Shown here: positions 1 through 64,000 of the stretch, piece after piece
How positions within the stretch are numbered: position 1 is the first letter of the stretch
Layout: each line of letters starts with the position of its first letter
Assembly (NCBI RefSeq): GCF_000275825.1
Contig: NZ_JH719942.1
Location: forward strand, 565,600 to 629,599
DNA: 64,000 nucleotides
Direction: 5' to 3'
Source of the DNA: Saprospira grandis DSM 2844
GTDB lineage: Bacteria > Bacteroidota > Bacteroidia > Chitinophagales > Saprospiraceae
The notes under the pieces: generated by a model
Database searches by the model: none
What the model saw: the letters and a program-made list of their open reading frames with translations, nothing else
What the model was told of the DNA's origin: nothing
Position numbers and translations under genes: made by a program

Positions 1-813
1 ATGTTGTAAGGCATCGGCAATAACGGGCAAAAGGTTGCGGTCAATCTCGGTCTGCCCTCCCCGAATCTCTAAGCGGGCCTTTTTGCCCGTTTGTCGACAC
101 AAATCGCTCAAGATCCTCGGATATTTGGCAAAGAGCAACTGCAACTCAGACATCCGCAGTTGCATAATCTGATATTGCAGCTCTGTACTCAACCGATGTA
201 GGGTCAAAAAGCGATAATCATTGCCTTTTTCCTGCTGATCTTCCAACATCAATCGGTCCTTTTCTATACTGAGCTCTCCCACCAAATTGAGCAGTTGCGT
301 GAGCCGTTCTACGGGCACTTTCAAATGGTCCGAAAGCCGAATATCTCGAGGCGCCAATAGGTTTTCGGCTGGTTCTTTAAACACTTCTTTTTCTTCAGAA
401 GTAGCCAGCGCCTCTACCGTCTTTTCCCGCTTCTTGGCCTTTCGCAAGGCTACTTTTAGCTTGGTGCTAAAGCCTTTATAGGCCAGTTTTTCTTCCTTCC
501 GAATGGCCGAAATCAAATCGGAGAGCAGATCACTGCTTCGCAAAAAAAGCACAATATCATCGGGCCAAAGCGGAAATTCTCCAGCCTGTAGGGCCTTAAA
601 ATAATCTTCCAAAAGATGACTCACCGCCGCAATGCCCTCATAACCTAGGCCCATAGCATTCCCCTTTAGGGTGTGCGTCAACCTAAAAATAGGGGCCCAG
701 AGGTCTTTGCGCTCGGGGCTAGCTTCTAGCTGCAAAAACAAGGCTTCTAGTTCGGCCTGCTGCTGTTCTGCTTCTGCTAAAAATATCGCCTTGTACTCAT
801 CTCCTGTTTCCAA
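1..813 (-). CDS. cheA: Chemotaxis histidine kinase CheA, N-terminal part (cut by window start)
   Basis: This frame reads leftwards off the window and encodes about 271 residues. An Hpt (P1) domain lies near the start with the phosphoacceptor motif HTLKGNAMGLG. It is followed by a linker and the P3 dimerisation segment, with VPVERLTQLLNLVGEL and then LRMSELQLLFAKYP and DLCRQTGKKARLEIRGGQTE, which are hallmark CheA blocks. The kinase would phosphorylate the CheY- and CheB-like regulators encoded just upstream. The ATPase and CheW-binding domains lie outside the window. There is no in-frame ATG: a TTG at 811-813 is the best local start. The frame stays open upstream through the GC-rich repeat, where a GTG at 949-951 is another possible start. 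The CheA identity is firm; the start is not. Confidence 0.85.
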   Translation of the reverse strand, partial: METGDEYKAIFLAEAEQQQAELEALFLQLEASPERKDLWAPIFRLTHTLKGNAMGLGYEGIAAVSHLLEDYFKALQAGEFPLWPDDIVLFLRSSDLLSDLISAIRKEEKLAYKGFSTKLKVALRKAKKREKTVEALATSEEKEVFKEPAENLLAPRDIRLSDHLKVPVERLTQLLNLVGELSIEKDRLMLEDQQEKGNDYRFLTLHRLSTELQYQIMQLRMSELQLLFAKYPRILSDLCRQTGKKARLEIRGGQTEIDRNLLPVIADALQH

Positions 814-846
814 CTGTTTTGCTTTTTCTGTATTTAACTTTTTTTT

Positions 847-970
847 GGGGGCCTCCCGCCTTCGGCGGGCGCTACGTTTCAGGGCTCGCAGGTCTGCTCG
901 GCCCTTCGTTTTTTCGCTGCGCTCAAAAACTTGGTCTGGCCTAACGGCCACCCTTTCACATCGCTAGGCC
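847..970 (+). repeat. Cloverleaf GC-rich intergenic element, copy 1 (subtype I)
   Basis: Starts with GGGGCCTCC and ends with ATCGCTAGGCC, so GGCCT and AGGCC can pair. It holds the family core CTCGCAGGTCTGCTCGGCCC, a 5' hairpin (CCGCC-TTC-GGCGG) and a GGT-CT-GGCC-TAAC-GGCC-ACC hairpin. It fills the cheB-cheA gap, and the cheA frame is open through it. Confidence 0.85.
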
Positions 971-987
971 AAATGGAAGTCCTGCGC

Positions 988-1069
988 TTCGGCCATCCTT
1001 TGATAAAAATTTTAAGCTAGTCAAGGCATTTTTTAAAGGCATAGCCTTAGCTATGGGGGAGAAAAATAA
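988..1069. repeat. Dispersed 82-bp repeat, copy A
   Basis: This stretch is nearly identical to 41674-41755. Shared blocks include TCAAGGCATTTTTTAAAGGC and GCTATGGGGGAGAAAAATAA. It contains a CATAGC-(CTTA)-GCTATG hairpin. It lies next to a cloverleaf element, as the other copy does. Function unknown. Confidence 0.75.
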
Positions 1070-1148
1070 CGATGAATAGCAGGAAATTAAATTAAAGGAT
1101 AGAAGTGGAGGGCTTCTATTTGGCCTTCGGCCAAGGCGGCTTTGCCGC

Positions 1149-2198
1149 CTATTCCATATCTAGTAATTGGACCAAAAAGGGCGGAATAGTTGAGAGCGGA
1201 AGCTCTCTTCGGCTGGCGCCTATTCCTTGAGCTGCTCGGGGCATTCCATAAATGCTAGAGCTAGCTTCATCTTGGTTGATCGTAAAGCCGCCAGCCTCCT
1301 TAATGGCCAATAAGCCTTTGGCCCCATCGGATCCCATGCCCGTAAGCAAAACCCCCAAAAGGCTTTTGCCGATCAGCTCGGCTGCAGATTCAAAAAGGGC
1401 ATCGACAGAGGGGTAATTATAGGAAGGATGCGTTCTTTGGCTCCAAGCAAAAAGGTAGTCCTTAGGAGTTCCCCGCAAGAGCAAATGATAATCTCCTGGG
1501 GCCAAATAGACCTGATTGGGTTTTGGTCGCTCGCCATTTTGGGCCATACTAACTTTCAGTTTACTCATTTTTTGTAGGCGGCGGGCAAAAGCGGGCAAAA
1601 AGGCCTGCGGCATATGCTGGGCAATAACAATAGGCAGCGGCCAATTTTCGGGCAATTGGGCCAAAATAAACTCTAGGGTGGCGGGACCGCCAGTAGACGC
1701 GCCCAACAAAAGCATTTCGTAGGGCAAATCTGTTGAAAAAGAGTGTTTGGCTTGGCTGGCAAAAGCCTGTGGTTTTTGGGCCAAATTAGTGGCTAGGGCC
1801 GCCTTAATTTTTTGGTCCAACTCTAGACCAAAATGCTGCAAATTGCCATTGCGCAAAGAGGGCTTGGCCAGTACATCGGTGGCCCCGGCGGCCAAGGCTT
1901 TGAGCAAAAGCTCTTCGCTTTGGCTGGCTGCAGAGAGCAACAAAATGGGACAAGGGCAATTTGATTTCATAATTTGCTCTACCCCATAAAGGCCGTCGTA
2001 ATCGCCCATAAAGAGGTCCATAAGGACCAAATCGGGTTGAAATTTGGCAGCCATTTCTGCGGCCTCTTTTCCATCACTAGCTTGGCCTACAATGGTATAT
2101 CCTCGATTATTGCCCAACCAAGAGCGAATTAGCTGGCGCATCACAGCCGAATCTTCAGCCAATAAGATGCGTTTGGGCTTATTCTGTAGTTTGGTCAT
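1149..2198 (-). CDS. cheB: Chemotaxis protein-glutamate methylesterase/response regulator CheB
   Basis: The protein has 349 aa. An N-terminal receiver domain (about 8-130) carries acidic residues at D16, the phosphoacceptor D61 (LVLMDLFMGD) and K112 (LAKPS). The C-terminal methylesterase domain (about 160-348) has the catalytic triad in GASTGG (S168), IAQHMP (H195) and GMGSDGAKG (D291). CheB removes methyl groups from receptor glutamates to reset sensitivity after phosphorylation by CheA. Its start overlaps the 3' end of the cheY-like gene by 20 bp, which suggests translational coupling. cheA follows after a repeat-filled gap. No cheR is seen; it may lie beyond the window. Length and motifs are those of a full, intact CheB. 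Confidence 0.96.
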   Translation of the reverse strand: MTKLQNKPKRILLAEDSAVMRQLIRSWLGNNRGYTIVGQASDGKEAAEMAAKFQPDLVLMDLFMGDYDGLYGVEQIMKSNCPCPILLLSAASQSEELLLKALAAGATDVLAKPSLRNGNLQHFGLELDQKIKAALATNLAQKPQAFASQAKHSFSTDLPYEMLLLGASTGGPATLEFILAQLPENWPLPIVIAQHMPQAFLPAFARRLQKMSKLKVSMAQNGERPKPNQVYLAPGDYHLLLRGTPKDYLFAWSQRTHPSYNYPSVDALFESAAELIGKSLLGVLLTGMGSDGAKGLLAIKEAGGFTINQDEASSSIYGMPRAAQGIGASRRELPLSTIPPFLVQLLDME

Positions 2199-2562
2199 TG
2201 AGGCATTTATTTGCGGTCTCGAGTAATTCTTCTGGGGTAAAGGGTTTTACCAAATAGGCAGAGGCGCCCAATTTGAGGCAATCTTGGATGACTGATTCTT
2301 GGCCTACGGCGCTAATCATAATGACCTTGGCCTTTAGTTCTTCGGCTTGGAAGACCTCTAGAATATCGCTACCGATCATATCGGGAAGAATATTATCTAG
2401 GGTAATGAGGTCGGGGGCAAGGAGCATGGCCAAATCGATAGCTTGTTCGCCATTGGCGGCTTGGCCGACCACTTCATATTCTTCATCTGCCGCCTGAAAA
2501 GACTTAAGGATCAGGCTACGCATATAGAGCGAATCGTCTACGATTAAGACTTTCTTTTTCAT
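2179..2562 (-). CDS. cheY: CheY-like single-domain response regulator
   Basis: This is a 127-aa stand-alone receiver domain. It has the acidic pair D9/D10 (IVDDS), the phosphoacceptor D56 (LITLDNILPD) and K106 (YLVKPF), all at the usual spacing, and no output domain. It overlaps cheB by 20 bp and follows cheW across a repeat-filled gap, so it is probably the phosphorylated output protein of this chemotaxis pathway, acting on motility machinery in the cytoplasm. The motor target in a gliding bacterium cannot be read from the sequence. Paralogues of this fold serve other pathways, so the cheY name rests partly on context. Confidence 0.88.
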   Translation of the reverse strand: MKKKVLIVDDSLYMRSLILKSFQAADEEYEVVGQAANGEQAIDLAMLLAPDLITLDNILPDMIGSDILEVFQAEELKAKVIMISAVGQESVIQDCLKLGASAYLVKPFTPEELLETANKCLNDQTTE

Positions 2563-2666
2563 AGTGGATTTTTGAGGAGGGTAAATAATTAAAAATGAAT
2601 TTAGGGCCTAGCCCTTTATTTTTTGGCGAGCCTTGGCGAGTTTTTTGGCCAAAGGCCCTTTGTTTT

Positions 2667-2780
2667 GGCCTAGCGATGTGGAGCAGTGGCCGAAGGCCAG
2701 ACCGAGGCAGCGAAGCTGGCGAAGGGCCGAGCAGACCTGCGAGCTGCAAAACGTAGCGCCCGCCGCAGGCGGGAGGCCCC
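2667..2780 (-). repeat. Cloverleaf element, copy 2 (subtype I)
   Basis: On the minus strand it starts GGGGCCTCCCGCC and ends ATCGCTAGGCC, with the core intact. It lies just downstream of cheW and separates it from cheY, in the same direction as transcription. Confidence 0.85.
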
Positions 2781-2791
2781 AAAACAGCAGC

Positions 2792-3295
2792 TTAAATTTT
2801 ATCAATATCTAGGAGCACGGCAATTCCTTTAGGGCTTTGGAAAAGGGCTTTGATGTAGGGATTATTTTGGAAGAGCCCCTCTGCCGCTTGTAGAGCCTGC
2901 TCATTTACCTTAAGGGTTTCGGGCAGTTTGGGGATGAGTAGGCCTTGTTTTTTATTTTTTTGTTGGAGGACCAGAAAGAAGCCTACTTTTTCTTCGGCGC
3001 CTATTTTTTGGTCGAGCAAGTTAAAGAGATTGATAGCGGCTAGGATTTCTCCGCGGACATTGACCACCCCTTGGATATGGGCGGCTGCCTTGGGAATTTT
3101 GGCCATAGGGGGGCAGGGCAGCACCTCTTTGGCGGCAGAAATGGGGAGGGCGTAAGTGGTTTCTCCGAGTTCAAAGCTCACCAATTGGATTTGCGAATTT
3201 TTGGTTGTGTCGGTTATTTTTTTGCGTTCCTTTTGGGCGGCCTGTTGCAGTTCATCTAGCGAGATATAGGCCTGTTGATTTTCCTCTTTGGGCAT
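2792..3295 (-). CDS. cheW: CheW-like chemotaxis coupling protein
   Basis: The protein has 167 aa. After a charged N-terminal tail of about 35 residues comes a single CheW/SH3-like domain: IQLVSFELGETTYALPI, then VLPCPPMAKIPKAAAHIQGVVNVRG and LAAINLFNLL, all typical of CheW. CheW links receptors to the CheA kinase in the signalling array. The gene starts one base past the MCP stop codon, so receptor and adaptor are almost certainly co-transcribed. The extended N-terminal tail is longer than in minimal CheW proteins. Identity is firm. Confidence 0.93.
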   Translation of the reverse strand: MPKEENQQAYISLDELQQAAQKERKKITDTTKNSQIQLVSFELGETTYALPISAAKEVLPCPPMAKIPKAAAHIQGVVNVRGEILAAINLFNLLDQKIGAEEKVGFFLVLQQKNKKQGLLIPKLPETLKVNEQALQAAEGLFQNNPYIKALFQSPKGIAVLLDIDKI

Positions 3296-3296
3296 A

Positions 3297-5570
3297 TTAT
3301 CTCAATTTAAATTTCAGAATATTCTCTTGGAGTTGGGTGGCCACCTCGGCTAGGTCCTTACTAGTTGCCGAGACCTCATTCATCCCTTGGCTGAGCACTC
3401 GGGTAGAGTTGGCGACCTGTTCGGTACCGTAGGCGGTTTCCTCGGCGACGACGACAATTTTCTCGATATTTCGGACTGTAGCATCAATGGCTTCCTTTTG
3501 TTGGTTGCTAGAATAGACGATACTTTCTGAGAGGCTAAACGTTTGGTTATTAGACTCTTGAACATCCTTAAAGACCTCTTCGGCCTCCTTAGAAGCTTCT
3601 CCGCCCGACTTCACATTTTCCTCCATGAGTTCGATAGCTCGGCTAGCGGCATAGATATCTTTTTGGACCTCTCGGATGATGCGTTCGATATTGACGGCGG
3701 ATCGGCGGGAGCCCTCGGCCAGTTTGCGAATTTCCTCGGCGACCACGGCAAAACCTCGGCCAGCTTCGCCGGCTCTAGCGGCTTCTATAGCGGCATTTAG
3801 GGCGAGTAAATTGGTTTGCGAGGCGATATCGGTAATAATGCTGAGCGTGCTAGCGATTTCCTCGGAGCGGTTGGAGAGGACCGAAATGGACTGGGCGGTA
3901 CTTTGGGCAGATTGGCGGATCGACTCCATATTATCGACCATAAGTTTGAGGGTAGCCAAGCCTTCTGAGGAAGAACTTTGGCCCTTATGAGCGGCTTGGT
4001 TAATCAGCTCGGCCTTTTGTTTCATCAGGTTGGCTGCCTTGAGCAGCTCATCCATTTGCTTGCTGGCCTCATCGGTTTGTTGGGCCTGTTGTTGGGCTCC
4101 TTGGGCCATTTGTTGGGTAGCGGAAGCGGCTTCTTTCGTCGTACTTTGCATTTCCTCACCCTTGGTCAGCATTTCTTCTGAGGCAGTAGCCAGCAGATCG
4201 GCAATTTGGGCCGTATTGGTGAGCAGGCCATTGAGGCTAAGGATAGCTTGGTTAATTCCTTCGCTAAGATTGCGGATATCGCCTTGGGCTTCGATATCGA
4301 ATTGGCCAGTGAGGTCGCCCTCTGCCAATTGGTCGATAATTTTGCCGAGTTGGCCGATGGGTGTAGAGACTGATTCGAGCAGCATATTGACAGAACCGAC
4401 CAGCATTAGCCAGTCGCCCTTTGCATTTTCTAGCTTGAGGCGGGCGCCCAGATTACCTTCTTGGCCGGCGGCGGCCACCACGCGATTTACCTCTAGGACC
4501 ACCTCTTTTTGGCGGCTAATATCATTGGCGATTTTGATCACCTTAGTCACTCGGCCCGATTCGTCTTCTACGGGAGTATAGGCCGCTAGGATAAAGATAT
4601 CTTTTCCTGTTTTAGAGATGCGGCGGAACTCGCCTTCTTGTTTTTGGCCCATAGAGAGGTCGGCCCAAAACTGATTGTATTTATCGCTATTTCGGTAATT
4701 GGGATCTACCAGCATAGAGTGGTGATGGTCGACTAATTCTCGTTTATGGTGATAGCCCATCAATTGGACAAAATTGTCATTAACATCTAGGATATTTCCA
4801 TCTGGATCAAACTCAATGCGGCCAAAAGAGCTATCTATGGTTTCTCGGAGGGCTTCGGCATGCAGTGAAATAGCTTTTTGTTTAGTAATATCTAGGGCAA
4901 TTTTAACAATCTTGCTCAGCTTTCCCTCTTTGTTTTTGACGGGAGTATAAGCGGCTTGGATCCAGACATCTTCGCCCTTAACATTTTGGCGTTTAAACTC
5001 TCCTTCTTGGGTTTGGCCTAGGGCCAAGGACTGCCAAAACTGTTGATAGGCTATAGATTTTTTGTAGCTATCGCTTACAAAGATAGAGTGATGTTTCCCG
5101 ATCACCTCTTGGGCAGAATTAAAGCCTATGAGTTGGGCAAAATTATTATTGAGATAGAGAATATTTCCGAGAGGGTCAAACTCAATACGGCCAAAAGACT
5201 TATCGATGGTTAATTGCAGGGCTTGGGATCCAGCTTGCGTTTGGGCCTCTTCGCTTTGGTCTTCGAGGCAGAGCAAATAACGTTTAGTTTCTGCTTCATT
5301 TTTCAGCTCTTGAATATGGACACGCAAATGAGATACGCCTTCAAATAAGCCATAAAGTTCATAGACTTTTGCCTGCCGTTCTCCTTTGCGGTAAGCTTGT
5401 AGGGCCTGTGGCACAAAAGGCAGGCAAATGCTGCTATACTCGCCAATGAGTTGCTGAGCTTCCTGCTTTAATAAGGCTGTAGCAGCTTGATTAACTAGAG
5501 CTATTCGAAGATCTTCGGATAGGATAATTGCAGGCGTAGGGAGCTGCTCATAAATTTGTTGATAGTTCAT
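3297..5570 (-). CDS. Soluble PAS-PAS methyl-accepting chemotaxis protein (BdlA-like layout)
   Basis: The protein has 757 aa and no transmembrane segment. Residues about 1-110 look like a divergent PAS domain. Two closely similar PAS/PAC modules follow at about 122-232 and 244-355; both contain [13 protein letters not shown], and QEGEF, which points to internal duplication. A HAMP-like stretch (about 400-450, [19 protein letters not shown]) leads into the MCP signalling coiled coil, whose hairpin tip is [20 protein letters not shown] followed by [17 protein letters not shown]. Without a membrane anchor it should sense an internal signal, such as redox state or a ligand in the PAS pocket, and pass it to CheW/CheA. 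It heads the che operon. The actual ligand is not predictable. Confidence 0.93.
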
Positions 5571-5745
5571 GCTAATTATTTCTATATCTCTCTAAAAAAG
5601 GGGGTACTTCTTTAGAGCTGGGGGGTGAGGGGATACATTCGTTTTTTTAACGAGAAAATGAGTGTTCTTTACTCGCATCATTCTGCCAGTAAATTTCGCT
5701 CAACTAGCAAGACTCCATACATAAAATGTGGGGGGAATAAATAGC

Positions 5746-5770
5746 AAAGGCCTCGCTCTGCGAGGCCTTT
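5746..5770 (-). terminator. Hairpin terminator after the CpeT-like gene
   Basis: A perfect 11-bp stem, AAAGGCCTCGC-TCT-GCGAGGCCTTT, lies between the MCP start and the stop of the CpeT-like gene. It is placed to end transcription of the gene at 5832-6569. The rest of 5571-5831 shows no gene. Confidence 0.75.
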
Positions 5771-5831
5771 CTATCTTTTGAATGCCCATTTAATAATAGG
5801 CAAAAACGATTAGACTTTCAAATAGTTTAGA

Positions 5832-6569
5832 CTAATTCTTTCCTACTTTAATATAGCCTTCATCGCCGGGATTGAGGCGGAGGAAAGACAGGCCGGGGCC
5901 TTCTGTAGCTTTAAGTTTTTGTTTACTCTTATCATAGAAGGTAAACCACATAGTATAGCCTTTATCGGTAGTTTCATACATGAGGTCGACATATCGGGCG
6001 GCTGTAGTAGAAGTAAGCATTTCGCAGGTTACCTCATCGGGCATTAGGGTTTTGAAGCTTCCTTTTTTGTGTTCCTGATGAATGATAGTCAGGTCGCAAG
6101 CGGGATTTTTGATTAGGTCCTTACGGATATCGAGTTTAGGGAACTTGCTTTTTTTCCAGGCATTGATATACTTTTCGGGTTCTTTGAGGTAGTAAACCTC
6201 TTGGCGAAAGCTATCTCGGTCGATTTGGACATACTGTTCGATGCGTTGATCGAGTGGGCTTTCTTTCATATCGGGAGAAAAGAGTTCGAGATAGACCCAA
6301 AACTCTCCTGGGCGGTCATATTGAAAAATGGGAACCACCACAAACTCTTGGGGGGGTTCGGCGCTATTTTCTTCTAGGAGTTGTTGGCGGTTACTAAAGT
6401 GCCCGGCCAACTGTAACTTCAGGCGGTCAAATTTGTTAAATATTTTGGAGATCTCCTCTGGAGATTTGCTTGACTTTTCGTAGAGTGAACTAGCTGCTTT
6501 TTTACCGCCAGTACAAGCGGCCAAGGCAAATACCAAGAGCAAGATCGCCCATAGCTGTTTTTTCTGCAT
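5832..6569 (-). CDS. CpcT/CpeT-like lipoprotein
   Basis: The protein has 245 aa. It begins with a lipoprotein signal (LLLVFALAACTGG; Cys19 is the likely lipidated residue). The body resembles the CpcT/CpeT family, known for attaching bilins to phycobiliproteins: LAGHFSNRQQ, then a YVQIDRDSFRQEVYYLKEP block, a conserved CDLTII cysteine, an EVTCEM cysteine and a late Tyr/Met-rich strand region. Phycobilisomes are not expected in this lineage, so a role in bilin attachment is unlikely. A lipocalin-like binding barrel at the inner or outer membrane is a more cautious description. It is transcribed after the transporter at 6598-7398, 28 bp away. Family assignment is from remembered motifs and is moderately sure. 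Confidence 0.65.
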   Translation of the reverse strand: MQKKQLWAILLLVFALAACTGGKKAASSLYEKSSKSPEEISKIFNKFDRLKLQLAGHFSNRQQLLEENSAEPPQEFVVVPIFQYDRPGEFWVYLELFSPDMKESPLDQRIEQYVQIDRDSFRQEVYYLKEPEKYINAWKKSKFPKLDIRKDLIKNPACDLTIIHQEHKKGSFKTLMPDEVTCEMLTSTTAARYVDLMYETTDKGYTMWFTFYDKSKQKLKATEGPGLSFLRLNPGDEGYIKVGKN

Positions 6570-6597
6570 AAGATTGATGATCAGTTATTGAAGGAGG

Positions 6598-7398
6598 CTA
6601 GGCTCCTTCTTTTGAAGATGATTCCTTGACGGGGAGAAGTGCTGTGTCTTTAAGTTCATCAGCTAAATTCTTGCCCAAATAGTTATCAATAATGTGGTGC
6701 ATCCAATAAAGCAAAGGCGTTAGGAGGATAGCCACAGTAAATTTATAAATATAATTAACGGTTCCTACAGCAATGATGCGGTCAAAGCTCCAATCGGCGC
6801 CTAGGCCAAAGGCGATATAAAGGACCACAAAGCTATCTATGAGTTGAGAGACCAGGGTAGAGCCCGTTGCTCTCATCCAGATGCGGCTTTCTCCGGTTGC
6901 TCTTTTGATGCGTTGAAAAACGATGACATCTACAATTTGGCCCACTAAAAAGGCGGTGAGCGAGCCCACGATAATCCAGAGTCCTTGTCCAAAAATAGCT
7001 TGAAATGCCACTTGCATATCTTCTGGTCCTCCATTTGCGGCTTGGCTACTAGGCCACCAACTAGCGGGCAGCAGGGCAATACTCAGAAAGACCATTAAGA
7101 AGGCGTAGAGAATAAGGACCACAGCCCCCTGCGAGAGGAAGCGCACCCCTTTGGCACCAAAATACTCATTGATGACATCGGTCATAATGAAAACAACGGG
7201 CCAAAGTAAAACACCCGCCGTAAGATCTAAATTGAGTTCATAGCCTAGGATCATCAATCCTAGGGGATCAAAACCACCGCTAGCCTCTAGAGAAAAGATT
7301 TTCACGCCAATAAATTCTGCAATAATTGCATTGGCAATAAAGAAACCTCCTAGGACCAAAAATAAACGGTTGGCCTTATATTGAATGATATGATTCAT
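6598..7398 (-). CDS. Queuosine precursor transporter (YhhQ/QPTR, VUT_1 family)
   Basis: The protein has 266 aa and six or so hydrophobic segments. Family signatures include the N-terminal FIANAIIAEFIGVKIF, the conserved VFIMTDVINEYFG block and, near the C-terminus, SQLIDSFVVLYIAF and NYIYKFTVAILLTPLLY. Members import queuosine precursors (queuine or preQ1/preQ0) across the inner membrane for tRNA modification. A long loop (about 107-122) sits between two membrane spans. The gene starts 4 bp after the SulP stop codon, so it is expressed with that transporter. No riboswitch is visible because there is no leader between the two genes. Confidence 0.85.
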   Translation of the reverse strand: MNHIIQYKANRLFLVLGGFFIANAIIAEFIGVKIFSLEASGGFDPLGLMILGYELNLDLTAGVLLWPVVFIMTDVINEYFGAKGVRFLSQGAVVLILYAFLMVFLSIALLPASWWPSSQAANGGPEDMQVAFQAIFGQGLWIIVGSLTAFLVGQIVDVIVFQRIKRATGESRIWMRATGSTLVSQLIDSFVVLYIAFGLGADWSFDRIIAVGTVNYIYKFTVAILLTPLLYWMHHIIDNYLGKNLADELKDTALLPVKESSSKEGA

Positions 7399-7402
7399 GT
7401 TC

Positions 7403-9652
7403 CTAAGATTTTAATTGTGCTTGAGTTTGTTTGCGCCAGCTCAACATGAGCTTTTTAGAGAGTTCCTCTGCAAAATTGTGCATTTCTCGCATTTCTTGCA
7501 AAGAGGCAAAGCGCAACTGGTGCATTATGAAAATCATGGTTCCGTTCGATTCGATATAGTGCGTGGGCTGGCTCTCCAAAAAGTCGAGCAAATCTGTATC
7601 AAAAAACTCACGCATATCTTTTTCGCTTGGGCCACGCAAAAGGTAGCGATGCGAAAATTGGGGATGGGATGTAAAATTGACATCCTTATAAACCGATAAT
7701 TGCGCTCCTATTTTAGTGGGGCCTTTTTCGGCCTCCAAAACAAAAAGCGGTGCATTAAAGGGAAGGTGCAAAAGAATAATAGTACTATGATAAGCCTGCG
7801 CATTGAAAAGCGCCCCCTGGGCAAAGGTCAAATCACAACTCTCCCATTCAAAAAAGAGTTGGTAGTTCCCCTTAGCCATATTGAGCTTATACTCAATGGG
7901 CCGAGTCTGGAAAAAACTAAACTGCTTGAGCATATTCACCTCCCAACTCAGTTCGGGCCAAAACTGCCCACTTTTCGCCTCTGCCAATTCGCCCAGAGCC
8001 TGCTGCCTTTTGGTCAGCTGTGGCTTTTTATTTTCGGGCAATACATGCATGGCATTGGGGTGACGCGAAGAGGTTTCATGCGCATCTAAACCAATAATAT
8101 CAAAGTTGAGGTTGGGCAAATCATAGCGTTCTACCTCCTCATTGAGGTATTCCAAAACTGCCGAATCTACCAAACGAGTGTTAGAGAGGTCCAAAATCAA
8201 GAGGTCCTTTTTGTTGGCCGAACGCAGGGTGTTTTTTAGCTGTAAAATATTGATGAAGTTGATGACCCCCTTAATGGCCACATAAATCTGTCCATCGGCC
8301 CGCTCTTCTACCTGAATATCGGGGCGCAAAAGGTAGGCCCAAAACTGCTTAAACCCTAAATTAGATTGGCTATACTGCAAGAAAATAGTTACGGCAAAAC
8401 CAAAGGCAATTCCCCAAAGTAAGCCATTAAAAAGAATCATGAGCAGGGTTGAAATAAGGACCACAAACTGCTCTAATCCTAGACGAAAAGTATCCTTAAA
8501 GATTTTTGGAGAAGCCAGTTTATAGGCTGTAAAAATAAGTAGGGTCGCTAGTGCGGCCAAGGGCACGCCCTTAGCAAAAACGGGCAAAAAGAGCACAAAA
8601 ACAACCAACATCAGGGCCTGAAATAAATTGGCCCATTTGGTTTTGGCCCCATAGTACATAGGCACGGCTGTAATCACGGGCAGGCCACCAACACAGGCCG
8701 AAAAAATACTGCTCAACCCACAGGCAAAGAGATCCTTATTCAGGTTGGTTTGTCTGCCCAAAGGATCAATTTTATCCATGGCCTTAGCCGAAATCACCGT
8801 CTCAATAGACACAATCAGGGTGATGGTCACCACAATCTGCCAAAAGTAAAAATGGTCCCACTTCGAGAAGTCCGGATAGACCACATTTTCCCAAATATTC
8901 TCGGGTAAATTGACCAATAAATCGGGCCCCAAAGCAAAGCTTTGGCCCATGGCCTCCACCGTATGCGGCTCATCCAAATTGAGCACATAAGCCATAATCA
9001 TACTAAAACCAATGACCCAAACTGGGCCCGGAATCATCTGTATCCAACGGTTTTTGGTATAGGCCTGCAAAACCAAAAGGGCCACCGAGCCCAAGGTAAT
9101 CAGCCCCACAATAGGGTTTTGGCGCAAAAAGAGCTCTGGAATCTCCTCCAAGCTCTCCATAGGCGTGAGGGCCCAGCTCTCGGCGCCCAAGGCCACCGGC
9201 ATCTGTTTGCCCAAAATGATCAGCCCAATAGCGCCTAAAACACCATAAATAACCGATCTAGAAAATATATCTCCATAACGGCCCAAACGCAGAAGGCCGA
9301 AGAGCATCAAAAACACTCCAGCTACTACCGTGGCCGCTAAAAAATACCGAAATCCCGCCAGGGCATTGCCATCGCCCAAGAGCTCTATACAACTCAGGGT
9401 AACTACAATCAAACTAGCTGCGGGGCCGTTCATGGTCAATTGGCTACTCCGAAAAAGAGTGGCAATCAACCCACCCATAATAGCCGAAAACAAGCCGGCC
9501 ATGGGCGGAACTCCCGAAGCTAGGGCAATGCCTAGGCAAAGCGGTATGGTGACCATAGCCATACTAAATGCAGCCACTCCATCCTCTTGCCAGGAAGGTT
9601 TGGCTTGCAGCCAGTTGCTACGCCACTTTTGCCTAAATTTTTGTCCTATCAT
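7403..9652 (-). CDS. SulP-family anion transporter with STAS domain and a C-terminal extension
   Basis: The protein has 749 aa from the ATG at 9650-9652. The open frame continues 84 codons upstream, but that part is translated repeat DNA, so I place the start at MIGQKFRQKW. The membrane domain begins with DGVAAFSMAMVTIPLCLGIA and GVPPMAGLFSAIMGG and includes FACGLSSIFSACVGGLP, typical of SulP carriers for sulfate or bicarbonate. A STAS domain follows at about 445-535, with LLILDLSNTRLVDSAVL. The last roughly 200 residues are an extra cytoplasmic domain I do not recognise. Substrate cannot be decided from sequence; no carbonic anhydrase gene is adjacent. It is followed directly by the queuosine precursor transporter. 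Confidence 0.85.
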   Translation of the reverse strand: MIGQKFRQKWRSNWLQAKPSWQEDGVAAFSMAMVTIPLCLGIALASGVPPMAGLFSAIMGGLIATLFRSSQLTMNGPAASLIVVTLSCIELLGDGNALAGFRYFLAATVVAGVFLMLFGLLRLGRYGDIFSRSVIYGVLGAIGLIILGKQMPVALGAESWALTPMESLEEIPELFLRQNPIVGLITLGSVALLVLQAYTKNRWIQMIPGPVWVIGFSMIMAYVLNLDEPHTVEAMGQSFALGPDLLVNLPENIWENVVYPDFSKWDHFYFWQIVVTITLIVSIETVISAKAMDKIDPLGRQTNLNKDLFACGLSSIFSACVGGLPVITAVPMYYGAKTKWANLFQALMLVVFVLFLPVFAKGVPLAALATLLIFTAYKLASPKIFKDTFRLGLEQFVVLISTLLMILFNGLLWGIAFGFAVTIFLQYSQSNLGFKQFWAYLLRPDIQVEERADGQIYVAIKGVINFINILQLKNTLRSANKKDLLILDLSNTRLVDSAVLEYLNEEVERYDLPNLNFDIIGLDAHETSSRHPNAMHVLPENKKPQLTKRQQALGELAEAKSGQFWPELSWEVNMLKQFSFFQTRPIEYKLNMAKGNYQLFFEWESCDLTFAQGALFNAQAYHSTIILLHLPFNAPLFVLEAEKGPTKIGAQLSVYKDVNFTSHPQFSHRYLLRGPSEKDMREFFDTDLLDFLESQPTHYIESNGTMIFIMHQLRFASLQEMREMHNFAEELSKKLMLSWRKQTQAQLKS

Positions 9653-9733
9653 ATCTACTTTCCATACTGCGAATAATGCGGTCTTTGTATCAGTTTGCCT
9701 GTTGCAGACTGCTTGTTCTTCTTTTATTTTTTT

Positions 9734-9869
9734 GGGGCTGCCCCTGCGGCCTACGGCCTTGGGTCGGGCTCTGTCGTGGCTCGCAGGTCTGCTCGGCCCT
9801 GCGCAAAATTTCGCTGCGCTCATTTTGCTGGGTCTGCGGCTTCGCCGCACCACTTTCCATCCCTCAGCC
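9734..9869 (+). repeat. Cloverleaf element, copy 3 (subtype II)
   Basis: Starts GGGGCTGCCCC, ends CCCTCAGCC (GGCTG pairs with CAGCC). The third hairpin is GGT-CT-GCGGC-TTC-GCCGC-ACC. It lies upstream of the SulP gene and faces copy 4. The gap 9653-10182 is filled by these two copies. Confidence 0.85.
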
Positions 9870-10017
9870 AATAGCCGCCGCCCTGCCTCTGGCCCAAAAG
9901 CCAAAATATTATTTGGGCTAACTAGCGCCAGAAAATGCTTGGGCTAAAATAGGGAAAGACTGCCCTACTTCGACGACCGAAGGGAGGAGCAGTCTACAGG
10001 GCGCTTTAGCGCCCGCA

Positions 10018-10177
10018 GGCCTAGCTGCCTGTAGGGGTGCCGCGCAGCGGCAGACCAAGGCGGCAAAGCCGCCGCAGGGCCGAGCAGACCTGCGAGCCCA
10101 GCAAGGACAACAAGCCCTTCAGGGCGCAGTTCGACGACCAAAGGGAGTAACCGCCGCAGCAAAGCTGCGGAGGCCCC
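10018..10177 (-). repeat. Cloverleaf element, copy 4 (subtype I, with inserted module)
   Basis: Contains the core, ends in GGAGGCCCC on the minus-strand 5' side, and carries an extra module with TTCGACGACCAAAGGGAGTA between the core and the 5' hairpin. A second copy of that module lies just outside at 9968-9990. It sits directly downstream of the RsbU-like gene. Confidence 0.75.
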
Positions 10178-10182
10178 AAGAA

Positions 10183-11811
10183 TTACTCAAAAATATTGTA
10201 CTTAATCATCAGTACGACATTCTGATCAATTTTGCGTTTATACGAGTGTTCATCCATTAGTTTACGGACCAAATGAATGCCCAATCCTCCAATTTCGCGT
10301 TCTTCAATAGACTTGCTCAAGTCGGGCGGTGTTTTTTGGAAAGGGTTAAAGGGCAGGCCACGGTCCGAAATTTCGAGTAATAGCTTACCGGCTTGCAACT
10401 CTATTTTGATGTCGATGAGTTGGAGGCGGTCTTCATCCTCAAAGCCATACTTAATAATATTAGATAATAGTTCATCGAGGACAATATTGACCTTGAGCAT
10501 AACGGGCATAGGAATGCGGTGCTCATGGGCAAACTCCTCAAAGATAATCATGGCGCGTTGGACCTCAGAGATTTCGTTCTTGATACAGAACTCCTTATCG
10601 TAGGTGGCCACAGCTTGGCCCTTACCTAAGAAACTCAGGGCGATAGCGGTAATATCATCAAACTGTTCTCGTTCTCCCTTAAAGATTTGGGTAGCTTGCA
10701 CGATTCGTTCTACGGTAGGTTGTGCTTCTTCATCTGGATATTGTTTGAGGAGTTGTTGCAGGCGTTCGTCTGAGAATAGTTCATTGGCTTCATTGTGGGC
10801 CTCTGTAATTCCGTCGGTATAGGCAAAAACCAGATCATCGGTTTTGAGTTCTATGGTTGATTCTCGATAAACGAGGCCTTCCATAGCGGCCAAAACGGGG
10901 CCATGCAATTTGCTCAGGCGTTCGAGTTCGCCATTGGCTCGGCGGATATAAGTGGGGTTATGTCCTGCATTAGAATAAATAAACTGCCCAGTTTGCACAT
11001 CGAGAATACCCATAAAGAGGGTCACGAACATAGACTTTGGGTTATCCTTGGCCATTTCGGTATTCACATAAGTGAGAATACTAGCGGTAGATTGCTCTGT
11101 ACTTGCTCTTGATTTGAGTAGGGTTTTACAGACGGCCATCATGAGGGCGGCGGGTACTCCTTTACCCGAAACGTCTCCGACGACAATAGCGAGGTGGCGA
11201 TCATCGAGGAAATAAAAATCGTAGAAATCTCCACCTACTTCTCGGGCGGGGATAAGTTGGGCGAAGACCTCAATTTCGTCTTTATGGGGAAAGGCTGGAA
11301 AAGTCAATGGCAGCATACTGAGTTGGATATCACGGGCTACATTGAGCTCATTTTCCATTCGTGCTTTAGCCAAAGTGGCCTTACGAAGATTTTCTGAAGA
11401 CTCGAGTAATTCTTGGGCTAGTTCCTCCTTAGTTTTGAGGTCGAGGATATTAGAGGCGGCGCGAAATTTCTCTTCAAAATCTTCTCTGAGGCGAAAATGC
11501 TTAATCAGCAAGAGTTCGCTACTCTTATTGGTGGGTTGGATTTCGTCAAAGAAGGCGGCCAAGAGGCGTTCTTCTTTGGCGGATCTTTGCACCTGAACGC
11601 TGAGTGTAATTTTTTCTCCATCGCCTTTGAGCTGCACCTCTACCTCTTGGGGGTAGGGTAATTTGCGCAAATAGGAAGAGATAGAATTACTTAGGGTAGT
11701 CACTGTAATAGCGTCTACAGTTAGCAACTCTGCCACGCTAAAGACTTTATGTCTGAAGTGGTAAATATCTTCTATGGCTTGTATTCGAATATGGCTAGTG
11801 TGCAAGAACAT
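10183..11811 (-). CDS. RsbU-like PP2C phosphatase fused to a C-terminal RsbW-like ATPase domain
   Basis: The protein has 542 aa. Residues 1-110 may be a degenerate HATPase-like region. A coiled segment (about 125-165) precedes a SpoIIE/PP2C domain (about 175-395) with metal-binding motifs EVGGDFYD (D195), GDVSGKGVP (D213) and FDDITAIAL. The last 140 residues form a GHKL ATPase domain with the N-box LDELLSNIIKYGF and the glycine box GGLGIHLVRKLMDE, as in anti-sigma kinases. One chain thus holds the activities that Bacillus splits between RsbU (dephosphorylates RsbV) and RsbW (kinase). It is the last gene of the stressosome operon, 7 bp after the RsbX-like gene. The final target is unknown, as no sigma factor gene is adjacent. 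Confidence 0.87.
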   Translation of the reverse strand: MFLHTSHIRIQAIEDIYHFRHKVFSVAELLTVDAITVTTLSNSISSYLRKLPYPQEVEVQLKGDGEKITLSVQVQRSAKEERLLAAFFDEIQPTNKSSELLLIKHFRLREDFEEKFRAASNILDLKTKEELAQELLESSENLRKATLAKARMENELNVARDIQLSMLPLTFPAFPHKDEIEVFAQLIPAREVGGDFYDFYFLDDRHLAIVVGDVSGKGVPAALMMAVCKTLLKSRASTEQSTASILTYVNTEMAKDNPKSMFVTLFMGILDVQTGQFIYSNAGHNPTYIRRANGELERLSKLHGPVLAAMEGLVYRESTIELKTDDLVFAYTDGITEAHNEANELFSDERLQQLLKQYPDEEAQPTVERIVQATQIFKGEREQFDDITAIALSFLGKGQAVATYDKEFCIKNEISEVQRAMIIFEEFAHEHRIPMPVMLKVNIVLDELLSNIIKYGFEDEDRLQLIDIKIELQAGKLLLEISDRGLPFNPFQKTPPDLSKSIEEREIGGLGIHLVRKLMDEHSYKRKIDQNVVLMIKYNIFE

Positions 11812-11818
11812 AAGCAGG

Positions 11819-12421
11819 TTATTTCAGGAGGTTAAGGTAGACTATAGAAAGATCATCATAGCTACGTCCATAGTTTTCGATAATATCTGATAAGAGTTCG
11901 GCTGTTCCTCTGAGGGGCCAACTCTTACGGTAAAGGGGGCGTCCTTTGATACCATCTGAATACATCATCAGGGCATATCCTGGTTGCAATTGATGCTCAG
12001 TGATTTGGAACTGCCGGGCTCTTTGGCCCAGCACGCCATCCTTAGACACCAGCAATTGTTCTTGTTGGTGTTCGAGAATTCGGACCACGACATTGCCCAG
12101 TCCGATATACTCTAAGCGGCCATCTTCATGCAGGCGGCAAACGGCTAGGGCTGCGCCTCGGCTTGCTTCAAAGTGGCGATGTGCTTTTTGGAGCAATTCG
12201 TCTAGCGGAAGATAGTGATATTTTTTCAGATAGGCTTTTAGCTTATCTGACATTTCTGCGGCTTTTGGGCCATGGCCGAGGCTATCGATTAGGGCTAGGA
12301 AGATAGAATTTTCTTCTCTGTGGAGCAGTACTGCATCTCCACAGCACTGCTCTCCTCGGCAATTTCGCCAAGAATAGTGCAACTGGAAATATTCGTCCTC
12401 ATATCGTCTGACCCAACTCAT
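11819..12421 (-). CDS. RsbX-like PP2C-family phosphatase
   Basis: A 200-aa single SpoIIE/PP2C domain. It has CCGDAVLL, LALIDSLGHGPKA and the C-terminal YDDLSIVYL motif, which are metal-coordinating blocks of the family. Its size matches RsbX, the phosphatase that resets the stressosome by dephosphorylating RsbR and RsbS. The start ATG overlaps the rsbT stop codon in an ATGA arrangement, so translation was coupled to rsbT. Because rsbT is broken upstream by an IS, expression of this gene may now depend on read-through or on a promoter in the IS. The function is inferred from domain and operon position. Confidence 0.82.
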   Translation of the reverse strand: MSWVRRYEDEYFQLHYSWRNCRGEQCCGDAVLLHREENSIFLALIDSLGHGPKAAEMSDKLKAYLKKYHYLPLDELLQKAHRHFEASRGAALAVCRLHEDGRLEYIGLGNVVVRILEHQQEQLLVSKDGVLGQRARQFQITEHQLQPGYALMMYSDGIKGRPLYRKSWPLRGTAELLSDIIENYGRSYDDLSIVYLNLLK

Positions 12422-12636
12422 GATTTATAAATTACGATACTCACCTCGGTTCCCTTACCGAACTCGCTTTTGATGTTAAATTCATCCATCATTCGGCGAA
12501 CGCCAGGAAGGCCAAGGCCTAGGGTTCCGGAGGTACTAAAACTATCTTGCAGAGCGGTTTCAATATCTTCAATTCCTGGTCCTTGATCGATGGCGACCAC
12601 TCTAACGCCTAAGCGGGGGTAAGTTAACTTTTCTAT

Positions 12637-13567
12637 GAGCTTGTTTAAATTTTTTAGTCAGCAGCTAGACTAAGGCAAAAAAAAATGCTGCAAAGCGCTT
12701 ATTATTGTTGATTACGACAAAAACAAAAAAAGGCTTTGCAACATGGTTGTGAATTTATCAAAAGAATTTATTACGGAAAAAATATTAGCATTTTTTCCCG
12801 AAAAAAAATTGGCTCGAAAAACCAAAGCGCCTCTGTGGCAAATTGTTAAAGCGATAATTTATAGGCTTAAAACAGGTTGTCAGTGGAGAGAATTACCGAT
12901 ACAATCTTTTTTTGTACGAAGTTCTAATTTGCTGGCAAACAGTATATTACTACTTCAATAGCTGGTCCGAGTCTGGTATTTGGCAAAAAGTGTGGATCCA
13001 ATTTCTAGCCCATGAAAAATCTTGTTTAGATTTATCTAGTATACAGCTTGACGGAAGTCATACCCCAGCGAAAAGAGGGGGCGAAGCTGTGGGTTATCAG
13101 GGCCGAAAAAAGTCCAAAACCACAAATGCTCTCTTTCTCACAGATAAAAATGGGCTGCCAATCGCTATGTCTCCGCCTTTTGCGGGAAACCATAATGATT
13201 TGTTTGAAATCGAGAGTCATTTCCAAAAAATGCTTGCCGATCTGCAGCTTTCAGACATCTCTCCTGATGGTTTATTTATGAATGCTGATGCAGGGTTTGA
13301 TAGCAAAAAACTTAGAGAAAACTGCCAAAAAATGGGCATTATCCCTAATATTGACCACAACAAAAGAAATAGAAAAAAAGCTTATTATCAAGATATTATA
13401 GATGAGGAACTTTACAAAGAACGCTTTTCTGTTGAGCGAACTAACGCATGGATTGACGCATTCAAAATTTTACTCATTCGTTTTGAAAGAAAAGCCGACA
13501 ACTGGGCGAGTCTACACTATTTAGCCTTTATACTTATTTTCCTAAAACGAAATTTTTAAACAAACTC
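12637..13567 (+). mobile_element. IS5-family insertion sequence (IS427/IS1031-like), 931 bp
   Basis: The ends are 13-bp inverted repeats, GAGCTTGTTTAAA at 12637 and GAGTTTGTTTAAA on the other strand ending at 13567, with one mismatch. They are flanked by a 3-bp direct repeat, TAT (12634-12636 and 13568-13570). The surrounding TCTAT is shared on both sides, so a 5-bp duplication cannot be excluded. The element holds a two-frame transposase and lies antisense to the rsb operon. The AT-rich bases and codon use differ from the neighbouring genes, consistent with recent arrival. Confidence 0.9.
12743..13559 (+). CDS. IS5-family transposase, two frames joined by a -1 frameshift
   Basis: The first frame (12743-12961) encodes the N-terminal part, with WQIVKAIIYRLKTGCQWREL. 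The second frame (stop 13557-13559) continues with WQTVYYYFNSWSESG and the DDE core: IQLDGSHTPAKRGGE, FMNADAGFDS and VERTNAWIDAFKILLIRFER. The frames overlap at seven T residues (12907-12913), where a -1 slip reads TTT TTT TTG TAC and joins the two parts at the expected place. This is the usual layout of the IS427/IS1031 group of IS5. If slippage works, the fused product is about 270 aa and the element may still be active. Confidence 0.88.
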
Positions 13568-13749
13568 TATATTAAAATAGCCTTCTTTGGCATACTTCAA
13601 AATATTATAGCCTAGTTCAGACACAGAAGTACTCAGCTTAGCTACAGCAATAGTAGGAAAGCCTAGATCCTTGAGCAAATTGCTTGTTTTATGGATCGTG
13701 AGATGTAGGTCCATCTCTGTACGAATATGTTGTCTAAAAACGAGTTCCA

Positions 13750-14109
13750 TTATAACTTAGATAAGTATTCTAGGGCCAATTTAAGATCTGCCTCTACGGC
13801 TAGGGCATCAAAGGAAATGTCTAGACCGACAATAGTGGCGGTTAGACCGGGAGAGAGTCCACAAAGTACAGGGACCAGACCTACAATTTTGAGCGTTCGC
13901 ATCAGTTGCAATAGACTTTCTAATTCTTCTGCATCGATGAGCTCCAAACCAGAGAGGTCAAAAGCTACCCCCTTGTAGTTTTGTCCTTGGATCTGATTAA
14001 AGAGACGGTCTTTTAAGGCATTGAGCGCTGGAGCCGTTAGCTCATATTGAATGGGAACAATCAGCTTGTCCTCTGAGCGCTGTACTGGTATTCTATGGAG
14101 TTGTTCCAT
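13750..14109 (-). CDS. rsbS: RsbS-like STAS protein lacking the usual phosphoserine
   Basis: A 119-aa single STAS domain: LIVPIQYELT at the start, AFDLSGLELIDA in the middle and VPVLCGLSPGLTATIVGLDI later align by eye with Bacillus RsbS. RsbS is the structural core of the stressosome that holds RsbT until it is phosphorylated on Ser59 (sequence MIDSFIA). Here the aligned residue is Ala60 (LIDAEEL), so the normal phosphoacceptor is missing. The gene lies between the globin-RsbR and rsbT with single-base overlaps, as in standard RST modules. Identity rests on order, length and fold; the missing Ser means switching would have to differ. Confidence 0.85.
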   Translation of the reverse strand: MEQLHRIPVQRSEDKLIVPIQYELTAPALNALKDRLFNQIQGQNYKGVAFDLSGLELIDAEELESLLQLMRTLKIVGLVPVLCGLSPGLTATIVGLDISFDALAVEADLKLALEYLSKL

Positions 14110-14985
14110 CTATTTTTTAATTTGTCGAAGTTCTAAGCCAGTTAATTTATAGGCCTCATTTAGAGCGGCCTGCATGGTTCCCTCCGTGATAATTTCGTCA
14201 ATTTGCACCCCTAGTTCTACAATAGTTTGGGCTACTGCAGGCGAAATTCCAGATATAATACAGTCACAGCCCATCAGGCGAGAAGCTTTAGTCATTTTAA
14301 TAAGGTGGTTGGCCACGGCGGTATCTACTACAGCAATTCCGCTAATGTCTAAGATAAAGACTTTAGCGGCCATTTGCCCCACCTTATCGAGCATTCTGCT
14401 CATGAGCTCCTGAGCACGTTTAGAGTCAATAATCCCCACCAAAGGCAGCAATAAAATATGCTTGGCAATTTGGGCCACTGGGGTAGACATTTCTCGCAAA
14501 GCTTCATTTTGCTTCTCTAGGCGGTTCTTCATAATTTTGTTGTAGGTATCTACAACAATATAAACATCCATAGAGACTCGTCGGTGATAGGCAGTAGACA
14601 AAGCCACGGTATGCACTCCCAAAGCATTAAATTCGTCTTCAAAGAGTTTATTGAGTATCATGACGGCATCATAATACATATCTAAGGGCAGGCCGATGCG
14701 GGCATGCACCTCGCCTATTCGCACTCGTTTATTCAAGTAGGCGTCATCTAGATCATCTTTCCAGAAAGATCGCCAATGCTCTACTTGCAACTGCTTAACC
14801 TTAGCGACATAATCTTCAGAGTGAAAGTAATCCTTAAACTTTGGGAACAGATAAAGGTGCTCATATAACTTATCAATGATAGCTGGAAGGCGGTCTAGCA
14901 TCTGTTTTGAGGCAGTTTGCAAAAGCGCCAACTGCTCATCTTGGATAAAGAAGCGGTTTTTTAAATTGGAGGCGGTAAGTGACAT
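14110..14985 (-). CDS. rsbR: RsbR paralogue with an N-terminal globin sensor domain
   Basis: The protein has 291 aa. Residues about 10-155 look like a globin/protoglobin sensor: YLFPKFKDYF, QVEHWRSFWKDD and RIGEVHARIGLP, where H94 is the likely haem-binding proximal histidine. Residues about 170-285 form the STAS domain that assembles into the stressosome core. By alignment to Bacillus RsbR, S188 (GIIDSKRA) matches Thr171 and T222 (AVVDTAVANH) matches Thr205, the two RsbT target sites, with the same spacing of 34. The gene directly abuts rsbS. A haem-bound gas or redox signal is the natural inference; some RsbR globin domains do not bind haem, so this needs testing. Confidence 0.88.
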   Translation of the reverse strand: MSLTASNLKNRFFIQDEQLALLQTASKQMLDRLPAIIDKLYEHLYLFPKFKDYFHSEDYVAKVKQLQVEHWRSFWKDDLDDAYLNKRVRIGEVHARIGLPLDMYYDAVMILNKLFEDEFNALGVHTVALSTAYHRRVSMDVYIVVDTYNKIMKNRLEKQNEALREMSTPVAQIAKHILLLPLVGIIDSKRAQELMSRMLDKVGQMAAKVFILDISGIAVVDTAVANHLIKMTKASRLMGCDCIISGISPAVAQTIVELGVQIDEIITEGTMQAALNEAYKLTGLELRQIKK

Positions 14986-15046
14986 TTATAATGGAATTTA
15001 TTCTTGGGGCTCATGGGAAAGGAGTTGGGCTCCTATTTATTCTCCC

Positions 15047-15379
15047 TTAAGCGAATGCAGCCAAGGCTGCATCTAGGTCAGGCTGTACATCCATGATGCT
15101 GCTAAAGCCCGACATATCGAGGATCTCTGTAACTACCTCATTGGCATTACAAATTTTGAGTGAGCCTCCTAGGCCCAACATTTTTTTGGCTGTAGCCAAA
15201 AATACACGTAGGCCTGCACTACTTACAAATTTGGTTTGGTTCAAATTGAAGATCACTTTGCTATGTGCATTGATATGTTTGTTAATTTCGGTCTCGGCAA
15301 AGCTGGCGGTTCCTGTATCTAGGCTGCCTTCAAAGCTAAGGACCAAAATGTCATTTTTTGTGGTAACGTGAACTTGCAT
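15047..15379 (-). CDS. RsbV/SpoIIAA-like anti-sigma factor antagonist
   Basis: A 110-aa STAS protein. The segment NLNQTKFVSSAGLRVFL carries the conserved phosphorylatable serine just before AGL (S54), as in RsbV. Such proteins bind and neutralise an anti-sigma kinase when unphosphorylated. The fused RsbU-HATPase protein at the end of the same cluster provides both a matching phosphatase and a kinase domain. It is the first gene of the rsb cluster, 61 bp upstream of globin-rsbR. The 61-bp gap could hold a separate ribosome entry but shows no hairpin terminator. Confidence 0.87.
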   Translation of the reverse strand: MQVHVTTKNDILVLSFEGSLDTGTASFAETEINKHINAHSKVIFNLNQTKFVSSAGLRVFLATAKKMLGLGGSLKICNANEVVTEILDMSGFSSIMDVQPDLDAALAAFA

Positions 15380-15440
15380 AATTTCTATTGTCTATTAAAC
15401 GAATGTACGGTTATCTTTTCTTTAAGTTGGTGATCCCTGA

Positions 15441-15968
15441 CTAGCGATCCAACAAACCCAAACGATCGGCAAAATGCCAAAGCTCAGCTCTGCTCTTTAT
15501 GCCCAGCTTTTTGCGCAATTGCTTAAGCTGAGTTTTTACGGTAGCTTCTTTACGGGCCGAAAGTGCAGCAATTTCTTTTGCTGTCTTCCCTTCTACCCAA
15601 TATAATAACAATTCTCTTTCTCTTGCACTTAATTGGGCATATTTATCTGTATCGGCCTGTTTGACTAGCTCTTGCTCGAGCATTTCTTTAGAAAACTGAT
15701 AGGCGCCTAAGGGGCCAAACTGTATAGCACGGATAGACAGTTGCCCTGTATCGGCCTGATAATGGGCCAAATCTAGTTGCCAGTTCCCCTCGGTCTTGCG
15801 CTGGCACAACTGCCAATGCTCCCCTCCTTCTTCTTGATTGAATACAGGCTGACAGCCGCCCTCCCAGGGACCTTCTTTGGATCCAGTTTGCAAGCGACAG
15901 AGCAGCGATTGCTGTCCACAAACTAAAGGAGCAAATAAACAGTATTTAACGGGCTCTTTTTCTTGCAT
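15441..15968 (-). CDS. LuxR/GerE-type transcriptional regulator (short)
   Basis: About 175 aa from the ATG at 15966-15968; a longer frame starts inside the upstream gene and is less likely. The C-terminal 65 residues form a GerE helix-turn-helix: LSARERELLLYWVEGKTAKE, then ATVKTQLKQLRKKLGIKSR. The N-terminal 110 residues have no recognisable sensor motif. It follows the next LuxR-type gene by 4 bp, so the two are co-transcribed and may be a diverged pair. It lies upstream of the stressosome cluster in the same direction; a functional link is possible but not shown. Confidence 0.8.
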   Translation of the reverse strand: MQEKEPVKYCLFAPLVCGQQSLLCRLQTGSKEGPWEGGCQPVFNQEEGGEHWQLCQRKTEGNWQLDLAHYQADTGQLSIRAIQFGPLGAYQFSKEMLEQELVKQADTDKYAQLSARERELLLYWVEGKTAKEIAALSARKEATVKTQLKQLRKKLGIKSRAELWHFADRLGLLDR

Positions 15969-15972
15969 TAGC

Positions 15973-16686
15973 CTATTTTTTAGGGTAAATCTCAAAAGCT
16001 TGTATAAAGCGCATAAACTCATGAAAACTGCTAAAAGGCAGCTTGGCCCTCAAATTACTGAGGTGTTGCTTGACCGTTTCGCTAGAGCAAGTTAGTAGGG
16101 CTGCGGTTTGCTGCATACTTTTGCCCTCGCCCCAATGCGCCAAGACCTCTAGTTCTCTAGCTGATAAGCGCCGATAATGCTCATAGTACCGCAGCTGCAA
16201 ACTGCTAATTCGGAGCTGTTTTTTTAGCCGCTGGCTCCAAATGCCCGCCTCATTGACAGGGACACTGAGCGAAAACACCCAATTGCCGTCTTCAGAGGGC
16301 TGATGAGAGGCCAAACGCAGCTGGTACTCTTTGGTCCAAGCAGAGCGCATCTTCACCAATAGCTGATAAGGATTTAATTCCTTTTTCCAGTCTCGCCAAC
16401 GCTGCAGCCGAAGATAATGCGCCAAGCTACTCGGCTCTACAAAACTAAGAAAACGCTCTCGGCCAAAACTGACTAAATCTTCTTCTTCCGCTACGCCATA
16501 AAACTGCCTAAAACTTTCATTGACATAGGCAAAATCAAAGCGGCGGACATGCATAACAGCCACCGATAAAGGGCTGGGCAGCCCTTCAAAATAGCTACTT
16601 AAGCGCTCTAAGTCTCTGCTTAAGCACCAAGTATGCAGCTCTAATAAAAGTTGTTGCTCTTGCTCTGTATGTTGTTTGATGTTCAT
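15973..16686 (-). CDS. PAS-containing LuxR/GerE-type transcriptional regulator
   Basis: The protein has 237 aa. Residues about 35-145 resemble a PAS fold (FDFAYVNESFRQFYG, then FLSFVEPSSLAHYL). The C-terminus is a GerE helix-turn-helix: LSARELEVLAHWGEGKSMQQ with SSETVKQHLSNLRAKL. It probably binds DNA as a dimer and responds to an intracellular cue. It is the first gene of a two-gene unit with the shorter LuxR-type protein. The region upstream has a C5-T4-G5 hairpin and a cloverleaf element, so its promoter lies within about 30-60 bp of the start. Confidence 0.82.
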   Translation of the reverse strand: MNIKQHTEQEQQLLLELHTWCLSRDLERLSSYFEGLPSPLSVAVMHVRRFDFAYVNESFRQFYGVAEEEDLVSFGRERFLSFVEPSSLAHYLRLQRWRDWKKELNPYQLLVKMRSAWTKEYQLRLASHQPSEDGNWVFSLSVPVNEAGIWSQRLKKQLRISSLQLRYYEHYRRLSARELEVLAHWGEGKSMQQTAALLTCSSETVKQHLSNLRAKLPFSSFHEFMRFIQAFEIYPKK

Positions 16687-16741
16687 ATTTTGGTCTTTGC
16701 GCTTTAATGTAGGTCTTTATTTATTTTTTTTAGTAAAAACG

Positions 16742-16765
16742 CCCCCCTTTTGGGGGATTTTTCTC
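16742..16765. terminator. CCCCCC-TTTT-GGGGG hairpin
   Basis: A short G/C hairpin with T-rich flanks in both directions lies between the PAS-LuxR gene start and the copy 5 element. It could end transcripts from the cysteine desulfurase gene. Confidence 0.5.
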
Positions 16766-16833
16766 TCAAAATAAATGCTCCTCCCTTCGACGACCAAAGG
16801 GAGGAGCAGCTTGCAGGGCGCAAAGCGCCCGCA

Positions 16834-16947
16834 GGCCTAGCGATGTGGAGGGGTGGCCAAAGGCCAGACCGAGCCAGCTTGCTGGCGAAGGGCCGAGCGA
16901 ATAGCGAGCCCCAAAACGTAGCGCCGCAGCTTTGCTGCGGAGGCCCC
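16834..16947 (-). repeat. Cloverleaf element, copy 5 (subtype I, variant core)
   Basis: Minus-strand ends are GGGGCCTCC and ATCGCTAGGCC. The core is the variant CTCGCTATTCGCTCGGCCC. The second hairpin is GCCAGC-AA-GCTGGC. The gap 16687-17073 also holds flanking copies of the TTCGACGACC module at 16787-16806, 16991-17010 and 17039-17060. Confidence 0.82.
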
Positions 16948-17073
16948 AAAAAATCAGCCAGCCCCGACAACCAGCCTCGAAGAGGCGCCAGTTCGATGAC
17001 CAACGGGAATAAACGACAACAAGCCCTTTAGGGCGCAGTTCGACGACCGAAGGGAGTAACGCCCCAAAAAACA

Positions 17074-18204
17074 CTAGACAATCTTTAATAAAGCGGCGAT
17101 ACAGCGGTCTATTTCTTCTTTTGTATTTTCATAGGAAAAAGAGAGCCGCAAACTACGTAATTCATCGGGAAGGCCCAGCGCCGACAAGACCCGAGAGCCC
17201 TTGAGTGCGCCCGAGCTACAGGCCGAGCCCCCAGAGGCGCTAACGCCCGCCAAATCGAGTTTAAAGAGTAGCATATCGGTGGGGACTTCGGTCTTAAAAT
17301 TGACCGAAAGCACCTTATAATGGCTCTCTCCCTGCCAGTCGCCATTGAAGGACAGCCGCTCTCCAAAATGAGTTTGCAGCTGCTCGATGAGGTAGCTTTT
17401 TAGGGCCGAAATATGCGCCCGATGCTCGGGCATTTCGGTCAAGGCCAAATCAACGGCTTGGGCAAAGCCCACAATGCCCGCCACGTTTTCGGTGCCCGAA
17501 CGCAGCTGCCGCTCTTGGCCACCGCCAACAATGAGGGCCGGAATATGAATGCCCTGGCGAATGTATAAAAAGCCTACGCCTTTGGGGCCATGCAACTTAT
17601 GCGCAGAACCCGACATAAAATGAATGGGCGCCATTTGCTGGACATCTATGGGGTAATAGCCCAGGGTCTGCACTGTATCGGTATGAAAATAGGCCCCAAA
17701 CTCTTGGCAAAGAGCGGCAATAGCGGCAATATCGTTGAGGGTCCCTAGCTCATTGTTGGAGTGCATCAGGCTGACCAGCACCTTGCCCTCGGCCTTGGCC
17801 AAAAGTGTACGCAACTGGCCCAAATCTGCCCGACCAAACTGGTCGATCGCTAAATCAATACGGTTTACCCCAGCAGCCTGCATCTGCCCAACGGAATTGA
17901 GCACACAAGCATGCTCAATTTCGGTAGAAATAATGGTCTGAATACCCAAGGCCGCCACCGCCCCCTTGATGGCCATATTATTGGCCTCCGAACCACCAGA
18001 AGTAAAAAACAACTCTGAAGGCTTGGCCCCAATGGCCCGGGCAATATTGCGGCGCGACTTCTCTACCGCCGCCCTGGCCGCCCGTCCCTCGGCATGAATA
18101 GATGATGGATTGCCATATTGCTGACGCAAAAAAGGGAGCATAGCCCTAAGAACCTCCTCTCGAATAGCCGTCGTTGCGGCATTGTCAAAATAAATTCGTT
18201 GCAT
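17074..18204 (-). CDS. Cysteine desulfurase (NifS/IscS-type)
   Basis: The protein has 376 aa from the ATG that gives MQRIYFDNAATT, the conserved start of the family; a frame extending 13 codons upstream is not needed. It is a class V PLP enzyme: the PLP lysine is K203 (SGSAHKLHGPKG), and the catalytic cysteine is C329 in SGGSACSSGALKGSRVL, the loop that carries the persulfide. It removes sulfur from cysteine for Fe-S clusters or tRNA thiolation. No iscU or tRNA-thiolation gene is adjacent, so the acceptor is open. A hairpin terminator separates it from the upstream mutase gene, giving it its own promoter. Confidence 0.93.
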   Translation of the reverse strand: MQRIYFDNAATTAIREEVLRAMLPFLRQQYGNPSSIHAEGRAARAAVEKSRRNIARAIGAKPSELFFTSGGSEANNMAIKGAVAALGIQTIISTEIEHACVLNSVGQMQAAGVNRIDLAIDQFGRADLGQLRTLLAKAEGKVLVSLMHSNNELGTLNDIAAIAALCQEFGAYFHTDTVQTLGYYPIDVQQMAPIHFMSGSAHKLHGPKGVGFLYIRQGIHIPALIVGGGQERQLRSGTENVAGIVGFAQAVDLALTEMPEHRAHISALKSYLIEQLQTHFGERLSFNGDWQGESHYKVLSVNFKTEVPTDMLLFKLDLAGVSASGGSACSSGALKGSRVLSALGLPDELRSLRLSFSYENTKEEIDRCIAALLKIV

Positions 18205-18250
18205 AATATGTTGTTGTTTGCACTGTAAATAAGGTCGCATCAATAATAAG

Positions 18251-18285
18251 AAAGGTTGCGCATTCTTAAAGAATGTGCAACCTTT
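18251..18285 (-). terminator. Hairpin terminator after the mutase gene
   Basis: AAAGGTTGCGCATTCTT pairs with AAGAATGTGCAACCTTT (one G-T pair) and lies 33 bp past the stop of the mutase gene, with T-rich sequence on both sides. Confidence 0.75.
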
Positions 18286-18317
18286 TATTTCCTGTCAAAA
18301 CGCATTTAATAGCCCCA

Positions 18318-19709
18318 TTAAGCCATGATGATTTCGCGAACATCTGACTTGATTTTGTTTGCCAAGTTTTGAGCCGTTACCGATGATGCACTCTCCGTAT
18401 AGATCCGAATGATCGGCTCTGTATTCGACTTTCTAAGATGGATCCAGTTCTCATCAATAAAAATCTTCAGTCCATCAATTGTATTCTTAGGATAGTTGAC
18501 ATACTTTTTCTCTAAAGCAGCTAGCAATTGGTCAATATCAATTTGTGGCGTCAACTGAATTTTATCCTTAATGATGACATAGTTGGGATAATCTGAACGC
18601 AAAACCGAAGCCCGCTTATCTGTACTCGCCAAAAATGACAAAAAGAGCGCAATACCTACCATGGCATCTCGGCCATAGTGCAAAGCAGGATAAATGATTC
18701 CGCCATTGCCCTCTCCACCAATAATCGCCTCCACTTCTTTCATCATCTGCACCACATTGACCTCTCCAACAGCAGAAGCCGTGTACTTGCCCCCATGCTT
18801 TTTAGTTAGTTCGGCCAACGCTTGGGTAGAAGATAGATTCGAAACCGTGTTTCCTCCACCTTCTTCCCCCAAAATATAATCGGCCACCGCCACTAAGGTG
18901 TACTCCTCGCCAAAGGGCTCTCCATCTTCACAGATCAAAGCCAAACGATCTACATCAGGGTCTACCGCAATGCCCAAATCTGCTTTCTGCTTGAGTACCT
19001 CCGCCGATAAAGCCGAAAGGTTCTCTGGCAAAGGCTCGGGATTATGCGCAAAACGCCCCGTTACCTCATCGTTAATCGCAATCACCTCGCAACCCAACTG
19101 CTCCAATAAAGGCACCATAGAAATAGCCCCCGTAGAGTTGATGCAATCAATGACTACCTTGTATTTTTTCTCCTTGGTCAATTCAGAACGAACCAACTTG
19201 AGCTGCATAATCAAATCAATGTGCTTCTGAATGTAACCCACTTTCTTCTGATAAGTCCCCAACTCATCTACCTGCGCATACTCCACTTCTCCAGAAGAAA
19301 TTAAACGCAATATCTCACTGCCATCTCTAGCCGAAATAAACTCGCCCCGATGATTCACAAACTTTAAAGCATTCCACTCCTTCGGATTGTGACTGGCCGT
19401 CAAAATAATCCCACCATCAGCCTCCTCTTGCATCACCGCTACTTCTACTGTGGGCGTAGTCGACAAACCAAGGGTATAGACATTTACCCCCATCATCCGC
19501 AAAGTCGCCGAAACCAACTGCTCGATCAATTCTCCAGATACTCTCGCATCTCTTCCCAATACTACTGTAGGCGCATCTTTGCCCGTCTCTTGCTTAATCC
19601 AATAGGCATAAGCCGCCGTACTCTCTACCAAATCTTGGGCGGTGAGGTTCTCTCCTACTGCGCCCCCAATTGTTCCCCGAGTTCCCGAAATTGATTTTAA
19701 TAGTGCCAA
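18318..19709 (-). CDS. glmM: Phosphoglucosamine mutase / phosphomannomutase family enzyme
   Basis: The protein has 463 aa. It has the four-domain alpha-D-phosphohexomutase layout. The phosphoserine is S106 in TASHNPKEWNALK. The metal loop is DPDVDRLA, the sugar loop GGEGNGGIIYP, and the phosphate loop RKSNTEPIIRIYTES. GlmM converts glucosamine-6-phosphate to glucosamine-1-phosphate for peptidoglycan and LPS; close relatives act on mannose or glucose phosphates. It begins with the SISGTRGTIGG motif typical of the Bacteroidota enzyme. It stands alone between a lipoprotein gene on the other strand and a terminator. Substrate choice between glucosamine and mannose is not certain. Confidence 0.87.
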   Translation of the reverse strand: MALLKSISGTRGTIGGAVGENLTAQDLVESTAAYAYWIKQETGKDAPTVVLGRDARVSGELIEQLVSATLRMMGVNVYTLGLSTTPTVEVAVMQEEADGGIILTASHNPKEWNALKFVNHRGEFISARDGSEILRLISSGEVEYAQVDELGTYQKKVGYIQKHIDLIMQLKLVRSELTKEKKYKVVIDCINSTGAISMVPLLEQLGCEVIAINDEVTGRFAHNPEPLPENLSALSAEVLKQKADLGIAVDPDVDRLALICEDGEPFGEEYTLVAVADYILGEEGGGNTVSNLSSTQALAELTKKHGGKYTASAVGEVNVVQMMKEVEAIIGGEGNGGIIYPALHYGRDAMVGIALFLSFLASTDKRASVLRSDYPNYVIIKDKIQLTPQIDIDQLLAALEKKYVNYPKNTIDGLKIFIDENWIHLRKSNTEPIIRIYTESASSVTAQNLANKIKSDVREIIMA

Positions 19710-19914
19710 AAGCTCTAGCGTTTACGTTTTAATAAAAAAATGAACTACTTCCCCCTTCCCATTAAGGTCAGTGAGCAGTTTCACCCCATCTCAAAGCCCT
19801 CTCCCTAAAGAGCGCTTTCAAATTTTGCCCAAAAATAGTTTTTTTATTTATCATTGTACAGTGATCCGATTCAAAAACTCCCCTTTTTCTTCGCTTCCTC
19901 CAAATGACTCCAAT

Positions 19915-20658
19915 ATGAGACCTACTTTTTTCCTGCTCCTCGCCCTCTCGACCCTCCTAATCAATTGCCAAAAAGAAACGGAACCCTTTCCCGATTTTGA
20001 ACTCAGCTATTTCCCTATAGATAGCGGACATTATATTGTCTATCAGGTAGATAGCATCTATTATAATGATTTTGACCGAACGGTCGACACGGTCTCTCTA
20101 CTCATTAAAGAGGAAGTCGGCGGCCAAGAAACCGATAACCGCAACCAAAACTACCAACGCCTCAACCGATACTATAAAAGAGATAGCTCCCCCTGGCAAC
20201 TGGCCGAGGTCTGGGCCATCCAAATTGAAGGCAGCTTTGCCTACCGCATAGAAAATAATCAACGCTATATCAATCTGAGCTTCCCCCTAAAAATGAACCG
20301 CCAATGGGATGGCATCCCCTATATCCGCAGAGATACCGTGATTAGTATCCCCGGCGGTAGTATCGATATTTATAAGGATTGGGACGCCTCCGAGATTATC
20401 GAACTAGATGGTAGTTATAGCTATAATGGCCAAAGCTTCGACTCCGTACTGACGGTCCTGCAAGTCGATAAAATCAATAATATTGAACGCCGATATAGCC
20501 TAGAACGATATGCCAAAAATTATGGCCTCATCTATAAAGAACAACTGATCCTAGATACCCAATGCAACGGAAATATTGCCAACTGTATCGGTATCCCCTG
20601 GGAACAAAAAGCCGAAAAAGGATATATCCTCAAGATGACTTTCCTCTCCTCTAATTAA
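19915..20658 (+). CDS. Hypothetical lipoprotein
   Basis: A 247-aa protein from the ATG at 19915. A longer frame upstream (from 19771) overlaps the promoter area and lacks signal-peptide character, so the later start is chosen. The N-terminus FLLLALSTLLINCQK is a lipoprotein signal with Cys18 as the likely lipid site. The body is rich in Tyr, Asp and Ile and probably beta-stranded. It resembles small Bacteroidota surface lipoproteins, but I do not recognise a family. It has its own transcription unit, divergent from glmM, with a weak terminator after it. Confidence 0.7.
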   Translation: MRPTFFLLLALSTLLINCQKETEPFPDFELSYFPIDSGHYIVYQVDSIYYNDFDRTVDTVSLLIKEEVGGQETDNRNQNYQRLNRYYKRDSSPWQLAEVWAIQIEGSFAYRIENNQRYINLSFPLKMNRQWDGIPYIRRDTVISIPGGSIDIYKDWDASEIIELDGSYSYNGQSFDSVLTVLQVDKINNIERRYSLERYAKNYGLIYKEQLILDTQCNGNIANCIGIPWEQKAEKGYILKMTFLSSN

Positions 20659-20666
20659 CAAAACAA

Positions 20667-20702
20667 TGGCCCCTCTCTCCTCAGAAGATGGGCCTTTTTG
20701 TT
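20667..20702 (+). terminator. Weak terminator after the lipoprotein gene
   Basis: GGCCC and GGGCC arms around a 17-nt loop are followed by TTTTTG, just past the stop codon. Confidence 0.5.
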
Positions 20703-20710
20703 TTCTATTT

Positions 20711-20824
20711 GGGGCCTCCGCAGCAAGCTGCGGCGCTACGTTTCAGGGCTCGCTATTCGCTCGGCCCTTCGCCAGCAAGCTGGCTCGGTCTGGCCTGACG
20801 GCCACCCCTCCACATCGCTAGGCC
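20711..20824 (+). repeat. Cloverleaf element, copy 6 (subtype I, variant core)
   Basis: Starts GGGGCCTCC and ends ATCGCTAGGCC. The core is CTCGCTATTCGCTCGGCCC. The first hairpin is CCGCAGC-AA-GCTGCGG and the second GCCAGC-AA-GCTGGC. Confidence 0.85.
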
Positions 20825-20885
20825 TGCGGGCGCTTCGCGCCCTGCTAGACCAGGCTCGCTGCGCTCGCCAAACTGGACCAAAGAA

Positions 20886-23800
20886 CTAGGCCGCCTTTTC
20901 TTTCCACCGACGAAATATGCCCATGGGGATAGATAAAGCCAATAGCCCCCCCAAAGCATAAGGCCAATAATCTGCCCAACGTCCCTTCTTGGCCAAAGGA
21001 ATCGGACGAGGATCTCCCAGTTGTATAAAAGCCGCCCAATAGGCCGGATGCCCCAAACTAGGCTCCCCAATCCCATTCAAATAATCTAGTTTGGCCAAGC
21101 GCAATGCCATCGACTTGTTGGCCCCCTCTTGTAAATAACTGTAAAAACGCTGCATAATATAAGCCGTGCTCTGATCATTGACCTGCCACAAACTAGCCAC
21201 AATAGAAGAACTGCCCGCAAACTGAAAGGCCCGAGCCAAAGATAATAAGCCCTCTCCCGATTGATACTCCCCCAACCCCGTCTCACAGGCCGAAAGAACC
21301 AATAAGTTACTCTTTAGCTGCAAACGACCCAACTCCCATGCCTCCAAAAAGTTGTCTTCTGTACTATCCGCCGTTTCCGTAAATACTAATGAAGATAAAA
21401 AGGGCTGCCGCTTCTCTAAAATACCATGTAGGGCCAAATGCAATAAGCCATAGCCCTCTTGCTGATGACGCTTGAAGTTGAGCTCACTAGCCTCCTGCTC
21501 ATACAAAAACTGCCCATCAAATAAGGCTTCTAGATAGGCCACTTCTTTTTGGGCCGCTGGCAAAGGCCCCAATACCGAACGACGGTTTTGCAGTAAGGGA
21601 CTGCGCAACTCACTAGCAGGCTCTCCCTCCGCATAGCTGCCCGCAAAGGCCAATACTTTATCATAGGGATATAAAGAGCGCCGACTTTGGTCCAAATACA
21701 GTTTAGCCGAAGATTGATAACTGATCTCCCAATCTTTGATTAAGTAGGGAATAGAATCATAAGGCGTAGAAAGTGCCACCTCTCGACTCAATAGGGCCTC
21801 AAAGGGCAAATAACTCATTGGCCCATCCAAAACTAGGGTTAAGCGCTGCCCCTGCTGCTCAGCCAATATGGGCCAAAGTAGTTGCTCACTCACCAAAAGA
21901 GCTAGCTTTAAGTAGCGCTCTCGACTCCCTTCTGCATCATTTAAGACCGAAGTAAAGGCCTGCATTTCTTTTTGTAGGGCCAAACAGTCCTCAACCAAAC
22001 CTTCTTGCTCCAACTCATACAACTGTAGCTTTTCCGAACTGAGCGCAAAGGCATACAGTCCCTCTTCCGACCAAAAATAGGCCAGCAGTAATTCCTCTGT
22101 AGCCAACTGCTGTTGTAGGGCCCCTATATCCAATGCCTCTACCTCCAATTGCTGGGCAAAGTAGCCGGGAAACTGCTGCTTGACAGCCTTCTCAAAGGCC
22201 GTAATAGCCAACTCCTGCCGCGCAATCTGCCCATCTAACGCCTGCTTTTCTGAGGACTCCAAACTGCGGGACCGCTGCTGCTTTAGGGCCATAAACTCCT
22301 CTTCTAGGGCCGCCCTTTGGTCCAAAATGCTGTCGGGCAATTGTAGGCCCCAAGCCCCCAACTGCTGCTCTTCCTGAAATAAAACCGCCTTTTGCTCCTC
22401 CGCCAACTGAAACAAACTAGCCACTGGCTGCTTACGCAATAGTTGTAACTGAAACTGCCGATTGAGCAACCGCTGCCCCAAACTTAAGGTCCGCTGTTTA
22501 TCCCCCTCATGCCGAAGCTCCTGACGGATTTTACGGTTGTAGCCTAAGGCCAAATCAAGGTAGAAAGCCGCAGAGTCTAAACCATTTTCCAACTGCTCAT
22601 GATCTCTATATAGTTGGCTCAGCGCCTCTAGACTTTGGACAAAAAATGCAGGATGCCAATAATCAGCCTCTAGTAACTCTTCTGGCGCTAGCCAATTTTC
22701 ACTCTTCGCATTGGCCTGAATAACCTCCCAAAAGCCATTTTGGGCCAACTCATAGTCCTCTTTGTAATAATGTAGCCTAGCTATAGAGTATTGGTTTTGT
22801 AGTAAGCCGAGTTGATTTTTGGCCATTTTTCCTTTCCTCAGGGCTAGGGCTTCTTGCATATATTGCATGGCCTTTTTTCGCTTCCCCATTTTAAAGTAGG
22901 CCACAGCAGTATTGTTTAGACTAATCGCATATTCTAAAGAAGGACCAACCACTTTTTTTTCTTCCCGAAGGAGCTCCTCATAATTGGCAACAGCAGCCTC
23001 TATTTCGCCTAAGCTGCTCAGAATCGCCCCATAATTGGCCTTTAGCTCAAAGTACAGACTATGCTGCTTACCCAAACTAGCCGAAATAATAGCTAGGGCC
23101 TTTTCTTCATTTTCTTTGGCCAACTTTAACTGCCCATCTAAGGCCTGTACCCCAGCCAAAAAATCAAGATCCATGGCATAGTAGTAATGCCCCTTACCAT
23201 AAAAAGCCTCATCAATGGCCATCAGCTGAGTATGAAAAGATAAAGCCTTACTCAAAGCCCCCATATCTTTATATAATTGCGCCAAATTATTAAGGAAGGT
23301 ACTTTCGCTTTCCTCATCGAGTAAACTATCAGCCTGCAAGAGCGCTAAGCCCTCTAAAAAGTAGTGCTCTGCATCGCTTAAGGCATCATACTGATAGGAT
23401 ATGGCCCCTAGCAGGTTGTAAATTTTACTTTTCTCTTCTGCAGTTTCTACCGCCAATAAACTCTTTTCTAAGGCCTTTTGGGCCCGCTTGTAGTCACCAC
23501 TGTAATAGAGGTAACAAGCCCAGGTATAATAGAATTTAGAGTAGTAAGGATCTGTTTTAGGGCATTCCGCCAAAGCTGTAGAAAGTAAGGACTTGGCCAT
23601 ATCCCAGTTTTCTTGCTCTATGGCATAATAGGCCAAACTGTTTTGCCAATAGTATTTTTCTTCTCCTGCTGGGGCTCGAGCAATCATTTGCTCTAGGTAA
23701 AATAGGGTTAGCTTAGCAGGAGCTTCGGCTGCTAAAAACTGATGCACACTATCCGCATAGCTCCAGTAATTTGGGGCACTGCTAGCTATACTTAAATAGC

Positions 23801-23924
23801 TATCTACTATAGTCGATAGGTTTTCTTCGCTTTCTAGTAGTCGTTCATAGAGCTGCTGGGGGGCAGTCTGGGCCTTCCCCAAAAAAGGAAGGCAAAACAA
23901 TAGGAAGGGAAGTAGGGGCTTCAT
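20886..23924 (-). CDS. Exported TPR protein with a C-terminal CHAT (caspase-like) peptidase domain
   Basis: The protein has 1012 aa from the ATG at 23922-23924. A signal peptide (LPFLLFCLPFLGKAQ) starts it. Residues about 30-450 are tetratricopeptide repeats (for example YSGDYKRAQKALEKSLLA, NLLGAISYQYDALSDAEHYF). A helical linker follows to about 620. The last 350 residues form a CHAT domain with FEALLSREV, LLHLALHG (His about 830) and VLSACETGLGEYQSGEGLL (Cys about 880), the predicted catalytic pair. A hydrophobic segment near the C-terminus (YALGGLLALSIPMGIF), then WKEKAA, may anchor it in the membrane. CHAT proteases elsewhere cut partner proteins in defence or signalling; the substrate here is unknown. 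A second CHAT protein lies at 45786-48296. Confidence 0.85.
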   Translation of the reverse strand: MKPLLPFLLFCLPFLGKAQTAPQQLYERLLESEENLSTIVDSYLSIASSAPNYWSYADSVHQFLAAEAPAKLTLFYLEQMIARAPAGEEKYYWQNSLAYYAIEQENWDMAKSLLSTALAECPKTDPYYSKFYYTWACYLYYSGDYKRAQKALEKSLLAVETAEEKSKIYNLLGAISYQYDALSDAEHYFLEGLALLQADSLLDEESESTFLNNLAQLYKDMGALSKALSFHTQLMAIDEAFYGKGHYYYAMDLDFLAGVQALDGQLKLAKENEEKALAIISASLGKQHSLYFELKANYGAILSSLGEIEAAVANYEELLREEKKVVGPSLEYAISLNNTAVAYFKMGKRKKAMQYMQEALALRKGKMAKNQLGLLQNQYSIARLHYYKEDYELAQNGFWEVIQANAKSENWLAPEELLEADYWHPAFFVQSLEALSQLYRDHEQLENGLDSAAFYLDLALGYNRKIRQELRHEGDKQRTLSLGQRLLNRQFQLQLLRKQPVASLFQLAEEQKAVLFQEEQQLGAWGLQLPDSILDQRAALEEEFMALKQQRSRSLESSEKQALDGQIARQELAITAFEKAVKQQFPGYFAQQLEVEALDIGALQQQLATEELLLAYFWSEEGLYAFALSSEKLQLYELEQEGLVEDCLALQKEMQAFTSVLNDAEGSRERYLKLALLVSEQLLWPILAEQQGQRLTLVLDGPMSYLPFEALLSREVALSTPYDSIPYLIKDWEISYQSSAKLYLDQSRRSLYPYDKVLAFAGSYAEGEPASELRSPLLQNRRSVLGPLPAAQKEVAYLEALFDGQFLYEQEASELNFKRHQQEGYGLLHLALHGILEKRQPFLSSLVFTETADSTEDNFLEAWELGRLQLKSNLLVLSACETGLGEYQSGEGLLSLARAFQFAGSSSIVASLWQVNDQSTAYIMQRFYSYLQEGANKSMALRLAKLDYLNGIGEPSLGHPAYWAAFIQLGDPRPIPLAKKGRWADYWPYALGGLLALSIPMGIFRRWKEKAA

Positions 23925-24022
23925 CTGTTTTATTTGTTCTGTTTTCAAAATACTAAACTTCTGTTTAGCTGCTTAACGGCTGGGCCTAAAAGGCCCGAAG
24001 GGCCGTCGGCTGAGGGGCCGTC

Positions 24023-24148
24023 GGCTGAGGGGCTGTAGCAGGGCCGCCAAAGGCGGCAGACCAAAGCGCTGAAAGCGCTGCAGGGCCGAGCAGACCTGCG
24101 AGCTGTGCAATGGCCCGACCCAAGGCCGAAGGCCGTAGGGGCAGCCCC
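24023..24148 (-). repeat. Cloverleaf element, copy 7 (subtype II)
   Basis: On the minus strand it starts GGGGCTGCC and ends CCCCTCAGCC. The second hairpin is CAGCGCTTTCAGCGCT, and the core is intact. It separates the PagL-like gene from the CHAT gene; an extra GGCTGAGG unit precedes it at 24007-24016. Confidence 0.83.
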
Positions 24149-24156
24149 AAATCCAT

Positions 24157-25260
24157 TTAAAAATCTAATCCTATGGCCAAGTCAAAGAAGTCGGCAGTGA
24201 TGCCATGCGCCTTGATGCGTAGCGCCAAATAGGGCGTATGCTTGTACTTTAGGGGCGAAAAAGGATAGTAGGCCAGGCTGGCCCGAGTATAGGGGAGCCT
24301 GACGACCGGCTCCGTAATATAATAACCAACTTGCACTCCAAGACCAATATTGCCCATCAACCACTCATGTCCAGCCCAAAACAACAAACGCTGCGCCTTT
24401 TGTCGGGCTTCTTGGGCCGTTAGGGTCAGGTTGCTCAACCAAAAGGCCTCTACCCCGCTATGGTACTCCCCCAAGAGGCCAAAACGCAGACTTTTAGTGG
24501 CCGCATAGCGATAACTACCGTAAATTGTGGCACTGTAGAGAGCAAACTTTGGTCCCCGCTCGGTACGGCGCACCTCGGTCATGCCTAGGCCAAAATCAGC
24601 CCCAACGCCCCATCTTTTGGGCGGTTGATAATCCGTTGGGGCAGGCCGATAGTCCTGCTGCTGCAAAACATAGGGCCGATAACGCAGGCCCAAATGAAAA
24701 CTAGCCGCATTGATGCCCAAATTGGGAAACTGAGAAGCCCCATTAGAATAATGCGTAAAACTAAATGAAGGCTGCAAAAGCAAACGAGAACTCAAAGGCC
24801 ATTGAAAGCCCAAACGCAAAGCCGTGTTGTTGTTCCAATGCGAACCAATGATGTTGTTGTCGGGATTCCTAAAACTATTGCCATAATTAGATACATAGGC
24901 AATGCCTAGGGCCAAGCGAGCATAAATCTCCCAGTCGCCAGAGCGCCAAAAAGGAAACTTGAGCTGCGGCATCAACCCAATACCCCAACCCAAACGAGCA
25001 TCCGCAAAGTCCTGAAAAGATAAGATGAGCCCAAATTCTGGATAGCCCGCCAAAGCCGACCAATCCTTTTTGCCATAACTCTGATACAGCCAGTTAATCT
25101 CGCCCCCTAAGGTAGGCGGCAAACGGTCTACCGGAATATTGATGTACTCCCGATGTTTGACTAAGCCCCCATAATGCAGGCCCATTTCCCAACTATGCCC
25201 CTGCTGAGACCAACTAATTGAGGCCCAAAGTAAAAGTATAAATAGTAGTAGCTGCCGCAT
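24157..25260 (-). CDS. PagL-like lipid A 3-O-deacylase (acyloxyacyl hydrolase family)
   Basis: The protein has 367 aa with a signal peptide (FILLLWASISWSQQ). It has the alternating aromatic/polar strands of an outer-membrane beta barrel. The segment FSFTHYSNGASQFPNLG matches the HxSNG active-site motif of PagL, where His and Ser act in removing the 3-O acyl chain from lipid A. After about residue 215 there is a second barrel-like half, so the protein is about twice the length of enteric PagL. The gene stands alone, with a 44-bp repeat array upstream. Identity relies on the motif and fold; activity is inferred. Confidence 0.72.
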   Translation of the reverse strand: MRQLLLFILLLWASISWSQQGHSWEMGLHYGGLVKHREYINIPVDRLPPTLGGEINWLYQSYGKKDWSALAGYPEFGLILSFQDFADARLGWGIGLMPQLKFPFWRSGDWEIYARLALGIAYVSNYGNSFRNPDNNIIGSHWNNNTALRLGFQWPLSSRLLLQPSFSFTHYSNGASQFPNLGINAASFHLGLRYRPYVLQQQDYRPAPTDYQPPKRWGVGADFGLGMTEVRRTERGPKFALYSATIYGSYRYAATKSLRFGLLGEYHSGVEAFWLSNLTLTAQEARQKAQRLLFWAGHEWLMGNIGLGVQVGYYITEPVVRLPYTRASLAYYPFSPLKYKHTPYLALRIKAHGITADFFDLAIGLDF

Positions 25261-25331
25261 GCTGTTTTAGCCCAAAGATAGGGCTTTCTCCTGAAGTCCT
25301 GAAAGGAAATAAGGCTTTGGGGGGGGCTTAA

Positions 25332-25551
25332 GTCCTAAGGAGGATTAAGGAAGGTCCTCGCCAGGACCTGTCTAGGTCCTAGCGACCATTAAGAGACATC
25401 CTCCAGAGGATCTGCCTAGGTCCTAAGGAGCATTAAAGGAGGTCCTCGAGAGGACTTAAGTAGGTCCTACTGACCATTAAGTGAGGTCCTCAAGAGGATC
25501 TAGACAAATCCTAGCGACCATTTCAGAAGGTCCTAGCGACCACCTCCATAG
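25332..25551. repeat. Tandem array of five 44-bp units with internal dyads
   Basis: Units start at 25332, 25376, 25420, 25464 and 25508, each exactly 44 bp. Unit pattern: TCCTANNGA, CATTAAG, GGTCCTCNNGAGGA, then about 10 variable bases ending in TAG. A sixth, partial unit begins at 25552. Each unit contains a GGTCCTC/GAGGA(C/T) dyad. The period is not a multiple of 3 and no frame runs through it, so it is noncoding. It fills the gap 25261-25711 with the next feature. Confidence 0.88.
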
Positions 25552-25566
25552 GTCCTAGGCTGGGGG

Positions 25567-25630
25567 TAAAAGAATCCCCCTGAGGGGGTTTGGGTACCCC
25601 TCGGGAGGGCTTCGGTACCCCCTCCAAATA
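25567..25630. other. Cluster of G/C hairpins after the 44-bp array
   Basis: TCCCCC-TGA-GGGGG and GGGTACC...GGTACCCC inverted repeats follow the array directly. They have no coding frame. Function unknown. Confidence 0.6.
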
Positions 25631-25661
25631 ATGAGTTAAAATCATCTTGAGGAGGGAGAAA

Positions 25662-25699
25662 AATAAAGCCCCAAACTATGGTTAGTTTGGGGCTTTATT
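25662..25699 (-). terminator. Strong hairpin terminator after the lipoprotein gene
   Basis: A perfect 17-bp stem, AATAAAGCCCCAAACTA, loop TGGT, then the complement, lies 12 bp beyond the stop of the lipoprotein at 25712. Confidence 0.85.
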
Positions 25700-25711
25700 G
25701 CTTTAAATAGA

Positions 25712-26107
25712 CTAAGGGACTAAAATAATAGGAACGAACTCCTGCACATAATTCCCTTTATGATCTATATGGCAGCGGATTTCCAGTTCTGCTGCTCGGG
25801 GGAGGCTATCGGTATAGACCCAGCTAGTATCAATGGCCAATAAACCATCATGGGTATGCAGGCCCGCCGAGAAGAGCAAATCATAAGTGCTTGTATCTAA
25901 GACATAGAGCTCATAGCCATGCATTTCCCAATCTTCTGCAGAGAAATTGGCCTGTATCCGAATAGTTTCTCCCCTACGAAAGGTATCGCCAGGCTGAGGG
26001 CTCAACAGAAAGCTATCTACTTCTTCTTGGCTGGGCGCTATAGGGGGCTTTTCGCAAGCCAATAGGGCCAAGCTCAAAAGTAGACTGAGCAGAATAAGAT
26101 GACGCAT
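25712..26107 (-). CDS. Small hypothetical lipoprotein
   Basis: A 131-aa protein with a lipoprotein signal (LLSLALLACEKPP; Cys18). The mature part, about 113 residues, starts with Pro- and Glu-rich sequence followed by predicted beta strands (GDTFRRGETIRIQANF, ELYVLDTSTYDLL) and a HTHDG segment. This could be a small immunoglobulin-like fold with His and Asp residues able to bind metal, but no family is recognised. It starts 12 bp after the upstream barrel-protein gene and ends at a strong terminator, so the two form one operon and probably one outer-membrane function. Confidence 0.7.
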   Translation of the reverse strand: MRHLILLSLLLSLALLACEKPPIAPSQEEVDSFLLSPQPGDTFRRGETIRIQANFSAEDWEMHGYELYVLDTSTYDLLFSAGLHTHDGLLAIDTSWVYTDSLPRAAELEIRCHIDHKGNYVQEFVPIILVP

Positions 26108-26119
26108 AATATTATTTGT

Positions 26120-27040
26120 TTAGAAAAGATAAATCGCTCGGAAGCTAGCCTGCCAGCGGCCATATACATAGCCTTCACCTAGGGCTTGCTGAATGGGCAG
26201 TTGGGCCTCTACCCCAAAGGCATAGTTTTGCAGAAAGAGGTCGGCCCCAAGGCGGCCCCAAAGGGCCCAGCCAAAAGTAAACTCTTCGGGAATATTGCCC
26301 CGATAATCGGGGTTGCGGTATTCATAGCGCAGGCCCGCCTGATAAGAAATAGAATTGCCCTTAATCTTTTGGCGGTAGAAGCCGTATAGGTTGGTATTCC
26401 AGCGGTCGCCAAACTCATAATTGGTTTCTGGCGCTGCGGTATTGAGGGTATAGCTCATTTCTAGGCCACCGCCCCAGTTTCGGTACTGCCAATTATAGAG
26501 CAGCATAAAGGGAAAATCCCAAGAGCCGGTCCCCATTTGTAGATTGGCGGGCAGCAGCTCCCCATCGGCAGATTGGCGCTGATACTGCCCCGTGGGCAAC
26601 TTCAGGCCAAGGCCCAATTGCAAAAAGTGGCGCAGCTTATATTCTGCACTATCCGTATTATTATAAAGGGTAATATTGGCCTGCAGACTAGCATCGCCTA
26701 GACCCTGATTATAGCTCCATTGGCCGCCCTCATAATTGCTATAGTGCTGATAAGGCAGGCTAGCAAAGAGTTGCAATCGGTTTTTCAGCAAGCCATAGCG
26801 GCCCCAAATTTCGGCCCTTTGCAGATAATCCCAGGCCTCTAGGGCCTCGCCTTCCTCCAACAAATAGGGCGGATGCTCTGTATAATACTTCTGAAAACGA
26901 TATCGAAGGCCCATAAACCGACTGCGATAATTGGGAAGTAGGCCAAAGACATTATCTCCAGCCCCACTGCCGCAAACATCGCAGGCCAACAAACTAGGGG
27001 CAGACAAAAGCAGAAAAAAGAAAACAGAGAGTAAGCGCAT
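26120..27040 (-). CDS. Outer-membrane beta-barrel protein with N-terminal CDVCGSG motif
   Basis: A 306-aa protein. After a signal peptide (FFFLLLSAPSLLA) the mature chain begins CDVCGSGAGD. This paired-cysteine start is seen in Bacteroidota barrels of unknown or metal-related function. The rest alternates aromatic and polar strands, for example FMGLRYRFQKYY, LQLFASLPYQHY and FLQLGLGLKLPTG, and ends in an aromatic residue (RAIYLF), the usual barrel signature. It is co-transcribed with the small lipoprotein. A TATCTTTG promoter box lies 56 bp upstream. A role in metal or solute passage is a guess. Confidence 0.75.
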   Translation of the reverse strand: MRLLSVFFFLLLSAPSLLACDVCGSGAGDNVFGLLPNYRSRFMGLRYRFQKYYTEHPPYLLEEGEALEAWDYLQRAEIWGRYGLLKNRLQLFASLPYQHYSNYEGGQWSYNQGLGDASLQANITLYNNTDSAEYKLRHFLQLGLGLKLPTGQYQRQSADGELLPANLQMGTGSWDFPFMLLYNWQYRNWGGGLEMSYTLNTAAPETNYEFGDRWNTNLYGFYRQKIKGNSISYQAGLRYEYRNPDYRGNIPEEFTFGWALWGRLGADLFLQNYAFGVEAQLPIQQALGEGYVYGRWQASFRAIYLF

Positions 27041-27084
27041 AGATCGGTATTTTGCTCCTAGCCAGCAGGGCCGCCAGGAATTTC

Positions 27085-27103
27085 TTTATCTTGCGCAAAG
27101 ATA
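27085..27103. promoter_or_regulatory. Near-palindromic divergent promoter/operator candidate
   Basis: The sequence TTATCTTGCGCAAAGATAA sits between two divergent genes. On the minus strand it provides TATCTTTG, an exact TAnnTTTG box of Bacteroidota promoters, 56 bp upstream of the barrel gene. On the plus strand it gives TATCTTGC, a weaker match. Confidence 0.45.
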
Positions 27104-27116
27104 ACTTATAACTACC

Positions 27117-27410
27117 ATGAAAGAAAAGAAAAAAAACAATTGGCTCGAAAAGCTAAAGAAGAGTACCGATTTATTTTGGTCTGAAACCTACCCCGCCAAA
27201 ACGGCTGAGGAAAAACAAGCCTACTGGAGCGCTTTGGTCCAAAAGGCCCTCAAAGAGGCCAAAAAGAACGGAGAGGAGCTCGGCCAGGTCTTTAGCCCCA
27301 GTTGGTGGCAGGAGATTAAGGCGCAGGATGCCCAAGCTTGGGACTATCTGGCCAAAAGTTTTCCAAAAGCAGACTTTCCCGCCATCTGGAGCGCTTGTCC
27401 AGAAAATTAG
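27117..27410 (+). CDS. Small hypothetical protein, lysine- and tryptophan-rich
   Basis: A 97-aa cytoplasmic protein. It opens MKEKKKNNWLEKLKK and has seven Trp residues spread through helical, charged sequence (YWSALVQKALKEAKK, SPSWWQEI, DYLAKSFPKADFPAIW). There is no signal peptide or membrane span, and no family is recognised. It is transcribed divergently from the barrel gene and ends right at a cloverleaf element. Composition and codon use match the neighbours, so it is likely a real gene. Confidence 0.6.
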   Translation: MKEKKKNNWLEKLKKSTDLFWSETYPAKTAEEKQAYWSALVQKALKEAKKNGEELGQVFSPSWWQEIKAQDAQAWDYLAKSFPKADFPAIWSACPEN

Positions 27411-27415
27411 GATTT

Positions 27416-27546
27416 GGGGCCCGCGGCCGGCTAGCCTTCGGCTAGGTCGGCCGCCGCTATGCTGCGCCGCTCGCAGGTCTGCTCGGCCCTGCGTCGCTTC
27501 GCTCCTGGGTCTGGCGCTTCGCGCCACGGCTCCGCAGCGCTGGGCC
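27416..27546 (+). repeat. Cloverleaf element, copy 8 (subtype III)
   Basis: Starts GGGGCCCGCGGCC and ends CAGCGCTGGGCC (GGCCC pairs with GGGCC). The long first hairpin pairs GCGGCC with GGCCGC and CTAGCC with GGCTAG around TTC. It begins 6 bp after the small gene's stop. Confidence 0.85.
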
Positions 27547-27585
27547 TGCGGCGGCTTTGCCGCCTGCTAGCTGTAAATTCAATTG

Positions 27586-27626
27586 ATGAGGGTTTACCCC
27601 TCATTCTTATAAGATTGCGAAGCAAT
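27586..27626. other. Pair of small hairpins between two cloverleaf elements
   Basis: ATGAGGG-TTTA-CCCCTCAT and ATTGC-GAA-GCAAT follow each other. A similar pair occurs at 41621-41662, also next to a cloverleaf element. Confidence 0.55.
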
Positions 27627-27652
27627 ACCTTTAGAAAGGGCCGGAGGCCCGC

Positions 27653-27776
27653 GGCTGAGGGGCTGTAGCAGGGCCGCCGAAGGCGGCAGACCAAGGAGCG
27701 GAGCGACGCAGGGCCGAGCAGACCTGCGAGCGGCGCAATGGCCCGACCCAAGGCCGCAGGCCGCAGGGGCAGCCCC
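27653..27776 (-). repeat. Cloverleaf element, copy 9 (subtype II)
   Basis: Minus-strand start GGGGCTGCCCC, end CCCCTCAGCC, core intact, first hairpin GGCC-TGC-GGCC. It forms an inverted pair with copy 8. The gap 27411-27811 holds both copies and the small hairpins. Confidence 0.85.
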
Positions 27777-27811
27777 AAAAAAAGTAATGTAAAAACAATC
27801 ACATAAAGAAG

Positions 27812-30007
27812 ATGAAAAATAGCTTATTATTAATTTGTTTATGGTTGAGCGCTCAGCTTATGGCCCAGCTTCCTGAGGCCCAATTTCCCTTAATGGGGAG
27901 TAATGGACAAGCCCTTGAGCTAGCTTGGCAGGGCGGGCTCAACTCGCCACAACTCTCTACAGCCGACCTAGACGGCGACCAAGCCCCAGAACTCATCTTA
28001 TTTGACCGAGTGGGCCAAACTATTGATATTTATAGTTGGCAAAGCGATGGCAGCTATTTGCCTCGGCCAGCGCTGCGCTCCGCCTTTCCACTTGCCCAAC
28101 TACAACACTTTATGCTAGTGAGAGACTATAACTGCAATGGAATTCCGGACCTCTTTAGCTATTTCCAAGATGCTAGCCTAGGGCAGACAGGTATTATTGT
28201 CTATGAGGGGCAGCTCAATTTGGCGGGGCAGCTCAGTTGGAGCACTGTTGGGAAAAAACTATTTTATAGGGATGTACAGGGGCAAATAGAGCCTATTTTT
28301 CTGAGCAGCATAGATATTCCGGCCATTGATGATATAGATGGAGATGGCGACCTTGACCTCCTGACCTTTAACCCCTCTGGGGGCTATATCGAATACTTTA
28401 AAAACCAATCTATAGAAGAGGGGCATGCCTGCGATAGTCTGCATTTCACCTTAGCCGATGACTGTTGGGGGCGGGCCTATGAGAGTGGATTGCAGGCCGA
28501 GCTAGACCTCAGCCCAAGAATGGATAGCTGTGCCAATTGGGCCGGTTGGACCGCCCTGAGGCCACAGTCGGGCCGTCATGCAGGCTCTAGTTTGCTTAGT
28601 TTGGACCTAGATGGCGACCAAGACAAGGACCTCGTTTTGGGCGACCTCTCTTTCTCCAATCTCATCGCCTTGCGCAATGGCGGACAAAACGACACGGCCT
28701 GGTTTGACCAACAAAATGTAAACTTTCCGACGGGCCAAGCGGCAGCCGTAGAGCTTTTTCCCGCCGCCTTCTATGAGGATGTAGATGGGGATGGCATCAA
28801 GGACTTTTTGGCCACGAGTAATCGAGACTTTGCCTCGGAGGACCGCAGTTTGTTATTCTATAAAAATACGGGTAGCAACAGCCAACCGCAGTTGCAGCTA
28901 CAAAGCAATCATTTTTTAATTGAAGAGATGTTGGACCTAGGCACCAATGCTTTTCCGCTTTTAGCCGATTGGGATGGAGATGGCGACCAAGACCTCATTT
29001 TGGGGCATTATGGTAGCTATCAGGCGGGCAACAGCTATACCGCTGGACTTTGGTACTTTGAAAACCAGGGCAGTGACCTTCAGCCTAGTTTTAGACAGCA
29101 AAGCGATGACTTGGGCCAATTGCGGCAATACAACCTGCATCGCTTGGTCCCTACTGCTGCCGATATAGATGCCGATGGCGATTTGGACCTCTTGATCGGT
29201 TTGGATGATGGCCAATTGTACTTCTTGCAGAATACCGGCTCGGCTCAAGCCCCACAACTAGCCGCTCCCCTGCCCTATCAGGGCATTGATGTGGGCCAGA
29301 ATGCGCACCCACAATGGGTAGATTTGGACCGAGATGGCGACTTAGACCTAGTTTGTGGAGAGAAAAATGGCAATATCAACTACTTTGAAAATACAGGCGA
29401 TAGCAGTCAGGCCCAGTACTCGGCTAGCCCTACCACAAGCAGTCTAGGCTTTATTGATGCCCGTCAGCCAGGATTTAGCGAAGGCAACTCGGCCCCCTTC
29501 TTTTTAGATTTGGACCAAGAATACCGGCTATTTCTGGGCGGCCAAACAGGGGAGATTTGGACCTACGACAGCATTGAGCAGAACATTTTGGGGACTTACC
29601 GCAGAATTAGCCATCCTTTGGACCAAATTGATGAGGGTTGGCAAACGGCCATAGCCGCCTCTACAGCCTTTGGGCAGGGACAAGCGACCTACTTCATTGG
29701 CAACCGCAGAGGGGGACTTTCGGCTTACTATCAGTTGCTGACTAGCCATTCTACTATAGCCCCTCAGCTTAAGCTACAGCTTTGGCCCAATCCGAGTCGA
29801 GGCCAATTTCAGTTGGAGGGCTTGCCCCCCACTCCTGGTCAAAAGCTCTTTGTATACAATATGTTAGGCCAATTGCTATATCAGCAAAGCCTAAACGGAA
29901 GCTCCTCTCAAAGGATAGATTTATCGGCCCTAGGAGCAGGACAATATATTTTAAGCTTATCTTCTAGTCCAAGCAGCCAATATGCTCAGATTATTGTTAT
30001 ATATTAA
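27812..30007 (+). CDS. Secreted FG-GAP/VCBS repeat protein with T9SS sorting domain (paralogue 1)
   Basis: A 731-aa protein with signal peptide (LLLICLWLSAQLMAQ). The body (about 25-640) holds FG-GAP/VCBS-type repeats with calcium-binding loops such as DLDGDQAPELI, DIDGDGDLDLLTF, DWDGDGDQDLILG, DIDADGDLDLLIG and DLDRDGDLDLVCG, which together suggest a beta-propeller. The C-terminal 75 residues match a type A sorting domain (LWPNPSRGQFQLEGL, ending GAGQYILSL and a short Ile/Val tail), which directs outer-membrane export and surface attachment by the type IX system. It is 27 bp upstream of a paralogue with the same layout. Adhesion or ligand binding is likely; the partner is unknown. Confidence 0.88.
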   Translation: MKNSLLLICLWLSAQLMAQLPEAQFPLMGSNGQALELAWQGGLNSPQLSTADLDGDQAPELILFDRVGQTIDIYSWQSDGSYLPRPALRSAFPLAQLQHFMLVRDYNCNGIPDLFSYFQDASLGQTGIIVYEGQLNLAGQLSWSTVGKKLFYRDVQGQIEPIFLSSIDIPAIDDIDGDGDLDLLTFNPSGGYIEYFKNQSIEEGHACDSLHFTLADDCWGRAYESGLQAELDLSPRMDSCANWAGWTALRPQSGRHAGSSLLSLDLDGDQDKDLVLGDLSFSNLIALRNGGQNDTAWFDQQNVNFPTGQAAAVELFPAAFYEDVDGDGIKDFLATSNRDFASEDRSLLFYKNTGSNSQPQLQLQSNHFLIEEMLDLGTNAFPLLADWDGDGDQDLILGHYGSYQAGNSYTAGLWYFENQGSDLQPSFRQQSDDLGQLRQYNLHRLVPTAADIDADGDLDLLIGLDDGQLYFLQNTGSAQAPQLAAPLPYQGIDVGQNAHPQWVDLDRDGDLDLVCGEKNGNINYFENTGDSSQAQYSASPTTSSLGFIDARQPGFSEGNSAPFFLDLDQEYRLFLGGQTGEIWTYDSIEQNILGTYRRISHPLDQIDEGWQTAIAASTAFGQGQATYFIGNRRGGLSAYYQLLTSHSTIAPQLKLQLWPNPSRGQFQLEGLPPTPGQKLFVYNMLGQLLYQQSLNGSSSQRIDLSALGAGQYILSLSSSPSSQYAQIIVIY

Positions 30008-30034
30008 TATATTCATTATAAAACTACTTGCGTT

Positions 30035-32266
30035 ATGCACAAACTCCTTCTACTCCCTCTTTTGCTTTTCGCTGGCCTTAGCTTTGGCCAAACGGTAGAG
30101 CCTTGGTTGCCCCCTGTCATTAACAGCAATGGGGATACCTTAATCTATGGAGCGCTAGGTGGGTTAAATACCCCCCAGTACTCTGAACTAGACCTCAACA
30201 ATGATGGTAAAATGGACCTATTGGTCTATGACCGTTCTGGGCAAATTGCCTTGACCTTTCTCAATGAGGGGGGGGCCAATGAGATCAACTATAAGTATGC
30301 GCCCAAATACCAGAAGAACTTTCCGCAGGGGACCCGTAATTTCATGTTGGCCCGCGACTTTAACTGTGATGGCATTGCCGACCTCTTCTTCTTTAATCAA
30401 CCCCCCTTTACCTCTGGCGGAATTGGCGTCTATAAAGGGCGCTACAATGCCGATAATGAACTAGAGTTTGACCTTTACAACCCCTTATTGGAATACACCC
30501 ACCCTCAGTTTGGGGTCAGCGACATCTTTATCTTTAATCCCGATGTTCCCGCTATTGAAGATATTGACTTTGATGGCGACCTAGATATTGCCGCCTTTAC
30601 CCTAGACTTTACCTTTCAGCGAAATGTGTACTACTACCGCAACACCTCTATAGATGATGGACATGGTTGCGACTCGCTCAACTTTATTTTGGAGCACGAA
30701 TGCCACGGCATGTTCTCGGAAAGTGGCTTTGACAATGTGGGCATCTTGAGTAATGATGTCGATAGCTGTGCCGGCAACTCCTATTGGGGACGCATGGCCA
30801 ACCCCCGACATATTGGGTCTACCGTAACCTTAGTAGACTGGAATGCCGACCGCAAAATGGACCTGCTCATGGGAGATGTCAGTGTAAACACGCTCAATAT
30901 GCTTACTGCAGAGATAGTTAACGACACCTTCCTCTTTGTTTCTCAAGACATTACTTACCCTAGCTATGATGTTCCTGTAAATGTATTTAGCTATCCTGCG
31001 GGCTACTTTGTAGATGTAGACAATGATGGCGATAAGGACATGATTGCCAGCCCCACCGAGCTAGCCACCGGAGAGGCCGTGACCGACTCTGTTTCTTGGC
31101 TCTACCTCAACAACAGCCCCGACTCGACTATGCAGTTGGAGTTTCAGCAAAAGGACTTTATGGTGGGGCAGATGATTGACTTGGGCATGGGGAGCTTCCC
31201 CACAATTGTCGATGTTAATGCCGATGGCCTTTTGGACCTAGTGGTCGGGCATTTTGCCTATACCGACACCTTTAACGTCTTTAGTACGAGCCTACACTAC
31301 TACGAAAATGTGGGTACTGCAACAGCTCCTGTCTTTGAGTTGATGGATGAAGACTTTGCGGGCTTGGCTAGCTTGGGCCAGCAGTCTTTTGTCCCTACCT
31401 TTGGCGATATTGACGGCGATGGCGACCAAGACCTTTTAGTCGGTTTGGTAGATGGGACCTTAGACCTTGTAGAGAATACCGCAGGGGCCAACCAAGCCAT
31501 GATTTGGGGCAATCGCACAGATAGTTTTGCGGGCATTGATGCCGGTAGCGTCGCTTATCCGCAACTTATGGATTTGGACCGAGATGGCGACCTTGACCTT
31601 GTGATCGGTAATGATATTGGCCGAATGTACTACTATGAAAATGATGGAGATGCCAATACGCCCGACTTTCCGAGCAGCCCGAGCAGCAACACCTTTGGCT
31701 TTGACCTCACAGCCTATGGGGGCAGCTTAGCCGCTCCACATTTTGTAGATATAGGGACCGACTTTGAGCTCTTCTTGGGCCATGATGATGGCAAAATTCT
31801 ACAGTTTAACAATATTGACGGCAATGTAACGGGCCTTTACGACACCCTTAGCCTAGACTTTATGGGCTTTTGGCAGGGACGCAACAGTACCATTGCCGTA
31901 GCCGATTTGGATGGCGATGGTCAGCGCGATTTTGTGCTGGGCAATATCCGTGGGGGGCTTTCTTTTTATCGCCCTGCTTATGTAGATACCACGACTAGCA
32001 ATAATTTCTTGGCCCAAAGCAACAGCTTTAGCCTCTTTCCCAACCCCAACCAAGGCCAGTTTGTCGTAAAGTGGGAAGCGCCATTAGAAGCGGGCGGACA
32101 ACTCTTTTTGTTTGACCTCATGGGCCGCCTCATCGAGCAGCAGCAGTTGGTCCAAGGACAGCAGTATAGCAGCTTTCAGTTGACGGACTTGCCCGCAGGG
32201 CAGTATTTGTTGCAGTATCGTAGCAAAACGGGCCAACAAGAAGTACAAAAAGTAATTATTCGATAA
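30035..32266 (+). CDS. Secreted FG-GAP/VCBS repeat protein with T9SS sorting domain (paralogue 2)
   Basis: A 743-aa protein with signal peptide (LLLPLLLFAGLSFGQ). Repeated calcium-binding loops occur throughout: DLNNDGKMDLLVY, DFDGDLDIAAF, DVDNDGDKDMIAS, DVNADGLLDLVVG, DIDGDGDQDLLVG and DLDRDGDLDLVIG. The C-terminus is a type A T9SS sorting domain (LFPNPNQGQFVVKW, then LPAGQYLLQY). The layout is the same as in the gene just upstream, including a paired-Cys segment near HGCDSLNF. The two arose by tandem duplication and are probably co-transcribed. A cloverleaf element begins 7 bp after the stop. Confidence 0.88.
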   Translation: MHKLLLLPLLLFAGLSFGQTVEPWLPPVINSNGDTLIYGALGGLNTPQYSELDLNNDGKMDLLVYDRSGQIALTFLNEGGANEINYKYAPKYQKNFPQGTRNFMLARDFNCDGIADLFFFNQPPFTSGGIGVYKGRYNADNELEFDLYNPLLEYTHPQFGVSDIFIFNPDVPAIEDIDFDGDLDIAAFTLDFTFQRNVYYYRNTSIDDGHGCDSLNFILEHECHGMFSESGFDNVGILSNDVDSCAGNSYWGRMANPRHIGSTVTLVDWNADRKMDLLMGDVSVNTLNMLTAEIVNDTFLFVSQDITYPSYDVPVNVFSYPAGYFVDVDNDGDKDMIASPTELATGEAVTDSVSWLYLNNSPDSTMQLEFQQKDFMVGQMIDLGMGSFPTIVDVNADGLLDLVVGHFAYTDTFNVFSTSLHYYENVGTATAPVFELMDEDFAGLASLGQQSFVPTFGDIDGDGDQDLLVGLVDGTLDLVENTAGANQAMIWGNRTDSFAGIDAGSVAYPQLMDLDRDGDLDLVIGNDIGRMYYYENDGDANTPDFPSSPSSNTFGFDLTAYGGSLAAPHFVDIGTDFELFLGHDDGKILQFNNIDGNVTGLYDTLSLDFMGFWQGRNSTIAVADLDGDGQRDFVLGNIRGGLSFYRPAYVDTTTSNNFLAQSNSFSLFPNPNQGQFVVKWEAPLEAGGQLFLFDLMGRLIEQQQLVQGQQYSSFQLTDLPAGQYLLQYRSKTGQQEVQKVIIR

Positions 32267-32272
32267 TGATTT

Positions 32273-32406
32273 GGGGCTGCCCCGCCCTGCGGGCGGGTCG
32301 GGCCATTGCGCAGCTCGCAGGTCTGCTCGGCCCTGCAGGCTTTTTCGCTTTGCTTCAAAAGCCTTTGGTCTGCCGCCTTCGGCGGCCCTGCTACAGCCCC
32401 TCAGCC
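32273..32406 (+). repeat. Cloverleaf element, copy 10 (subtype II)
   Basis: Starts GGGGCTGCC, ends CCCTCAGCC. First hairpin CCCGCCC-TGC-GGGCGGG, second AGGCTTTT...AAAAGCCT, third GCCGC-CTTC-GGCGGC. Confidence 0.87.
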
Positions 32407-32519
32407 GATTGGCGGCTTAGCAGCCGCCTGTTGGCCGAGCCGCCCTGATTAAATTTACGAATGGACCAACTTGGCCAGCGCTCTACAGAGCGCTGGCCTT
32501 TTTATTTGCGCATCGGGCA

Positions 32520-32638
32520 GGCCCAGCGCTGCGGAGGGGTGGCCGCAGGCCAGACCCAGCGGGCAAAGCCCGCGCAGGGCCGAGCAGACCTGCGAGCCCC
32601 GCAGCATAGCGGCGGCCAGCTTGCTGGCCGCGGGCCCC
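32520..32638 (-). repeat. Cloverleaf element, copy 11 (subtype III)
   Basis: Minus-strand start GGGGCCCGCGGCC, end CAGCGCTGGGC. First hairpin GCGGCCAGC-AA-GCTGGCCGC. Inverted relative to copy 10; the two fill the gap 32267-32708. Confidence 0.87.
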
Positions 32639-32708
32639 AAAAAAAACAGAAGAGCGATCAGCAAAGCCATTGAATCTTTGTATTTTGGCCAGACTGCAAA
32701 AAATAATT

Positions 32709-34850
32709 ATGAAAAAGAAAAATGCGATACAGCAATACCTGCAAACCATTCCGCATATTGTGCGCTATGTTTTGTTGGGGGCTTTAGTTTTATTTATTAG
32801 CCTCTTTTTTCCCAACAACATCCGTTTGGACTATAGCTTTGAGCCGGGAGAAAGTTGGCGTTATGAGGACCTCAGAGCGCCTTTTGCCTTTCCGATTAAG
32901 AAATCGGAAACCCTATTGGCCCAAGAAAAGGAATATTTGGCCAAAGACTTCATGCCTTATTACCGCTTGAATGCGGCCTTGGGCCAAGAGCAAATTGCTA
33001 GCTTTGAAACGGCTTTTGCCCAGCGCTACCAGCAATTGAATGATAGTGTTCGGGCCCTAATAGATAGTAGCCAGGCCCAAGATTTGGGGCAAGGTCTGCT
33101 GGCCAAAACCTATGAGCAGCACATCATAGAGCTGGCCAGCCAGCATCAGGCAGAGGGCAAAGAGCTGCAATTTCGCTTAATTGAGCAGCAAATAGAACTA
33201 GGCGAGCATCAGGCCCTCGACTTCCTTTCGCAGCGAGAGGCCGCCCAGATTGTGGTAGATAGCTTGGGGAAACTGCCCCAAAGCTCGGAGCAAACCGAGC
33301 TCCTTTTGGCCCTATTAGACAGTTTGATGGCCCAAGCCGATATTAACTACGAGGCCTCTTTGACCGCCAAAAACAAAGCCCTGGCCATTGATAATGTCTC
33401 GCTGACCAGAGGGATGGTCAAGGCCGGCGAGCTGATTATTCGGCGAAATGAATTGGTAGACTCTACGGCTTATGCCAAACTGATCTCCTATAAAGAGAAA
33501 TACGACCAGGAGATCAACCAGCACAAAAACGGCTTTTTGATTTATTTGGGCTATCTGCTCTTGACCTTGGCCCTGATTGCTATTTTTAGTATTTTCATAC
33601 GGACCTATTCGCCGGAGCTCTTTCAGAACAACCAGCATTTGAGCCTTATCTTGGTCTTTATTGGAGGCTACTCCTACCTTTCTTTTGCGGTAGACCAATT
33701 GCCAGAGTTGAGCTCTTATCTGATTCCCTTTTGCATTGTGCCGATTGTCATCAAGAACTTTTTCTCGGCCCAGATGGCGCTCTTTACACATATTGTGATC
33801 ATTCTGATTGCGAGTATGCTGCTGTCTTTGGACTATCAATTTATTTTGGTCCAGATTATTGTGGGCATGGTGGCCGTATTGACCAAGCGCAAAACCCGTT
33901 ATTTGACCGACTTCTTTTTTGCGGTCCTTTATATTGGAATTGCCTATGCCGCTTGTTATTTAGGCTTAGAGCTCATTCATAAAGGCGCCTTTTCGCCTGT
34001 TTTGGCCGAAGATGGCCGCTTGATTGAGGAAGGCGTAGAATGGGGCAACTTGGGTTGGATTAGCTTTAACGTCTTTTTGACCCTACTCACCTATCCCTTG
34101 ATCCCTTTACTAGAACGCATCTTTGGGCTCATTTCTGAAATCACTTTGGTAGAGCTTTCGGACCTCAACAAGCCCTTGCTCAAAGAGCTATCCCTCAAGG
34201 CGCCGGGGACGATGCAACACTCCTTGCAGGTGGCCAACTTGGCCGAGGCGGCTTGCTCGGAAGTAGGTGGAAACGCTCTACTCGTCAAGGTTGGGGCCCT
34301 TTATCACGACATTGGTAAAATGCTCAATCCGCCTTACTTTATAGAGAATCAAAACCAATATAATCCGCATGAGGAATTGACTTATAAAGAGAGTGCGGCT
34401 ATAATTATTGGGCATGTGACCGAGGGGGTCAAGTTGGCCAGAAAATACCGTTTACCTCGGGCTTTGGTTGATTTTATTGCCACGCATCACGGCAGCACAA
34501 GAGTAGAATACTTCTATCGGATGTACCAAAAGGAGAATCCGGACTTAGAAGTAGACCCGGCCGACTTTACCTATCCTGGACCAGCGCCCAGAAATAAAGA
34601 AGAAGCCATATTGATGTTGGCCGACTCCATTGAGGCGGCATCCAAAAGCTTAAAAAATCCTACGGGTCAAGATATTGACCAATTGGTAGACAAAATTGTC
34701 AAGTTCAAATTAGAGCTGGGCCAATTGCAAAATACAAACATTACCTTTAAAGAACTCAATCAAATTAAGGCGGTATTTAAGAAAATGCTCCGCAGCATTC
34801 AGCATGTGCGCATTGAATACCCCGAAGAACAGAAAAAGAAATCTGAATAA
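32709..34850 (+). CDS. 7TM-HD family phosphohydrolase (PgpH-like)
   Basis: A 713-aa protein from the ATG at 32709. One membrane span near the N-terminus (YVLLGALVLFISLFF) is followed by an extracytoplasmic domain of about 230 residues. Seven hydrophobic spans follow (about 275-490), then a cytoplasmic HD domain with GTMQHSLQVANLAEAA, GALYHDIGKM (His/Asp about 533), HVTEGVKLARKY, THHGS and LMLADSIEAASKS. This is the 7TMR-HDED layout of PgpH, which hydrolyses c-di-AMP. Whether this organism makes c-di-AMP cannot be told here. It is followed 2 bp later by a GNAT gene. Confidence 0.88.
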   Translation: MKKKNAIQQYLQTIPHIVRYVLLGALVLFISLFFPNNIRLDYSFEPGESWRYEDLRAPFAFPIKKSETLLAQEKEYLAKDFMPYYRLNAALGQEQIASFETAFAQRYQQLNDSVRALIDSSQAQDLGQGLLAKTYEQHIIELASQHQAEGKELQFRLIEQQIELGEHQALDFLSQREAAQIVVDSLGKLPQSSEQTELLLALLDSLMAQADINYEASLTAKNKALAIDNVSLTRGMVKAGELIIRRNELVDSTAYAKLISYKEKYDQEINQHKNGFLIYLGYLLLTLALIAIFSIFIRTYSPELFQNNQHLSLILVFIGGYSYLSFAVDQLPELSSYLIPFCIVPIVIKNFFSAQMALFTHIVIILIASMLLSLDYQFILVQIIVGMVAVLTKRKTRYLTDFFFAVLYIGIAYAACYLGLELIHKGAFSPVLAEDGRLIEEGVEWGNLGWISFNVFLTLLTYPLIPLLERIFGLISEITLVELSDLNKPLLKELSLKAPGTMQHSLQVANLAEAACSEVGGNALLVKVGALYHDIGKMLNPPYFIENQNQYNPHEELTYKESAAIIIGHVTEGVKLARKYRLPRALVDFIATHHGSTRVEYFYRMYQKENPDLEVDPADFTYPGPAPRNKEEAILMLADSIEAASKSLKNPTGQDIDQLVDKIVKFKLELGQLQNTNITFKELNQIKAVFKKMLRSIQHVRIEYPEEQKKKSE

Positions 34851-34852
34851 CT

Positions 34853-35356
34853 ATGGGCTATATTATCCGTGCCATGAAACCCCAAGATGCCAAGGCCTTT
34901 ATTGAGCTATTGCAAACCACCGATGCCGAAAGTAACTTTATGTTGCAAGAGCCTGGCGAGCGGCAAATGAATAGCTTTCAGCTGCGCATGGCTGTGGCTA
35001 CGGGCATTCATCGCATCTTTTTGGCCGTAGAAGAAGAAAGTGGCCGTTTCATTGGCCATATTGCGGGCAGTTTCCCCTATGGTCGGGGCGAGCGCATTAA
35101 ACACGCTATGCATATTGGCATCTCGGTCCTCAAAGAATTTTGGGGCCAAGGGCTGGGCAACGCCCTCTTTGCAGCCCTAGAGGATTGGTCCCAAGAAAAC
35201 GGCATCCACCGCCTCGAACTCACCGTCATGACCCATAACGAAAGAGGGGTCGCCCTTTACAAAAAACGAGGCTTTGAAATAGAAGGCACAAAAAAACATT
35301 CGGCCAGAGTCAATGGCGAGTACATTGACGAATATCTAATGGCTAAACTCTTTTAA
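34853..35356 (+). CDS. GNAT-family N-acetyltransferase
   Basis: A 167-aa single GNAT domain. The acetyl-CoA loop lies in LKEFWGQGLGNALFAALEDW, with the Q-x-x-G-x-G/A pattern, and the C-terminal strand contains HNERGVALYKKRGFEIEG, where the Tyr is the usual general acid. The N-terminal MGYIIRAMKPQDAKAFIELL is also typical. Substrate unknown; it could be a protein N-terminus, an amino acid or a small amine. It starts 2 bp after the PgpH-like gene and is followed by surE, so it is part of a four-gene run. Confidence 0.85.
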   Translation: MGYIIRAMKPQDAKAFIELLQTTDAESNFMLQEPGERQMNSFQLRMAVATGIHRIFLAVEEESGRFIGHIAGSFPYGRGERIKHAMHIGISVLKEFWGQGLGNALFAALEDWSQENGIHRLELTVMTHNERGVALYKKRGFEIEGTKKHSARVNGEYIDEYLMAKLF

Positions 35357-35370
35357 ACGCTACCTAAATT

Positions 35371-36141
35371 ATGTCGCTAAATATATTAGTTACCAATGAC
35401 GACGGCCTAAGCGCCCCCGGCATCCGCGCCCTTGTAGAAGTGGCCCAAGAATTTGGGCAGGTCTATGTGGTGGCCCCCGATAGTCCACAATCTGGACAAG
35501 GGCATGCCATTACCCTAGAACACCCCCTCCGCCTCAAAGAACAACGCATTTTTGGCCCCAATATCCCCGCCTATGCCTGCTCGGGTACCCCCGTAGATTG
35601 TGTCAAGTTGGCCAAACACGTTTTGCTTAAAAATGAAGATATTGACCTCTGTATTTCAGGCATCAACCACGGCTCCAACGCCTCCATCAATATCATTTAC
35701 TCGGGCACCATGTCCGCCGCTATGGAGGCTTCCGTAGAAGGGATTCCCTCTATCGGTTTTTCTCTGCTCGACTATAACATTGATGCCGATTTCTCAGCCG
35801 CTAAAATCTATGCCCGAAAAATTATCAAACAGGTCCTTGAACAAGGCTTAAAAGAAACGCTGCTCCTCAATGTCAATATCCCCAAACTGCCCGCCGATGC
35901 CATCAAAGGTATTAAGGTTTGCCATCAGGCAGAGGGGCATTGGGCCGAAGACTTTTTGGAAAATACCGACCCCATGGGCCGCACTTACTACTGGCTCACA
36001 GGCAAGTTTACCCTAGCCAAAGAAGACGAAAATGCCGACGTTTGCGCCCTAGAAAATGGCTACGTTTCTGTGGTGCCCTCTATGCACGACCTCACGGCCT
36101 ATCCCGCTCTAAATTATCTCAAATTTCTGGAAGAAGTATAA
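35371..36141 (+). CDS. surE: 5'/3'-nucleotidase SurE
   Basis: A 256-aa protein with the family's N-terminal metal site ILVTNDDGLSAPGI (two Asp), APDSPQSGQGHAIT, and CSGTPVDCVKLA, and the later GINHGSNASINIIYSGTMSAA block with its metal-binding Asn. SurE removes phosphate from nucleoside 5'- and 3'-monophosphates and supports survival in stationary phase. Length is as expected for the family. It follows the GNAT gene by 14 bp and the next small membrane-protein gene by 3 bp. Confidence 0.95.
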   Translation: MSLNILVTNDDGLSAPGIRALVEVAQEFGQVYVVAPDSPQSGQGHAITLEHPLRLKEQRIFGPNIPAYACSGTPVDCVKLAKHVLLKNEDIDLCISGINHGSNASINIIYSGTMSAAMEASVEGIPSIGFSLLDYNIDADFSAAKIYARKIIKQVLEQGLKETLLLNVNIPKLPADAIKGIKVCHQAEGHWAEDFLENTDPMGRTYYWLTGKFTLAKEDENADVCALENGYVSVVPSMHDLTAYPALNYLKFLEEV

Positions 36142-36144
36142 GCT

Positions 36145-36450
36145 ATGCAACTGTTTAAAGATCAATTGGTATATGGCTTGGCTTGGGGACTCATTACGCC
36201 CCTCATTAGCTTTGCCCTCGTCTTTGCCATCAATAAAACTCTACTACAATCAGGAATGCTCGATACCTATGCCACGGCTTGGCCCGGCTTTAAGGACAGC
36301 ACGCTCCACCTGATTGCCATCTGTGGCAACCTGATTCCCGTGGCCATGGCCAACCGCCGCCGCCTCGATGAATTTACCCGAGGCATTATGTTGCCCACGG
36401 TTATCCTGGCCTTTGTCTGGATGTTCTATCACAATCCACTCAATATCTAG
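36145..36450 (+). CDS. Small membrane protein of unknown function downstream of surE
   Basis: A 101-aa protein with three hydrophobic segments (about 10-30, 52-68 and 80-96). The first is WGLITPLISFALVFAINK and the last IMLPTVILAFVWMFYH. A short polar loop with ANRRRLDEFTRG lies between the second and third spans. No catalytic motif is present. It starts 3 bp after surE and ends just before a cloverleaf element, so it is the last gene of the pgpH-like/GNAT/surE run. The association with surE suggests a stable gene pair, but a role is unknown. Confidence 0.72.
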   Translation: MQLFKDQLVYGLAWGLITPLISFALVFAINKTLLQSGMLDTYATAWPGFKDSTLHLIAICGNLIPVAMANRRRLDEFTRGIMLPTVILAFVWMFYHNPLNI

Positions 36451-36455
36451 AATTT

Positions 36456-36573
36456 GGGGCTGCCCCGCCCTGCGGGCGGGTCGGGCTGTGTCGTGGCTCG
36501 CAAGCCTGCTCGGCCCTGCGGCGCAAAGCGCCTTGGTCTGCGGCTACGCCGCACCACTATCCATCTCTCAGCC
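36456..36573 (+). repeat. Cloverleaf element, copy 12 (subtype II)
   Basis: Starts GGGGCTGCC, ends CTCTCAGCC. First hairpin CCCGCCC-TGC-GGGCGGG, second GGCGC-AAA-GCGCC, third GCGGC-TAC-GCCGC. The core has two changes (GCAAGCCTGC) that keep the stem paired in part. Confidence 0.83.
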
Positions 36574-36623
36574 GGCTGGCGCTACCGCGCCCGAGCTAGA
36601 CAAAAGGCCAGTTTGGCCCAAAA

Positions 36624-36660
36624 AAGTAGGCCGTTGTTCTTCAAGAACAACGGCCTACTT
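36624..36660 (+). terminator. Long perfect hairpin terminator
   Basis: AAGTAGGCCGTTGTTCTT pairs fully with AAGAACAACGGCCTACTT. It lies after copy 12 and ends the pgpH-like/surE unit. The remaining part of the gap 36451-36806 shows no gene. Confidence 0.78.
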
Positions 36661-36806
36661 CCGTCTAAGCGCAAAAACTTGGGCCTCAATTTAAACCTTA
36701 TCTAGCTAGAAAAAGGCTTAAGTTGTTAAGGAAATGTTTAAACCTTTGTCCATCAGCACTATCCTAAAGCCCTTAAACGCTTTCCTTACCCTTTACTCCA
36801 CAACTT

Positions 36807-38186
36807 ATGCGATTATCCTTTGTTTTTGCGGCTGCGCTCATAGCCCTTGTACTTGGCGCTAGTACCATTAATTTGGACCAGCTAGACAATTACGCCAACC
36901 AAACTGTTCCCCCTTATATTCAGCAAGACAATCTGCCAGCAGGCCAACAGATGAGTGATGCAGTGGCTACTTTGGGCCGTGTCTTGTTTTATGATAAGGC
37001 GCTCTCGGCCAATAGCAGCATTTCTTGTGGAAGCTGCCACCAACAGGCCTTTGCCTTTGGCGATACGGCCAAACAATCTTTAGGCTTAGATGGCGGGCTG
37101 ACGGGCCGCCACTCTATGCGCCTCATCAATGCCCGCTTTGCCGAAGAGGTAAAATTCTTTTGGGATGAACGTGCCCTGAGCTTAGCCGAGCAGACCACAC
37201 AACCCATTCAGGACCATATAGAGATGGGCTTTTCGGGCAGCAATGGACAGCCCGATTTAGATTCTCTTCTTCGCCGCCTTAGTGCACTCCCTCGCTACCA
37301 ACAACTCTTTACCTTTGTTTATGGCGATACGATTGTAACCGAAGCCCGTCTGCAGGAGGCCCTCTCTCAGTTTGTGCGCTCTATCCAATCTTTTGATAGC
37401 CGCTTTGACCAAGGTTTGGCCCAAACCAATGGCAATATTAACCAGAACTTTGGCAATTTTACGGCCCAAGAAAACCAAGGGAAACAGCTCTTTATTCAGC
37501 TTCCCGCTAATGGCGGAGCAGGCTGCCAAGGTTGTCACCGCGCCCCCGAATTTGACATTGACCCAGCGACCAACAACAACGGCATCATTGCTACCGCAGA
37601 TGGCACGAGTACAGATTTGACCAATACTCGAGCGCCTTCTTTACGAGATATTGTTAATCCTCAGGGGCAGCTCAATGGTCCCTTGATGCACAATGGGAAC
37701 ATCAACAACCTTCAGCAGCTGATCAATCATTATAATGCGGTTCCTCAAAACCCCAACAATAGCAACCTAGATGCTCGTTTGTCTGGTCCAGGGGGACAGC
37801 TAAACTTGACGCAGGCCCAAAAAGATGCCCTAGCCGCCTTTTTGGCTACCCTTTCTGGCAGTAATGTCTATACCGACCCCAAATGGTCCGATCCCTTTGT
37901 TGGGGGCCTAAGCATTATTCAGTCTACGGCAGTGGCCCAGATGGAAAATGCCCTAGAGTTACGCCCCTACCCCAATCCGAGCAGCAATTTGGTCCAGCTA
38001 GACTTGCCCGAGGGGCCTTGCCAAATCAGCATTTATAATATGGCGGGGCAGGTTGTGCAGCGGCAAGAGAGCGAATCGGCCCAAATTCAGCTTAACATTT
38101 CGGATTTGCCAGCGGGCTCCTACCTCCTAGAGGTTCGTCAGTGGCTAAAAGGTCGCCGTGGCCTTAGTCGAATACAAAAAATCTAA
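36807..38186 (+). CDS. Dihaem cytochrome c peroxidase/MauG-like protein with T9SS sorting domain
   Basis: A 459-aa exported protein (signal peptide with FAAALIALVLGAS). Two haem c motifs are seen, SCGSCHQQ (about residue 73) and GCQGCHRAP (about 236), each with CxxCH. The N-terminal block LGRVLFYDKALSANSSISC and the WDERALSLAEQTTQPIQ segment are typical of bacterial dihaem peroxidases. The last 75 residues form a type A T9SS domain (PYPNPSSNLVQL, LPAGSYLLEV), so the enzyme is delivered across the outer membrane. Related proteins reduce hydrogen peroxide or oxidise other substrates. It stands alone with its own promoter. Confidence 0.9.
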   Translation: MRLSFVFAAALIALVLGASTINLDQLDNYANQTVPPYIQQDNLPAGQQMSDAVATLGRVLFYDKALSANSSISCGSCHQQAFAFGDTAKQSLGLDGGLTGRHSMRLINARFAEEVKFFWDERALSLAEQTTQPIQDHIEMGFSGSNGQPDLDSLLRRLSALPRYQQLFTFVYGDTIVTEARLQEALSQFVRSIQSFDSRFDQGLAQTNGNINQNFGNFTAQENQGKQLFIQLPANGGAGCQGCHRAPEFDIDPATNNNGIIATADGTSTDLTNTRAPSLRDIVNPQGQLNGPLMHNGNINNLQQLINHYNAVPQNPNNSNLDARLSGPGGQLNLTQAQKDALAAFLATLSGSNVYTDPKWSDPFVGGLSIIQSTAVAQMENALELRPYPNPSSNLVQLDLPEGPCQISIYNMAGQVVQRQESESAQIQLNISDLPAGSYLLEVRQWLKGRRGLSRIQKI

Positions 38187-38207
38187 GCGATTGCTTACCT
38201 TTGGTCC

Positions 38208-38615
38208 ATGATTCGCTTTTTTCTTATCTTTTTGATTAGCATTTTGGGCCAAAACAGCAGCTTATACCTACAGCGCTACGCCCATTTTTCGGCAGTATTG
38301 GCTTCGGCCTTGCCAACTTTGGGCCTAGCGCTTTTTTTGCTGTTGTTGCCCCAATCTTTGGGTAATTTTTGGTTAGAAGAGTTGCCTCTTATTTTTTTTG
38401 GGGCTAGTTTTGCGGGCATGTCGCAGGCGCATCGTTTGCCCAATTTGCCCAGCCAGTTGGTTTCGGCCCTAATTTTTGCGGCCCTCTTTTTTGCCCAGAG
38501 TCAATTTTTCAAGGGCTATGGGGGGGCTTTGGGCACATCGGCCTGTATTGCGGTTTTGGGCAGTACGGCCCTGCAAGAACTTTATGCCTATGGCAAAAAG
38601 AAATGGAATCCTTAG
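38208..38615 (+). CDS. Small hydrophobic membrane protein, unknown
   Basis: A 135-aa protein with four predicted membrane segments: FFLIFLISILG, a second around ALPTLGLALFLLLLP, a third after LPLIFFGASFAGM, and a fourth FKGYGGALGTSACIAVLGS. It ends KKKWNP. No motif for transport or catalysis is seen. It follows the MauG-like gene by 21 bp, which suggests co-transcription, and it ends 50 bp before a cloverleaf element. Its Phe/Leu-rich composition and codon use are like the neighbours. Confidence 0.65.
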   Translation: MIRFFLIFLISILGQNSSLYLQRYAHFSAVLASALPTLGLALFLLLLPQSLGNFWLEELPLIFFGASFAGMSQAHRLPNLPSQLVSALIFAALFFAQSQFFKGYGGALGTSACIAVLGSTALQELYAYGKKKWNP

Positions 38616-38665
38616 TTTTTTATTTTGGGCCTTTATTCGGTCTAGCAGCGGGCGAAGCCCGCGCA

Positions 38666-38791
38666 GGCTGAGGGATGGATAAGGGGGGCCGAAGGCCAGA
38701 CCGAGCTTTTGAGCGTAGCGAAAAAGCGATGGGCCGAGCAGACCTGCGAGCCCTGACACAGCCCGACCCGCCCGCAGGGCGGGGCAGCCCC
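38666..38791 (-). repeat. Cloverleaf element, copy 13 (subtype II)
   Basis: Minus-strand start GGGGCTGCCCC, end CCCTCAGCC, core intact. First hairpin CCGCCC-TGC-GGGCGG. It fills most of the gap between the small membrane protein and the DUF1573 gene. Confidence 0.85.
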
Positions 38792-38827
38792 AAAAAAATA
38801 ATCTCATAAAAAAAATAGTTATTGCCT

Positions 38828-39451
38828 ATGAAATTGCAGCAAATGAAACTGCTTCTGCTTTGCCTACTATTGAGTATAACTGGCAGCAGCCTGATGGCCC
38901 AATCGAAAAAAGAGTTATTGGCCCGAATTGAAAAGCTAGAACAAGAGAGCCTGAACCAACTGCGGATGTTGGAGCAACAGGCGGGGCTGCAAGAGGCCCT
39001 AAACAACAGCATTGCCCGCCAAGACTCTATGATGGCTAGGCTTTTGGCCCTAGAGAGCTTGACAAAAAAGATGAATCGGGAGCTGCTCTTGAAAGAAGAG
39101 AAAATTGCGGCTTTGGAGCAGGCTATTCCCCGCCCAAAAATGGAATTTGTGCAAACGGTCTATGATTTTGGCGAGCTAGAAGCGGGGCAAAAAGTAGAAT
39201 TTGAGTTTGAGTTTCAGAATACGGGCAATATGCCCCTGCAAATTTTTAATGCCAAAGGGAGCTGTGGTTGTATTGTGCCCGAATATCCAAAAAAGGCCTT
39301 AGAAACAGCCGAAAGGGGCAAAATCAAGGTGGTATTTAATAGCAAAGGCAAAAAAGGCCTGCAGCGAAAAACCATCACACTCAAAACAAATCTGCCTCAA
39401 GAAAAGGTAGAGCTATTGATTTTGGCGGATGTAAAAGCGCCAAAGGAATAA
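38828..39451 (+). CDS. DUF1573-type exported protein with coiled-coil spacer
   Basis: A 207-aa protein from the ATG at 38828. Signal peptide LLLCLLLSITGSSLMAQ. Residues about 27-100 are a charged coiled coil (KKELLARIEKLEQESLNQ, LLLKEEKIAALEQAI). The C-terminal 100 residues form a DUF1573 domain, an immunoglobulin-like fold of Bacteroidota: YDFGELEAGQKVEFEFEFQN, TGNMPLQIFNAKGSCGC, then VVFNSKGKKGLQRKTITL. The paired cysteines (SCGC) are conserved in the family. Found in periplasmic or surface proteins; precise job unknown. A terminator follows. Confidence 0.85.
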   Translation: MKLQQMKLLLLCLLLSITGSSLMAQSKKELLARIEKLEQESLNQLRMLEQQAGLQEALNNSIARQDSMMARLLALESLTKKMNRELLLKEEKIAALEQAIPRPKMEFVQTVYDFGELEAGQKVEFEFEFQNTGNMPLQIFNAKGSCGCIVPEYPKKALETAERGKIKVVFNSKGKKGLQRKTITLKTNLPQEKVELLILADVKAPKE

Positions 39452-39458
39452 AGGCAAG

Positions 39459-39492
39459 GGCAAGGCAACCACAGTTGTTTTGCCTTTTTTTT
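39459..39492 (+). terminator. Terminator after the DUF1573 gene
   Basis: GGCAAGGCAAC-CACA-GTTGTTTTGCC (11 bp with two G-T pairs) followed by eight T. Confidence 0.8.
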
Positions 39493-39561
39493 GGCCAAAA
39501 AATGACATAAATATGGAAATTTTAGCCAACCCTTCCTCCTGCTTATTGTTGAAAAAACTGT

Positions 39562-39569
39562 TACTTTTG
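39562..39569 (+). promoter_or_regulatory. TAnnTTTG-type promoter box upstream of the ABC exporter
   Basis: TACTTTTG is an exact match to the Bacteroidota -7 consensus and lies 44 bp upstream of the start codon. No clear TTG at the usual distance was found, so this is a moderate call. Confidence 0.5.
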
Positions 39570-39612
39570 CGCCTTAACAGCCTATTTTTGGGCCAGTAAG
39601 AAGAAATGAACA

Positions 39613-41415
39613 ATGTCTAAACAAGATGATCAGGCCCCAAAAGGGCAAAAAAAACTCAAAAAAGATGGGCTCAAGCGGGCCTTCAAACTACTTGCTTACA
39701 TTAAGCCTTATCGTACAGCTTTTGGGCTTTCGCTCATTTTGCTCATGCTGGGTAGCTCTGTCTTTTTGGTTTTCCCTTGGGCTGCTGGAGAGCTACTTGC
39801 CATTGCCGACCCCGACCGTGAGGCGGCCTATGGCCTTACCTTTAATAGTATTGGTTGGTTACTTTTGGCCTTGCTAATCTCTCAGGCGAGCTTTTCTTAT
39901 ATCCGCACCCTGCTCATTACCTATGTGAGTGAAAAATCGATGGCCGATATTCGGAAAGACCTATACAGCCAACTGGTTCGACAGCCGATTCACTTTTTTG
40001 AGCAGCGCCGAGTGGGCGAGCTCTCTAGCCGGGCCACCACCGATGTGCAGCAACTACAAGATGCTATCTCGATTACCTTGGCCGAATTTATTCGGCAGCT
40101 CATTATCTTGATTGGTGGCTTGAGTTTTATTGCCGTTATTGCCCCCAAGCTGACCTTAATTATGCTGGGGACCTTTCCGGTGGTTATTATCATTGCGATG
40201 GTCTTTGGCCGTTACATTCGCAAACTGTCTAAAAACCGCCAAGATGAATTGGCCGCGACCAATGTGATTTTAGACGAAACGCTTTCGGCCATTGCGGTGG
40301 TCAAGGCCTTTACCTCAGAGTGGTTTGAACGGAAACGCTATGGTCGCTCGGTAGATAATGTGGTGCAGATTTCCCTGCGTTTTGCTCGAGTTCGGGGACT
40401 GTTCATTGCCTTTATCATTGCGGTCCTTTTTGGGGCCATCTTCTTCATTCTTTGGATCGGGGCGAGCATGATTGACGAGGCCGACCCCAATGGATTTCAC
40501 TCTGACGACTTTGTCCAATTTATTACCTATACAGCTCTTTTGGGCGGTTCGCTCTTTAGCTTGGGGAACTTCTACGAGCAGTTGGTGCGGGCCGTGGGGG
40601 CCTCGGAGCGCATTCTAGATATTTTGGAGCAAGATACCGAAATAGCCGCTGAGGCGCCAGAGGGCGAGCTTCGACTTCAGGGGAATATTCGCTTTGAGCA
40701 GCTCGCCTTTAGCTATCCTTCTCGGCCTGATATTCAGGTGCTCAAAAATATCAACTTTGAGTTGGCCGCAGGCGAAAAAGTGGCCCTAGTGGGTAGTTCT
40801 GGGGCCGGAAAATCAACTATTGTGCAGCTCTTGCTGCGCTACTACCAACAACAGCAGGGAAAAATCCTGATAGATGGCCAAGATATTAGTGGCTATAACC
40901 TGAGCCAATTGCGCCAGAATATGGCCATTGTGCCTCAGGAAGTGATGATGTTTGGCGGAACAATTCGAGAAAACATTGCCTACGGAAAGCTAAGCGCCAG
41001 CAAGGAAGAACTCATTGAAGCGGCCAAAAAAGCCAATGCTTGGGAGTTCATCCAGCAGTTTCCAGAGGGCTTAGATACTATTGTGGGCGAAAGGGGGATC
41101 ACGCTTTCGGGCGGGCAGCGCCAACGGATTGCCATTGCTCGGGCTATTCTGAAGGACCCCAAAATTTTGCTTCTAGATGAGGCCACCTCGGCCCTAGATG
41201 CCGAATCTGAGCGGCTGGTCCAGGAGGCCCTCAATACCCTCATGCAGGGCCGCAGCTCAATCATTATTGCCCACCGCTTGGCCACCATTCGAGAGGTGGA
41301 CCGCATTTATGTTTTAGAACATGGCGAAATCATTGAGCAGGGCAACCACCAAGAGCTCAGCCAAAAAGAAGATGGGGTTTATCAACAACTGGCCAAGTTA
41401 CAGTTTGAGCATTAA
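39613..41415 (+). CDS. ABC exporter, fused permease and ATPase (MsbA-like)
   Basis: A 600-aa half-transporter. The first 330 residues hold six membrane spans (for example FGLSLILLMLGSSVFLVF, FIAFIIAVLFGAIFFIL). The ATPase domain (about 360-600) has Walker A GSSGAGKST, Q-loop, signature LSGGQRQRIAIARA, Walker B ILLLDEATSALD and the His-switch in IIIAHRLAT. Two such chains would form the working pump. Lipid, lipid A or drug export are all possible; the family name alone cannot choose. It has its own promoter and terminator. Confidence 0.9.
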   Translation: MSKQDDQAPKGQKKLKKDGLKRAFKLLAYIKPYRTAFGLSLILLMLGSSVFLVFPWAAGELLAIADPDREAAYGLTFNSIGWLLLALLISQASFSYIRTLLITYVSEKSMADIRKDLYSQLVRQPIHFFEQRRVGELSSRATTDVQQLQDAISITLAEFIRQLIILIGGLSFIAVIAPKLTLIMLGTFPVVIIIAMVFGRYIRKLSKNRQDELAATNVILDETLSAIAVVKAFTSEWFERKRYGRSVDNVVQISLRFARVRGLFIAFIIAVLFGAIFFILWIGASMIDEADPNGFHSDDFVQFITYTALLGGSLFSLGNFYEQLVRAVGASERILDILEQDTEIAAEAPEGELRLQGNIRFEQLAFSYPSRPDIQVLKNINFELAAGEKVALVGSSGAGKSTIVQLLLRYYQQQQGKILIDGQDISGYNLSQLRQNMAIVPQEVMMFGGTIRENIAYGKLSASKEELIEAAKKANAWEFIQQFPEGLDTIVGERGITLSGGQRQRIAIARAILKDPKILLLDEATSALDAESERLVQEALNTLMQGRSSIIIAHRLATIREVDRIYVLEHGEIIEQGNHQELSQKEDGVYQQLAKLQFEH

Positions 41416-41424
41416 GCCTTAACG

Positions 41425-41459
41425 AAAAGCCATTCCTAGTTGTAGGGATGGCTTTTTTT
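41425..41459 (+). terminator. Terminator after the ABC exporter
   Basis: AAAAGCCATTCCTA-GTTG-TAGGGATGGCTTTTTTT, a 14-bp stem with one G-T pair and seven T. Confidence 0.85.
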
Positions 41460-41471
41460 ATTGTTTTTTTT

Positions 41472-41587
41472 GGGGCCTGCCGCCTTCGGCGGCCGGGCCC
41501 TTTCAGGGCTCGCAGGTCTGCTCGGCCCTGCGTCGCCTTCGGCTCCTTGGTCTGCGGCTGCGCCGCCCCCTTTCAGGCCCCTAGGCC
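41472..41587 (+). repeat. Cloverleaf element, copy 14 (mixed ends, near subtype I)
   Basis: Starts GGGGCCTGCC, ends CCCCTAGGCC. First hairpin GCCGCC-TTC-GGCGGC, third GCGGC-TGC-GCCGC; core intact. Confidence 0.82.
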
Positions 41588-41591
41588 GATA

Positions 41592-41662
41592 CTGTAGGTT
41601 GAAACCTACAGCAAAATGATATTGCTTCGCAATGATATATAGATGAGGGTTGAAACCCTCAT
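41592..41662. other. Three consecutive small hairpins
   Basis: CTGTAGGTT-GA-AACCTACAG, ATTGC-TTC-GCAAT and ATGAGGGTT-GA-AACCCTCAT follow one another. Two of them resemble the hairpins at 27586-27626. Confidence 0.6.
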
Positions 41663-41673
41663 AAATTTAACTT

Positions 41674-41755
41674 TTCGGCCATTCTTTGATAAAATTTCAG
41701 GCTTGTCAAGGCATTTTTTAAAGGCATAGCCCTAGCTATGGGGGAGAAAAATAAG
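41674..41755. repeat. Dispersed 82-bp repeat, copy B
   Basis: Near-identical to 988-1069, with the CATAGC-(CCTA)-GCTATG hairpin conserved although the loop differs by one base. Confidence 0.75.
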
Positions 41756-41790
41756 CGTCTGTTGAAAATTTTGTGTTTCTCCTTTTTGCG

Positions 41791-41954
41791 GCCTAGGGAC
41801 AAGCCCCTAGGCTAGCTTTTTTAGACAGCCCTCTAAAGAGGGCCTTTGGATGAGGTCCTTCTTTGAAATAACTACTTAGCAAGGGCATGTATATAAGCCT
41901 TTGAGGCCCTTTAGGGCTGACTCCATTGGATTAGCCTAGGGGCTGTCCCTAGGC
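41791..41954. other. Hairpin-rich stretch bounded by GCCTAGGG palindromes
   Basis: GCCTAGGG-ACAAGC-CCCTAGGC (41791-41812) and GCCTAGGG-GCTGT-CCCTAGGC (41934-41954) bracket two smaller hairpins, GCCCTC-TAAA-GAGGGC (41827-41842) and GGCCCTTTAGGGCT (41905-41918). There is no coding frame. It may be an RNA or the remains of a mobile element. It belongs to the long gene-free gap 41416-42595. Confidence 0.6.
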
Positions 41955-42026
41955 GACTATTGGCCAAATCCTAGCCAGCTAAAGGCCCAAATTTTATTCT
42001 AATACACAAAATCCTGAACAGTCCTG

Positions 42027-42085
42027 GCAGCCAGACCCCACCCAGCTAGCAGCCAGACCTACTCGGCTAGCAGCCAGACCTAACT
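42027..42085. repeat. Short tandem repeat, about 21 bp, 2.5 units
   Basis: The unit GCAGCCAGACC(C/T)..C(A/G)GCTA repeats at 42027, 42049 and 42070. Confidence 0.65.
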
Positions 42086-42231
42086 TTTGCCTTTTTTCAT
42101 TTTGTTACATTATCTCCACTTTTAACAACTCCCTAACAATTGGAGTCCCTCTGTACAAAAGGCCGCCAGCAGTCTTGTTGGCTCCTCATCAGGCTGCGGG
42201 TTTCCAGCTGCACTAATGGCCGAAGGCCAAA

Positions 42232-42391
42232 GGCCCAGCGCTGCGGAGGGGTGGCCGAAGGCCAGACCGAGCTTTGAGCGCAGCGAAAAGCGAAGGGCCG
42301 AGCGACCCGACCAACGGGAGCCGACGCAGCGAAGCAAGTAACAGCGAGCCCCGCAGCATAGCGGCGGCCAGCCTTGCTGGCCGCGGGCCCC
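42232..42391 (-). repeat. Cloverleaf element, copy 15 (subtype III, with insert)
   Basis: Minus-strand start GGGGCCCGCGGCC, end CAGCGCTGGGCC. First hairpin GCGGCCAGC-AAG-GCTGGCCGC. The core is interrupted by an extra module containing CCGACCAACGGGAG, so only GCTCGGCCC and CTCGCTGTTACTTGC remain. Confidence 0.75.
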
Positions 42392-42465
42392 AAAAAAAGA
42401 AAAAACATTGTGTAGATAAATCTGTTTTTTAGGGCAAAGCGGTTTAGAATCTAGTCTAAAAAAAT

Positions 42466-42473
42466 TAGCTTTG
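42466..42473 (+). promoter_or_regulatory. TAnnTTTG-type promoter box upstream of gcvP
   Basis: TAGCTTTG is an exact match. It would leave a leader of roughly 115 nt before gcvP. I looked for a glycine riboswitch in the leader and saw no convincing motif. Confidence 0.5.
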
Positions 42474-42595
42474 TGGCAGAGCTAACCGTTCTTACCCTTT
42501 GACTACTTAAGCAGCTAAAAACCAAAGAAGTAGTAAGTATCAACTCAACTCTTTAAAAAAGGCAAAATTTAATTTTGCTCAAAAGCTAAACGCCG

Positions 42596-45523
42596 ATGTC
42601 TATTTTCCAGCATCCCGATCGTTTTGTGCAGCGTCATATTGGACCAAATGCAACAGAGCTTCAAGATATGTTGAAGCAAATTGGCCTTCCCTCTTTAGAG
42701 GCCCTTATTGCGGAGACTATCCCTGAAAACATTAGAAGAGCAACGCCCTTGCAACTGCCTGCGGCCCTTTCTGAATCGGACTATTTGGCCGAGCTCAAAG
42801 AAATTGCCGCCAAAAACAAGCTATACAAAAGCTATATTGGTCAGGGCTATTATCATACGCTGACGCCCAATGTCATTTTGCGTAACATCTTTGAGAATCC
42901 GGGATGGTACACCCAATATACGCCCTATCAGGCAGAGATTGCCCAGGGGCGTTTGGAGGCTTTGCTGAACTATCAGACGATGGTCAGTGATTTGACGGCC
43001 TTGCCCGTAGCCAATGCCTCTTTGTTGGATGAAGCCACTGCGGCGGCTGAGGCCATGACGATGTTTTATGGAATTAAGAATCGGAAAAACAAGAAAAATC
43101 CAGCCAACCAGCTTTTGGTTAGCCGAGAAATTTATCCGCAGACCCTAGACGTACTCAAGACCAGAGCCGAGCCTTTGGGGATAGAAATTGCCGTGGCCGA
43201 TCCGGATCGCATGCGCTTTAAGGACCCCGAAATCTTTGCAATTTTATTGCAATACCCCAACTCTAGAGGAGAGGTCAAGGACCTTCAAGCGACGGTAGAG
43301 CGGGCCAAAGCCGCGGGCATTTATGTCATTGTAGCCGCCGATTTGATGAGCCTCGCCTTATTGAAAGCCCCTGGAGAATGGGGGGCAGATGCCGTAGTGG
43401 GCAATACGCAGCGCTTTGGGGTGCCTATGGGTTTTGGTGGACCTCATGCGGCTTATTTTGCGACCAAAGAGGAGTTTGTCCGTCAGATTCCGGGCCGCAT
43501 TATTGGGATGTCTTTGGACCAAAAAGGGCAGCCTGCTTTGCGGATGGCTCTACAAACCAGAGAGCAGCATATTCGTAGAGATAAGGCCACCTCTAATATC
43601 TGTACCGCCCAGGCTTTGTTGGCCATTATGGCGAGTATGTATGCCGTTTATCACGGACCTAATGGGATTCGTAAAATTGCCGAGAATATTCATCGACATG
43701 CGCAGGTTTTAGAGGCCGAATTGAGCCGTTTGGGCTTTCAGCAACTAAACAAAGCCTATTTTGATACCTTGCGAATTGATGTCTTGGAGAAAGCCGAGCA
43801 GGATAAGCTGCGAGAATTGGCTTTGGCCCAAGAAATCAACTTATTTTATGATATGGGCCGTTATGTGCAAATTTCGGTAGACGAAAGCACTAAGCTAGAA
43901 GACATTGCCCAATTGGTTCATGTATTTGCCCAACTCAAGGGACAAAAATCGGAGGCTACAGCCGAGCAATTGGCCAAGCGTTATGCGGCTGCTTTTGCCT
44001 CGCCTAAAATTCCTAGCCAGCTTCAAAGAGAAACAGCTTATTTGCAGCATCCGGTCTTTAATAGCTATCAGTCAGAGAGCCAAATGATGCGTTATATCAA
44101 GCGCTTGGAAAATAAAGATTTGTCTTTGGTGCACTCTATGATTTCTTTGGGGTCATGTACCATGAAATTGAATGCGGCCAGCGAATTGATTCCCGTTTCT
44201 TGGCCTGCCTTTAGTCAGATGCACCCATTTGCGCCCTTAGATCAGGCGGAGGGCTATCTGCAAATCTTTGATGAGTTGGAGCGTTATTTATCTGATATTA
44301 CTGGATTCACGGCCTGTTCGCTACAGTCTAACTCTGGGGCTCAGGGAGAATACAGTGGTTTGCTCAGTATTCGGGCCTATCATTTGGCCCATGGGCAATC
44401 GCAGCGGAAGATCGCCTTGATTCCCTCTTCAGCCCATGGCACCAACCCCGCCTCTGCGGTCATGGCCGGCATGAAGGTCGTGGTGGTAAAATGCGATGAG
44501 AAGGGCAATATTGATGTGGAGGACCTCAATAAAAAGGCCGACAAATACAAGGATCAGCTCTCTTGCCTAATGGTCACTTATCCCTCTACGCATGGAGTAT
44601 TTGAGACGGCCATTCAGGAGATTTGCCAAAAGATTCACGATTGCGGCGGGCTGGTCTATATGGATGGGGCCAATATGAATGCGCAGGTGGGCCTCACTGC
44701 TCCGGGCCTCATTGGTGCCGATGTTTGCCATTTGAACTTGCACAAAACCTTTGCGATTCCGCATGGGGGAGGTGGACCTGGCATGGGCCCCATCTGCGTC
44801 AATGATAAGCTCAAGCCTTTCTTGCCCAAACACTATATTTCTGATCAGGTAGGTGGAGCCCAAGGCACCAAAGCGGTGGCTGCAGCCCCTTGGGGCTCGG
44901 CTAGTATTTTGCTCATTTCTTATGGCTACATCCGTATGTTGGGCGCGCAGGGTTGTACCGATGCCACGGCCTATGCGATTCTAACCGCCAACTATATCAA
45001 GGCCCGTTTGGAGCAAGATTATGAGGTATTGTATACTGGCGAAAAAGGTCGGGCGGCCCATGAATTGATCATTGATTTGCGCAAATTTAAGCAGCTACAT
45101 GTTTCGGCAGAAGATGTGGCCAAGCGCCTCATCGATTATGGCTTTCATGCTCCTACCCTTTCCTTCCCGGTGGCCGGCACCATCATGATAGAGCCCACCG
45201 AATCGGAAGATAAGGCCGAGCTAGACCGCTTTTGCGATGCGCTTTTGGCCATTCGCAAAGAGATTGACGAAATTGCTAGTGGCGAGGCCAGTGCAGAAGA
45301 TAATGTCTTGATCAATTCACCACATACCATTCACGAGCTCAGTGCCGATGAATGGAACCATAGTTATCCGAGAAGCAAAGCCGCTTATCCCCTCCCCTTT
45401 GTGCGGGGAAATAAGTTTTGGGCCTCTGTGCATCGGGTCAATGGCGCCTATGGCGACAAAAATCTGATTTGTACTTGTCCCCCGCTCAGCAGCTATGAAA
45501 ATGAAGCAGAATGCGAGGCTTAA
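42596..45523 (+). CDS. gcvP: Glycine dehydrogenase (decarboxylating), P-protein of the glycine cleavage system
   Basis: A 975-aa fused P-protein. It starts FVQRHIGPNATELQDMLKQI, a diagnostic block. The first half shows SYIGQGYY, TPYQAEIAQGRLEALLNYQT and GGPHAAYFAT. The second half holds SMISLGSCTMKLNA, CSLQSNSGAQGEY and the PLP lysine K717 in HLNLHKTFAIPHGGGGPGMG. It decarboxylates glycine and passes the aminomethyl group to the H-protein lipoyl arm. gcvH and gcvT are not adjacent. The leader is about 115 nt from a promoter box, and a strong terminator follows. Full length and intact. Confidence 0.97.
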   Translation: MSIFQHPDRFVQRHIGPNATELQDMLKQIGLPSLEALIAETIPENIRRATPLQLPAALSESDYLAELKEIAAKNKLYKSYIGQGYYHTLTPNVILRNIFENPGWYTQYTPYQAEIAQGRLEALLNYQTMVSDLTALPVANASLLDEATAAAEAMTMFYGIKNRKNKKNPANQLLVSREIYPQTLDVLKTRAEPLGIEIAVADPDRMRFKDPEIFAILLQYPNSRGEVKDLQATVERAKAAGIYVIVAADLMSLALLKAPGEWGADAVVGNTQRFGVPMGFGGPHAAYFATKEEFVRQIPGRIIGMSLDQKGQPALRMALQTREQHIRRDKATSNICTAQALLAIMASMYAVYHGPNGIRKIAENIHRHAQVLEAELSRLGFQQLNKAYFDTLRIDVLEKAEQDKLRELALAQEINLFYDMGRYVQISVDESTKLEDIAQLVHVFAQLKGQKSEATAEQLAKRYAAAFASPKIPSQLQRETAYLQHPVFNSYQSESQMMRYIKRLENKDLSLVHSMISLGSCTMKLNAASELIPVSWPAFSQMHPFAPLDQAEGYLQIFDELERYLSDITGFTACSLQSNSGAQGEYSGLLSIRAYHLAHGQSQRKIALIPSSAHGTNPASAVMAGMKVVVVKCDEKGNIDVEDLNKKADKYKDQLSCLMVTYPSTHGVFETAIQEICQKIHDCGGLVYMDGANMNAQVGLTAPGLIGADVCHLNLHKTFAIPHGGGGPGMGPICVNDKLKPFLPKHYISDQVGGAQGTKAVAAAPWGSASILLISYGYIRMLGAQGCTDATAYAILTANYIKARLEQDYEVLYTGEKGRAAHELIIDLRKFKQLHVSAEDVAKRLIDYGFHAPTLSFPVAGTIMIEPTESEDKAELDRFCDALLAIRKEIDEIASGEASAEDNVLINSPHTIHELSADEWNHSYPRSKAAYPLPFVRGNKFWASVHRVNGAYGDKNLICTCPPLSSYENEAECEA

Positions 45524-45550
45524 TGGCTAAAGCATAGCCTTAAATTAGAT

Positions 45551-45587
45551 AGAGCAGATACGGTTAAAGGTATCTGCTCTTTTTTTA
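45551..45587 (+). terminator. Terminator after gcvP
   Basis: AGAGCAGATAC, an 8-nt loop, then GTATCTGCTCT and a run of T. Confidence 0.88.
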
Positions 45588-45595
45588 TGGTTTTT

Positions 45596-45754
45596 GGGCC
45601 TCCCGCAGCCAAGCTGCGGGCGCTACGGTTACTCCCTTTGGTCGTCGAACTGCGGACTAAAGTCCTTGTTGTCAGGGCTCGCTATTCGCTCGGCCCTTCG
45701 CAGGCTTTGCCTGCTCGGTCTGGCCTGACGGCCACCCTTTCGCATCGCTAGGCC
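45596..45754 (+). repeat. Cloverleaf element, copy 16 (subtype I, with inserted module, variant core)
   Basis: Starts GGGCCTCCCGC, ends ATCGCTAGGCC. Between the first hairpin and the core CTCGCTATTCGCTCGGCCC it carries the module TACTCCCTTTGGTCGTCGAA. Second hairpin GCAGGC-TTT-GCCTGC. Confidence 0.83.
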
Positions 45755-45785
45755 TGCGGCGGCTTCGCCGCCTGTCCCCTGCAAA

Positions 45786-48296
45786 CTAGCGCAACAACTG
45801 AAAAGCGGCCCAATAATAAGGGTGAGCATAGCGTCCTTTTTCTTTTTTCATCAGGGCCAATTGGGCTTTTCGCAGAGCGCTGGGGGGCGAATCTCCTCTT
45901 AGGTAAGCCTCATAAAACAGCTCCATAAAAAGGGCGGTAACTTGGTCGTTCACGCTCCAGCGGCTGCCCATAAAATAGTCTACCCCCGCTTGCTGAAAAG
46001 CGGTGGGTAGGCCTAGCAGGCCCTCTTGGCTACTGGTTTGGCCTAGGGCCGTTTGGCAGGCAGAGAGGACCAGCAGTTCGCAGCCTTCTAGCTCTAGGCT
46101 GAGTAAATCGAGGGCGGTGAGAATGCCGTCGGCTTCGGCCATAGCGCGACTAGCGGGGCCTTGCCAGCTCAGGTTGGCCCCGGCAAAGACCAAACCCGAG
46201 CGCATAAGGGCTTGTTCTTCTTCTTGGATCAGTTGTTTTTCTAGGCTGAGTTCGCGGCTGCTTTCTTCAAAGAAAATTCTGTCTTCATCGCCTTCTTTTG
46301 GGCGTTCAAAAAAGTAGGCATGAGTGGCTAGGTGGATCAGGCGAAAACGCTTTTCTTGCAGCAATTCTAAAAAGCGCACTTCATTGGCCGAGCCGCTGGT
46401 CAATTGATCAGTTTCCCAGCCTGCATTATATAGGGCTACTTCTAAATCCTCTACTTCTTCTAGGCTAGCGGGCAGGGGGTTCCAAGGCAGCCAGGGGCTG
46501 TGTTTGGGTTTGAGGCCAAAATCCACGCCCCCCATTAAAAAGGCTTGTTTGCGGGCAAAAGTTCGGGGTCGTTTTTTTAATTTATGAAAGCTACTATAAT
46601 AATGTAGTTCATAGTCTTCTATGAGATAACGTTCATTATGGCTTTGCTGAATGGCTTCAAAAGAGAGAGCCTGTAAGATGGCGGGTAATTGGAGGTGCAG
46701 GCGGTTTTTAGTCCCTAGATGTGGGCGCAGGGGTTGCCAAAGCTTTTTATCTAATAATTGGCTTAGTCCGGGAATAGACAAATAGCTGCGATTAACATCG
46801 CTAATTGTTTTGAGTGTAAAAATATGTGACAAGACGGCCTGCATGGCTTTTTCTGTGCAGAGCTCTTGCCAAATGAGCAGGCTATCTTGGCTAAAGATCA
46901 GGGCGGCAAACTTAGCATTGCTTAGCCAATCTTGGCCATTATGGTCTTGATAGTGTAGAATACTGATGGCTATTTCGGAGCTATCTAATTGGGCTTGCAG
47001 TTGTTCTAGGGTATAATTTTGGGCTAAAAAGGGAATATCATTTTGGCGAAGGGCGGCCTTTAGTTCTTTTTCTAGGGCTTTTACGGCTGCTTTTTGTTCG
47101 GCTTGTTGGAAGCGGTGGGCCGCTTTTTTTTTACTGAGGCGATAGCTTTGGGCCAGTTTATCTACGGCTTCGGCCCAATCCATTTTGAGGTCTATTAAGT
47201 GGGGCGACCTTAGGGATTTTAGGGCTTGTTTGAAGGCTGTGGCCTCTGCTTGGCCCCTAGCTTGGGCGGCTAATTGGAGTTGGGCTAGGCATTTGAGCCA
47301 TTTTTGTTGGGGATGTCTGGCCACCCAAGCCATAAAGCGGTTAATTTCGGGGGTTAAGCTTTGTTGGAGCCTCAAAAACTCTTGGTAGCTACTATATTGG
47401 GCCAACTCATCAATCTCTTGGATCAGGTTTTGGATATAAAGCTGCATAAGGGTTTCGCTTTGGTTCAATTGGCCTTGACGTTCATAGAAGTAGGCCATTT
47501 CTCCGGCTAGGCTTAGTGTGAGCGGATGATCTTGGCCCAATTTTTTTTTTCGATTTTGGTAAAGTTGTTCATAGCGTTTTTGGGCCAGAGCGGTTTTTCC
47601 CATTTTCCAGGCATTTTTGGCTAGGGCGGCCTTTAGGACTTCGCTTTGGTAGGCGGTGCTGGGGCCAGTAAGGGCTAAGGCTTCTTGGAGCAGTCTTTCG
47701 GCCTTTTGGCCTTTCTTATTTTTTTGGGCCAAGATAGCGGCGGCATAGCGCCATTGGAGATTTTCTCTTAGGGGGATATTTTTTTGCTGCAAAATTTTGT
47801 CATAAATTCGCTGAGCGGCCAGCAACTGTCCTTTGAGCTGGTAGATTTCGGCCAATTGGGCCAAGAGCTGCAGGCGGTCGAGGCTAGGCGGGCCGAGCAA
47901 GGGCGGGAGTTGTTCTTGGGCTTGCATCAGGAATAGCTCGGCGGCTTCATATTGGCCATCTAGTTGTTCTAAGCGGGCCAATTGCTTATAGAGAAAATGG
48001 CTTGAACCCAGGCGGAAGCCTGCTTGTTCATTGAGTTGTAGGGCTAAGGTGCCATACTGTCGGGCTTGTTCGAGATGGCCCGACTGCAGATGTAAATCAA
48101 AGAGCAGCAGCAGGCTAGTGTAGTGGGCCGAATTGACTTGATCTTTAGTGGCATTGAGGGCTTTGTGGGCCAGAAAAAAAGCTTTTTTTTCTTGGCCCAA
48201 GCTCCATTTTTGCCGAGCTTGCTGTTGTAGGTCCTCTACTTGGGCTAAAAGGCAAAAAGGGAGAAAAAAGAACACAAAAGGGAGGAGTAATTTCAT
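45786..48296 (-). CDS. Exported TPR protein with C-terminal CHAT domain (second CHAT protein)
   Basis: An 836-aa protein from the ATG at 48294-48296. The open frame continues upstream through a cloverleaf element, which I exclude because the signal peptide FVFFFLPFCLLAQ starts at this ATG. Residues about 20-330 are tetratricopeptide-like (AAELFLMQAQEQLPPL, AKNAWKMGKTALAQKRYEQL). The CHAT domain has LQALSFEAIQ, LIHLATHAYFFE (His about 657) and LVLSACQTALGQTSSQEGL (Cys about 747), then GSRWSVNDQVTALFM. No C-terminal membrane anchor is present, unlike the protein at 20886-23924. The substrate is unknown. Gcv and psd neighbours give no hint. Confidence 0.85.
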   Translation of the reverse strand: MKLLLPFVFFFLPFCLLAQVEDLQQQARQKWSLGQEKKAFFLAHKALNATKDQVNSAHYTSLLLLFDLHLQSGHLEQARQYGTLALQLNEQAGFRLGSSHFLYKQLARLEQLDGQYEAAELFLMQAQEQLPPLLGPPSLDRLQLLAQLAEIYQLKGQLLAAQRIYDKILQQKNIPLRENLQWRYAAAILAQKNKKGQKAERLLQEALALTGPSTAYQSEVLKAALAKNAWKMGKTALAQKRYEQLYQNRKKKLGQDHPLTLSLAGEMAYFYERQGQLNQSETLMQLYIQNLIQEIDELAQYSSYQEFLRLQQSLTPEINRFMAWVARHPQQKWLKCLAQLQLAAQARGQAEATAFKQALKSLRSPHLIDLKMDWAEAVDKLAQSYRLSKKKAAHRFQQAEQKAAVKALEKELKAALRQNDIPFLAQNYTLEQLQAQLDSSEIAISILHYQDHNGQDWLSNAKFAALIFSQDSLLIWQELCTEKAMQAVLSHIFTLKTISDVNRSYLSIPGLSQLLDKKLWQPLRPHLGTKNRLHLQLPAILQALSFEAIQQSHNERYLIEDYELHYYSSFHKLKKRPRTFARKQAFLMGGVDFGLKPKHSPWLPWNPLPASLEEVEDLEVALYNAGWETDQLTSGSANEVRFLELLQEKRFRLIHLATHAYFFERPKEGDEDRIFFEESSRELSLEKQLIQEEEQALMRSGLVFAGANLSWQGPASRAMAEADGILTALDLLSLELEGCELLVLSACQTALGQTSSQEGLLGLPTAFQQAGVDYFMGSRWSVNDQVTALFMELFYEAYLRGDSPPSALRKAQLALMKKEKGRYAHPYYWAAFQLLR

Positions 48297-48343
48297 AAGG
48301 CGATTTGCTGTAATTGGAGAAAGCAGGCGGCGAAGCCGCCGCA

Positions 48344-48465
48344 GGCCTAGCGATGTGGAGCAGTGCGGCGCAGCCGCAGACCTAGGCAGCTCTGCTGCCG
48401 CAGGGCCGAGCAGACTTGCGAGCTGCAAAACGTAGCGCCGACGACCGAAGGGAGGCGGAGGCCCC
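48344..48465 (-). repeat. Cloverleaf element, copy 17 (subtype I)
   Basis: Minus-strand start GGGGCCTCC, end ATCGCTAGGCC. The core has one change (AAGTCTGC for AGGTCTGC). It contains a TCGGTCGTCGGCGC module. It lies between divergent CHAT and psd genes and may overlap their promoters. Confidence 0.82.
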
Positions 48466-48496
48466 AAAAGATAAATAATAGTCAAAAAAAGAGAGC

Positions 48497-49378
48497 ATGC
48501 AAGGAATACAATATATAGACCGCAAAACGGGAGCGCTTTGTGAGGAGCGGCCACCGGCGGAGAAATACATTCGGTTTTTGTATCAGAGTCCGTTGGGCAA
48601 ACTGCCCTTAGAGTTATTGGTGCGCAGGAAATTTTTGTCGGCTTGGTATGGTCGGCGGATGGACAAGGAGAAATCGGCGAAAAAGATTGCGGATTTTGTG
48701 GCTGCTTATCATATTGATATGAGTGAGGCGTTGCGAACAGTGGAAGAATTTGAGAACTTCAATGCCTTTTTTTGTCGCAAATTGCATCCTTCGGCTCGGC
48801 CTATTGGGGAGGGTTTGGTTTCTCCGGCCGATGGCAAACTGCTTGCTTTTGAGCATATTGATGAGCTGCGTGCTTTTTTTGTGAAGGGGCAGGCCTTTAA
48901 TTTGAAGCGTTTTTTGGGCGATGAGATTTTGGCCGAGCGTTATGCCAAGGGGAGTTTATTGATCATTCGCTTGGCGCCGCATGATTATCATCGCTATCAT
49001 TTTCCCTATGCGGGGCAGGCCGAGGAGGCCCAGCAGATTTTGGGGAGATATTATTCGGTTTCGCCTTATGCTTTGGCGAGGAATTTTGTGAAGGTATTTT
49101 GTGAAAACAAAAGGGCCTATAGTATTCTAAAAACAGCTGATCGGGGCGATATTTTGCTGGCTCCGGTGGGGGCGACCATGGTGGGCAGCATTCATTTTAG
49201 TTATCCGCCCAATGCCCAGTTAGAGAAAGGGCAAGAAATGGGTTATTTTGCCTTTGGGGGCTCTACGGTGGTCATGCTTTTAGAGCCGGGGCAATTTGAA
49301 TTGAGTGCGGATTTATTGGAAAATAGCCGCAGAGGGATGGAAACTGCGGTTCGGATGGGCGAACAAATTGGGAAATAA
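48497..49378 (+). CDS. psd: Phosphatidylserine decarboxylase
   Basis: A 293-aa proenzyme. Conserved blocks: FNAFFCRKLHPSARPI, SPADGKLLAFE, RLAPHDYHRYHFPYAG, and the self-cleavage site FGGSTVVML, where S256 would become the pyruvoyl group of the alpha chain. It makes phosphatidylethanolamine at the inner membrane. The N-terminal part (about 1-60) matches the longer bacterial Psd form. The motif is GGST rather than the LGST of E. coli, which is a known variant. A strong terminator lies 135 bp downstream. No pssA gene is adjacent. Confidence 0.93.
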   Translation: MQGIQYIDRKTGALCEERPPAEKYIRFLYQSPLGKLPLELLVRRKFLSAWYGRRMDKEKSAKKIADFVAAYHIDMSEALRTVEEFENFNAFFCRKLHPSARPIGEGLVSPADGKLLAFEHIDELRAFFVKGQAFNLKRFLGDEILAERYAKGSLLIIRLAPHDYHRYHFPYAGQAEEAQQILGRYYSVSPYALARNFVKVFCENKRAYSILKTADRGDILLAPVGATMVGSIHFSYPPNAQLEKGQEMGYFAFGGSTVVMLLEPGQFELSADLLENSRRGMETAVRMGEQIGK

Positions 49379-49512
49379 GTATTTTACCTAAATTTAGTCT
49401 TTGCCCAAATGGCCTAGAAAAAAAGGATTTTCTTGCTGTAAATTTGCAATAGAGCAAAAGGAAATACTTGCTCTAACTTCAATTAAGTTTGGGGTAAATC
49501 ATGGGGATTACA

Positions 49513-49551
49513 GAGCAGCTACTTTGGGGAAAGTAGCTGCTCACTTTTTTT
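49513..49551 (+). terminator. Terminator downstream of psd
   Basis: GAGCAGCTACTTT-GGGG-AAAGTAGCTGCTC followed by ACTTTTTTT. The region 49379-49643 otherwise shows no gene. Confidence 0.88.
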
Positions 49552-49643
49552 GCCCCTATGCGTTTTGAAAATTTGGAAATAGATTGTAGTTTTAGCAACT
49601 GATTTTAAACACTATTTCTCATTTATCCCATAAATTTAAAATA

Positions 49644-49925
49644 ATGGCCGATTATACAAAGGACCTAGAACAGTTGGTAGATATCCTTTTGATGGAATTT
49701 AATAAGCAGTTTAATGGCAGCATGATTAACCCTCATGTAAAGTCTTACTGGAGCAAACTAAAGACTCGTTTGGATGCTGATGTGGTGACTGCCCTAGAGC
49801 AAAAGCCCATGGAAGATAGCAGCAAGGAGCTCCTTAATAAGACCTTGGCAGAGAAATTTACCGACCAGCGTTTTTTGGCGCATACGGCTATGTTCATGAA
49901 CCAATATGAGCGGACCAAAAAGTAA
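49644..49925 (+). CDS. Small hypothetical cytoplasmic protein
   Basis: A 93-aa protein with alternating charged and hydrophobic helix-like sequence (DYTKDLEQLVDILLMEFN, LNKTLAEKFTDQRFLAHT). It has no signal peptide or membrane span, and it ends in KK. No family is recognised. It has its own terminator and sits between psd and a thioredoxin-like lipoprotein gene, all in the same direction. Codon use matches neighbours and the start is preceded by AT-rich sequence, so it is likely a true gene. Confidence 0.68.
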   Translation: MADYTKDLEQLVDILLMEFNKQFNGSMINPHVKSYWSKLKTRLDADVVTALEQKPMEDSSKELLNKTLAEKFTDQRFLAHTAMFMNQYERTKK

Positions 49926-49941
49926 GCTTGGCTACTTTTGG

Positions 49942-49980
49942 AAAGCCCCCTTTTTTCAGGATAGAGAAAAGGGGGCTTTG
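49942..49980 (+). terminator. Terminator after the 93-aa gene
   Basis: AAAGCCCCCTTTT and AAAAGGGGGCTTT form a 13-bp stem around a 12-nt loop, followed by only a short T-rich tail. Confidence 0.72.
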
Positions 49981-50160
49981 TTATTGGCCTTTCTTTTGTT
50001 AATCTTGAGCTCTGTTAAATATAAACAAAAGCTTGCGGGACATTCATCTAAGGGCAAAACTCTTGCGTTCTTGTGTTGTCAGCAAACAAAACTATTGCTC
50101 CAATAGTCTTGTCCTCCCCCAATTAAGACAGCAAGCTGTCTATAAAATATAATTTGTTAT

Positions 50161-50808
50161 ATGTTCAGAATTGCCACCACTCTAGTTCTTTCTATTTCTG
50201 GAATCTACCTCGCTTGTAGCTCCAGTACGCCCCAAAACCTTAGTTCTAAATCTGCCGATAGCGCCACCTTTGAGCTGAAAAGCTTTAGAGGAGAAAGCGA
50301 GGAAACCGAAGAAGAAAACCCTTTGTCTAATGTCAATTGGATGACTTATGAGCAGGCCGTTGCTCAACTCCAAGCCGATAAGGCCGCCGGCCACAAAGGC
50401 AAAAAAATCTTTATTGATATTTATACAGATTGGTGCAGCTGGTGTAAGCGAATGGATAAAAATACCTTTCAGCAAAAAGAAATTTCGGCCTATCTCAATA
50501 CCAACTTTTATCCCGTAAAACTAGATGCCGAATACCGAAAAGATATTCTTTTTGCGGGCAATACCTTTAAGTATATTCCCCAAGGCCGCAGAGGCTACCA
50601 CCAACTGGCCGCCGTTTTGCTAGATGGCAAAATGAGCTACCCTACAGTGGTTTTTCTCAATGAGGACTTTCAGCTGATTCAACGCATTCCGGGCTATCTA
50701 GAGGTCGGTATTTTTGATACTATTTTGCATTATTTGGCCGAGGATCACTACAAAGAAACCCCCTGGGAACAGTTCCAACAAGAATATAAAAGTACGGTCC
50801 AACGCTAA
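50161..50808 (+). CDS. Thioredoxin-fold lipoprotein
   Basis: A 215-aa protein with lipoprotein signal (TLVLSISGIYLACSSST; Cys19). A low-complexity, acidic spacer (about 30-58) precedes a thioredoxin-like domain: KIFIDIYTDWCSWCKRMDK holds the CSWC redox pair, and the cis-Pro loop is MSYPTVVFL. The fold matches the periplasmic DUF255/thioredoxin-like group that handles disulfides. A lipid anchor and periplasmic location are inferred from the signal. It stands alone and ends in a strong terminator. Confidence 0.85.
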   Translation: MFRIATTLVLSISGIYLACSSSTPQNLSSKSADSATFELKSFRGESEETEEENPLSNVNWMTYEQAVAQLQADKAAGHKGKKIFIDIYTDWCSWCKRMDKNTFQQKEISAYLNTNFYPVKLDAEYRKDILFAGNTFKYIPQGRRGYHQLAAVLLDGKMSYPTVVFLNEDFQLIQRIPGYLEVGIFDTILHYLAEDHYKETPWEQFQQEYKSTVQR

Positions 50809-50828
50809 GACATAGACCAACAACACTA

Positions 50829-50864
50829 AAAAGGGCAATCAGTTTTTTCGCTGATTGCCCTTTT
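50829..50864 (+). terminator. Terminator after the thioredoxin-like gene
   Basis: AAAAGGGCAATCAG, loop TTTTTTCG, CTGATTGCCCTTTT. Confidence 0.87.
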
Positions 50865-50886
50865 GCTTTTTATGTTTTCTTTTTTT

Positions 50887-51011
50887 GGGGCTGCCCCTGC
50901 GGCCTTCGGCCTTGGGTCGGGCTCTGTCGTGGCTCGCAGGTCTGCTCGGCCCTGCGGCGCTTGCAGCGCCTAGGTCTGCGGCTGCGCCGCACCACTTTCC
51001 ATCCCTCAGCC
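50887..51011 (+). repeat. Cloverleaf element, copy 18 (subtype II)
   Basis: Starts GGGGCTGCCCC, ends CCCTCAGCC. Third hairpin GGT-CT-GCGGC-TGC-GCCGC-ACC; second GGCGCTTGCAGCGCC. Confidence 0.87.
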
Positions 51012-51050
51012 AAAGCGCTTTGCGCCTTTCTAGACGCAAAAAACGGGAGC

Positions 51051-53225
51051 TTATTTAATCAAGGCGCCATCTTGCATGCCCTTCCAGGGTTGGAGCAAAG
51101 AGAGGCTACCATCTGGATTTTCAGCCGTTAAAATCATTCCCTGCGAAACAATTCCTCTGAGTTTTCTGGGCTTCAAATTCACCACCATCACGACCTGTTG
51201 GCCCAAGATCTCTTCGGGCGTATAGCATTTGGCCAAGCCAGAAACTACGGTTCGTTTTTCTCCGCCCAAGTCTACCTCAATTTCCAATAATCGATCTGCT
51301 TTTTTCACCTTTTTGGCCGAGATCACCTTGGCCAAGCGCATTTCTACCTTCGTAAAATCATCAAACTCAATCTCGGGCAAACGCTTTTGGTTGGCTTCTT
51401 CTTGGGCTTTGCGCTTGGCCTCTGCCTCTAAAGCCTTTAGGCGATCTTGCAACAATTGCTCTTGCTGCGCAATCAAATCAGACCAGCGCTTATCTTTCTT
51501 ATTATTGATTTTGGCAAAGATAACTTTGGGCGCTGCCAAAGTATGACCAACGGCTAAAAGGCTTTGGCCTGCAGCTAGTTTTTCTTTCAAGCTCGCCATA
51601 TCCAAATCAGCTGACCAATTGAGGAGCTCTTCCATTTTTTGGGCTACAAAGGGCAAAAATGGCTCGAGCAAAATATTGAGGCAAGCGGCAATTTGCACCC
51701 CAAGGGCCAAAACGGTTTGTACCTCTGCGGCCTCTGGATTCTCCTTGGCCAATTTCCAAGGCGAGTTATTCTGGAACATTCCATTGCCCAAACGAGAGAG
51801 TTCTAGGACCGTTTGAATCGCTTGGCGAAACTCAAAGGCCATGATTTCTTTCTCCAAACGCTCTACCAAAGGCAAGATTTCTGTTTGGCAAACCTTCTTG
51901 TAGCTGCTTTCACTACCCACCTCAGATCCCTGAATCAGCAAATCTAAATCGGCTGCAGGCAGTTTGCCCGCACTATATTTTTTAATAAAGCTGAGCACTC
52001 GATTGAAGAAGTTCCCCAGGTTATCGGCTAGCTCATTATCATGTAGGGCCACAAATTCCTCCCATTTGAAATCGCCATCTTTATTTTCGGGCAAACTGCG
52101 AATCAAGGCATAGCGCAACGCATCTTCCTTATTGGGAAATTCGGCAAAATCTTGTAAATATTGATGTTGTTCAATCACCCAACCTCTAGATTTAGAGAAC
52201 TTTTTGCCCTCTAAGTTCAAAAATTGATTGGCGGGAACATTTTTGGGCAGAATATAATCGCCTGCTGCTTTGAGCATGGCGGGAAAAACTACACAATGGA
52301 AAACAATATTGTCTTTTCCAATAAAATGAATCAATTCTGTATCCTCTCCTTTCCAGTAATCCTCCCAGTTTTTGCCTTGCTCTTCGGCCCAAGCCTTAGT
52401 GGCCGAAATATAGCCCAAGGGCGCATCAAACCAAACATAAAGCACTTTGCCCTCGGCATTTTCAATGGGCAATTTGATTCCCCAATCCAAGTCTCGAGTA
52501 ATGGCTCTGGCTTGCAGTCCCCCCTCGATCCAAGAAAGGCATTGGCCCAAAACATGCTTGCGCCATTTTGTTGGGTCATGCAATTGCTGGCCATCTAGCT
52601 GCCCTTTTTCCACCCATTCTTTGAGCCAAGCCTCATGCTGGTCCAAACGGAAATACCAATGCGTTGTTTCCTTAAGCACAGGCGTTTTTCCACTCATTGT
52701 AGAAATTGGATTGATCAATTCTGTAGGCGAAAGCGTAGAGCCACATTTTTCGCATTGGTCGCCAAAGGCTTCCTCATGTCCACACTTAGGGCAGGTTCCC
52801 TGAATATAGCGGTCGGCTAAAAACTGCTTAAAGTCTTCATCGTAATACTGCTCTGTGGTCTTTTGCTCAAATTGGTCGCCTTTTTCCAACAGCTGCAAAA
52901 AGAAATCTTGGGCCGTTTTATGATGCAGCTCGCTACTAGTCCGATGATAAATGTCAAAAGAAATACCGAGCTGCTCAAAGGTTTTTTTATTCAGCGCATG
53001 ATAATGGTCAATAATTTCCTGAGGACTCCGCCCCTCTTTTTTGGCCCGAATCGTAATGGCTGCGCCATGTTCATCAGAACCACAAACAAAGGCCAAATCT
53101 TTGCCTTGTCGACGCAAGAAGCGGGCATAAATATCGGCAGGCAAATAGGCCCCCGCCAAATGGCCAAGGTGCAAGGCCCCATTAGCATAAGGAAGGGCTG
53201 CGGTAAGGGTATATTTCTTTGACAT
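51051..53225 (-). CDS. metG: Methionyl-tRNA synthetase with C-terminal tRNA-binding domain
   Basis: A 724-aa enzyme from the ATG at 53223-53225 (MSKKYTLTAALPYANG); nine more codons upstream are open but lack conservation. The class I signature is LHLGHLAGA (HIGH-like) and the KMSKS loop is KKFSKSRGW. A zinc-binding knuckle appears as CPKCG and CEKCG. The C-terminal 110 residues (FDDFTKVEMRLAKV, then GLAKCYTPEEILGQQVVMVV) are an OB-fold tRNA-binding domain. It charges initiator and elongator tRNA with methionine. No anomaly seen. Confidence 0.96.
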   Translation of the reverse strand: MSKKYTLTAALPYANGALHLGHLAGAYLPADIYARFLRRQGKDLAFVCGSDEHGAAITIRAKKEGRSPQEIIDHYHALNKKTFEQLGISFDIYHRTSSELHHKTAQDFFLQLLEKGDQFEQKTTEQYYDEDFKQFLADRYIQGTCPKCGHEEAFGDQCEKCGSTLSPTELINPISTMSGKTPVLKETTHWYFRLDQHEAWLKEWVEKGQLDGQQLHDPTKWRKHVLGQCLSWIEGGLQARAITRDLDWGIKLPIENAEGKVLYVWFDAPLGYISATKAWAEEQGKNWEDYWKGEDTELIHFIGKDNIVFHCVVFPAMLKAAGDYILPKNVPANQFLNLEGKKFSKSRGWVIEQHQYLQDFAEFPNKEDALRYALIRSLPENKDGDFKWEEFVALHDNELADNLGNFFNRVLSFIKKYSAGKLPAADLDLLIQGSEVGSESSYKKVCQTEILPLVERLEKEIMAFEFRQAIQTVLELSRLGNGMFQNNSPWKLAKENPEAAEVQTVLALGVQIAACLNILLEPFLPFVAQKMEELLNWSADLDMASLKEKLAAGQSLLAVGHTLAAPKVIFAKINNKKDKRWSDLIAQQEQLLQDRLKALEAEAKRKAQEEANQKRLPEIEFDDFTKVEMRLAKVISAKKVKKADRLLEIEVDLGGEKRTVVSGLAKCYTPEEILGQQVVMVVNLKPRKLRGIVSQGMILTAENPDGSLSLLQPWKGMQDGALIK

Positions 53226-53268
53226 ATCTCTTTTTGTAAAGTCTCGAATCAAGGGCGCAAAAATAAAA

Positions 53269-53292
53269 AAAAGCCCTTAAAAAAGGGCTTTT
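53269..53292 (-). terminator. Terminator after the thioesterase gene
   Basis: AAAAGCCCTT-AAAA-AAGGGCTTTT, with a T-rich tail on the minus strand. Confidence 0.8.
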
Positions 53293-53300
53293 CAAGGGGC

Positions 53301-53732
53301 TTATTTAGCATCTCTTAGCATGACCGTAAGGCGGCTACTACAAATGGGGCGCCCTTTTTGGTCCTGCAATTCGATCTCCCAAAAATGTACCTGACGGCCA
53401 ATGCGAATAGGGCGACAAATCCCCACTACTTCGCCTCCTTCAGGCACCGAACGCAAATGGCTGGCATTGATTTCTAAACCCACGGGCTGCTTTCCACTAT
53501 CCTCATCTATACAAAGGACCGAGGCCACAGAACCCAGCGTTTCGGCCAAAACAACAGAAACACCCCCATGCAAAATCCGCGCTGGCTGCACCTGATTGGC
53601 CGTCACGGGCATTCTGGCCTTCAAGTAATCCTCCCCAATTTCTATAAACTCAATGCCCAAATAACTCACCACAGTATTTTCCGATAACTGATTGAGCTGG
53701 GCCAAGCTGGCTGTTCTTCTCCAAATAGACAT
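53301..53732 (-). CDS. PaaI/MenI-like hotdog thioesterase
   Basis: A 143-aa single hotdog domain. The key segment ARILHGGVSVVLAETLGS has the HGG turn and catalytic acidic residue of the PaaI/YdiI group. SHLRSVPEGGEVVGICRPIR and FWEIELQDQKGRPIC complete the fold. Such enzymes hydrolyse aryl- or acyl-CoA, including DHNA-CoA in menaquinone synthesis; no men gene is adjacent, so the substrate is open. It is transcribed leftwards, ahead of metG and separated from it by a terminator. Confidence 0.85.
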   Translation of the reverse strand: MSIWRRTASLAQLNQLSENTVVSYLGIEFIEIGEDYLKARMPVTANQVQPARILHGGVSVVLAETLGSVASVLCIDEDSGKQPVGLEINASHLRSVPEGGEVVGICRPIRIGRQVHFWEIELQDQKGRPICSSRLTVMLRDAK

Positions 53733-53820
53733 AACTGTAAATATTTGATTGATATAATGATGTTTTGGGGCCCGCGGCCGGCTAGCCTTCGGCTAGGTCG
53801 GCCGCCGCTATGCTGCGCGG

Positions 53821-55378
53821 CTTGGGTTGACCCACTTTTTATAGCGGTGTCAATTTAGGGATCGATATCCATCATACATAAATATGAATCTCTCTAATCC
53901 TAGTCCTATTTTTTTGACGGATACGGCATGCCTAGTTTTCTTTACTGCGCCATTAAATCCGCCCAACCTCGCTATGATCCAATAGGCCCAAGCTATTGAT
54001 TTAGAGGTGAATGGATTGCGCAAAGAAGGGCTTTGGCTTTCGCCTTTTAGATATTGTTTAAATATAAGATCTAAGACTTCTACTTCATCTTCTGTGAAAA
54101 TAGAGGTTGCTGGAGTTTCATTATCTTGGTTAAGTCCAGCTTCTTTAAGCTTAAGGACCTTGTCAGATGCACTGATTGCCATAAGTATCATTTTGCGGAT
54201 AGCTTTACCTGTTTTTAAACATATGTTTTCAATGTCAAAGCCATCTGATTTTAAATATTTAAAGTATGTTTCAATTAACCACCTCTTGCGGTAGCAAAGA
54301 ACAAGCTCTAAGAGCTCTTCTTCGCTGTTGATTTCTTCATTTGTGAGTAAGCGCCAACTGATGGTTTCATCATCATGATCTTTTTTTGTTCGGCTTCTTT
54401 TTCTAGCGGCAGATTTTGAAAAACCTTTGCCCTTTTCAAAAACCTCAATAACATTGATTGTCATTGGTTTAGGTCTTGGTTCGCCAAGAATGTACTTACA
54501 AGATTTTGGAACGGCAAAAGTCACTTTTTTAGATCGAATAACTAGCTTCTTCCCGTTAAGTTTTTTACGGCTACTCTTGACCGTTTCTGTCGTCTCAAAA
54601 TCTGCTGGATAATGTTCAAAGACATCACATAATGGAATCTTTTTGCCATCCTCCCAAATCGTTGCTCGTCTATCTGTTCGAGACCGAATCAAGAACTTAA
54701 TATGCTGCCTGAAAAAACTTTCCATCATGGGATAAACATCTCCTTCTCGATCACAAACATGTAAAATATCAATTAGGTCGTTAATCACTTTTAACGCAGA
54801 TTCTGTCTCTTCTACATTTACTTTCCACCTCGTAATTTCACCTCTAAAATGACCCGTATTTCTATTTTCAGCCTCCTTACAAGTTACTCTATTTTTATAT
54901 CGATTGTAAAGCTGAACACCTCCTAAGCCATGATAATGAAAGCTTTCTCGACCATATAGTAGAGCCATGTGAAGAAATACAGACAAATTTGTTTCCCGAC
55001 CTCCAGGGCCTAAACCCTCTTTGTCGGTTAGTCTATTTCTTTGCTTGTTCAGTACAACTTCAGAGGTGTCGTGAAAGGCCAGAAGCTTTTCTTCAACCAC
55101 CTTCATAGACTCCCTACTTTTGCCAATAAACTCAAATTGAATGTATTCCTCACTAAGATTTTTGTTTGATAACAACCTCATGAAAGCCTTACGGTCTGCA
55201 TCAGTTTTTGCTACATTTGTTAAATGTGGGTTAGGATTATTTTTTAGACTCTCTACTAATCTATAACATACTCTTACTGATTGCTTATTTAGCATAAATG
55301 AAGATGCATTTGTACTGTCCATATAAATCTTGATTTAGAGCTAATTTAAGCTTATTTTTAAAAGTGGGTCAACCCAAG
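53821..55378 (-). mobile_element. IS4-family insertion sequence, 1558 bp
   Basis: Ends are inverted repeats CTTGGGTTGACCCACTTTT on both sides. They are flanked by a 9-bp target duplication (GCTGCGCGG), in the range typical of IS4. The element is AT-rich, unlike its GC-rich surroundings, and holds one transposase gene. Confidence 0.92.
53850..55322 (-). CDS. IS4-family transposase
   Basis: A 490-aa protein. The N-terminal part has RKAFMRLLSNKNLSEE. The DDE catalytic region includes HVCDREGDVYPMM (Asp), and the YREK signature YRKRWLIETYFKYLK (Y-x2-R-x3-E-x6-K) is exact. These are defining IS4 traits. It fills the element between the inverted repeats and ends 29 bp inside one end. The reading frame is whole, so the element may be active. 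Confidence 0.92.
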   Translation of the reverse strand: MDSTNASSFMLNKQSVRVCYRLVESLKNNPNPHLTNVAKTDADRKAFMRLLSNKNLSEEYIQFEFIGKSRESMKVVEEKLLAFHDTSEVVLNKQRNRLTDKEGLGPGGRETNLSVFLHMALLYGRESFHYHGLGGVQLYNRYKNRVTCKEAENRNTGHFRGEITRWKVNVEETESALKVINDLIDILHVCDREGDVYPMMESFFRQHIKFLIRSRTDRRATIWEDGKKIPLCDVFEHYPADFETTETVKSSRKKLNGKKLVIRSKKVTFAVPKSCKYILGEPRPKPMTINVIEVFEKGKGFSKSAARKRSRTKKDHDDETISWRLLTNEEINSEEELLELVLCYRKRWLIETYFKYLKSDGFDIENICLKTGKAIRKMILMAISASDKVLKLKEAGLNQDNETPATSIFTEDEVEVLDLIFKQYLKGESQSPSLRNPFTSKSIAWAYWIIARLGGFNGAVKKTRHAVSVKKIGLGLERFIFMYDGYRSLN

Positions 55379-55523
55379 GCTGCGCGGCTCGCAGGTCTGC
55401 TCGGCCCTTCACAAAACTTCGCCAAGGCTCGTTTTGTTCGGTCTGGCCTGCGGCCACCGCTGCGCAGCGCTGGGCCAATTGCGGCCTTAGATTAAAGAAA
55501 CATTAATCCGCTGCAATATAAAT

Positions 55524-55537
55524 AAACCAATCGGTAT
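55524..55537. promoter_or_regulatory. Putative TetR-family operator, site 1
   Basis: AAACCAATCGGTAT lies 34 bp upstream of the tetR gene. An identical 14-base site lies just before the hydrolase gene. ACC..GGT gives it partial dyad symmetry. Confidence 0.6.
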
Positions 55538-55571
55538 TTTTTGTAGTTTTACATCATAAGCAACAACAAGC

Positions 55572-56180
55572 ATGAAAAAATCGGCCAAAACAAGGCAACA
55601 TATTATAGAAACCACGGCTCCTATTTTTAACCAACAGGGCTATATCGGCAGTAGTTTAACGGACCTTTGCCAAGCCACGGGGCTTAGCAAGGGGGCCATT
55701 TATGGCCACTTCCAAAATAAAGAAGAATTGGCCCTAGCGGCCTTTAATTACAACTTGCGCCAACTTAGCCAAGCCATCATGAAAAGGGTCGATGCCGAAG
55801 ATCGGCCTAGCGATAAACTAGCCGCTATTCTGCAATTTTATCAGGATTACCACCATTTTGCGATTCCTTTTGGGGGTTGTCCTATTCTTAATTTGGGAAT
55901 AGATGCCCAGGGACAACATCCTCAATTTTTGGCCCGGGTAGTAGAAGTGATTAAAAAACTAGAAAATCATATTCGCCGCCTAATTGTAGAAGCGATGCAG
56001 GCCGGAGAGTTTCGGCCCAATTTAGACGAGTATAAGCTCAGCCGTCAGATTTTCTCCCTTTTAGAGGGCGCTATTTTTATGACGCTTAGTCTAAATAATA
56101 GCCAATATTTATTGGATGCTACAGATTTGGCCCAAGACATACTCAGAGATTGTCAGCAATCCCCTACTCCTCTACAATAA
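55572..56180 (+). CDS. TetR/AcrR-family transcriptional repressor
   Basis: A 202-aa protein. The N-terminal helix-turn-helix (about 10-55) reads QQGYIGSSLTDLCQATGLSK and GAIYGHFQNKEELALAAF, typical of TetR. The C-terminal helical domain (about 70-200) should bind an unknown ligand; it contains a GGCPILNLG segment seen in many AcrR members. It precedes a hydrolase gene by 20 bp and shares an upstream 14-base operator candidate with it, so it probably represses itself and that gene. Confidence 0.9.
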   Translation: MKKSAKTRQHIIETTAPIFNQQGYIGSSLTDLCQATGLSKGAIYGHFQNKEELALAAFNYNLRQLSQAIMKRVDAEDRPSDKLAAILQFYQDYHHFAIPFGGCPILNLGIDAQGQHPQFLARVVEVIKKLENHIRRLIVEAMQAGEFRPNLDEYKLSRQIFSLLEGAIFMTLSLNNSQYLLDATDLAQDILRDCQQSPTPLQ

Positions 56181-56183
56181 ATA

Positions 56184-56197
56184 AAACCAATCGGTAT
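56184..56197. promoter_or_regulatory. Putative TetR-family operator, site 2
   Basis: A second exact AAACCAATCGGTAT, between the tetR stop codon and the hydrolase ATG at 56201. Binding here would block translation start or an internal promoter. Confidence 0.6.
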
Positions 56198-56200
56198 ATT

Positions 56201-57127
56201 ATGGAACAACAAGCACAGCCAGCTGGAGAGTTGGGTAATTTTTACAAAAAGCAAGAATTGCCCTTAGCCGTAAAAGCCTTGCGCTTTTATTTCAGCAACT
56301 TGGGCAGTTTGGCGCCCAACTATTCTACAAAGTTATTTTGGCAGCTCTTTACTCGGCCCAATCCTCGTAAAATAAAGGATTGGCATAAGGAGTTTTTGGC
56401 CACGGCCAAAAACAAAAGCCGATTTGAGGTAGAGGGCCATGAATACTGTTTATTTGAATGGGGGGAAGGGAGCAAAACCATTATTTTGGCCCATGGTTGG
56501 GAGGGCATGACGCCCGATTTCAAGCGGCTGATAGAGGCCCTTTTGGCCCAATCTGATGATTACCGCATCATTTCTATTGATTTTGCGGCCCATGGGGCGG
56601 CGGCTGGGCAAGCCAGCAATTTGCCCATTTTTATGCTGGGCCTAAAAGAGCTGCTTCGCAAAGAGAAAGAAATTTATGCCTTAATAGGGCATTCTTTGGG
56701 GGCTTGTGCCTCCTTTTTTGCGGGCCTAGAAGAGCGAAAAGAGGTTCATATTCAAAAATTAGTGATGATGGGCGCCTATCCTATTCCCTATCATTTCTTT
56801 CTAACTTTCAAGGAGTTCATGCAGGTACCCGATGCACTTTTTCGCAAAATATTTAATAAAATCCAAGGGCAAATTGACTGGGATATTTCGCAGTATAATA
56901 TGTATGAGCAGCGCTATAAACTACCTGTAGGAGAGGTTCTTTTGGTGCATGACGAACTAGATGAGGTGGCTAGTTTTGAAAAGATCAGGGCCTTGGCGGC
57001 GGGCTGGGATAAGGTAGAAGTCTTTTATGGTCGGCATGGGGGGCACTCTCGTCATTTTCGCCACAAAGAGGTAGTTAAAGTAGTGAGTAATTTTGTGGGA
57101 AGAAGCAAAAAGGCATTGGCCAATTAG
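56201..57127 (+). CDS. Alpha/beta hydrolase
   Basis: A 308-aa protein from the ATG at 56201; the open frame upstream overlaps tetR and the operator. It has the alpha/beta hydrolase fold: oxyanion region AHGWEGMTPDF, nucleophile elbow GHSLGACAS (S165), a late acidic residue in HDELDEVASF, and histidine in GRHGGHSRHFRH. The substrate may be an ester or lipid. It is controlled with the TetR repressor. A cloverleaf element follows about 45 bp after the stop. Confidence 0.83.
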   Translation: MEQQAQPAGELGNFYKKQELPLAVKALRFYFSNLGSLAPNYSTKLFWQLFTRPNPRKIKDWHKEFLATAKNKSRFEVEGHEYCLFEWGEGSKTIILAHGWEGMTPDFKRLIEALLAQSDDYRIISIDFAAHGAAAGQASNLPIFMLGLKELLRKEKEIYALIGHSLGACASFFAGLEERKEVHIQKLVMMGAYPIPYHFFLTFKEFMQVPDALFRKIFNKIQGQIDWDISQYNMYEQRYKLPVGEVLLVHDELDEVASFEKIRALAAGWDKVEVFYGRHGGHSRHFRHKEVVKVVSNFVGRSKKALAN

Positions 57128-57172
57128 GTATTATTGGTCCAAATCTGCGTTCTACAGGCCCAAAGGGCCGCA

Positions 57173-57299
57173 GGCTGAGGGATGGACAAGGGTGGCCGAA
57201 GGCCAGACCGAGCAAAAATGCGCAGCATTTTTTGCGAAGGGCCGAGCGAACAGCGAGCCCTGAAACAGCCCGACCCGAGCGAAGCGAGTGGGCAGCCCC
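57173..57299 (-). repeat. Cloverleaf element, copy 20 (subtype II, variant core)
   Basis: Minus-strand start GGGGCTGCCC, end CCCTCAGCC. Core variant CTCGCTGTTCGCTCGGCCC. First hairpin CCCACTCGCTTCGCTCGGG; second is AT-rich: AAAAAATGCTGCGCATTTTT. Confidence 0.83.
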
Positions 57300-57330
57300 A
57301 AAAAAAACGCCCCCTAGAAAAAGGGAGCGT
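57299..57330 (-). terminator. Terminator after the T9SS protein gene
   Basis: On the minus strand: ACGCTCCCT, loop, AGGGGGCGT (one G-T pair), then eight T. Confidence 0.75.
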
Positions 57331-57358
57331 CTAAAAAAGGAGTGAGATGGAGCTATTC

Positions 57359-59029
57359 CTAAGGATTTGGAATAAGCTCTTGGTAGTAAGCCTGTCTTTC
57401 ACCTACGACTTGTAGTTGAAAGATTTTGGGTAAATCGGCTGTATTTAATTCTGCTTGCGCATGAGCAAAATTTTGCTGCAGCAACAATTGGCCCTGAAGG
57501 CTATACACCTCTAATTTGAGCAATTCTTTGCGGTCTTGCTCTATCTTTTGGATGCGGAGATTATCTCCTTGGCGATAGAGGGTAAAGCCTTTATTTTGTT
57601 GCCAATTTTCGACCTTTACTACTGAGTAGCTGATGTCATTTTCGGCAAAGCCGACAAACTGGAGGCGATAATAATTATTGCCTCCAAGCGGTTGTTCATC
57701 GACAAACTCATAATTTGCGTTTTGTTGAGGGTCATTTTGGGCGCTTAGGGTATAAAGGACCTCAAAGAGCATATCGTCGCCAGCGCGTTGCACCACAATT
57801 TGGTCCATATCGTACTCACTTTCTGTTTGCCACTCTAGCAAAATACCTTTTTGCGGCTCTTTTTTCGTCTTAAAATAGGCTAACTTGAGGGGTAGGCTAG
57901 CTTGAGAAACCGAATAAACATTGTAGATACGGAGCTCGGTGAGCAAGCCTAGAGTGGGAGCAGTTCTTCGGATCTCGACACGCTCTAGGGTTTTGCCTGC
58001 GGGAATATTGAGGACCAACTGAAAGCGGCCAGAGCCAGCGCCTAATAGATTTGCAGAAAGTAAGGGCGAGCTATTATCGAGTAGGCTGCTGCTGCCATCG
58101 CTATACTGTGCCATTAGGGCTAAGCCGTTATTATCCCAAAGATCGCTGCCTAAATCTAGGCCTAAATTGGCTAGAGCTGTTTCTTGGAGCTGAATAACTA
58201 CTGCATCTGAGGTACCGTCGGCATCGCCTAAAAAGTCGGTATTAGGGCTAACATCCCAATCGTACTCAATATATTGGTACTCTGTACCCAAGAGGCTCAG
58301 GCCAATGTCCCAGCGCATCTGTGCATACTGAGAGTTAGGGTCATTTCCTAAGCTAGCGGCATGCACCTCATTGAAAACTCCACAACTGAGGCAAGAAGTT
58401 AGGGCCGAGCCGTTTTGGCCAGAATTTCCGGTAAATCGGCTAGCGTAGTAGCGGTCGGTAGGCATGCCCTCGATGTCATAGACTTCTAGGACAGAAGGCG
58501 TAATGCCTGCCCCCAAAGAAATTAAGGCGCCTGTTCGGATACGGATCCCGTCGATATTAGCCGTTGGAATCTGAATGAGTAAATTAAATCGAGAGCTAGC
58601 TGCATCAACCACATCCAGCTCGGCCAGAGAGGTTCCAGAGCTACCGCCATAGGTACTCACTACAGTGGTTCCATTGAGCAGCTCAATTTCTAGGCGGTCG
58701 AAAACTAGGTCATTGGCTAAAGTGCCTAAAAGACCTGCTAGAATGCTATGATCGCTAAAAGCGAGGTCCAGACGAAGTTCTGAGCCTATAGCTAAGGCTG
58801 CTGCAAAAGAATAATCTTGAGAAACATAGCCAACTGTCGAGAGAGGCAGAGCCGTGGGATCAACTAAGGCAAAGGTGCTTGTACTCGCATCAAAGGCCAT
58901 TTCGGATTGACTGACAAAGCAGCCGACACAGCTCAATGAATTTTGTGTGTTGCCAGTAGATACTGGCTTTTGGGCCCAAAGAAAAAGGGGAAGGGCCAAA
59001 AAAATGAGGGGTAAGATTGGGAATTTCAT
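57359..59029 (-). CDS. Secreted T9SS-sorted protein, function unknown
   Basis: A 556-aa protein from the ATG at 59027-59029; a longer frame adds 14 residues without signal character. The signal peptide is FLALPLFLWAQ. Two similar lectin-like or discoidin-like regions (about 25-190 and 195-380) both carry paired cysteines (SCVGCF, SCLSCG) and strand patterns, so this may be an internal duplication. A fibronectin-like region (about 395-480, LEWQTESEYDMDQIVVQRAG) and a C-terminal T9SS-like domain follow (LEVYSLQGQLLLQQNF, LPKIFQLQV). Likely surface-exposed. No catalytic motif. Confidence 0.75.
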   Translation of the reverse strand: MKFPILPLIFLALPLFLWAQKPVSTGNTQNSLSCVGCFVSQSEMAFDASTSTFALVDPTALPLSTVGYVSQDYSFAAALAIGSELRLDLAFSDHSILAGLLGTLANDLVFDRLEIELLNGTTVVSTYGGSSGTSLAELDVVDAASSRFNLLIQIPTANIDGIRIRTGALISLGAGITPSVLEVYDIEGMPTDRYYASRFTGNSGQNGSALTSCLSCGVFNEVHAASLGNDPNSQYAQMRWDIGLSLLGTEYQYIEYDWDVSPNTDFLGDADGTSDAVVIQLQETALANLGLDLGSDLWDNNGLALMAQYSDGSSSLLDNSSPLLSANLLGAGSGRFQLVLNIPAGKTLERVEIRRTAPTLGLLTELRIYNVYSVSQASLPLKLAYFKTKKEPQKGILLEWQTESEYDMDQIVVQRAGDDMLFEVLYTLSAQNDPQQNANYEFVDEQPLGGNNYYRLQFVGFAENDISYSVVKVENWQQNKGFTLYRQGDNLRIQKIEQDRKELLKLEVYSLQGQLLLQQNFAHAQAELNTADLPKIFQLQVVGERQAYYQELIPNP

Positions 59030-59297
59030 ATCATAGGTTTTTTGAGGTAAAAAAAACCTTGTTTTAATCATCCATTTTTGAGGTATGCATTTCTTTTACG
59101 GAAAGTTTTCAATTCTGTTTCATAAAACATTAAAAATAAATAACTTACAATTAAAAATTGTCACAAAAAAGCATTATAAATAATGCTATAAGTTGCCTAA
59201 AATGGGGGCTCAGGGATAATTTAGGCTCAAAAAAAATAATATTTAATACACATAAATTATTATTTTAAATTAAAAAAATAAAGTAACTTAAAAATAC

Positions 59298-59657
59298 ATG
59301 TCAAAACCTGCTTACATAGAGTTTGCTGCCAAAGACTTAGCGGGCACTAAAGCCTTTTTCCAGAAGGTGTTTCAATGGCGTTTTGAGGATTATGGTCCAG
59401 CTTATACGGCCTTTTTTGCGGCTAATTTTGAGGGGGGATTTTATGAAGCGCCTTTGGCTTCTTCGGTAAAATCTGGGGGTGCCCTCTTGGTTCTTTATGC
59501 CAAAGATTTGCCAGCTTGTTTGGCCCAGGTAGAGGCTGCTGGGGGAGAAATTAGCCAAGATATTTTTATTTTCCCTGGAGGGGCTCGTTTTCACTTTATA
59601 GAGCCCAGCGGCAACGAGTTGGCCGTTTGGTCAGAACAAGCCAGCCCGCATGTCTAG
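59298..59657 (+). CDS. VOC-family (glyoxalase/dioxygenase fold) protein
   Basis: A 119-aa single VOC module: YIEFAAKDLAGTKAFFQKVF at the start, then GGALLVLYAKDLPACLAQVE, and the ending FHFIEPSGNELAVW, a standard block with a metal-ligand Glu. VOC proteins include glyoxalases, dioxygenases and fosfomycin-resistance proteins; the metal ligands here resemble the small carbohydrate/antibiotic-binding type, but no reaction can be fixed. The stop overlaps the start of the next gene by 8 bp, so the two are co-expressed. Confidence 0.82.
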   Translation: MSKPAYIEFAAKDLAGTKAFFQKVFQWRFEDYGPAYTAFFAANFEGGFYEAPLASSVKSGGALLVLYAKDLPACLAQVEAAGGEISQDIFIFPGGARFHFIEPSGNELAVWSEQASPHV

Positions 59658-60216
59658 GGCGATTCGATACGTTTGGGACCAAAGCTGCCAAGACTACTTT
59701 TTGGCCCATATTCAATCGCATCATGGCGAGCTGATCAAGGCTTTTTATCTCTTGGTGCCCTATCTGCAAAGCATAAAAAAGGGCCAAGCCATTTTGTACT
59801 TGCGGGCGGGACATTGCCGCATTTTGCGGCAATGTCCCGATCTCGAAGAGCTGCTTTTTTCTAGCCTTGGCGAAACAGCCGAAGAGCTAGAAGAATACAT
59901 CCAGTTATTTTGCCAAACTCCGCCCCCCAAAGAGCTGGCCCAGGAGCTACGGCCCTATCTCGACCGCTACCTACTGAGCTTTGAAGAAGCCCAAGATATT
60001 GCCAAAATTTACTTAAGTAAAAATCAGCCTTTGGCAAAGTTAAGCGGGCATGGACAATGGCTGCCCGAATGGCAATTGGATGCAAACCTCTACCCTATTA
60101 AGGAGCCCGTTTGGGTAATTTTTGCCCAGAAAAAAAGCAAATTTGAGGGGGCAGGAGAGTATAGTTTAGTCATCTCTTGTCGAGAAAAAAAGCTCGCTGA
60201 TATTCGACTCATTTAA
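59650..60216 (+). CDS. Hypothetical protein with an internal perfect hairpin
   Basis: A 188-aa protein with no signal peptide. It contains alternating helix-like and polar stretches (HGELIKAFYLLVPYLQS, LEEYIQLFCQTPPPKELAQE) and two cysteines in AGHCRILRQCPD. No family is recognised. The gene overlaps the VOC gene by 8 bp and precedes a transglutaminase-like gene by 24 bp, so the three form one operon. A 15-bp perfect inverted repeat lies inside the coding sequence at 59807-59839. Confidence 0.68.
   Translation: MSRAIRYVWDQSCQDYFLAHIQSHHGELIKAFYLLVPYLQSIKKGQAILYLRAGHCRILRQCPDLEELLFSSLGETAEELEEYIQLFCQTPPPKELAQELRPYLDRYLLSFEEAQDIAKIYLSKNQPLAKLSGHGQWLPEWQLDANLYPIKEPVWVIFAQKKSKFEGAGEYSLVISCREKKLADIRLI
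59807..59839. other. Perfect 15-bp inverted repeat inside a coding sequence
   Basis: CGGGACATTGCCGCA, loop TTT, then its exact complement. In mRNA this is a very stable hairpin and overlaps the codons of GHCRILRQC. Confidence 0.85.
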
Positions 60217-60240
60217 GTTTTACCGCTAAAATCCATCTTT

Positions 60241-60894
60241 ATGCAAGAGCTTGCGCCCTATTTGGCCAGCAGTTATTTTATAGAATCTGACCATCCTGAT
60301 ATTCAGGAATTTGCAAAAAAAGTTAGTGCGCAAGCCAAAACGCCAGCCGAAAAAGTGCAGGCGCTTTACTATGCCGTTCGAGATGGCTGGCGCTACTACC
60401 CTTATCATCTTCGCCTAAAAAAGGAGGCTTTGCGGGCCAGTTATATTTTGCAAAAAGACTATGGCTATTGCGTCGAGAAATCGGTCCTTTTTGCCAGTTG
60501 CCTTCGAGCAATAGGCCTTCCCGCCCGCCTCGGTTTTGCCAATGTGCGCAACCATTTGGCCACTAAAAAAGTAGAGGAATATCTGCGGACCGACCTGATG
60601 GTTTTTCATGCCTATACCGAGGTCTTTTTGCACCATCGTTGGATCAAACTCACCCCCGTTTTCAATAAAACCCTTTGCGAGCACCTTAATGTGGCTCCTC
60701 TAGATTTTAATGGGCAAGATGAGGCCATTTTTCAAGAATCGGATAAATCGGGGCAGCCATTTATGAGCTACGAAAAAGAGTATGGCCATTTTGCAGACCT
60801 TCCGCTTGCGCTTTTTGTTCGGGAGCTCCGCCATTATTATCCTCATATTTTTGAGCAGCGGATTCAGCGCAAAGATATTATTGTTGATTTTTGA
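60241..60894 (+). CDS. Transglutaminase-like cysteine protease-fold protein
   Basis: A 217-aa protein. The core matches the transglutaminase-like superfamily: KVQALYYAVRDGWRYYPY, KDYGYCVEKSVLFASCLRAI (Cys nucleophile), RLGFANVRNH, and MVFHAYTEVFLHHRWIKLTP (His of the triad). The third residue would be Asn in PVFNK, instead of the usual Asp. Such proteins cut or cross-link peptides, or act as amidases. It is the last gene of a three-gene operon, before a cloverleaf element. No signal peptide, so cytoplasmic. Confidence 0.82.
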   Translation: MQELAPYLASSYFIESDHPDIQEFAKKVSAQAKTPAEKVQALYYAVRDGWRYYPYHLRLKKEALRASYILQKDYGYCVEKSVLFASCLRAIGLPARLGFANVRNHLATKKVEEYLRTDLMVFHAYTEVFLHHRWIKLTPVFNKTLCEHLNVAPLDFNGQDEAIFQESDKSGQPFMSYEKEYGHFADLPLALFVRELRHYYPHIFEQRIQRKDIIVDF

Positions 60895-60899
60895 TTTTT

Positions 60900-61029
60900 G
60901 GGGCTGCCCCGCCCTGCGGGCGGGTCGGGCTGTCTCGCAGCTCGCTATTCGCTCGGCCCTGCGCAAAATTTCGCTACGCTCATTTTGCTGGGTCTGCGGC
61001 TTCGCCGCCCTGCTGCCCATCCCTCAGCC
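60900..61029 (+). repeat. Cloverleaf element, copy 21 (subtype II, variant core)
   Basis: Starts GGGGCTGCCCC, ends CCCTCAGCC. Core variant CTCGCTATTCGCTCGGCCC. First hairpin CCCGCCC-TGC-GGGCGGG; second GCAAAATTTCGC...CATTTTGC. Confidence 0.85.
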
Positions 61030-61058
61030 TGCGGCCCTTCGGGCCTGTAGGACCTAAA

Positions 61059-61090
61059 AAAGCTTGAACCTCATCAAGGTTCAAGCTTTC
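61059..61090. terminator. Bidirectional terminator between convergent genes
   Basis: AAAGCTTGAACCT, loop CATCA, AGGTTCAAGCTTT. It lies between the transglutaminase-like gene and the nuclease gene, which converge here. Confidence 0.82.
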
Positions 61091-61102
61091 TATTATTTAG
61101 GG

Positions 61103-62062
61103 CTAGTCCTTTAGCCAATTTTTGAGTTGTTCTAGGCTACAGCCGGTAATTTGCGCAATTTGGTCTAAGGGTAAATTAGCGGCCTGCATTTGTTTGGCCA
61201 TGGCTTTTTTGGCTGCTAATGCGCCTTTTTCTAAACCTCGTTCTTCTCCTTCTTTTAGGCCTTCTTCTCGTCCTTCTTCTCGTCCTTGTTCTAGCCCTTT
61301 TTCTAAGCCTTCTTCCAAGCCCTCGGCTCTGCCTTTTTCTAGGCCCTCTTCTAGAGCGGTGTCAATTACATTTTTAATATCTCGATGCTTTTTGAGAGAG
61401 ACCTCATAATTTTGGCGCTCTTCAATAGAGTAGCTGGCAATTTCGGCGGCACGGAAAAGCCCAATGAAAATGCGCTCTTGCAAAGCCGCTGGCCGATCTT
61501 CTAATTTGGCCAAATAGCGGAAAAGATAAAGCCATTTATCTTGTAGATCTTCTAGCTCATCTAGGGTTTTGGTAAAATTAGGCAGCTCGATATAAATATA
61601 GGTAAGGTCTTCAAAGAAGAGCTCTTTGTCTTGGTCCTTGAGCTGTACATATCGAATCACTCGATTATGCGGGTTGGGCTGATTGATCTTAAAATCGAGA
61701 ATACAGATCGTATAAATGGGCCAGAGCTTAAAATTCCAATCGCCCCTTTCGGATTGTTCTTGAATGGGGAAAGTGCTATAAAAAATAGAGCGGTCGATGA
61801 AATGATTTTGCTTACTGCGTTGCAGCTCAATAATAAAATGCTCGCCTCGGCTGCTAGTGCAATAGATGTCAAAAATAACTTTTCGGTCCAGAAAGCTGGA
61901 GGGCAGGCGTTCGCTAGGGAGATATTCGAGGTCCTCCACCTGATGCTTTTCGGGCAGCAGCTGATTGAGAAAATGGATAAGCAGCTCCTTATTGGCGGCC
62001 TCGCCAAAAAGCTTCTTAAATCCAAAATCGGTCAGTGGATTGATATAGCGATCCTTGATCAT
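61103..62062 (-). CDS. Rpn/PDDEXK_2-family nuclease-transposase homologue with repetitive Glu-Gly tail
   Basis: A 319-aa protein from the ATG at 62060-62062 (MIKDRYINPLTDFGFKKLFG); seven more codons are open upstream. The PDDEXK_2 start block is followed by the nuclease motifs VIFDIYCTSSRGEHFIIELQ, with Asp, Glu-x-Gln. These Rpn-type proteins are linked to recombination and to phage-defence-like roles. Residues about 235-285 form a repeat of (E/K)(E/K)GLE(K/E)G pattern units, likely a long helix. The C-terminal 30 residues (LPLDQIAQITGCSLEQLKNW) resemble a DNA-binding helical tail. It stands alone. AT-rich DNA upstream could mark acquisition. Confidence 0.85.
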   Translation of the reverse strand: MIKDRYINPLTDFGFKKLFGEAANKELLIHFLNQLLPEKHQVEDLEYLPSERLPSSFLDRKVIFDIYCTSSRGEHFIIELQRSKQNHFIDRSIFYSTFPIQEQSERGDWNFKLWPIYTICILDFKINQPNPHNRVIRYVQLKDQDKELFFEDLTYIYIELPNFTKTLDELEDLQDKWLYLFRYLAKLEDRPAALQERIFIGLFRAAEIASYSIEERQNYEVSLKKHRDIKNVIDTALEEGLEKGRAEGLEEGLEKGLEQGREEGREEGLKEGEERGLEKGALAAKKAMAKQMQAANLPLDQIAQITGCSLEQLKNWLKD

Positions 62063-62236
62063 CTTTTTTTCTTCTTTTCCCAAAATTAAGACATTTAAAT
62101 GAGGTGATAAAAAAATGCAGCGCTAAAAACTGCGTATACCCCTAACTATACGAACTAAAAACCAAAAAATCAACACTTAAATGTACTTAATTTTAAATTT
62201 GGGCCAAATTTGCGGTTTTGGGGGCGCAAAGCGCCC

Positions 62237-62349
62237 GGCCTAGCGATGTGAAAGGGGGCGGCGAAGCCGCAGACCAAGGCCGTCAGGCCGCAGGGCCGAG
62301 CAGGCCTGCGAGCCCTGAAGCGTAGCGCCTGCCGAAGGCAGGAGGCCCC
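62237..62349 (-). repeat. Cloverleaf element, copy 22 (subtype I)
   Basis: Minus-strand start GGGGCCTCCTGCC, end ATCGCTAGGCC. The core has one change (GCAGGCCTGC). First hairpin CCTGCC-TTC-GGCAGG. It is the main content of the gap 62063-62612, along with an AT-rich leader. Confidence 0.85.
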
Positions 62350-62491
62350 AAAAGAAAAGTCCTTTAATTTTGTTAAAAAAATGTTACTTTTTAATTTTAA
62401 CATACTAAAGTTTTGGAGTTTATTGCTGAGCTATTTTTCGCCTAAAGATTTAGTTAAAAGCTAGGAACAAAGGCGCTTGCGTTAAAAATGG

Positions 62492-62499
62492 TACTTTTG
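62492..62499 (+). promoter_or_regulatory. TAnnTTTG-type promoter box upstream of the last gene
   Basis: TACTTTTG is an exact match, 114 bp before the ATG. The upstream TTG lies at a distance shorter than usual, so this is tentative. Confidence 0.45.
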
Positions 62500-62612
62500 G
62501 TGCTTTTAAAGTTTTAGTTCCCGAGGCTATAAAAAAAGTTGGCTTGGCACGAAAGTAGACTGAGAGCAATCCAAATAAAACCGACATACATACATAACTT
62601 AAACCTTAATTT

Positions 62613-64000
62613 ATGCGATCATTTATTTATTCAGTATTAGTGCTTCTGCTCTCTTTGGGGAGTTTGGGGCAGCTACAGGCTCAGGAGAGCGATGGCTATG
62701 GCGGTCATTGGTTTTTGGGTGGTGGTGGAGGTGTTGCTTGGCAGCAGAGCGATGCTTGCACGCAATTGGGGGGTGGTTGGACCATCTACCTAGGCAAGAA
62801 CATTTATTACAGTCCGAGCAGGCCCTTATCTTTAGATTTGCGGATGCGTTATATGGGGACTGTGACCTATGGGCAGGACGATCAGTTGACGGACATCAGC
62901 AACAACAACTTGTTGAATGGGCAGTCTACCTCTTTGTTTGACCCAGATTATTCGGTGAGTAATGGGGGCAGCAACTTTGTATACCACAACCACCGCACGG
63001 CTTTTAATGATTTATCATTGGAGGCGAGAATCAACTTTGAGAACCTACGTCGCAATCACAACATCTGGTTATCGCTTTATGGTGGAATTGGGCTGGGTTG
63101 GTATCGGGTAGCTTATGATCAGTTGGACCAGCGTGTTTTTTTGGATGATGAGTACATCAACCTTTATAATAGTGTAGCGGGTGATTCTAGCTTGAGTTCT
63201 TCTGAGATTGTGGACCAGCTTGTGGGGGGTCGTGATGGCGACTATGAGACCTTTACCGATGGATTTGGCGATTATGACGTCATTTTCACCCCTTCTGTAG
63301 GTTTTGAGTTGGGCTATTGGGTAACGCCACGTTTTGCGATTGGTTTTGGGCACCGAGTGAACTGGACCTTAACGGACAACTTTGACGGAGTTGTTCGGGC
63401 TGGCAACAATGAGATTCATCATTTTTCCAACTTCTTTATTCATGGTCGTTTGACGGACCATCATGAGGAGGAAGTGAAGCCTTTGCCAGATCCTCAGGCA
63501 GCGCCTCCGCAGGTCAGTTTTACGAATCCTTCGGGCAGTTCGGCCACGACCAACAACAGCAGTTATACGGTACGGGCGACAGTTCGGAACGTACGTTCGG
63601 CCAGTGACATTCGCTTTATTCAGAATGGGCAGGTGATTAACAACTTTAGTTATAGCAATGGGACTTTTCAAGTAACGATTCGATTGCAGCAGGGAGCCAA
63701 CAACATCAACATTCGGGCAAACAACCCCTCTGGAACCGACCAAGATGTGGCCACCATTAACTACGAGCCTATTATTCGTCAGGATCCTCCCCCCAGCGTA
63801 GTCATTACGACTCCTTCGGCCAATCCTTATACCACAAGCAGCAGTTCTGCTAGCGTAAGAGCGACCATTCGCCATGTAAACAGCAGCAACAATGTAAGTT
63901 GTACGCTAAACGGTCAATCGGTCAATAACTTTAGCTTTAGTGGGACAAGTTTTAGCTTGAGCAATATTTCTTTGCAAAATGGCAGCAACACGGTAGTGGT
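62613..64000 (+). CDS. Outer-membrane beta-barrel protein with C-terminal Ig-like repeats (cut by window end)
   Basis: At least 462 aa, open at the window end. Signal peptide: SVLVLLLSLGSLGQLQAQ. Residues about 30-285 form an outer-membrane barrel-like domain with strands such as FLGGGGGVAWQQSD, LSLDLRMRYMGTV, WLSLYGGIGLGWYRVAY and VGFELGYWVTPRFAIGFG. After a Pro-rich linker (KPLPDPQAAPPQ) begin immunoglobulin-like repeats of about 95 residues, each with VRATVRNV or VRATIRHV, then NGQ(V/S)(I/V)NNFS, then LQ(Q/N)G(A/S)N(N/T). At least two repeats are in the window. Likely a surface adhesin or anchoring protein. Its 3' end is not in the window. Confidence 0.82.
   Translation, partial: MRSFIYSVLVLLLSLGSLGQLQAQESDGYGGHWFLGGGGGVAWQQSDACTQLGGGWTIYLGKNIYYSPSRPLSLDLRMRYMGTVTYGQDDQLTDISNNNLLNGQSTSLFDPDYSVSNGGSNFVYHNHRTAFNDLSLEARINFENLRRNHNIWLSLYGGIGLGWYRVAYDQLDQRVFLDDEYINLYNSVAGDSSLSSSEIVDQLVGGRDGDYETFTDGFGDYDVIFTPSVGFELGYWVTPRFAIGFGHRVNWTLTDNFDGVVRAGNNEIHHFSNFFIHGRLTDHHEEEVKPLPDPQAAPPQVSFTNPSGSSATTNNSSYTVRATVRNVRSASDIRFIQNGQVINNFSYSNGTFQVTIRLQQGANNINIRANNPSGTDQDVATINYEPIIRQDPPPSVVITTPSANPYTTSSSSASVRATIRHVNSSNNVSCTLNGQSVNNFSFSGTSFSLSNISLQNGSNTVV

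Follow-up and report, generated by a model that had tools for sequence, protein, structure and literature searches.

Among the systems described so far, the haem-RsbR stressosomes of Vibrio stand closest to the locus analysed here. For V. brasiliensis the excerpted text of PMC4976288 reports that the kinase RsbT is activated by unliganded Fe(II) RsbR but not by oxygen-bound RsbR. The same work located phosphate on RsbT and, within RsbR, on S178 and T182; none was mapped to RsbS. According to Jia et al. the phosphosites of B. subtilis are not conserved in the V. brasiliensis RsbS, which showed a low thiophosphate transfer in vitro, yet no phosphopeptide (PMC4976288, excerpts). Since this transfer occurred without the conserved sites, another RsbS residue is possibly used. 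Haem-RsbR modules of the RSTX type are known in Bacteroidetes (excerpts of PMC9237108), and a 2015 paper citing the genome study of Saprospira grandis str. Lewin states that S. grandis RsbR homologues keep haem and bind oxygen (PMC4476040, as excerpted).

In the canonical stressosomes of B. subtilis and Listeria a serine of RsbS (S59 and S56, respectively) is tied to the release of RsbT (excerpts of PMC3944199 and PMC12154155). A Listeria preprint describes that phosphorylation of S56 destabilises the shell such that RsbT is released (PMC12154155, in part). In B. subtilis an S59A exchange in RsbS left 13% of the normal response when all four RsbR were present and about 60% under strong stress with RsbRA alone; the excerpted source also raises the idea that RsbR-only signalling is older and that RsbS phosphorylation was a later evolutionary addition (PMC3944199).

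We analysed a window of 64,000 nucleotides from the genome of S. grandis DSM 2844, in which an earlier note had proposed a globin-type sensor feeding a stressosome. The features of the operon are collected in Table 1. On one strand two LuxR-type regulators are followed by an RsbV-like STAS protein, rsbR, rsbS, rsbT, an RsbX-like phosphatase and an RsbU-RsbW fusion. The adjacency rsbR-rsbS-rsbT-rsbX is thus present, with rsbT in place but split. This operon order is common to three well-assembled congeners (loci L068 and L070 by translation, L069 by ORF positions and lengths), and in L068 and L070 it also includes both LuxR/GerE-type genes. The DNA of the operon region is 91–95% identical to that of S. 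grandis str. Lewin (G001, NC_016940.1), whose globin-coupled rsbR genes include an orthologous operon with a whole rsbT and an RsbR that is 93% identical. The abstract of the Lewin genome study by Saw et al. (2012) reportedly mentions multiple sensor-globin-coupled rsbR genes. A haem-RsbR stressosome is therefore already known, in Saprospira too, and the window gene adds another member.

Table 1. Features of the stressosome operon in the window (positions from the first letter of the window).
Feature	Position	Strand	Description and basis
Second LuxR/GerE-type DNA-binding protein	15973..16686	(-)	upstream; operon membership from gene order only
LuxR/GerE-type DNA-binding protein	15441..16022	(-)	upstream; operon membership from gene order only
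Stand-alone STAS protein	15047..15379	(-)	RsbV/SpoIIAA-like anti-anti-sigma factor; TIGR00377
rsbR	14110..14985	(-)	ATG start, 291 aa; ORF call, Pfam, structure matches, fold model
Domains of the rsbR product			protoglobin/globin-coupled-sensor domain, residues ~1-150 (Y41, H94); linker helix (S167); STAS (S188, T222)
rsbS	13750..14109	(-)	single STAS protein, 119 aa; Ala60 at canonical phospho-Ser position, Glu62 at +2
rsbT 5' part	13568..13750	(-)	kinase N-terminal half; cut by insertion element
IS5-type insertion element, 931 bp	12637..13567	(+)	18-nt terminal inverted repeats (83% complementary); between rsbS and rsbX
rsbT 3' part	12418..12636	(-)	C-terminal half; HATPase_c match
rsbX-like phosphatase	11819..12421	(-)	single-domain SpoIIE/PP2C phosphatase, 200 aa; Pfam
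RsbU-RsbW fusion	10183..11811	(-)	SpoIIE phosphatase 203-393, RsbW/SpoIIAB-type HATPase 413-537; downstream of rsbX

The RsbU-RsbW fusion is probably the output protein, acting on the RsbV-like STAS protein. Its N-terminal region had no Pfam match; an RsbT-like or RsbU_N-type N-terminus was considered and rejected, since BLASTP aligned it with RsbT in a single stretch of 39 residues (E 0.015), which was too weak. No sigma factor was found by Pfam among the window genes scanned. Downstream the operon is adjoined by a SulP-type transporter (7403-9904, minus strand) whose C-terminus weakly matches STAS (E 0.009); such a neighbour is present in L068 and L070 too. A GC-rich repeat family, mostly intergenic, runs through the window. 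One copy lies at 16701-17050, and matches with 75–95% identity to parts of one copy lie near 2667, 9968, 20708, 27481, 32517, 42231, 45591, 48323, 57157 and 62222.

The rsbR product carries the protoglobin N-terminus that the earlier note had read from the letters. The Protoglobin profile PF11563 covers residues 9-149 (E 7.1e-23, 81.8 bits at a Pfam cut-off of 25) and the STAS profile residues 169-263 (E 2.7e-14). The candidate proximal histidine of the note, H94, lies within RIGEVHARIGLPLDMYYDA (proximal-His motif IGEVHARIGLP) and aligns with the histidine of GEIHARVGLPL in V. vulnificus RsbR (PDB 7o0i). Both STAS phosphosites named there are present as well, S188 in the context GIIDSKRAQ and T222 in VVDTAVANH, at a spacing of 34. 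The closest solved structure is the V. vulnificus stressosome RsbR 7o0i (residues 14-289, E 1.7e-75), followed by the STAS half of Listeria RsbR; the N-domain also matched HemAT and the Geobacter globin-coupled sensor. A fold prediction agreed with a globin: in an AlphaFold2 model of moderate quality (pLDDT 76, pTM 0.54, 8 sequences) the N-domain takes on a sensor-globin fold, with Z-scores of 20.2 to 8h17 (rmsd 1.8, 152 aligned), 19.8 to 2w31 and 17.9 to HemAT 1or4. Such a domain would bind haem b via H94.

A genome scan for haem-type modules with two seed patterns gave 161 confirmed matches, of which the best 80, corresponding to 78 loci, were used; this set is thereby skewed towards the query. 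Among the 94 RsbR-like ORFs of these loci H94 was kept in 75, Tyr41 in 78, S188 in 87, T222 in 89 and S167 in 91. The conservation of T222 is partly by construction because this residue is inside the seed pattern [VM]DTAVANH, while H94, Y41 and S188 lie outside both patterns.

RsbR of the V. vulnificus system (7o0i; excerpts of PMC9237108) has its domains in the same order and is similar over nearly the whole length; the proximal histidine, the two STAS phosphosites, the RSTX gene order and an RsbS without serine at the canonical position are shared as well. The locus differs in the number of sensors, with no obvious RsbR paralogues there in the excerpted text and 15 RsbR here, in the output, which is two-component there and an RsbU-RsbW fusion with an RsbV-like STAS gene here, and in the interrupted rsbT. 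The oxygen-sensing system of V. brasiliensis (PMC4976288, excerpts) is alike in that its RsbR is a haem globin having both the proximal His and the distal Tyr, and in the RsbS that does not conserve the B. subtilis phosphosites. It was shown biochemically, whereas ours is predicted, and the paralogue family and the broken kinase gene set the Saprospira locus apart. B. subtilis and Listeria share with it the STAS shell proteins, an RsbT-type kinase, RsbX, an RsbU-type phosphatase and RsbW- and RsbV-type partners, and B. subtilis also has several RsbR paralogues. Their RsbR globin is, however, of the non-haem type, while H94 and the pocket residues are present here; their RsbS switch serine is an alanine in the window; and their operon includes the SigB gene. 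Thus the two hallmarks of the canonical stressosome, the RsbS phospho-serine and a non-haem operon RsbR, are both absent, and the hallmark of the Vibrio type, a haem-type globin RsbR in an RSTX module, is present.

The RsbS of the window aligns gap-free with its counterparts in B. subtilis, Moorella and V. vulnificus. Where B. subtilis and Moorella have the phospho-serine (DSF), the window protein has Ala60 and V. vulnificus Gly. For a wider comparison the 78 ORFs directly downstream of RsbR-like ORFs were taken; 68 matched RsbS at a lenient threshold (phmmer E ≤10) and the 10 others were not counted. As controls served 13 modules from 394 other genomes of the phylum of the window, in which RsbR matched in the STAS part only and the N-domain neither matched the globin part nor contained its His motif; at the cut-off of this search (E 1e-20) weaker relatives may be missed. 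Within the best 80 of 161 matches the canonical column held Ser/Thr in only 7 of 68 haem-type RsbS, with 17 different residues occurring there, versus Ser in all 13 controls. The +2 column was Asp/Glu in 63 of 68 versus 0 of 13. These 68 proteins come from 15 named phyla, with three unplaced. In the same set of best matches RsbR had both S188 and T222 in 68/68 pairs (T222 being within a seed pattern) and H94 in 67/68, the remaining one being an alignment gap.

Fisher's test on the canonical column gave 2e-10 for 67 pairs, with the pair gapped at H94 left out, and 2e-11 for all 68; the sequences are not independent, as the haem-type set was gathered by similarity to a haem RsbR. Reduced to representatives below 60% identity, 45 haem-type RsbS (6 with Ser/Thr) stood against 4 controls (all Ser). 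On the RsbS tree the Ser/Thr state needs 7 changes and was therefore regained or retained in scattered lineages. Other columns were rich in Ser/Thr in the haem-type RsbS from the best 80 of 161 matches, namely 53 (99%), 19 (81%) and 25 (66%), of which the window protein has S53 and T25. Columns 53 and 19 were also Ser/Thr in 13/13 controls, and Ser53 may be structural. Five of the 13 control modules (L188-L192) had Pro and Ser/Glu at the RsbR columns and kept the RsbS serine; this would be the reverse of the haem-type pattern, in an alignment that is less sure.

Far from being a single odd paralogue, the window gene is the copy located in the operon among a larger RsbR family. This genome contains 15 RsbR genes, 4 of them with H94, and one RsbS, and the congeners have 15 (G001), 18 (G002) and 16 (G005) RsbR. 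RsbR matches were absent from 36 of 40 relatives, including two drafts of the same genus (63% and 90% completeness). The 64 RsbR of the four Saprospira genomes comprise 16 with His at column 94, 44 with Phe, Leu, Tyr or Ile, and 4 short ones (211 aa, without the globin domain) that were counted as neither. The short type is represented by L018:1710-2345, with Ala at the first phosphosite, and occurs in all four RsbR-bearing Saprospira genomes. Y41, W71, F74, R87, I90, G91 and H94 are identical in 16/16 His-containing RsbR. Of these residues, F74, R87, I90 and G91 are variable among the 44 proteins that lack the His. Both STAS phosphosites are Ser/Thr in 44/44 RsbR without His but in only 10/16 with His; those that lost them are of the 4210982 and 367704 types. 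The phosphosite columns of the His-containing L010:1983-2873 and L011:2205-3050 read K/L and H/E. Because these sites are lost, the two putative haem sensors should not be phosphorylatable there by RsbT. A copy of the insertion element ends near L010:1983-2873.

In this genome ten paralogues with Phe or Leu at column 94 keep the phosphosites. Eight of these ten matched the Protoglobin profile at E ≤1e-3, six of them above the curated cut-off, and those at C2:70867 and 71817 gave no match to it. One of the paralogues without His, L013:3761-4624, was modelled as a globin fold (pLDDT 85) with a Z-score of 17.1 to the globin domain of AfGcHK. A further Protoglobin match at C2:1813304 was rejected as a stressosome sensor, since its sequence reads as that of a flavohaemoglobin. 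As to a second RsbS, a 116-aa STAS protein at C2:3239890 was unlike RsbS (E 0.11), and among the ORFs at the 21 STAS places of the genome only the window RsbS was both short and RsbS-like.

The history of the family was followed in quick maximum-likelihood trees. After removal of near-identical sequences and of those shorter than 240 or longer than 420 aa, 81 RsbR remained, 31 from Saprospira and 50 others. The 31 Saprospira proteins, from two genomes, formed one group (SH-aLRT 99) amid otherwise His-containing proteins, and inside it 22 proteins without His formed one group (94). Two of the 50 non-Saprospira rows were without His, on very long branches. A tree of the STAS domain only, from which two very long rows of the RsbR tree were left out, grouped the 22 again (88) and placed 13 non-haem RsbR of the phylum apart (97). 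These trees cover G000 (the present genome) and G002, contain no Bacillus sequences and have several long branches; the residue counts cover all four Saprospira genomes. The simplest history is that a haem-RsbR ancestor was duplicated, that one copy lost its haem ligand a single time, and that the non-haem globin sensors radiated from it.

Taking RsbS and the paralogues together, we see an even chance that haem-globin stressosomes as a class work without an RsbS phospho-switch. Over the 15 named phyla almost any residue would stand in for the serine, the +2 position would be near-fixed as acidic and the RsbR sites retained, and signalling would run through RsbR only, either as the older mechanism or by secondary loss. 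Saprospira would then have evolved non-haem sensors from a haem sensor independently of Bacillus, all sharing one RsbS.

Within the operon the two halves of rsbT lie on either side of the IS5-type element. Its transposase matched transpos_IS5_3 (NCBIfam) with E 1.5e-31 and 109.9 bits, just below the curated threshold of 110, and is in two frames in this copy (stop-to-stop 12674-12961 and 12858-13559). The element is flanked by a 3-bp target duplication, TAT, at 12634-12636 and 13568-13570. It has 38 matches in the genome. Most copies checked were 930 bp long, 1 bp shorter than that in rsbT, and in the copy L035:4590-5530 the transposase is one 271-aa ORF. In the congeners rsbT is uninterrupted (132 aa in L068, 132 aa in L069 by ORF position and length, 131 aa in L070). 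Searches of the present genome with the Lewin RsbT protein and HATPase_c_2 found no second whole rsbT, but only the split copy and a second C-terminal half. A HATPase match at C2:1782240 is instead a separate RsbW-like protein of 155 aa. Part of rsbX, the rsbT C-terminal half and the element recur at C2:1855013-1856498 (L035:10014-11499), with 99.7% identity over 1489 columns. In our reading the true insertion is that of the window locus, and this additional copy is a misjoin or an IS-mediated recombinant. Another anti-anti-sigma (STAS) gene, C2:3314074-3314451 (L019:2575-2892, minus strand), is apparently truncated by the same element; that copy lies at C2:3314370-3315299 with a TGT duplication, and the ORF stops inside the STAS match.

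The uninterrupted RsbT gene of a working stressosome was thus not found in this genome. Of the proposed globin sensor feeding a stressosome, the globin-STAS RsbR in an rsbRSTX module is supported; a working output in this genome is not, and since the only rsbT found is interrupted the oxygen readout is probably broken. The shell here is likely without a kinase, and expression of the genes downstream of the element is perhaps low.

Taken as a whole, we consider it probable that the operon encodes a haem-type (Vibrio-type) oxygen-sensing stressosome with the switch away from the canonical RsbS site, an enlarged RsbR set and an rsbT split by an insertion element. The rsbR product would be the core sensor, with haem b held by H94 and Y41 (B10) facing the bound ligand, such that the globin domain reports oxygen. 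As in V. brasiliensis, oxygen-bound RsbR would keep RsbT quiet; upon oxygen loss RsbT would phosphorylate RsbR and, once released from the STAS shell, act on the RsbU-RsbW fusion, and RsbX would reset the complex. The direction of signalling is borrowed from the Vibrio RsbR, at about 40% identity, and may differ here. Because RsbS has Ala60, the switch would lie in RsbR or be independent of phosphorylation, unlike the RsbS site of Bacillus and Listeria; the haem-type class fits a switch in RsbR.

Candidate phosphosites of RsbR are S167, S188 and T222. In the alignment S178 of V. brasiliensis corresponds to S167 and T182 to Ala171. In the V. vulnificus model of Heinz et al. RsbT has easy access to the counterpart of T222 alone; those of S188 and of S178/T182 (the S167 site) are buried or out of reach (PMC9237108, excerpts). 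This makes T222 the best single candidate and weakens S167 and S188. In Saprospira the module would have been enlarged to 15–18 RsbR sharing one RsbS in presumably mixed shells, most of them descending from a single copy in which the haem ligand was lost and the phosphosites were kept. With rsbT split, the shell of the present strain would probably still form and bind oxygen, with no kinase to release.

Several parts of this picture could be read differently. The interruption of rsbT could be an assembly artefact in which a repeated element was misplaced, the strain having a whole rsbT and a working stressosome. The 20 full-length copies of the element with at least 99% identity would allow for this, and the second copy of rsbX part, rsbT C-half and element at C2:1855 kb begins beside a run of N, which suggests that the assembly struggled there. 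An artefact would, however, not be expected to leave matching TAT duplications on both sides of the window copy. Perfect 3-bp duplications also flank 10 of the 14 distinct full-length copies that were inspected; the second locus has no 3-bp duplication and is bordered by rsbT on just one side. We regard an artefact as quite improbable. Slightly less probable still is that the paralogues without His were acquired separately as Bacillus-type non-haem RsbR and did not radiate locally. Bacillus RsbR are non-haem globins as well (PMC4976288, excerpts), and the quick trees with their long branches leave Bacillus out; against separate acquisitions speak the single Saprospira group of 31 RsbR with an N-domain, the single group of 22 within it, and the recovery of the latter by the STAS domain, with the 13 non-haem controls apart.

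For RsbS, a phospho-switch at a different residue, in which case the lost serine would mean little, is doubtful but has an appreciable chance. The weak in vitro thiophosphorylation of V. brasiliensis RsbS without the Bacillus sites (PMC4976288, excerpts) and the common Ser/Thr at columns 53, 19 and 25, with S53 and T25 in the window protein, would suit it. Columns 53 and 19 look structural, though, given their presence in all controls and the position of 53 in a DxS strand motif, and the V. brasiliensis RsbS yielded no phosphopeptide. As to the ligand, the haem globin might sense NO, CO, haem itself or the redox state, or only store haem, which we consider unlikely. For V. brasiliensis an intermediate kinase activity is described with NO and with CO, and Fe(III) had the same effect as the oxy form; the slow auto-oxidation in the same excerpts argues against a redox role (PMC4976288). 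All 16 His-containing paralogues have the distal Tyr that one would expect to stabilise oxygen. From the haem-based oxygen or redox sensing put forward in the earlier note, oxygen is thus likely the signal, as a best guess by homology with the Vibrio RsbR proteins, for which haem binding has been demonstrated (PMC4976288, PMC9237108), and redox is the less likely part.

In the open-access literature we found no class-wide survey of the RsbS serine and no report of its class-wide loss with an acidic +2 residue, of a His-lacking radiation from a single loss in Saprospira, or of an insertion element in rsbT, including the interrupted rsbT of this strain. Signalling without RsbS phosphorylation has been an open question since B. 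subtilis mutants showed the serine to be non-essential (excerpts of PMC3944199). Because nature seems to have assembled, in the haem-type class, a set of RsbS proteins that lack the serine, such signalling could be tested on native Saprospira proteins. The genome with the interrupted rsbT would offer a natural kinase-less relative for comparison with the strains that keep rsbT. Globin sensors with and without the haem-ligating histidine occur together in Saprospira, apparently from one ancestor, and may thereby bear on what a globin senses once its haem is gone.
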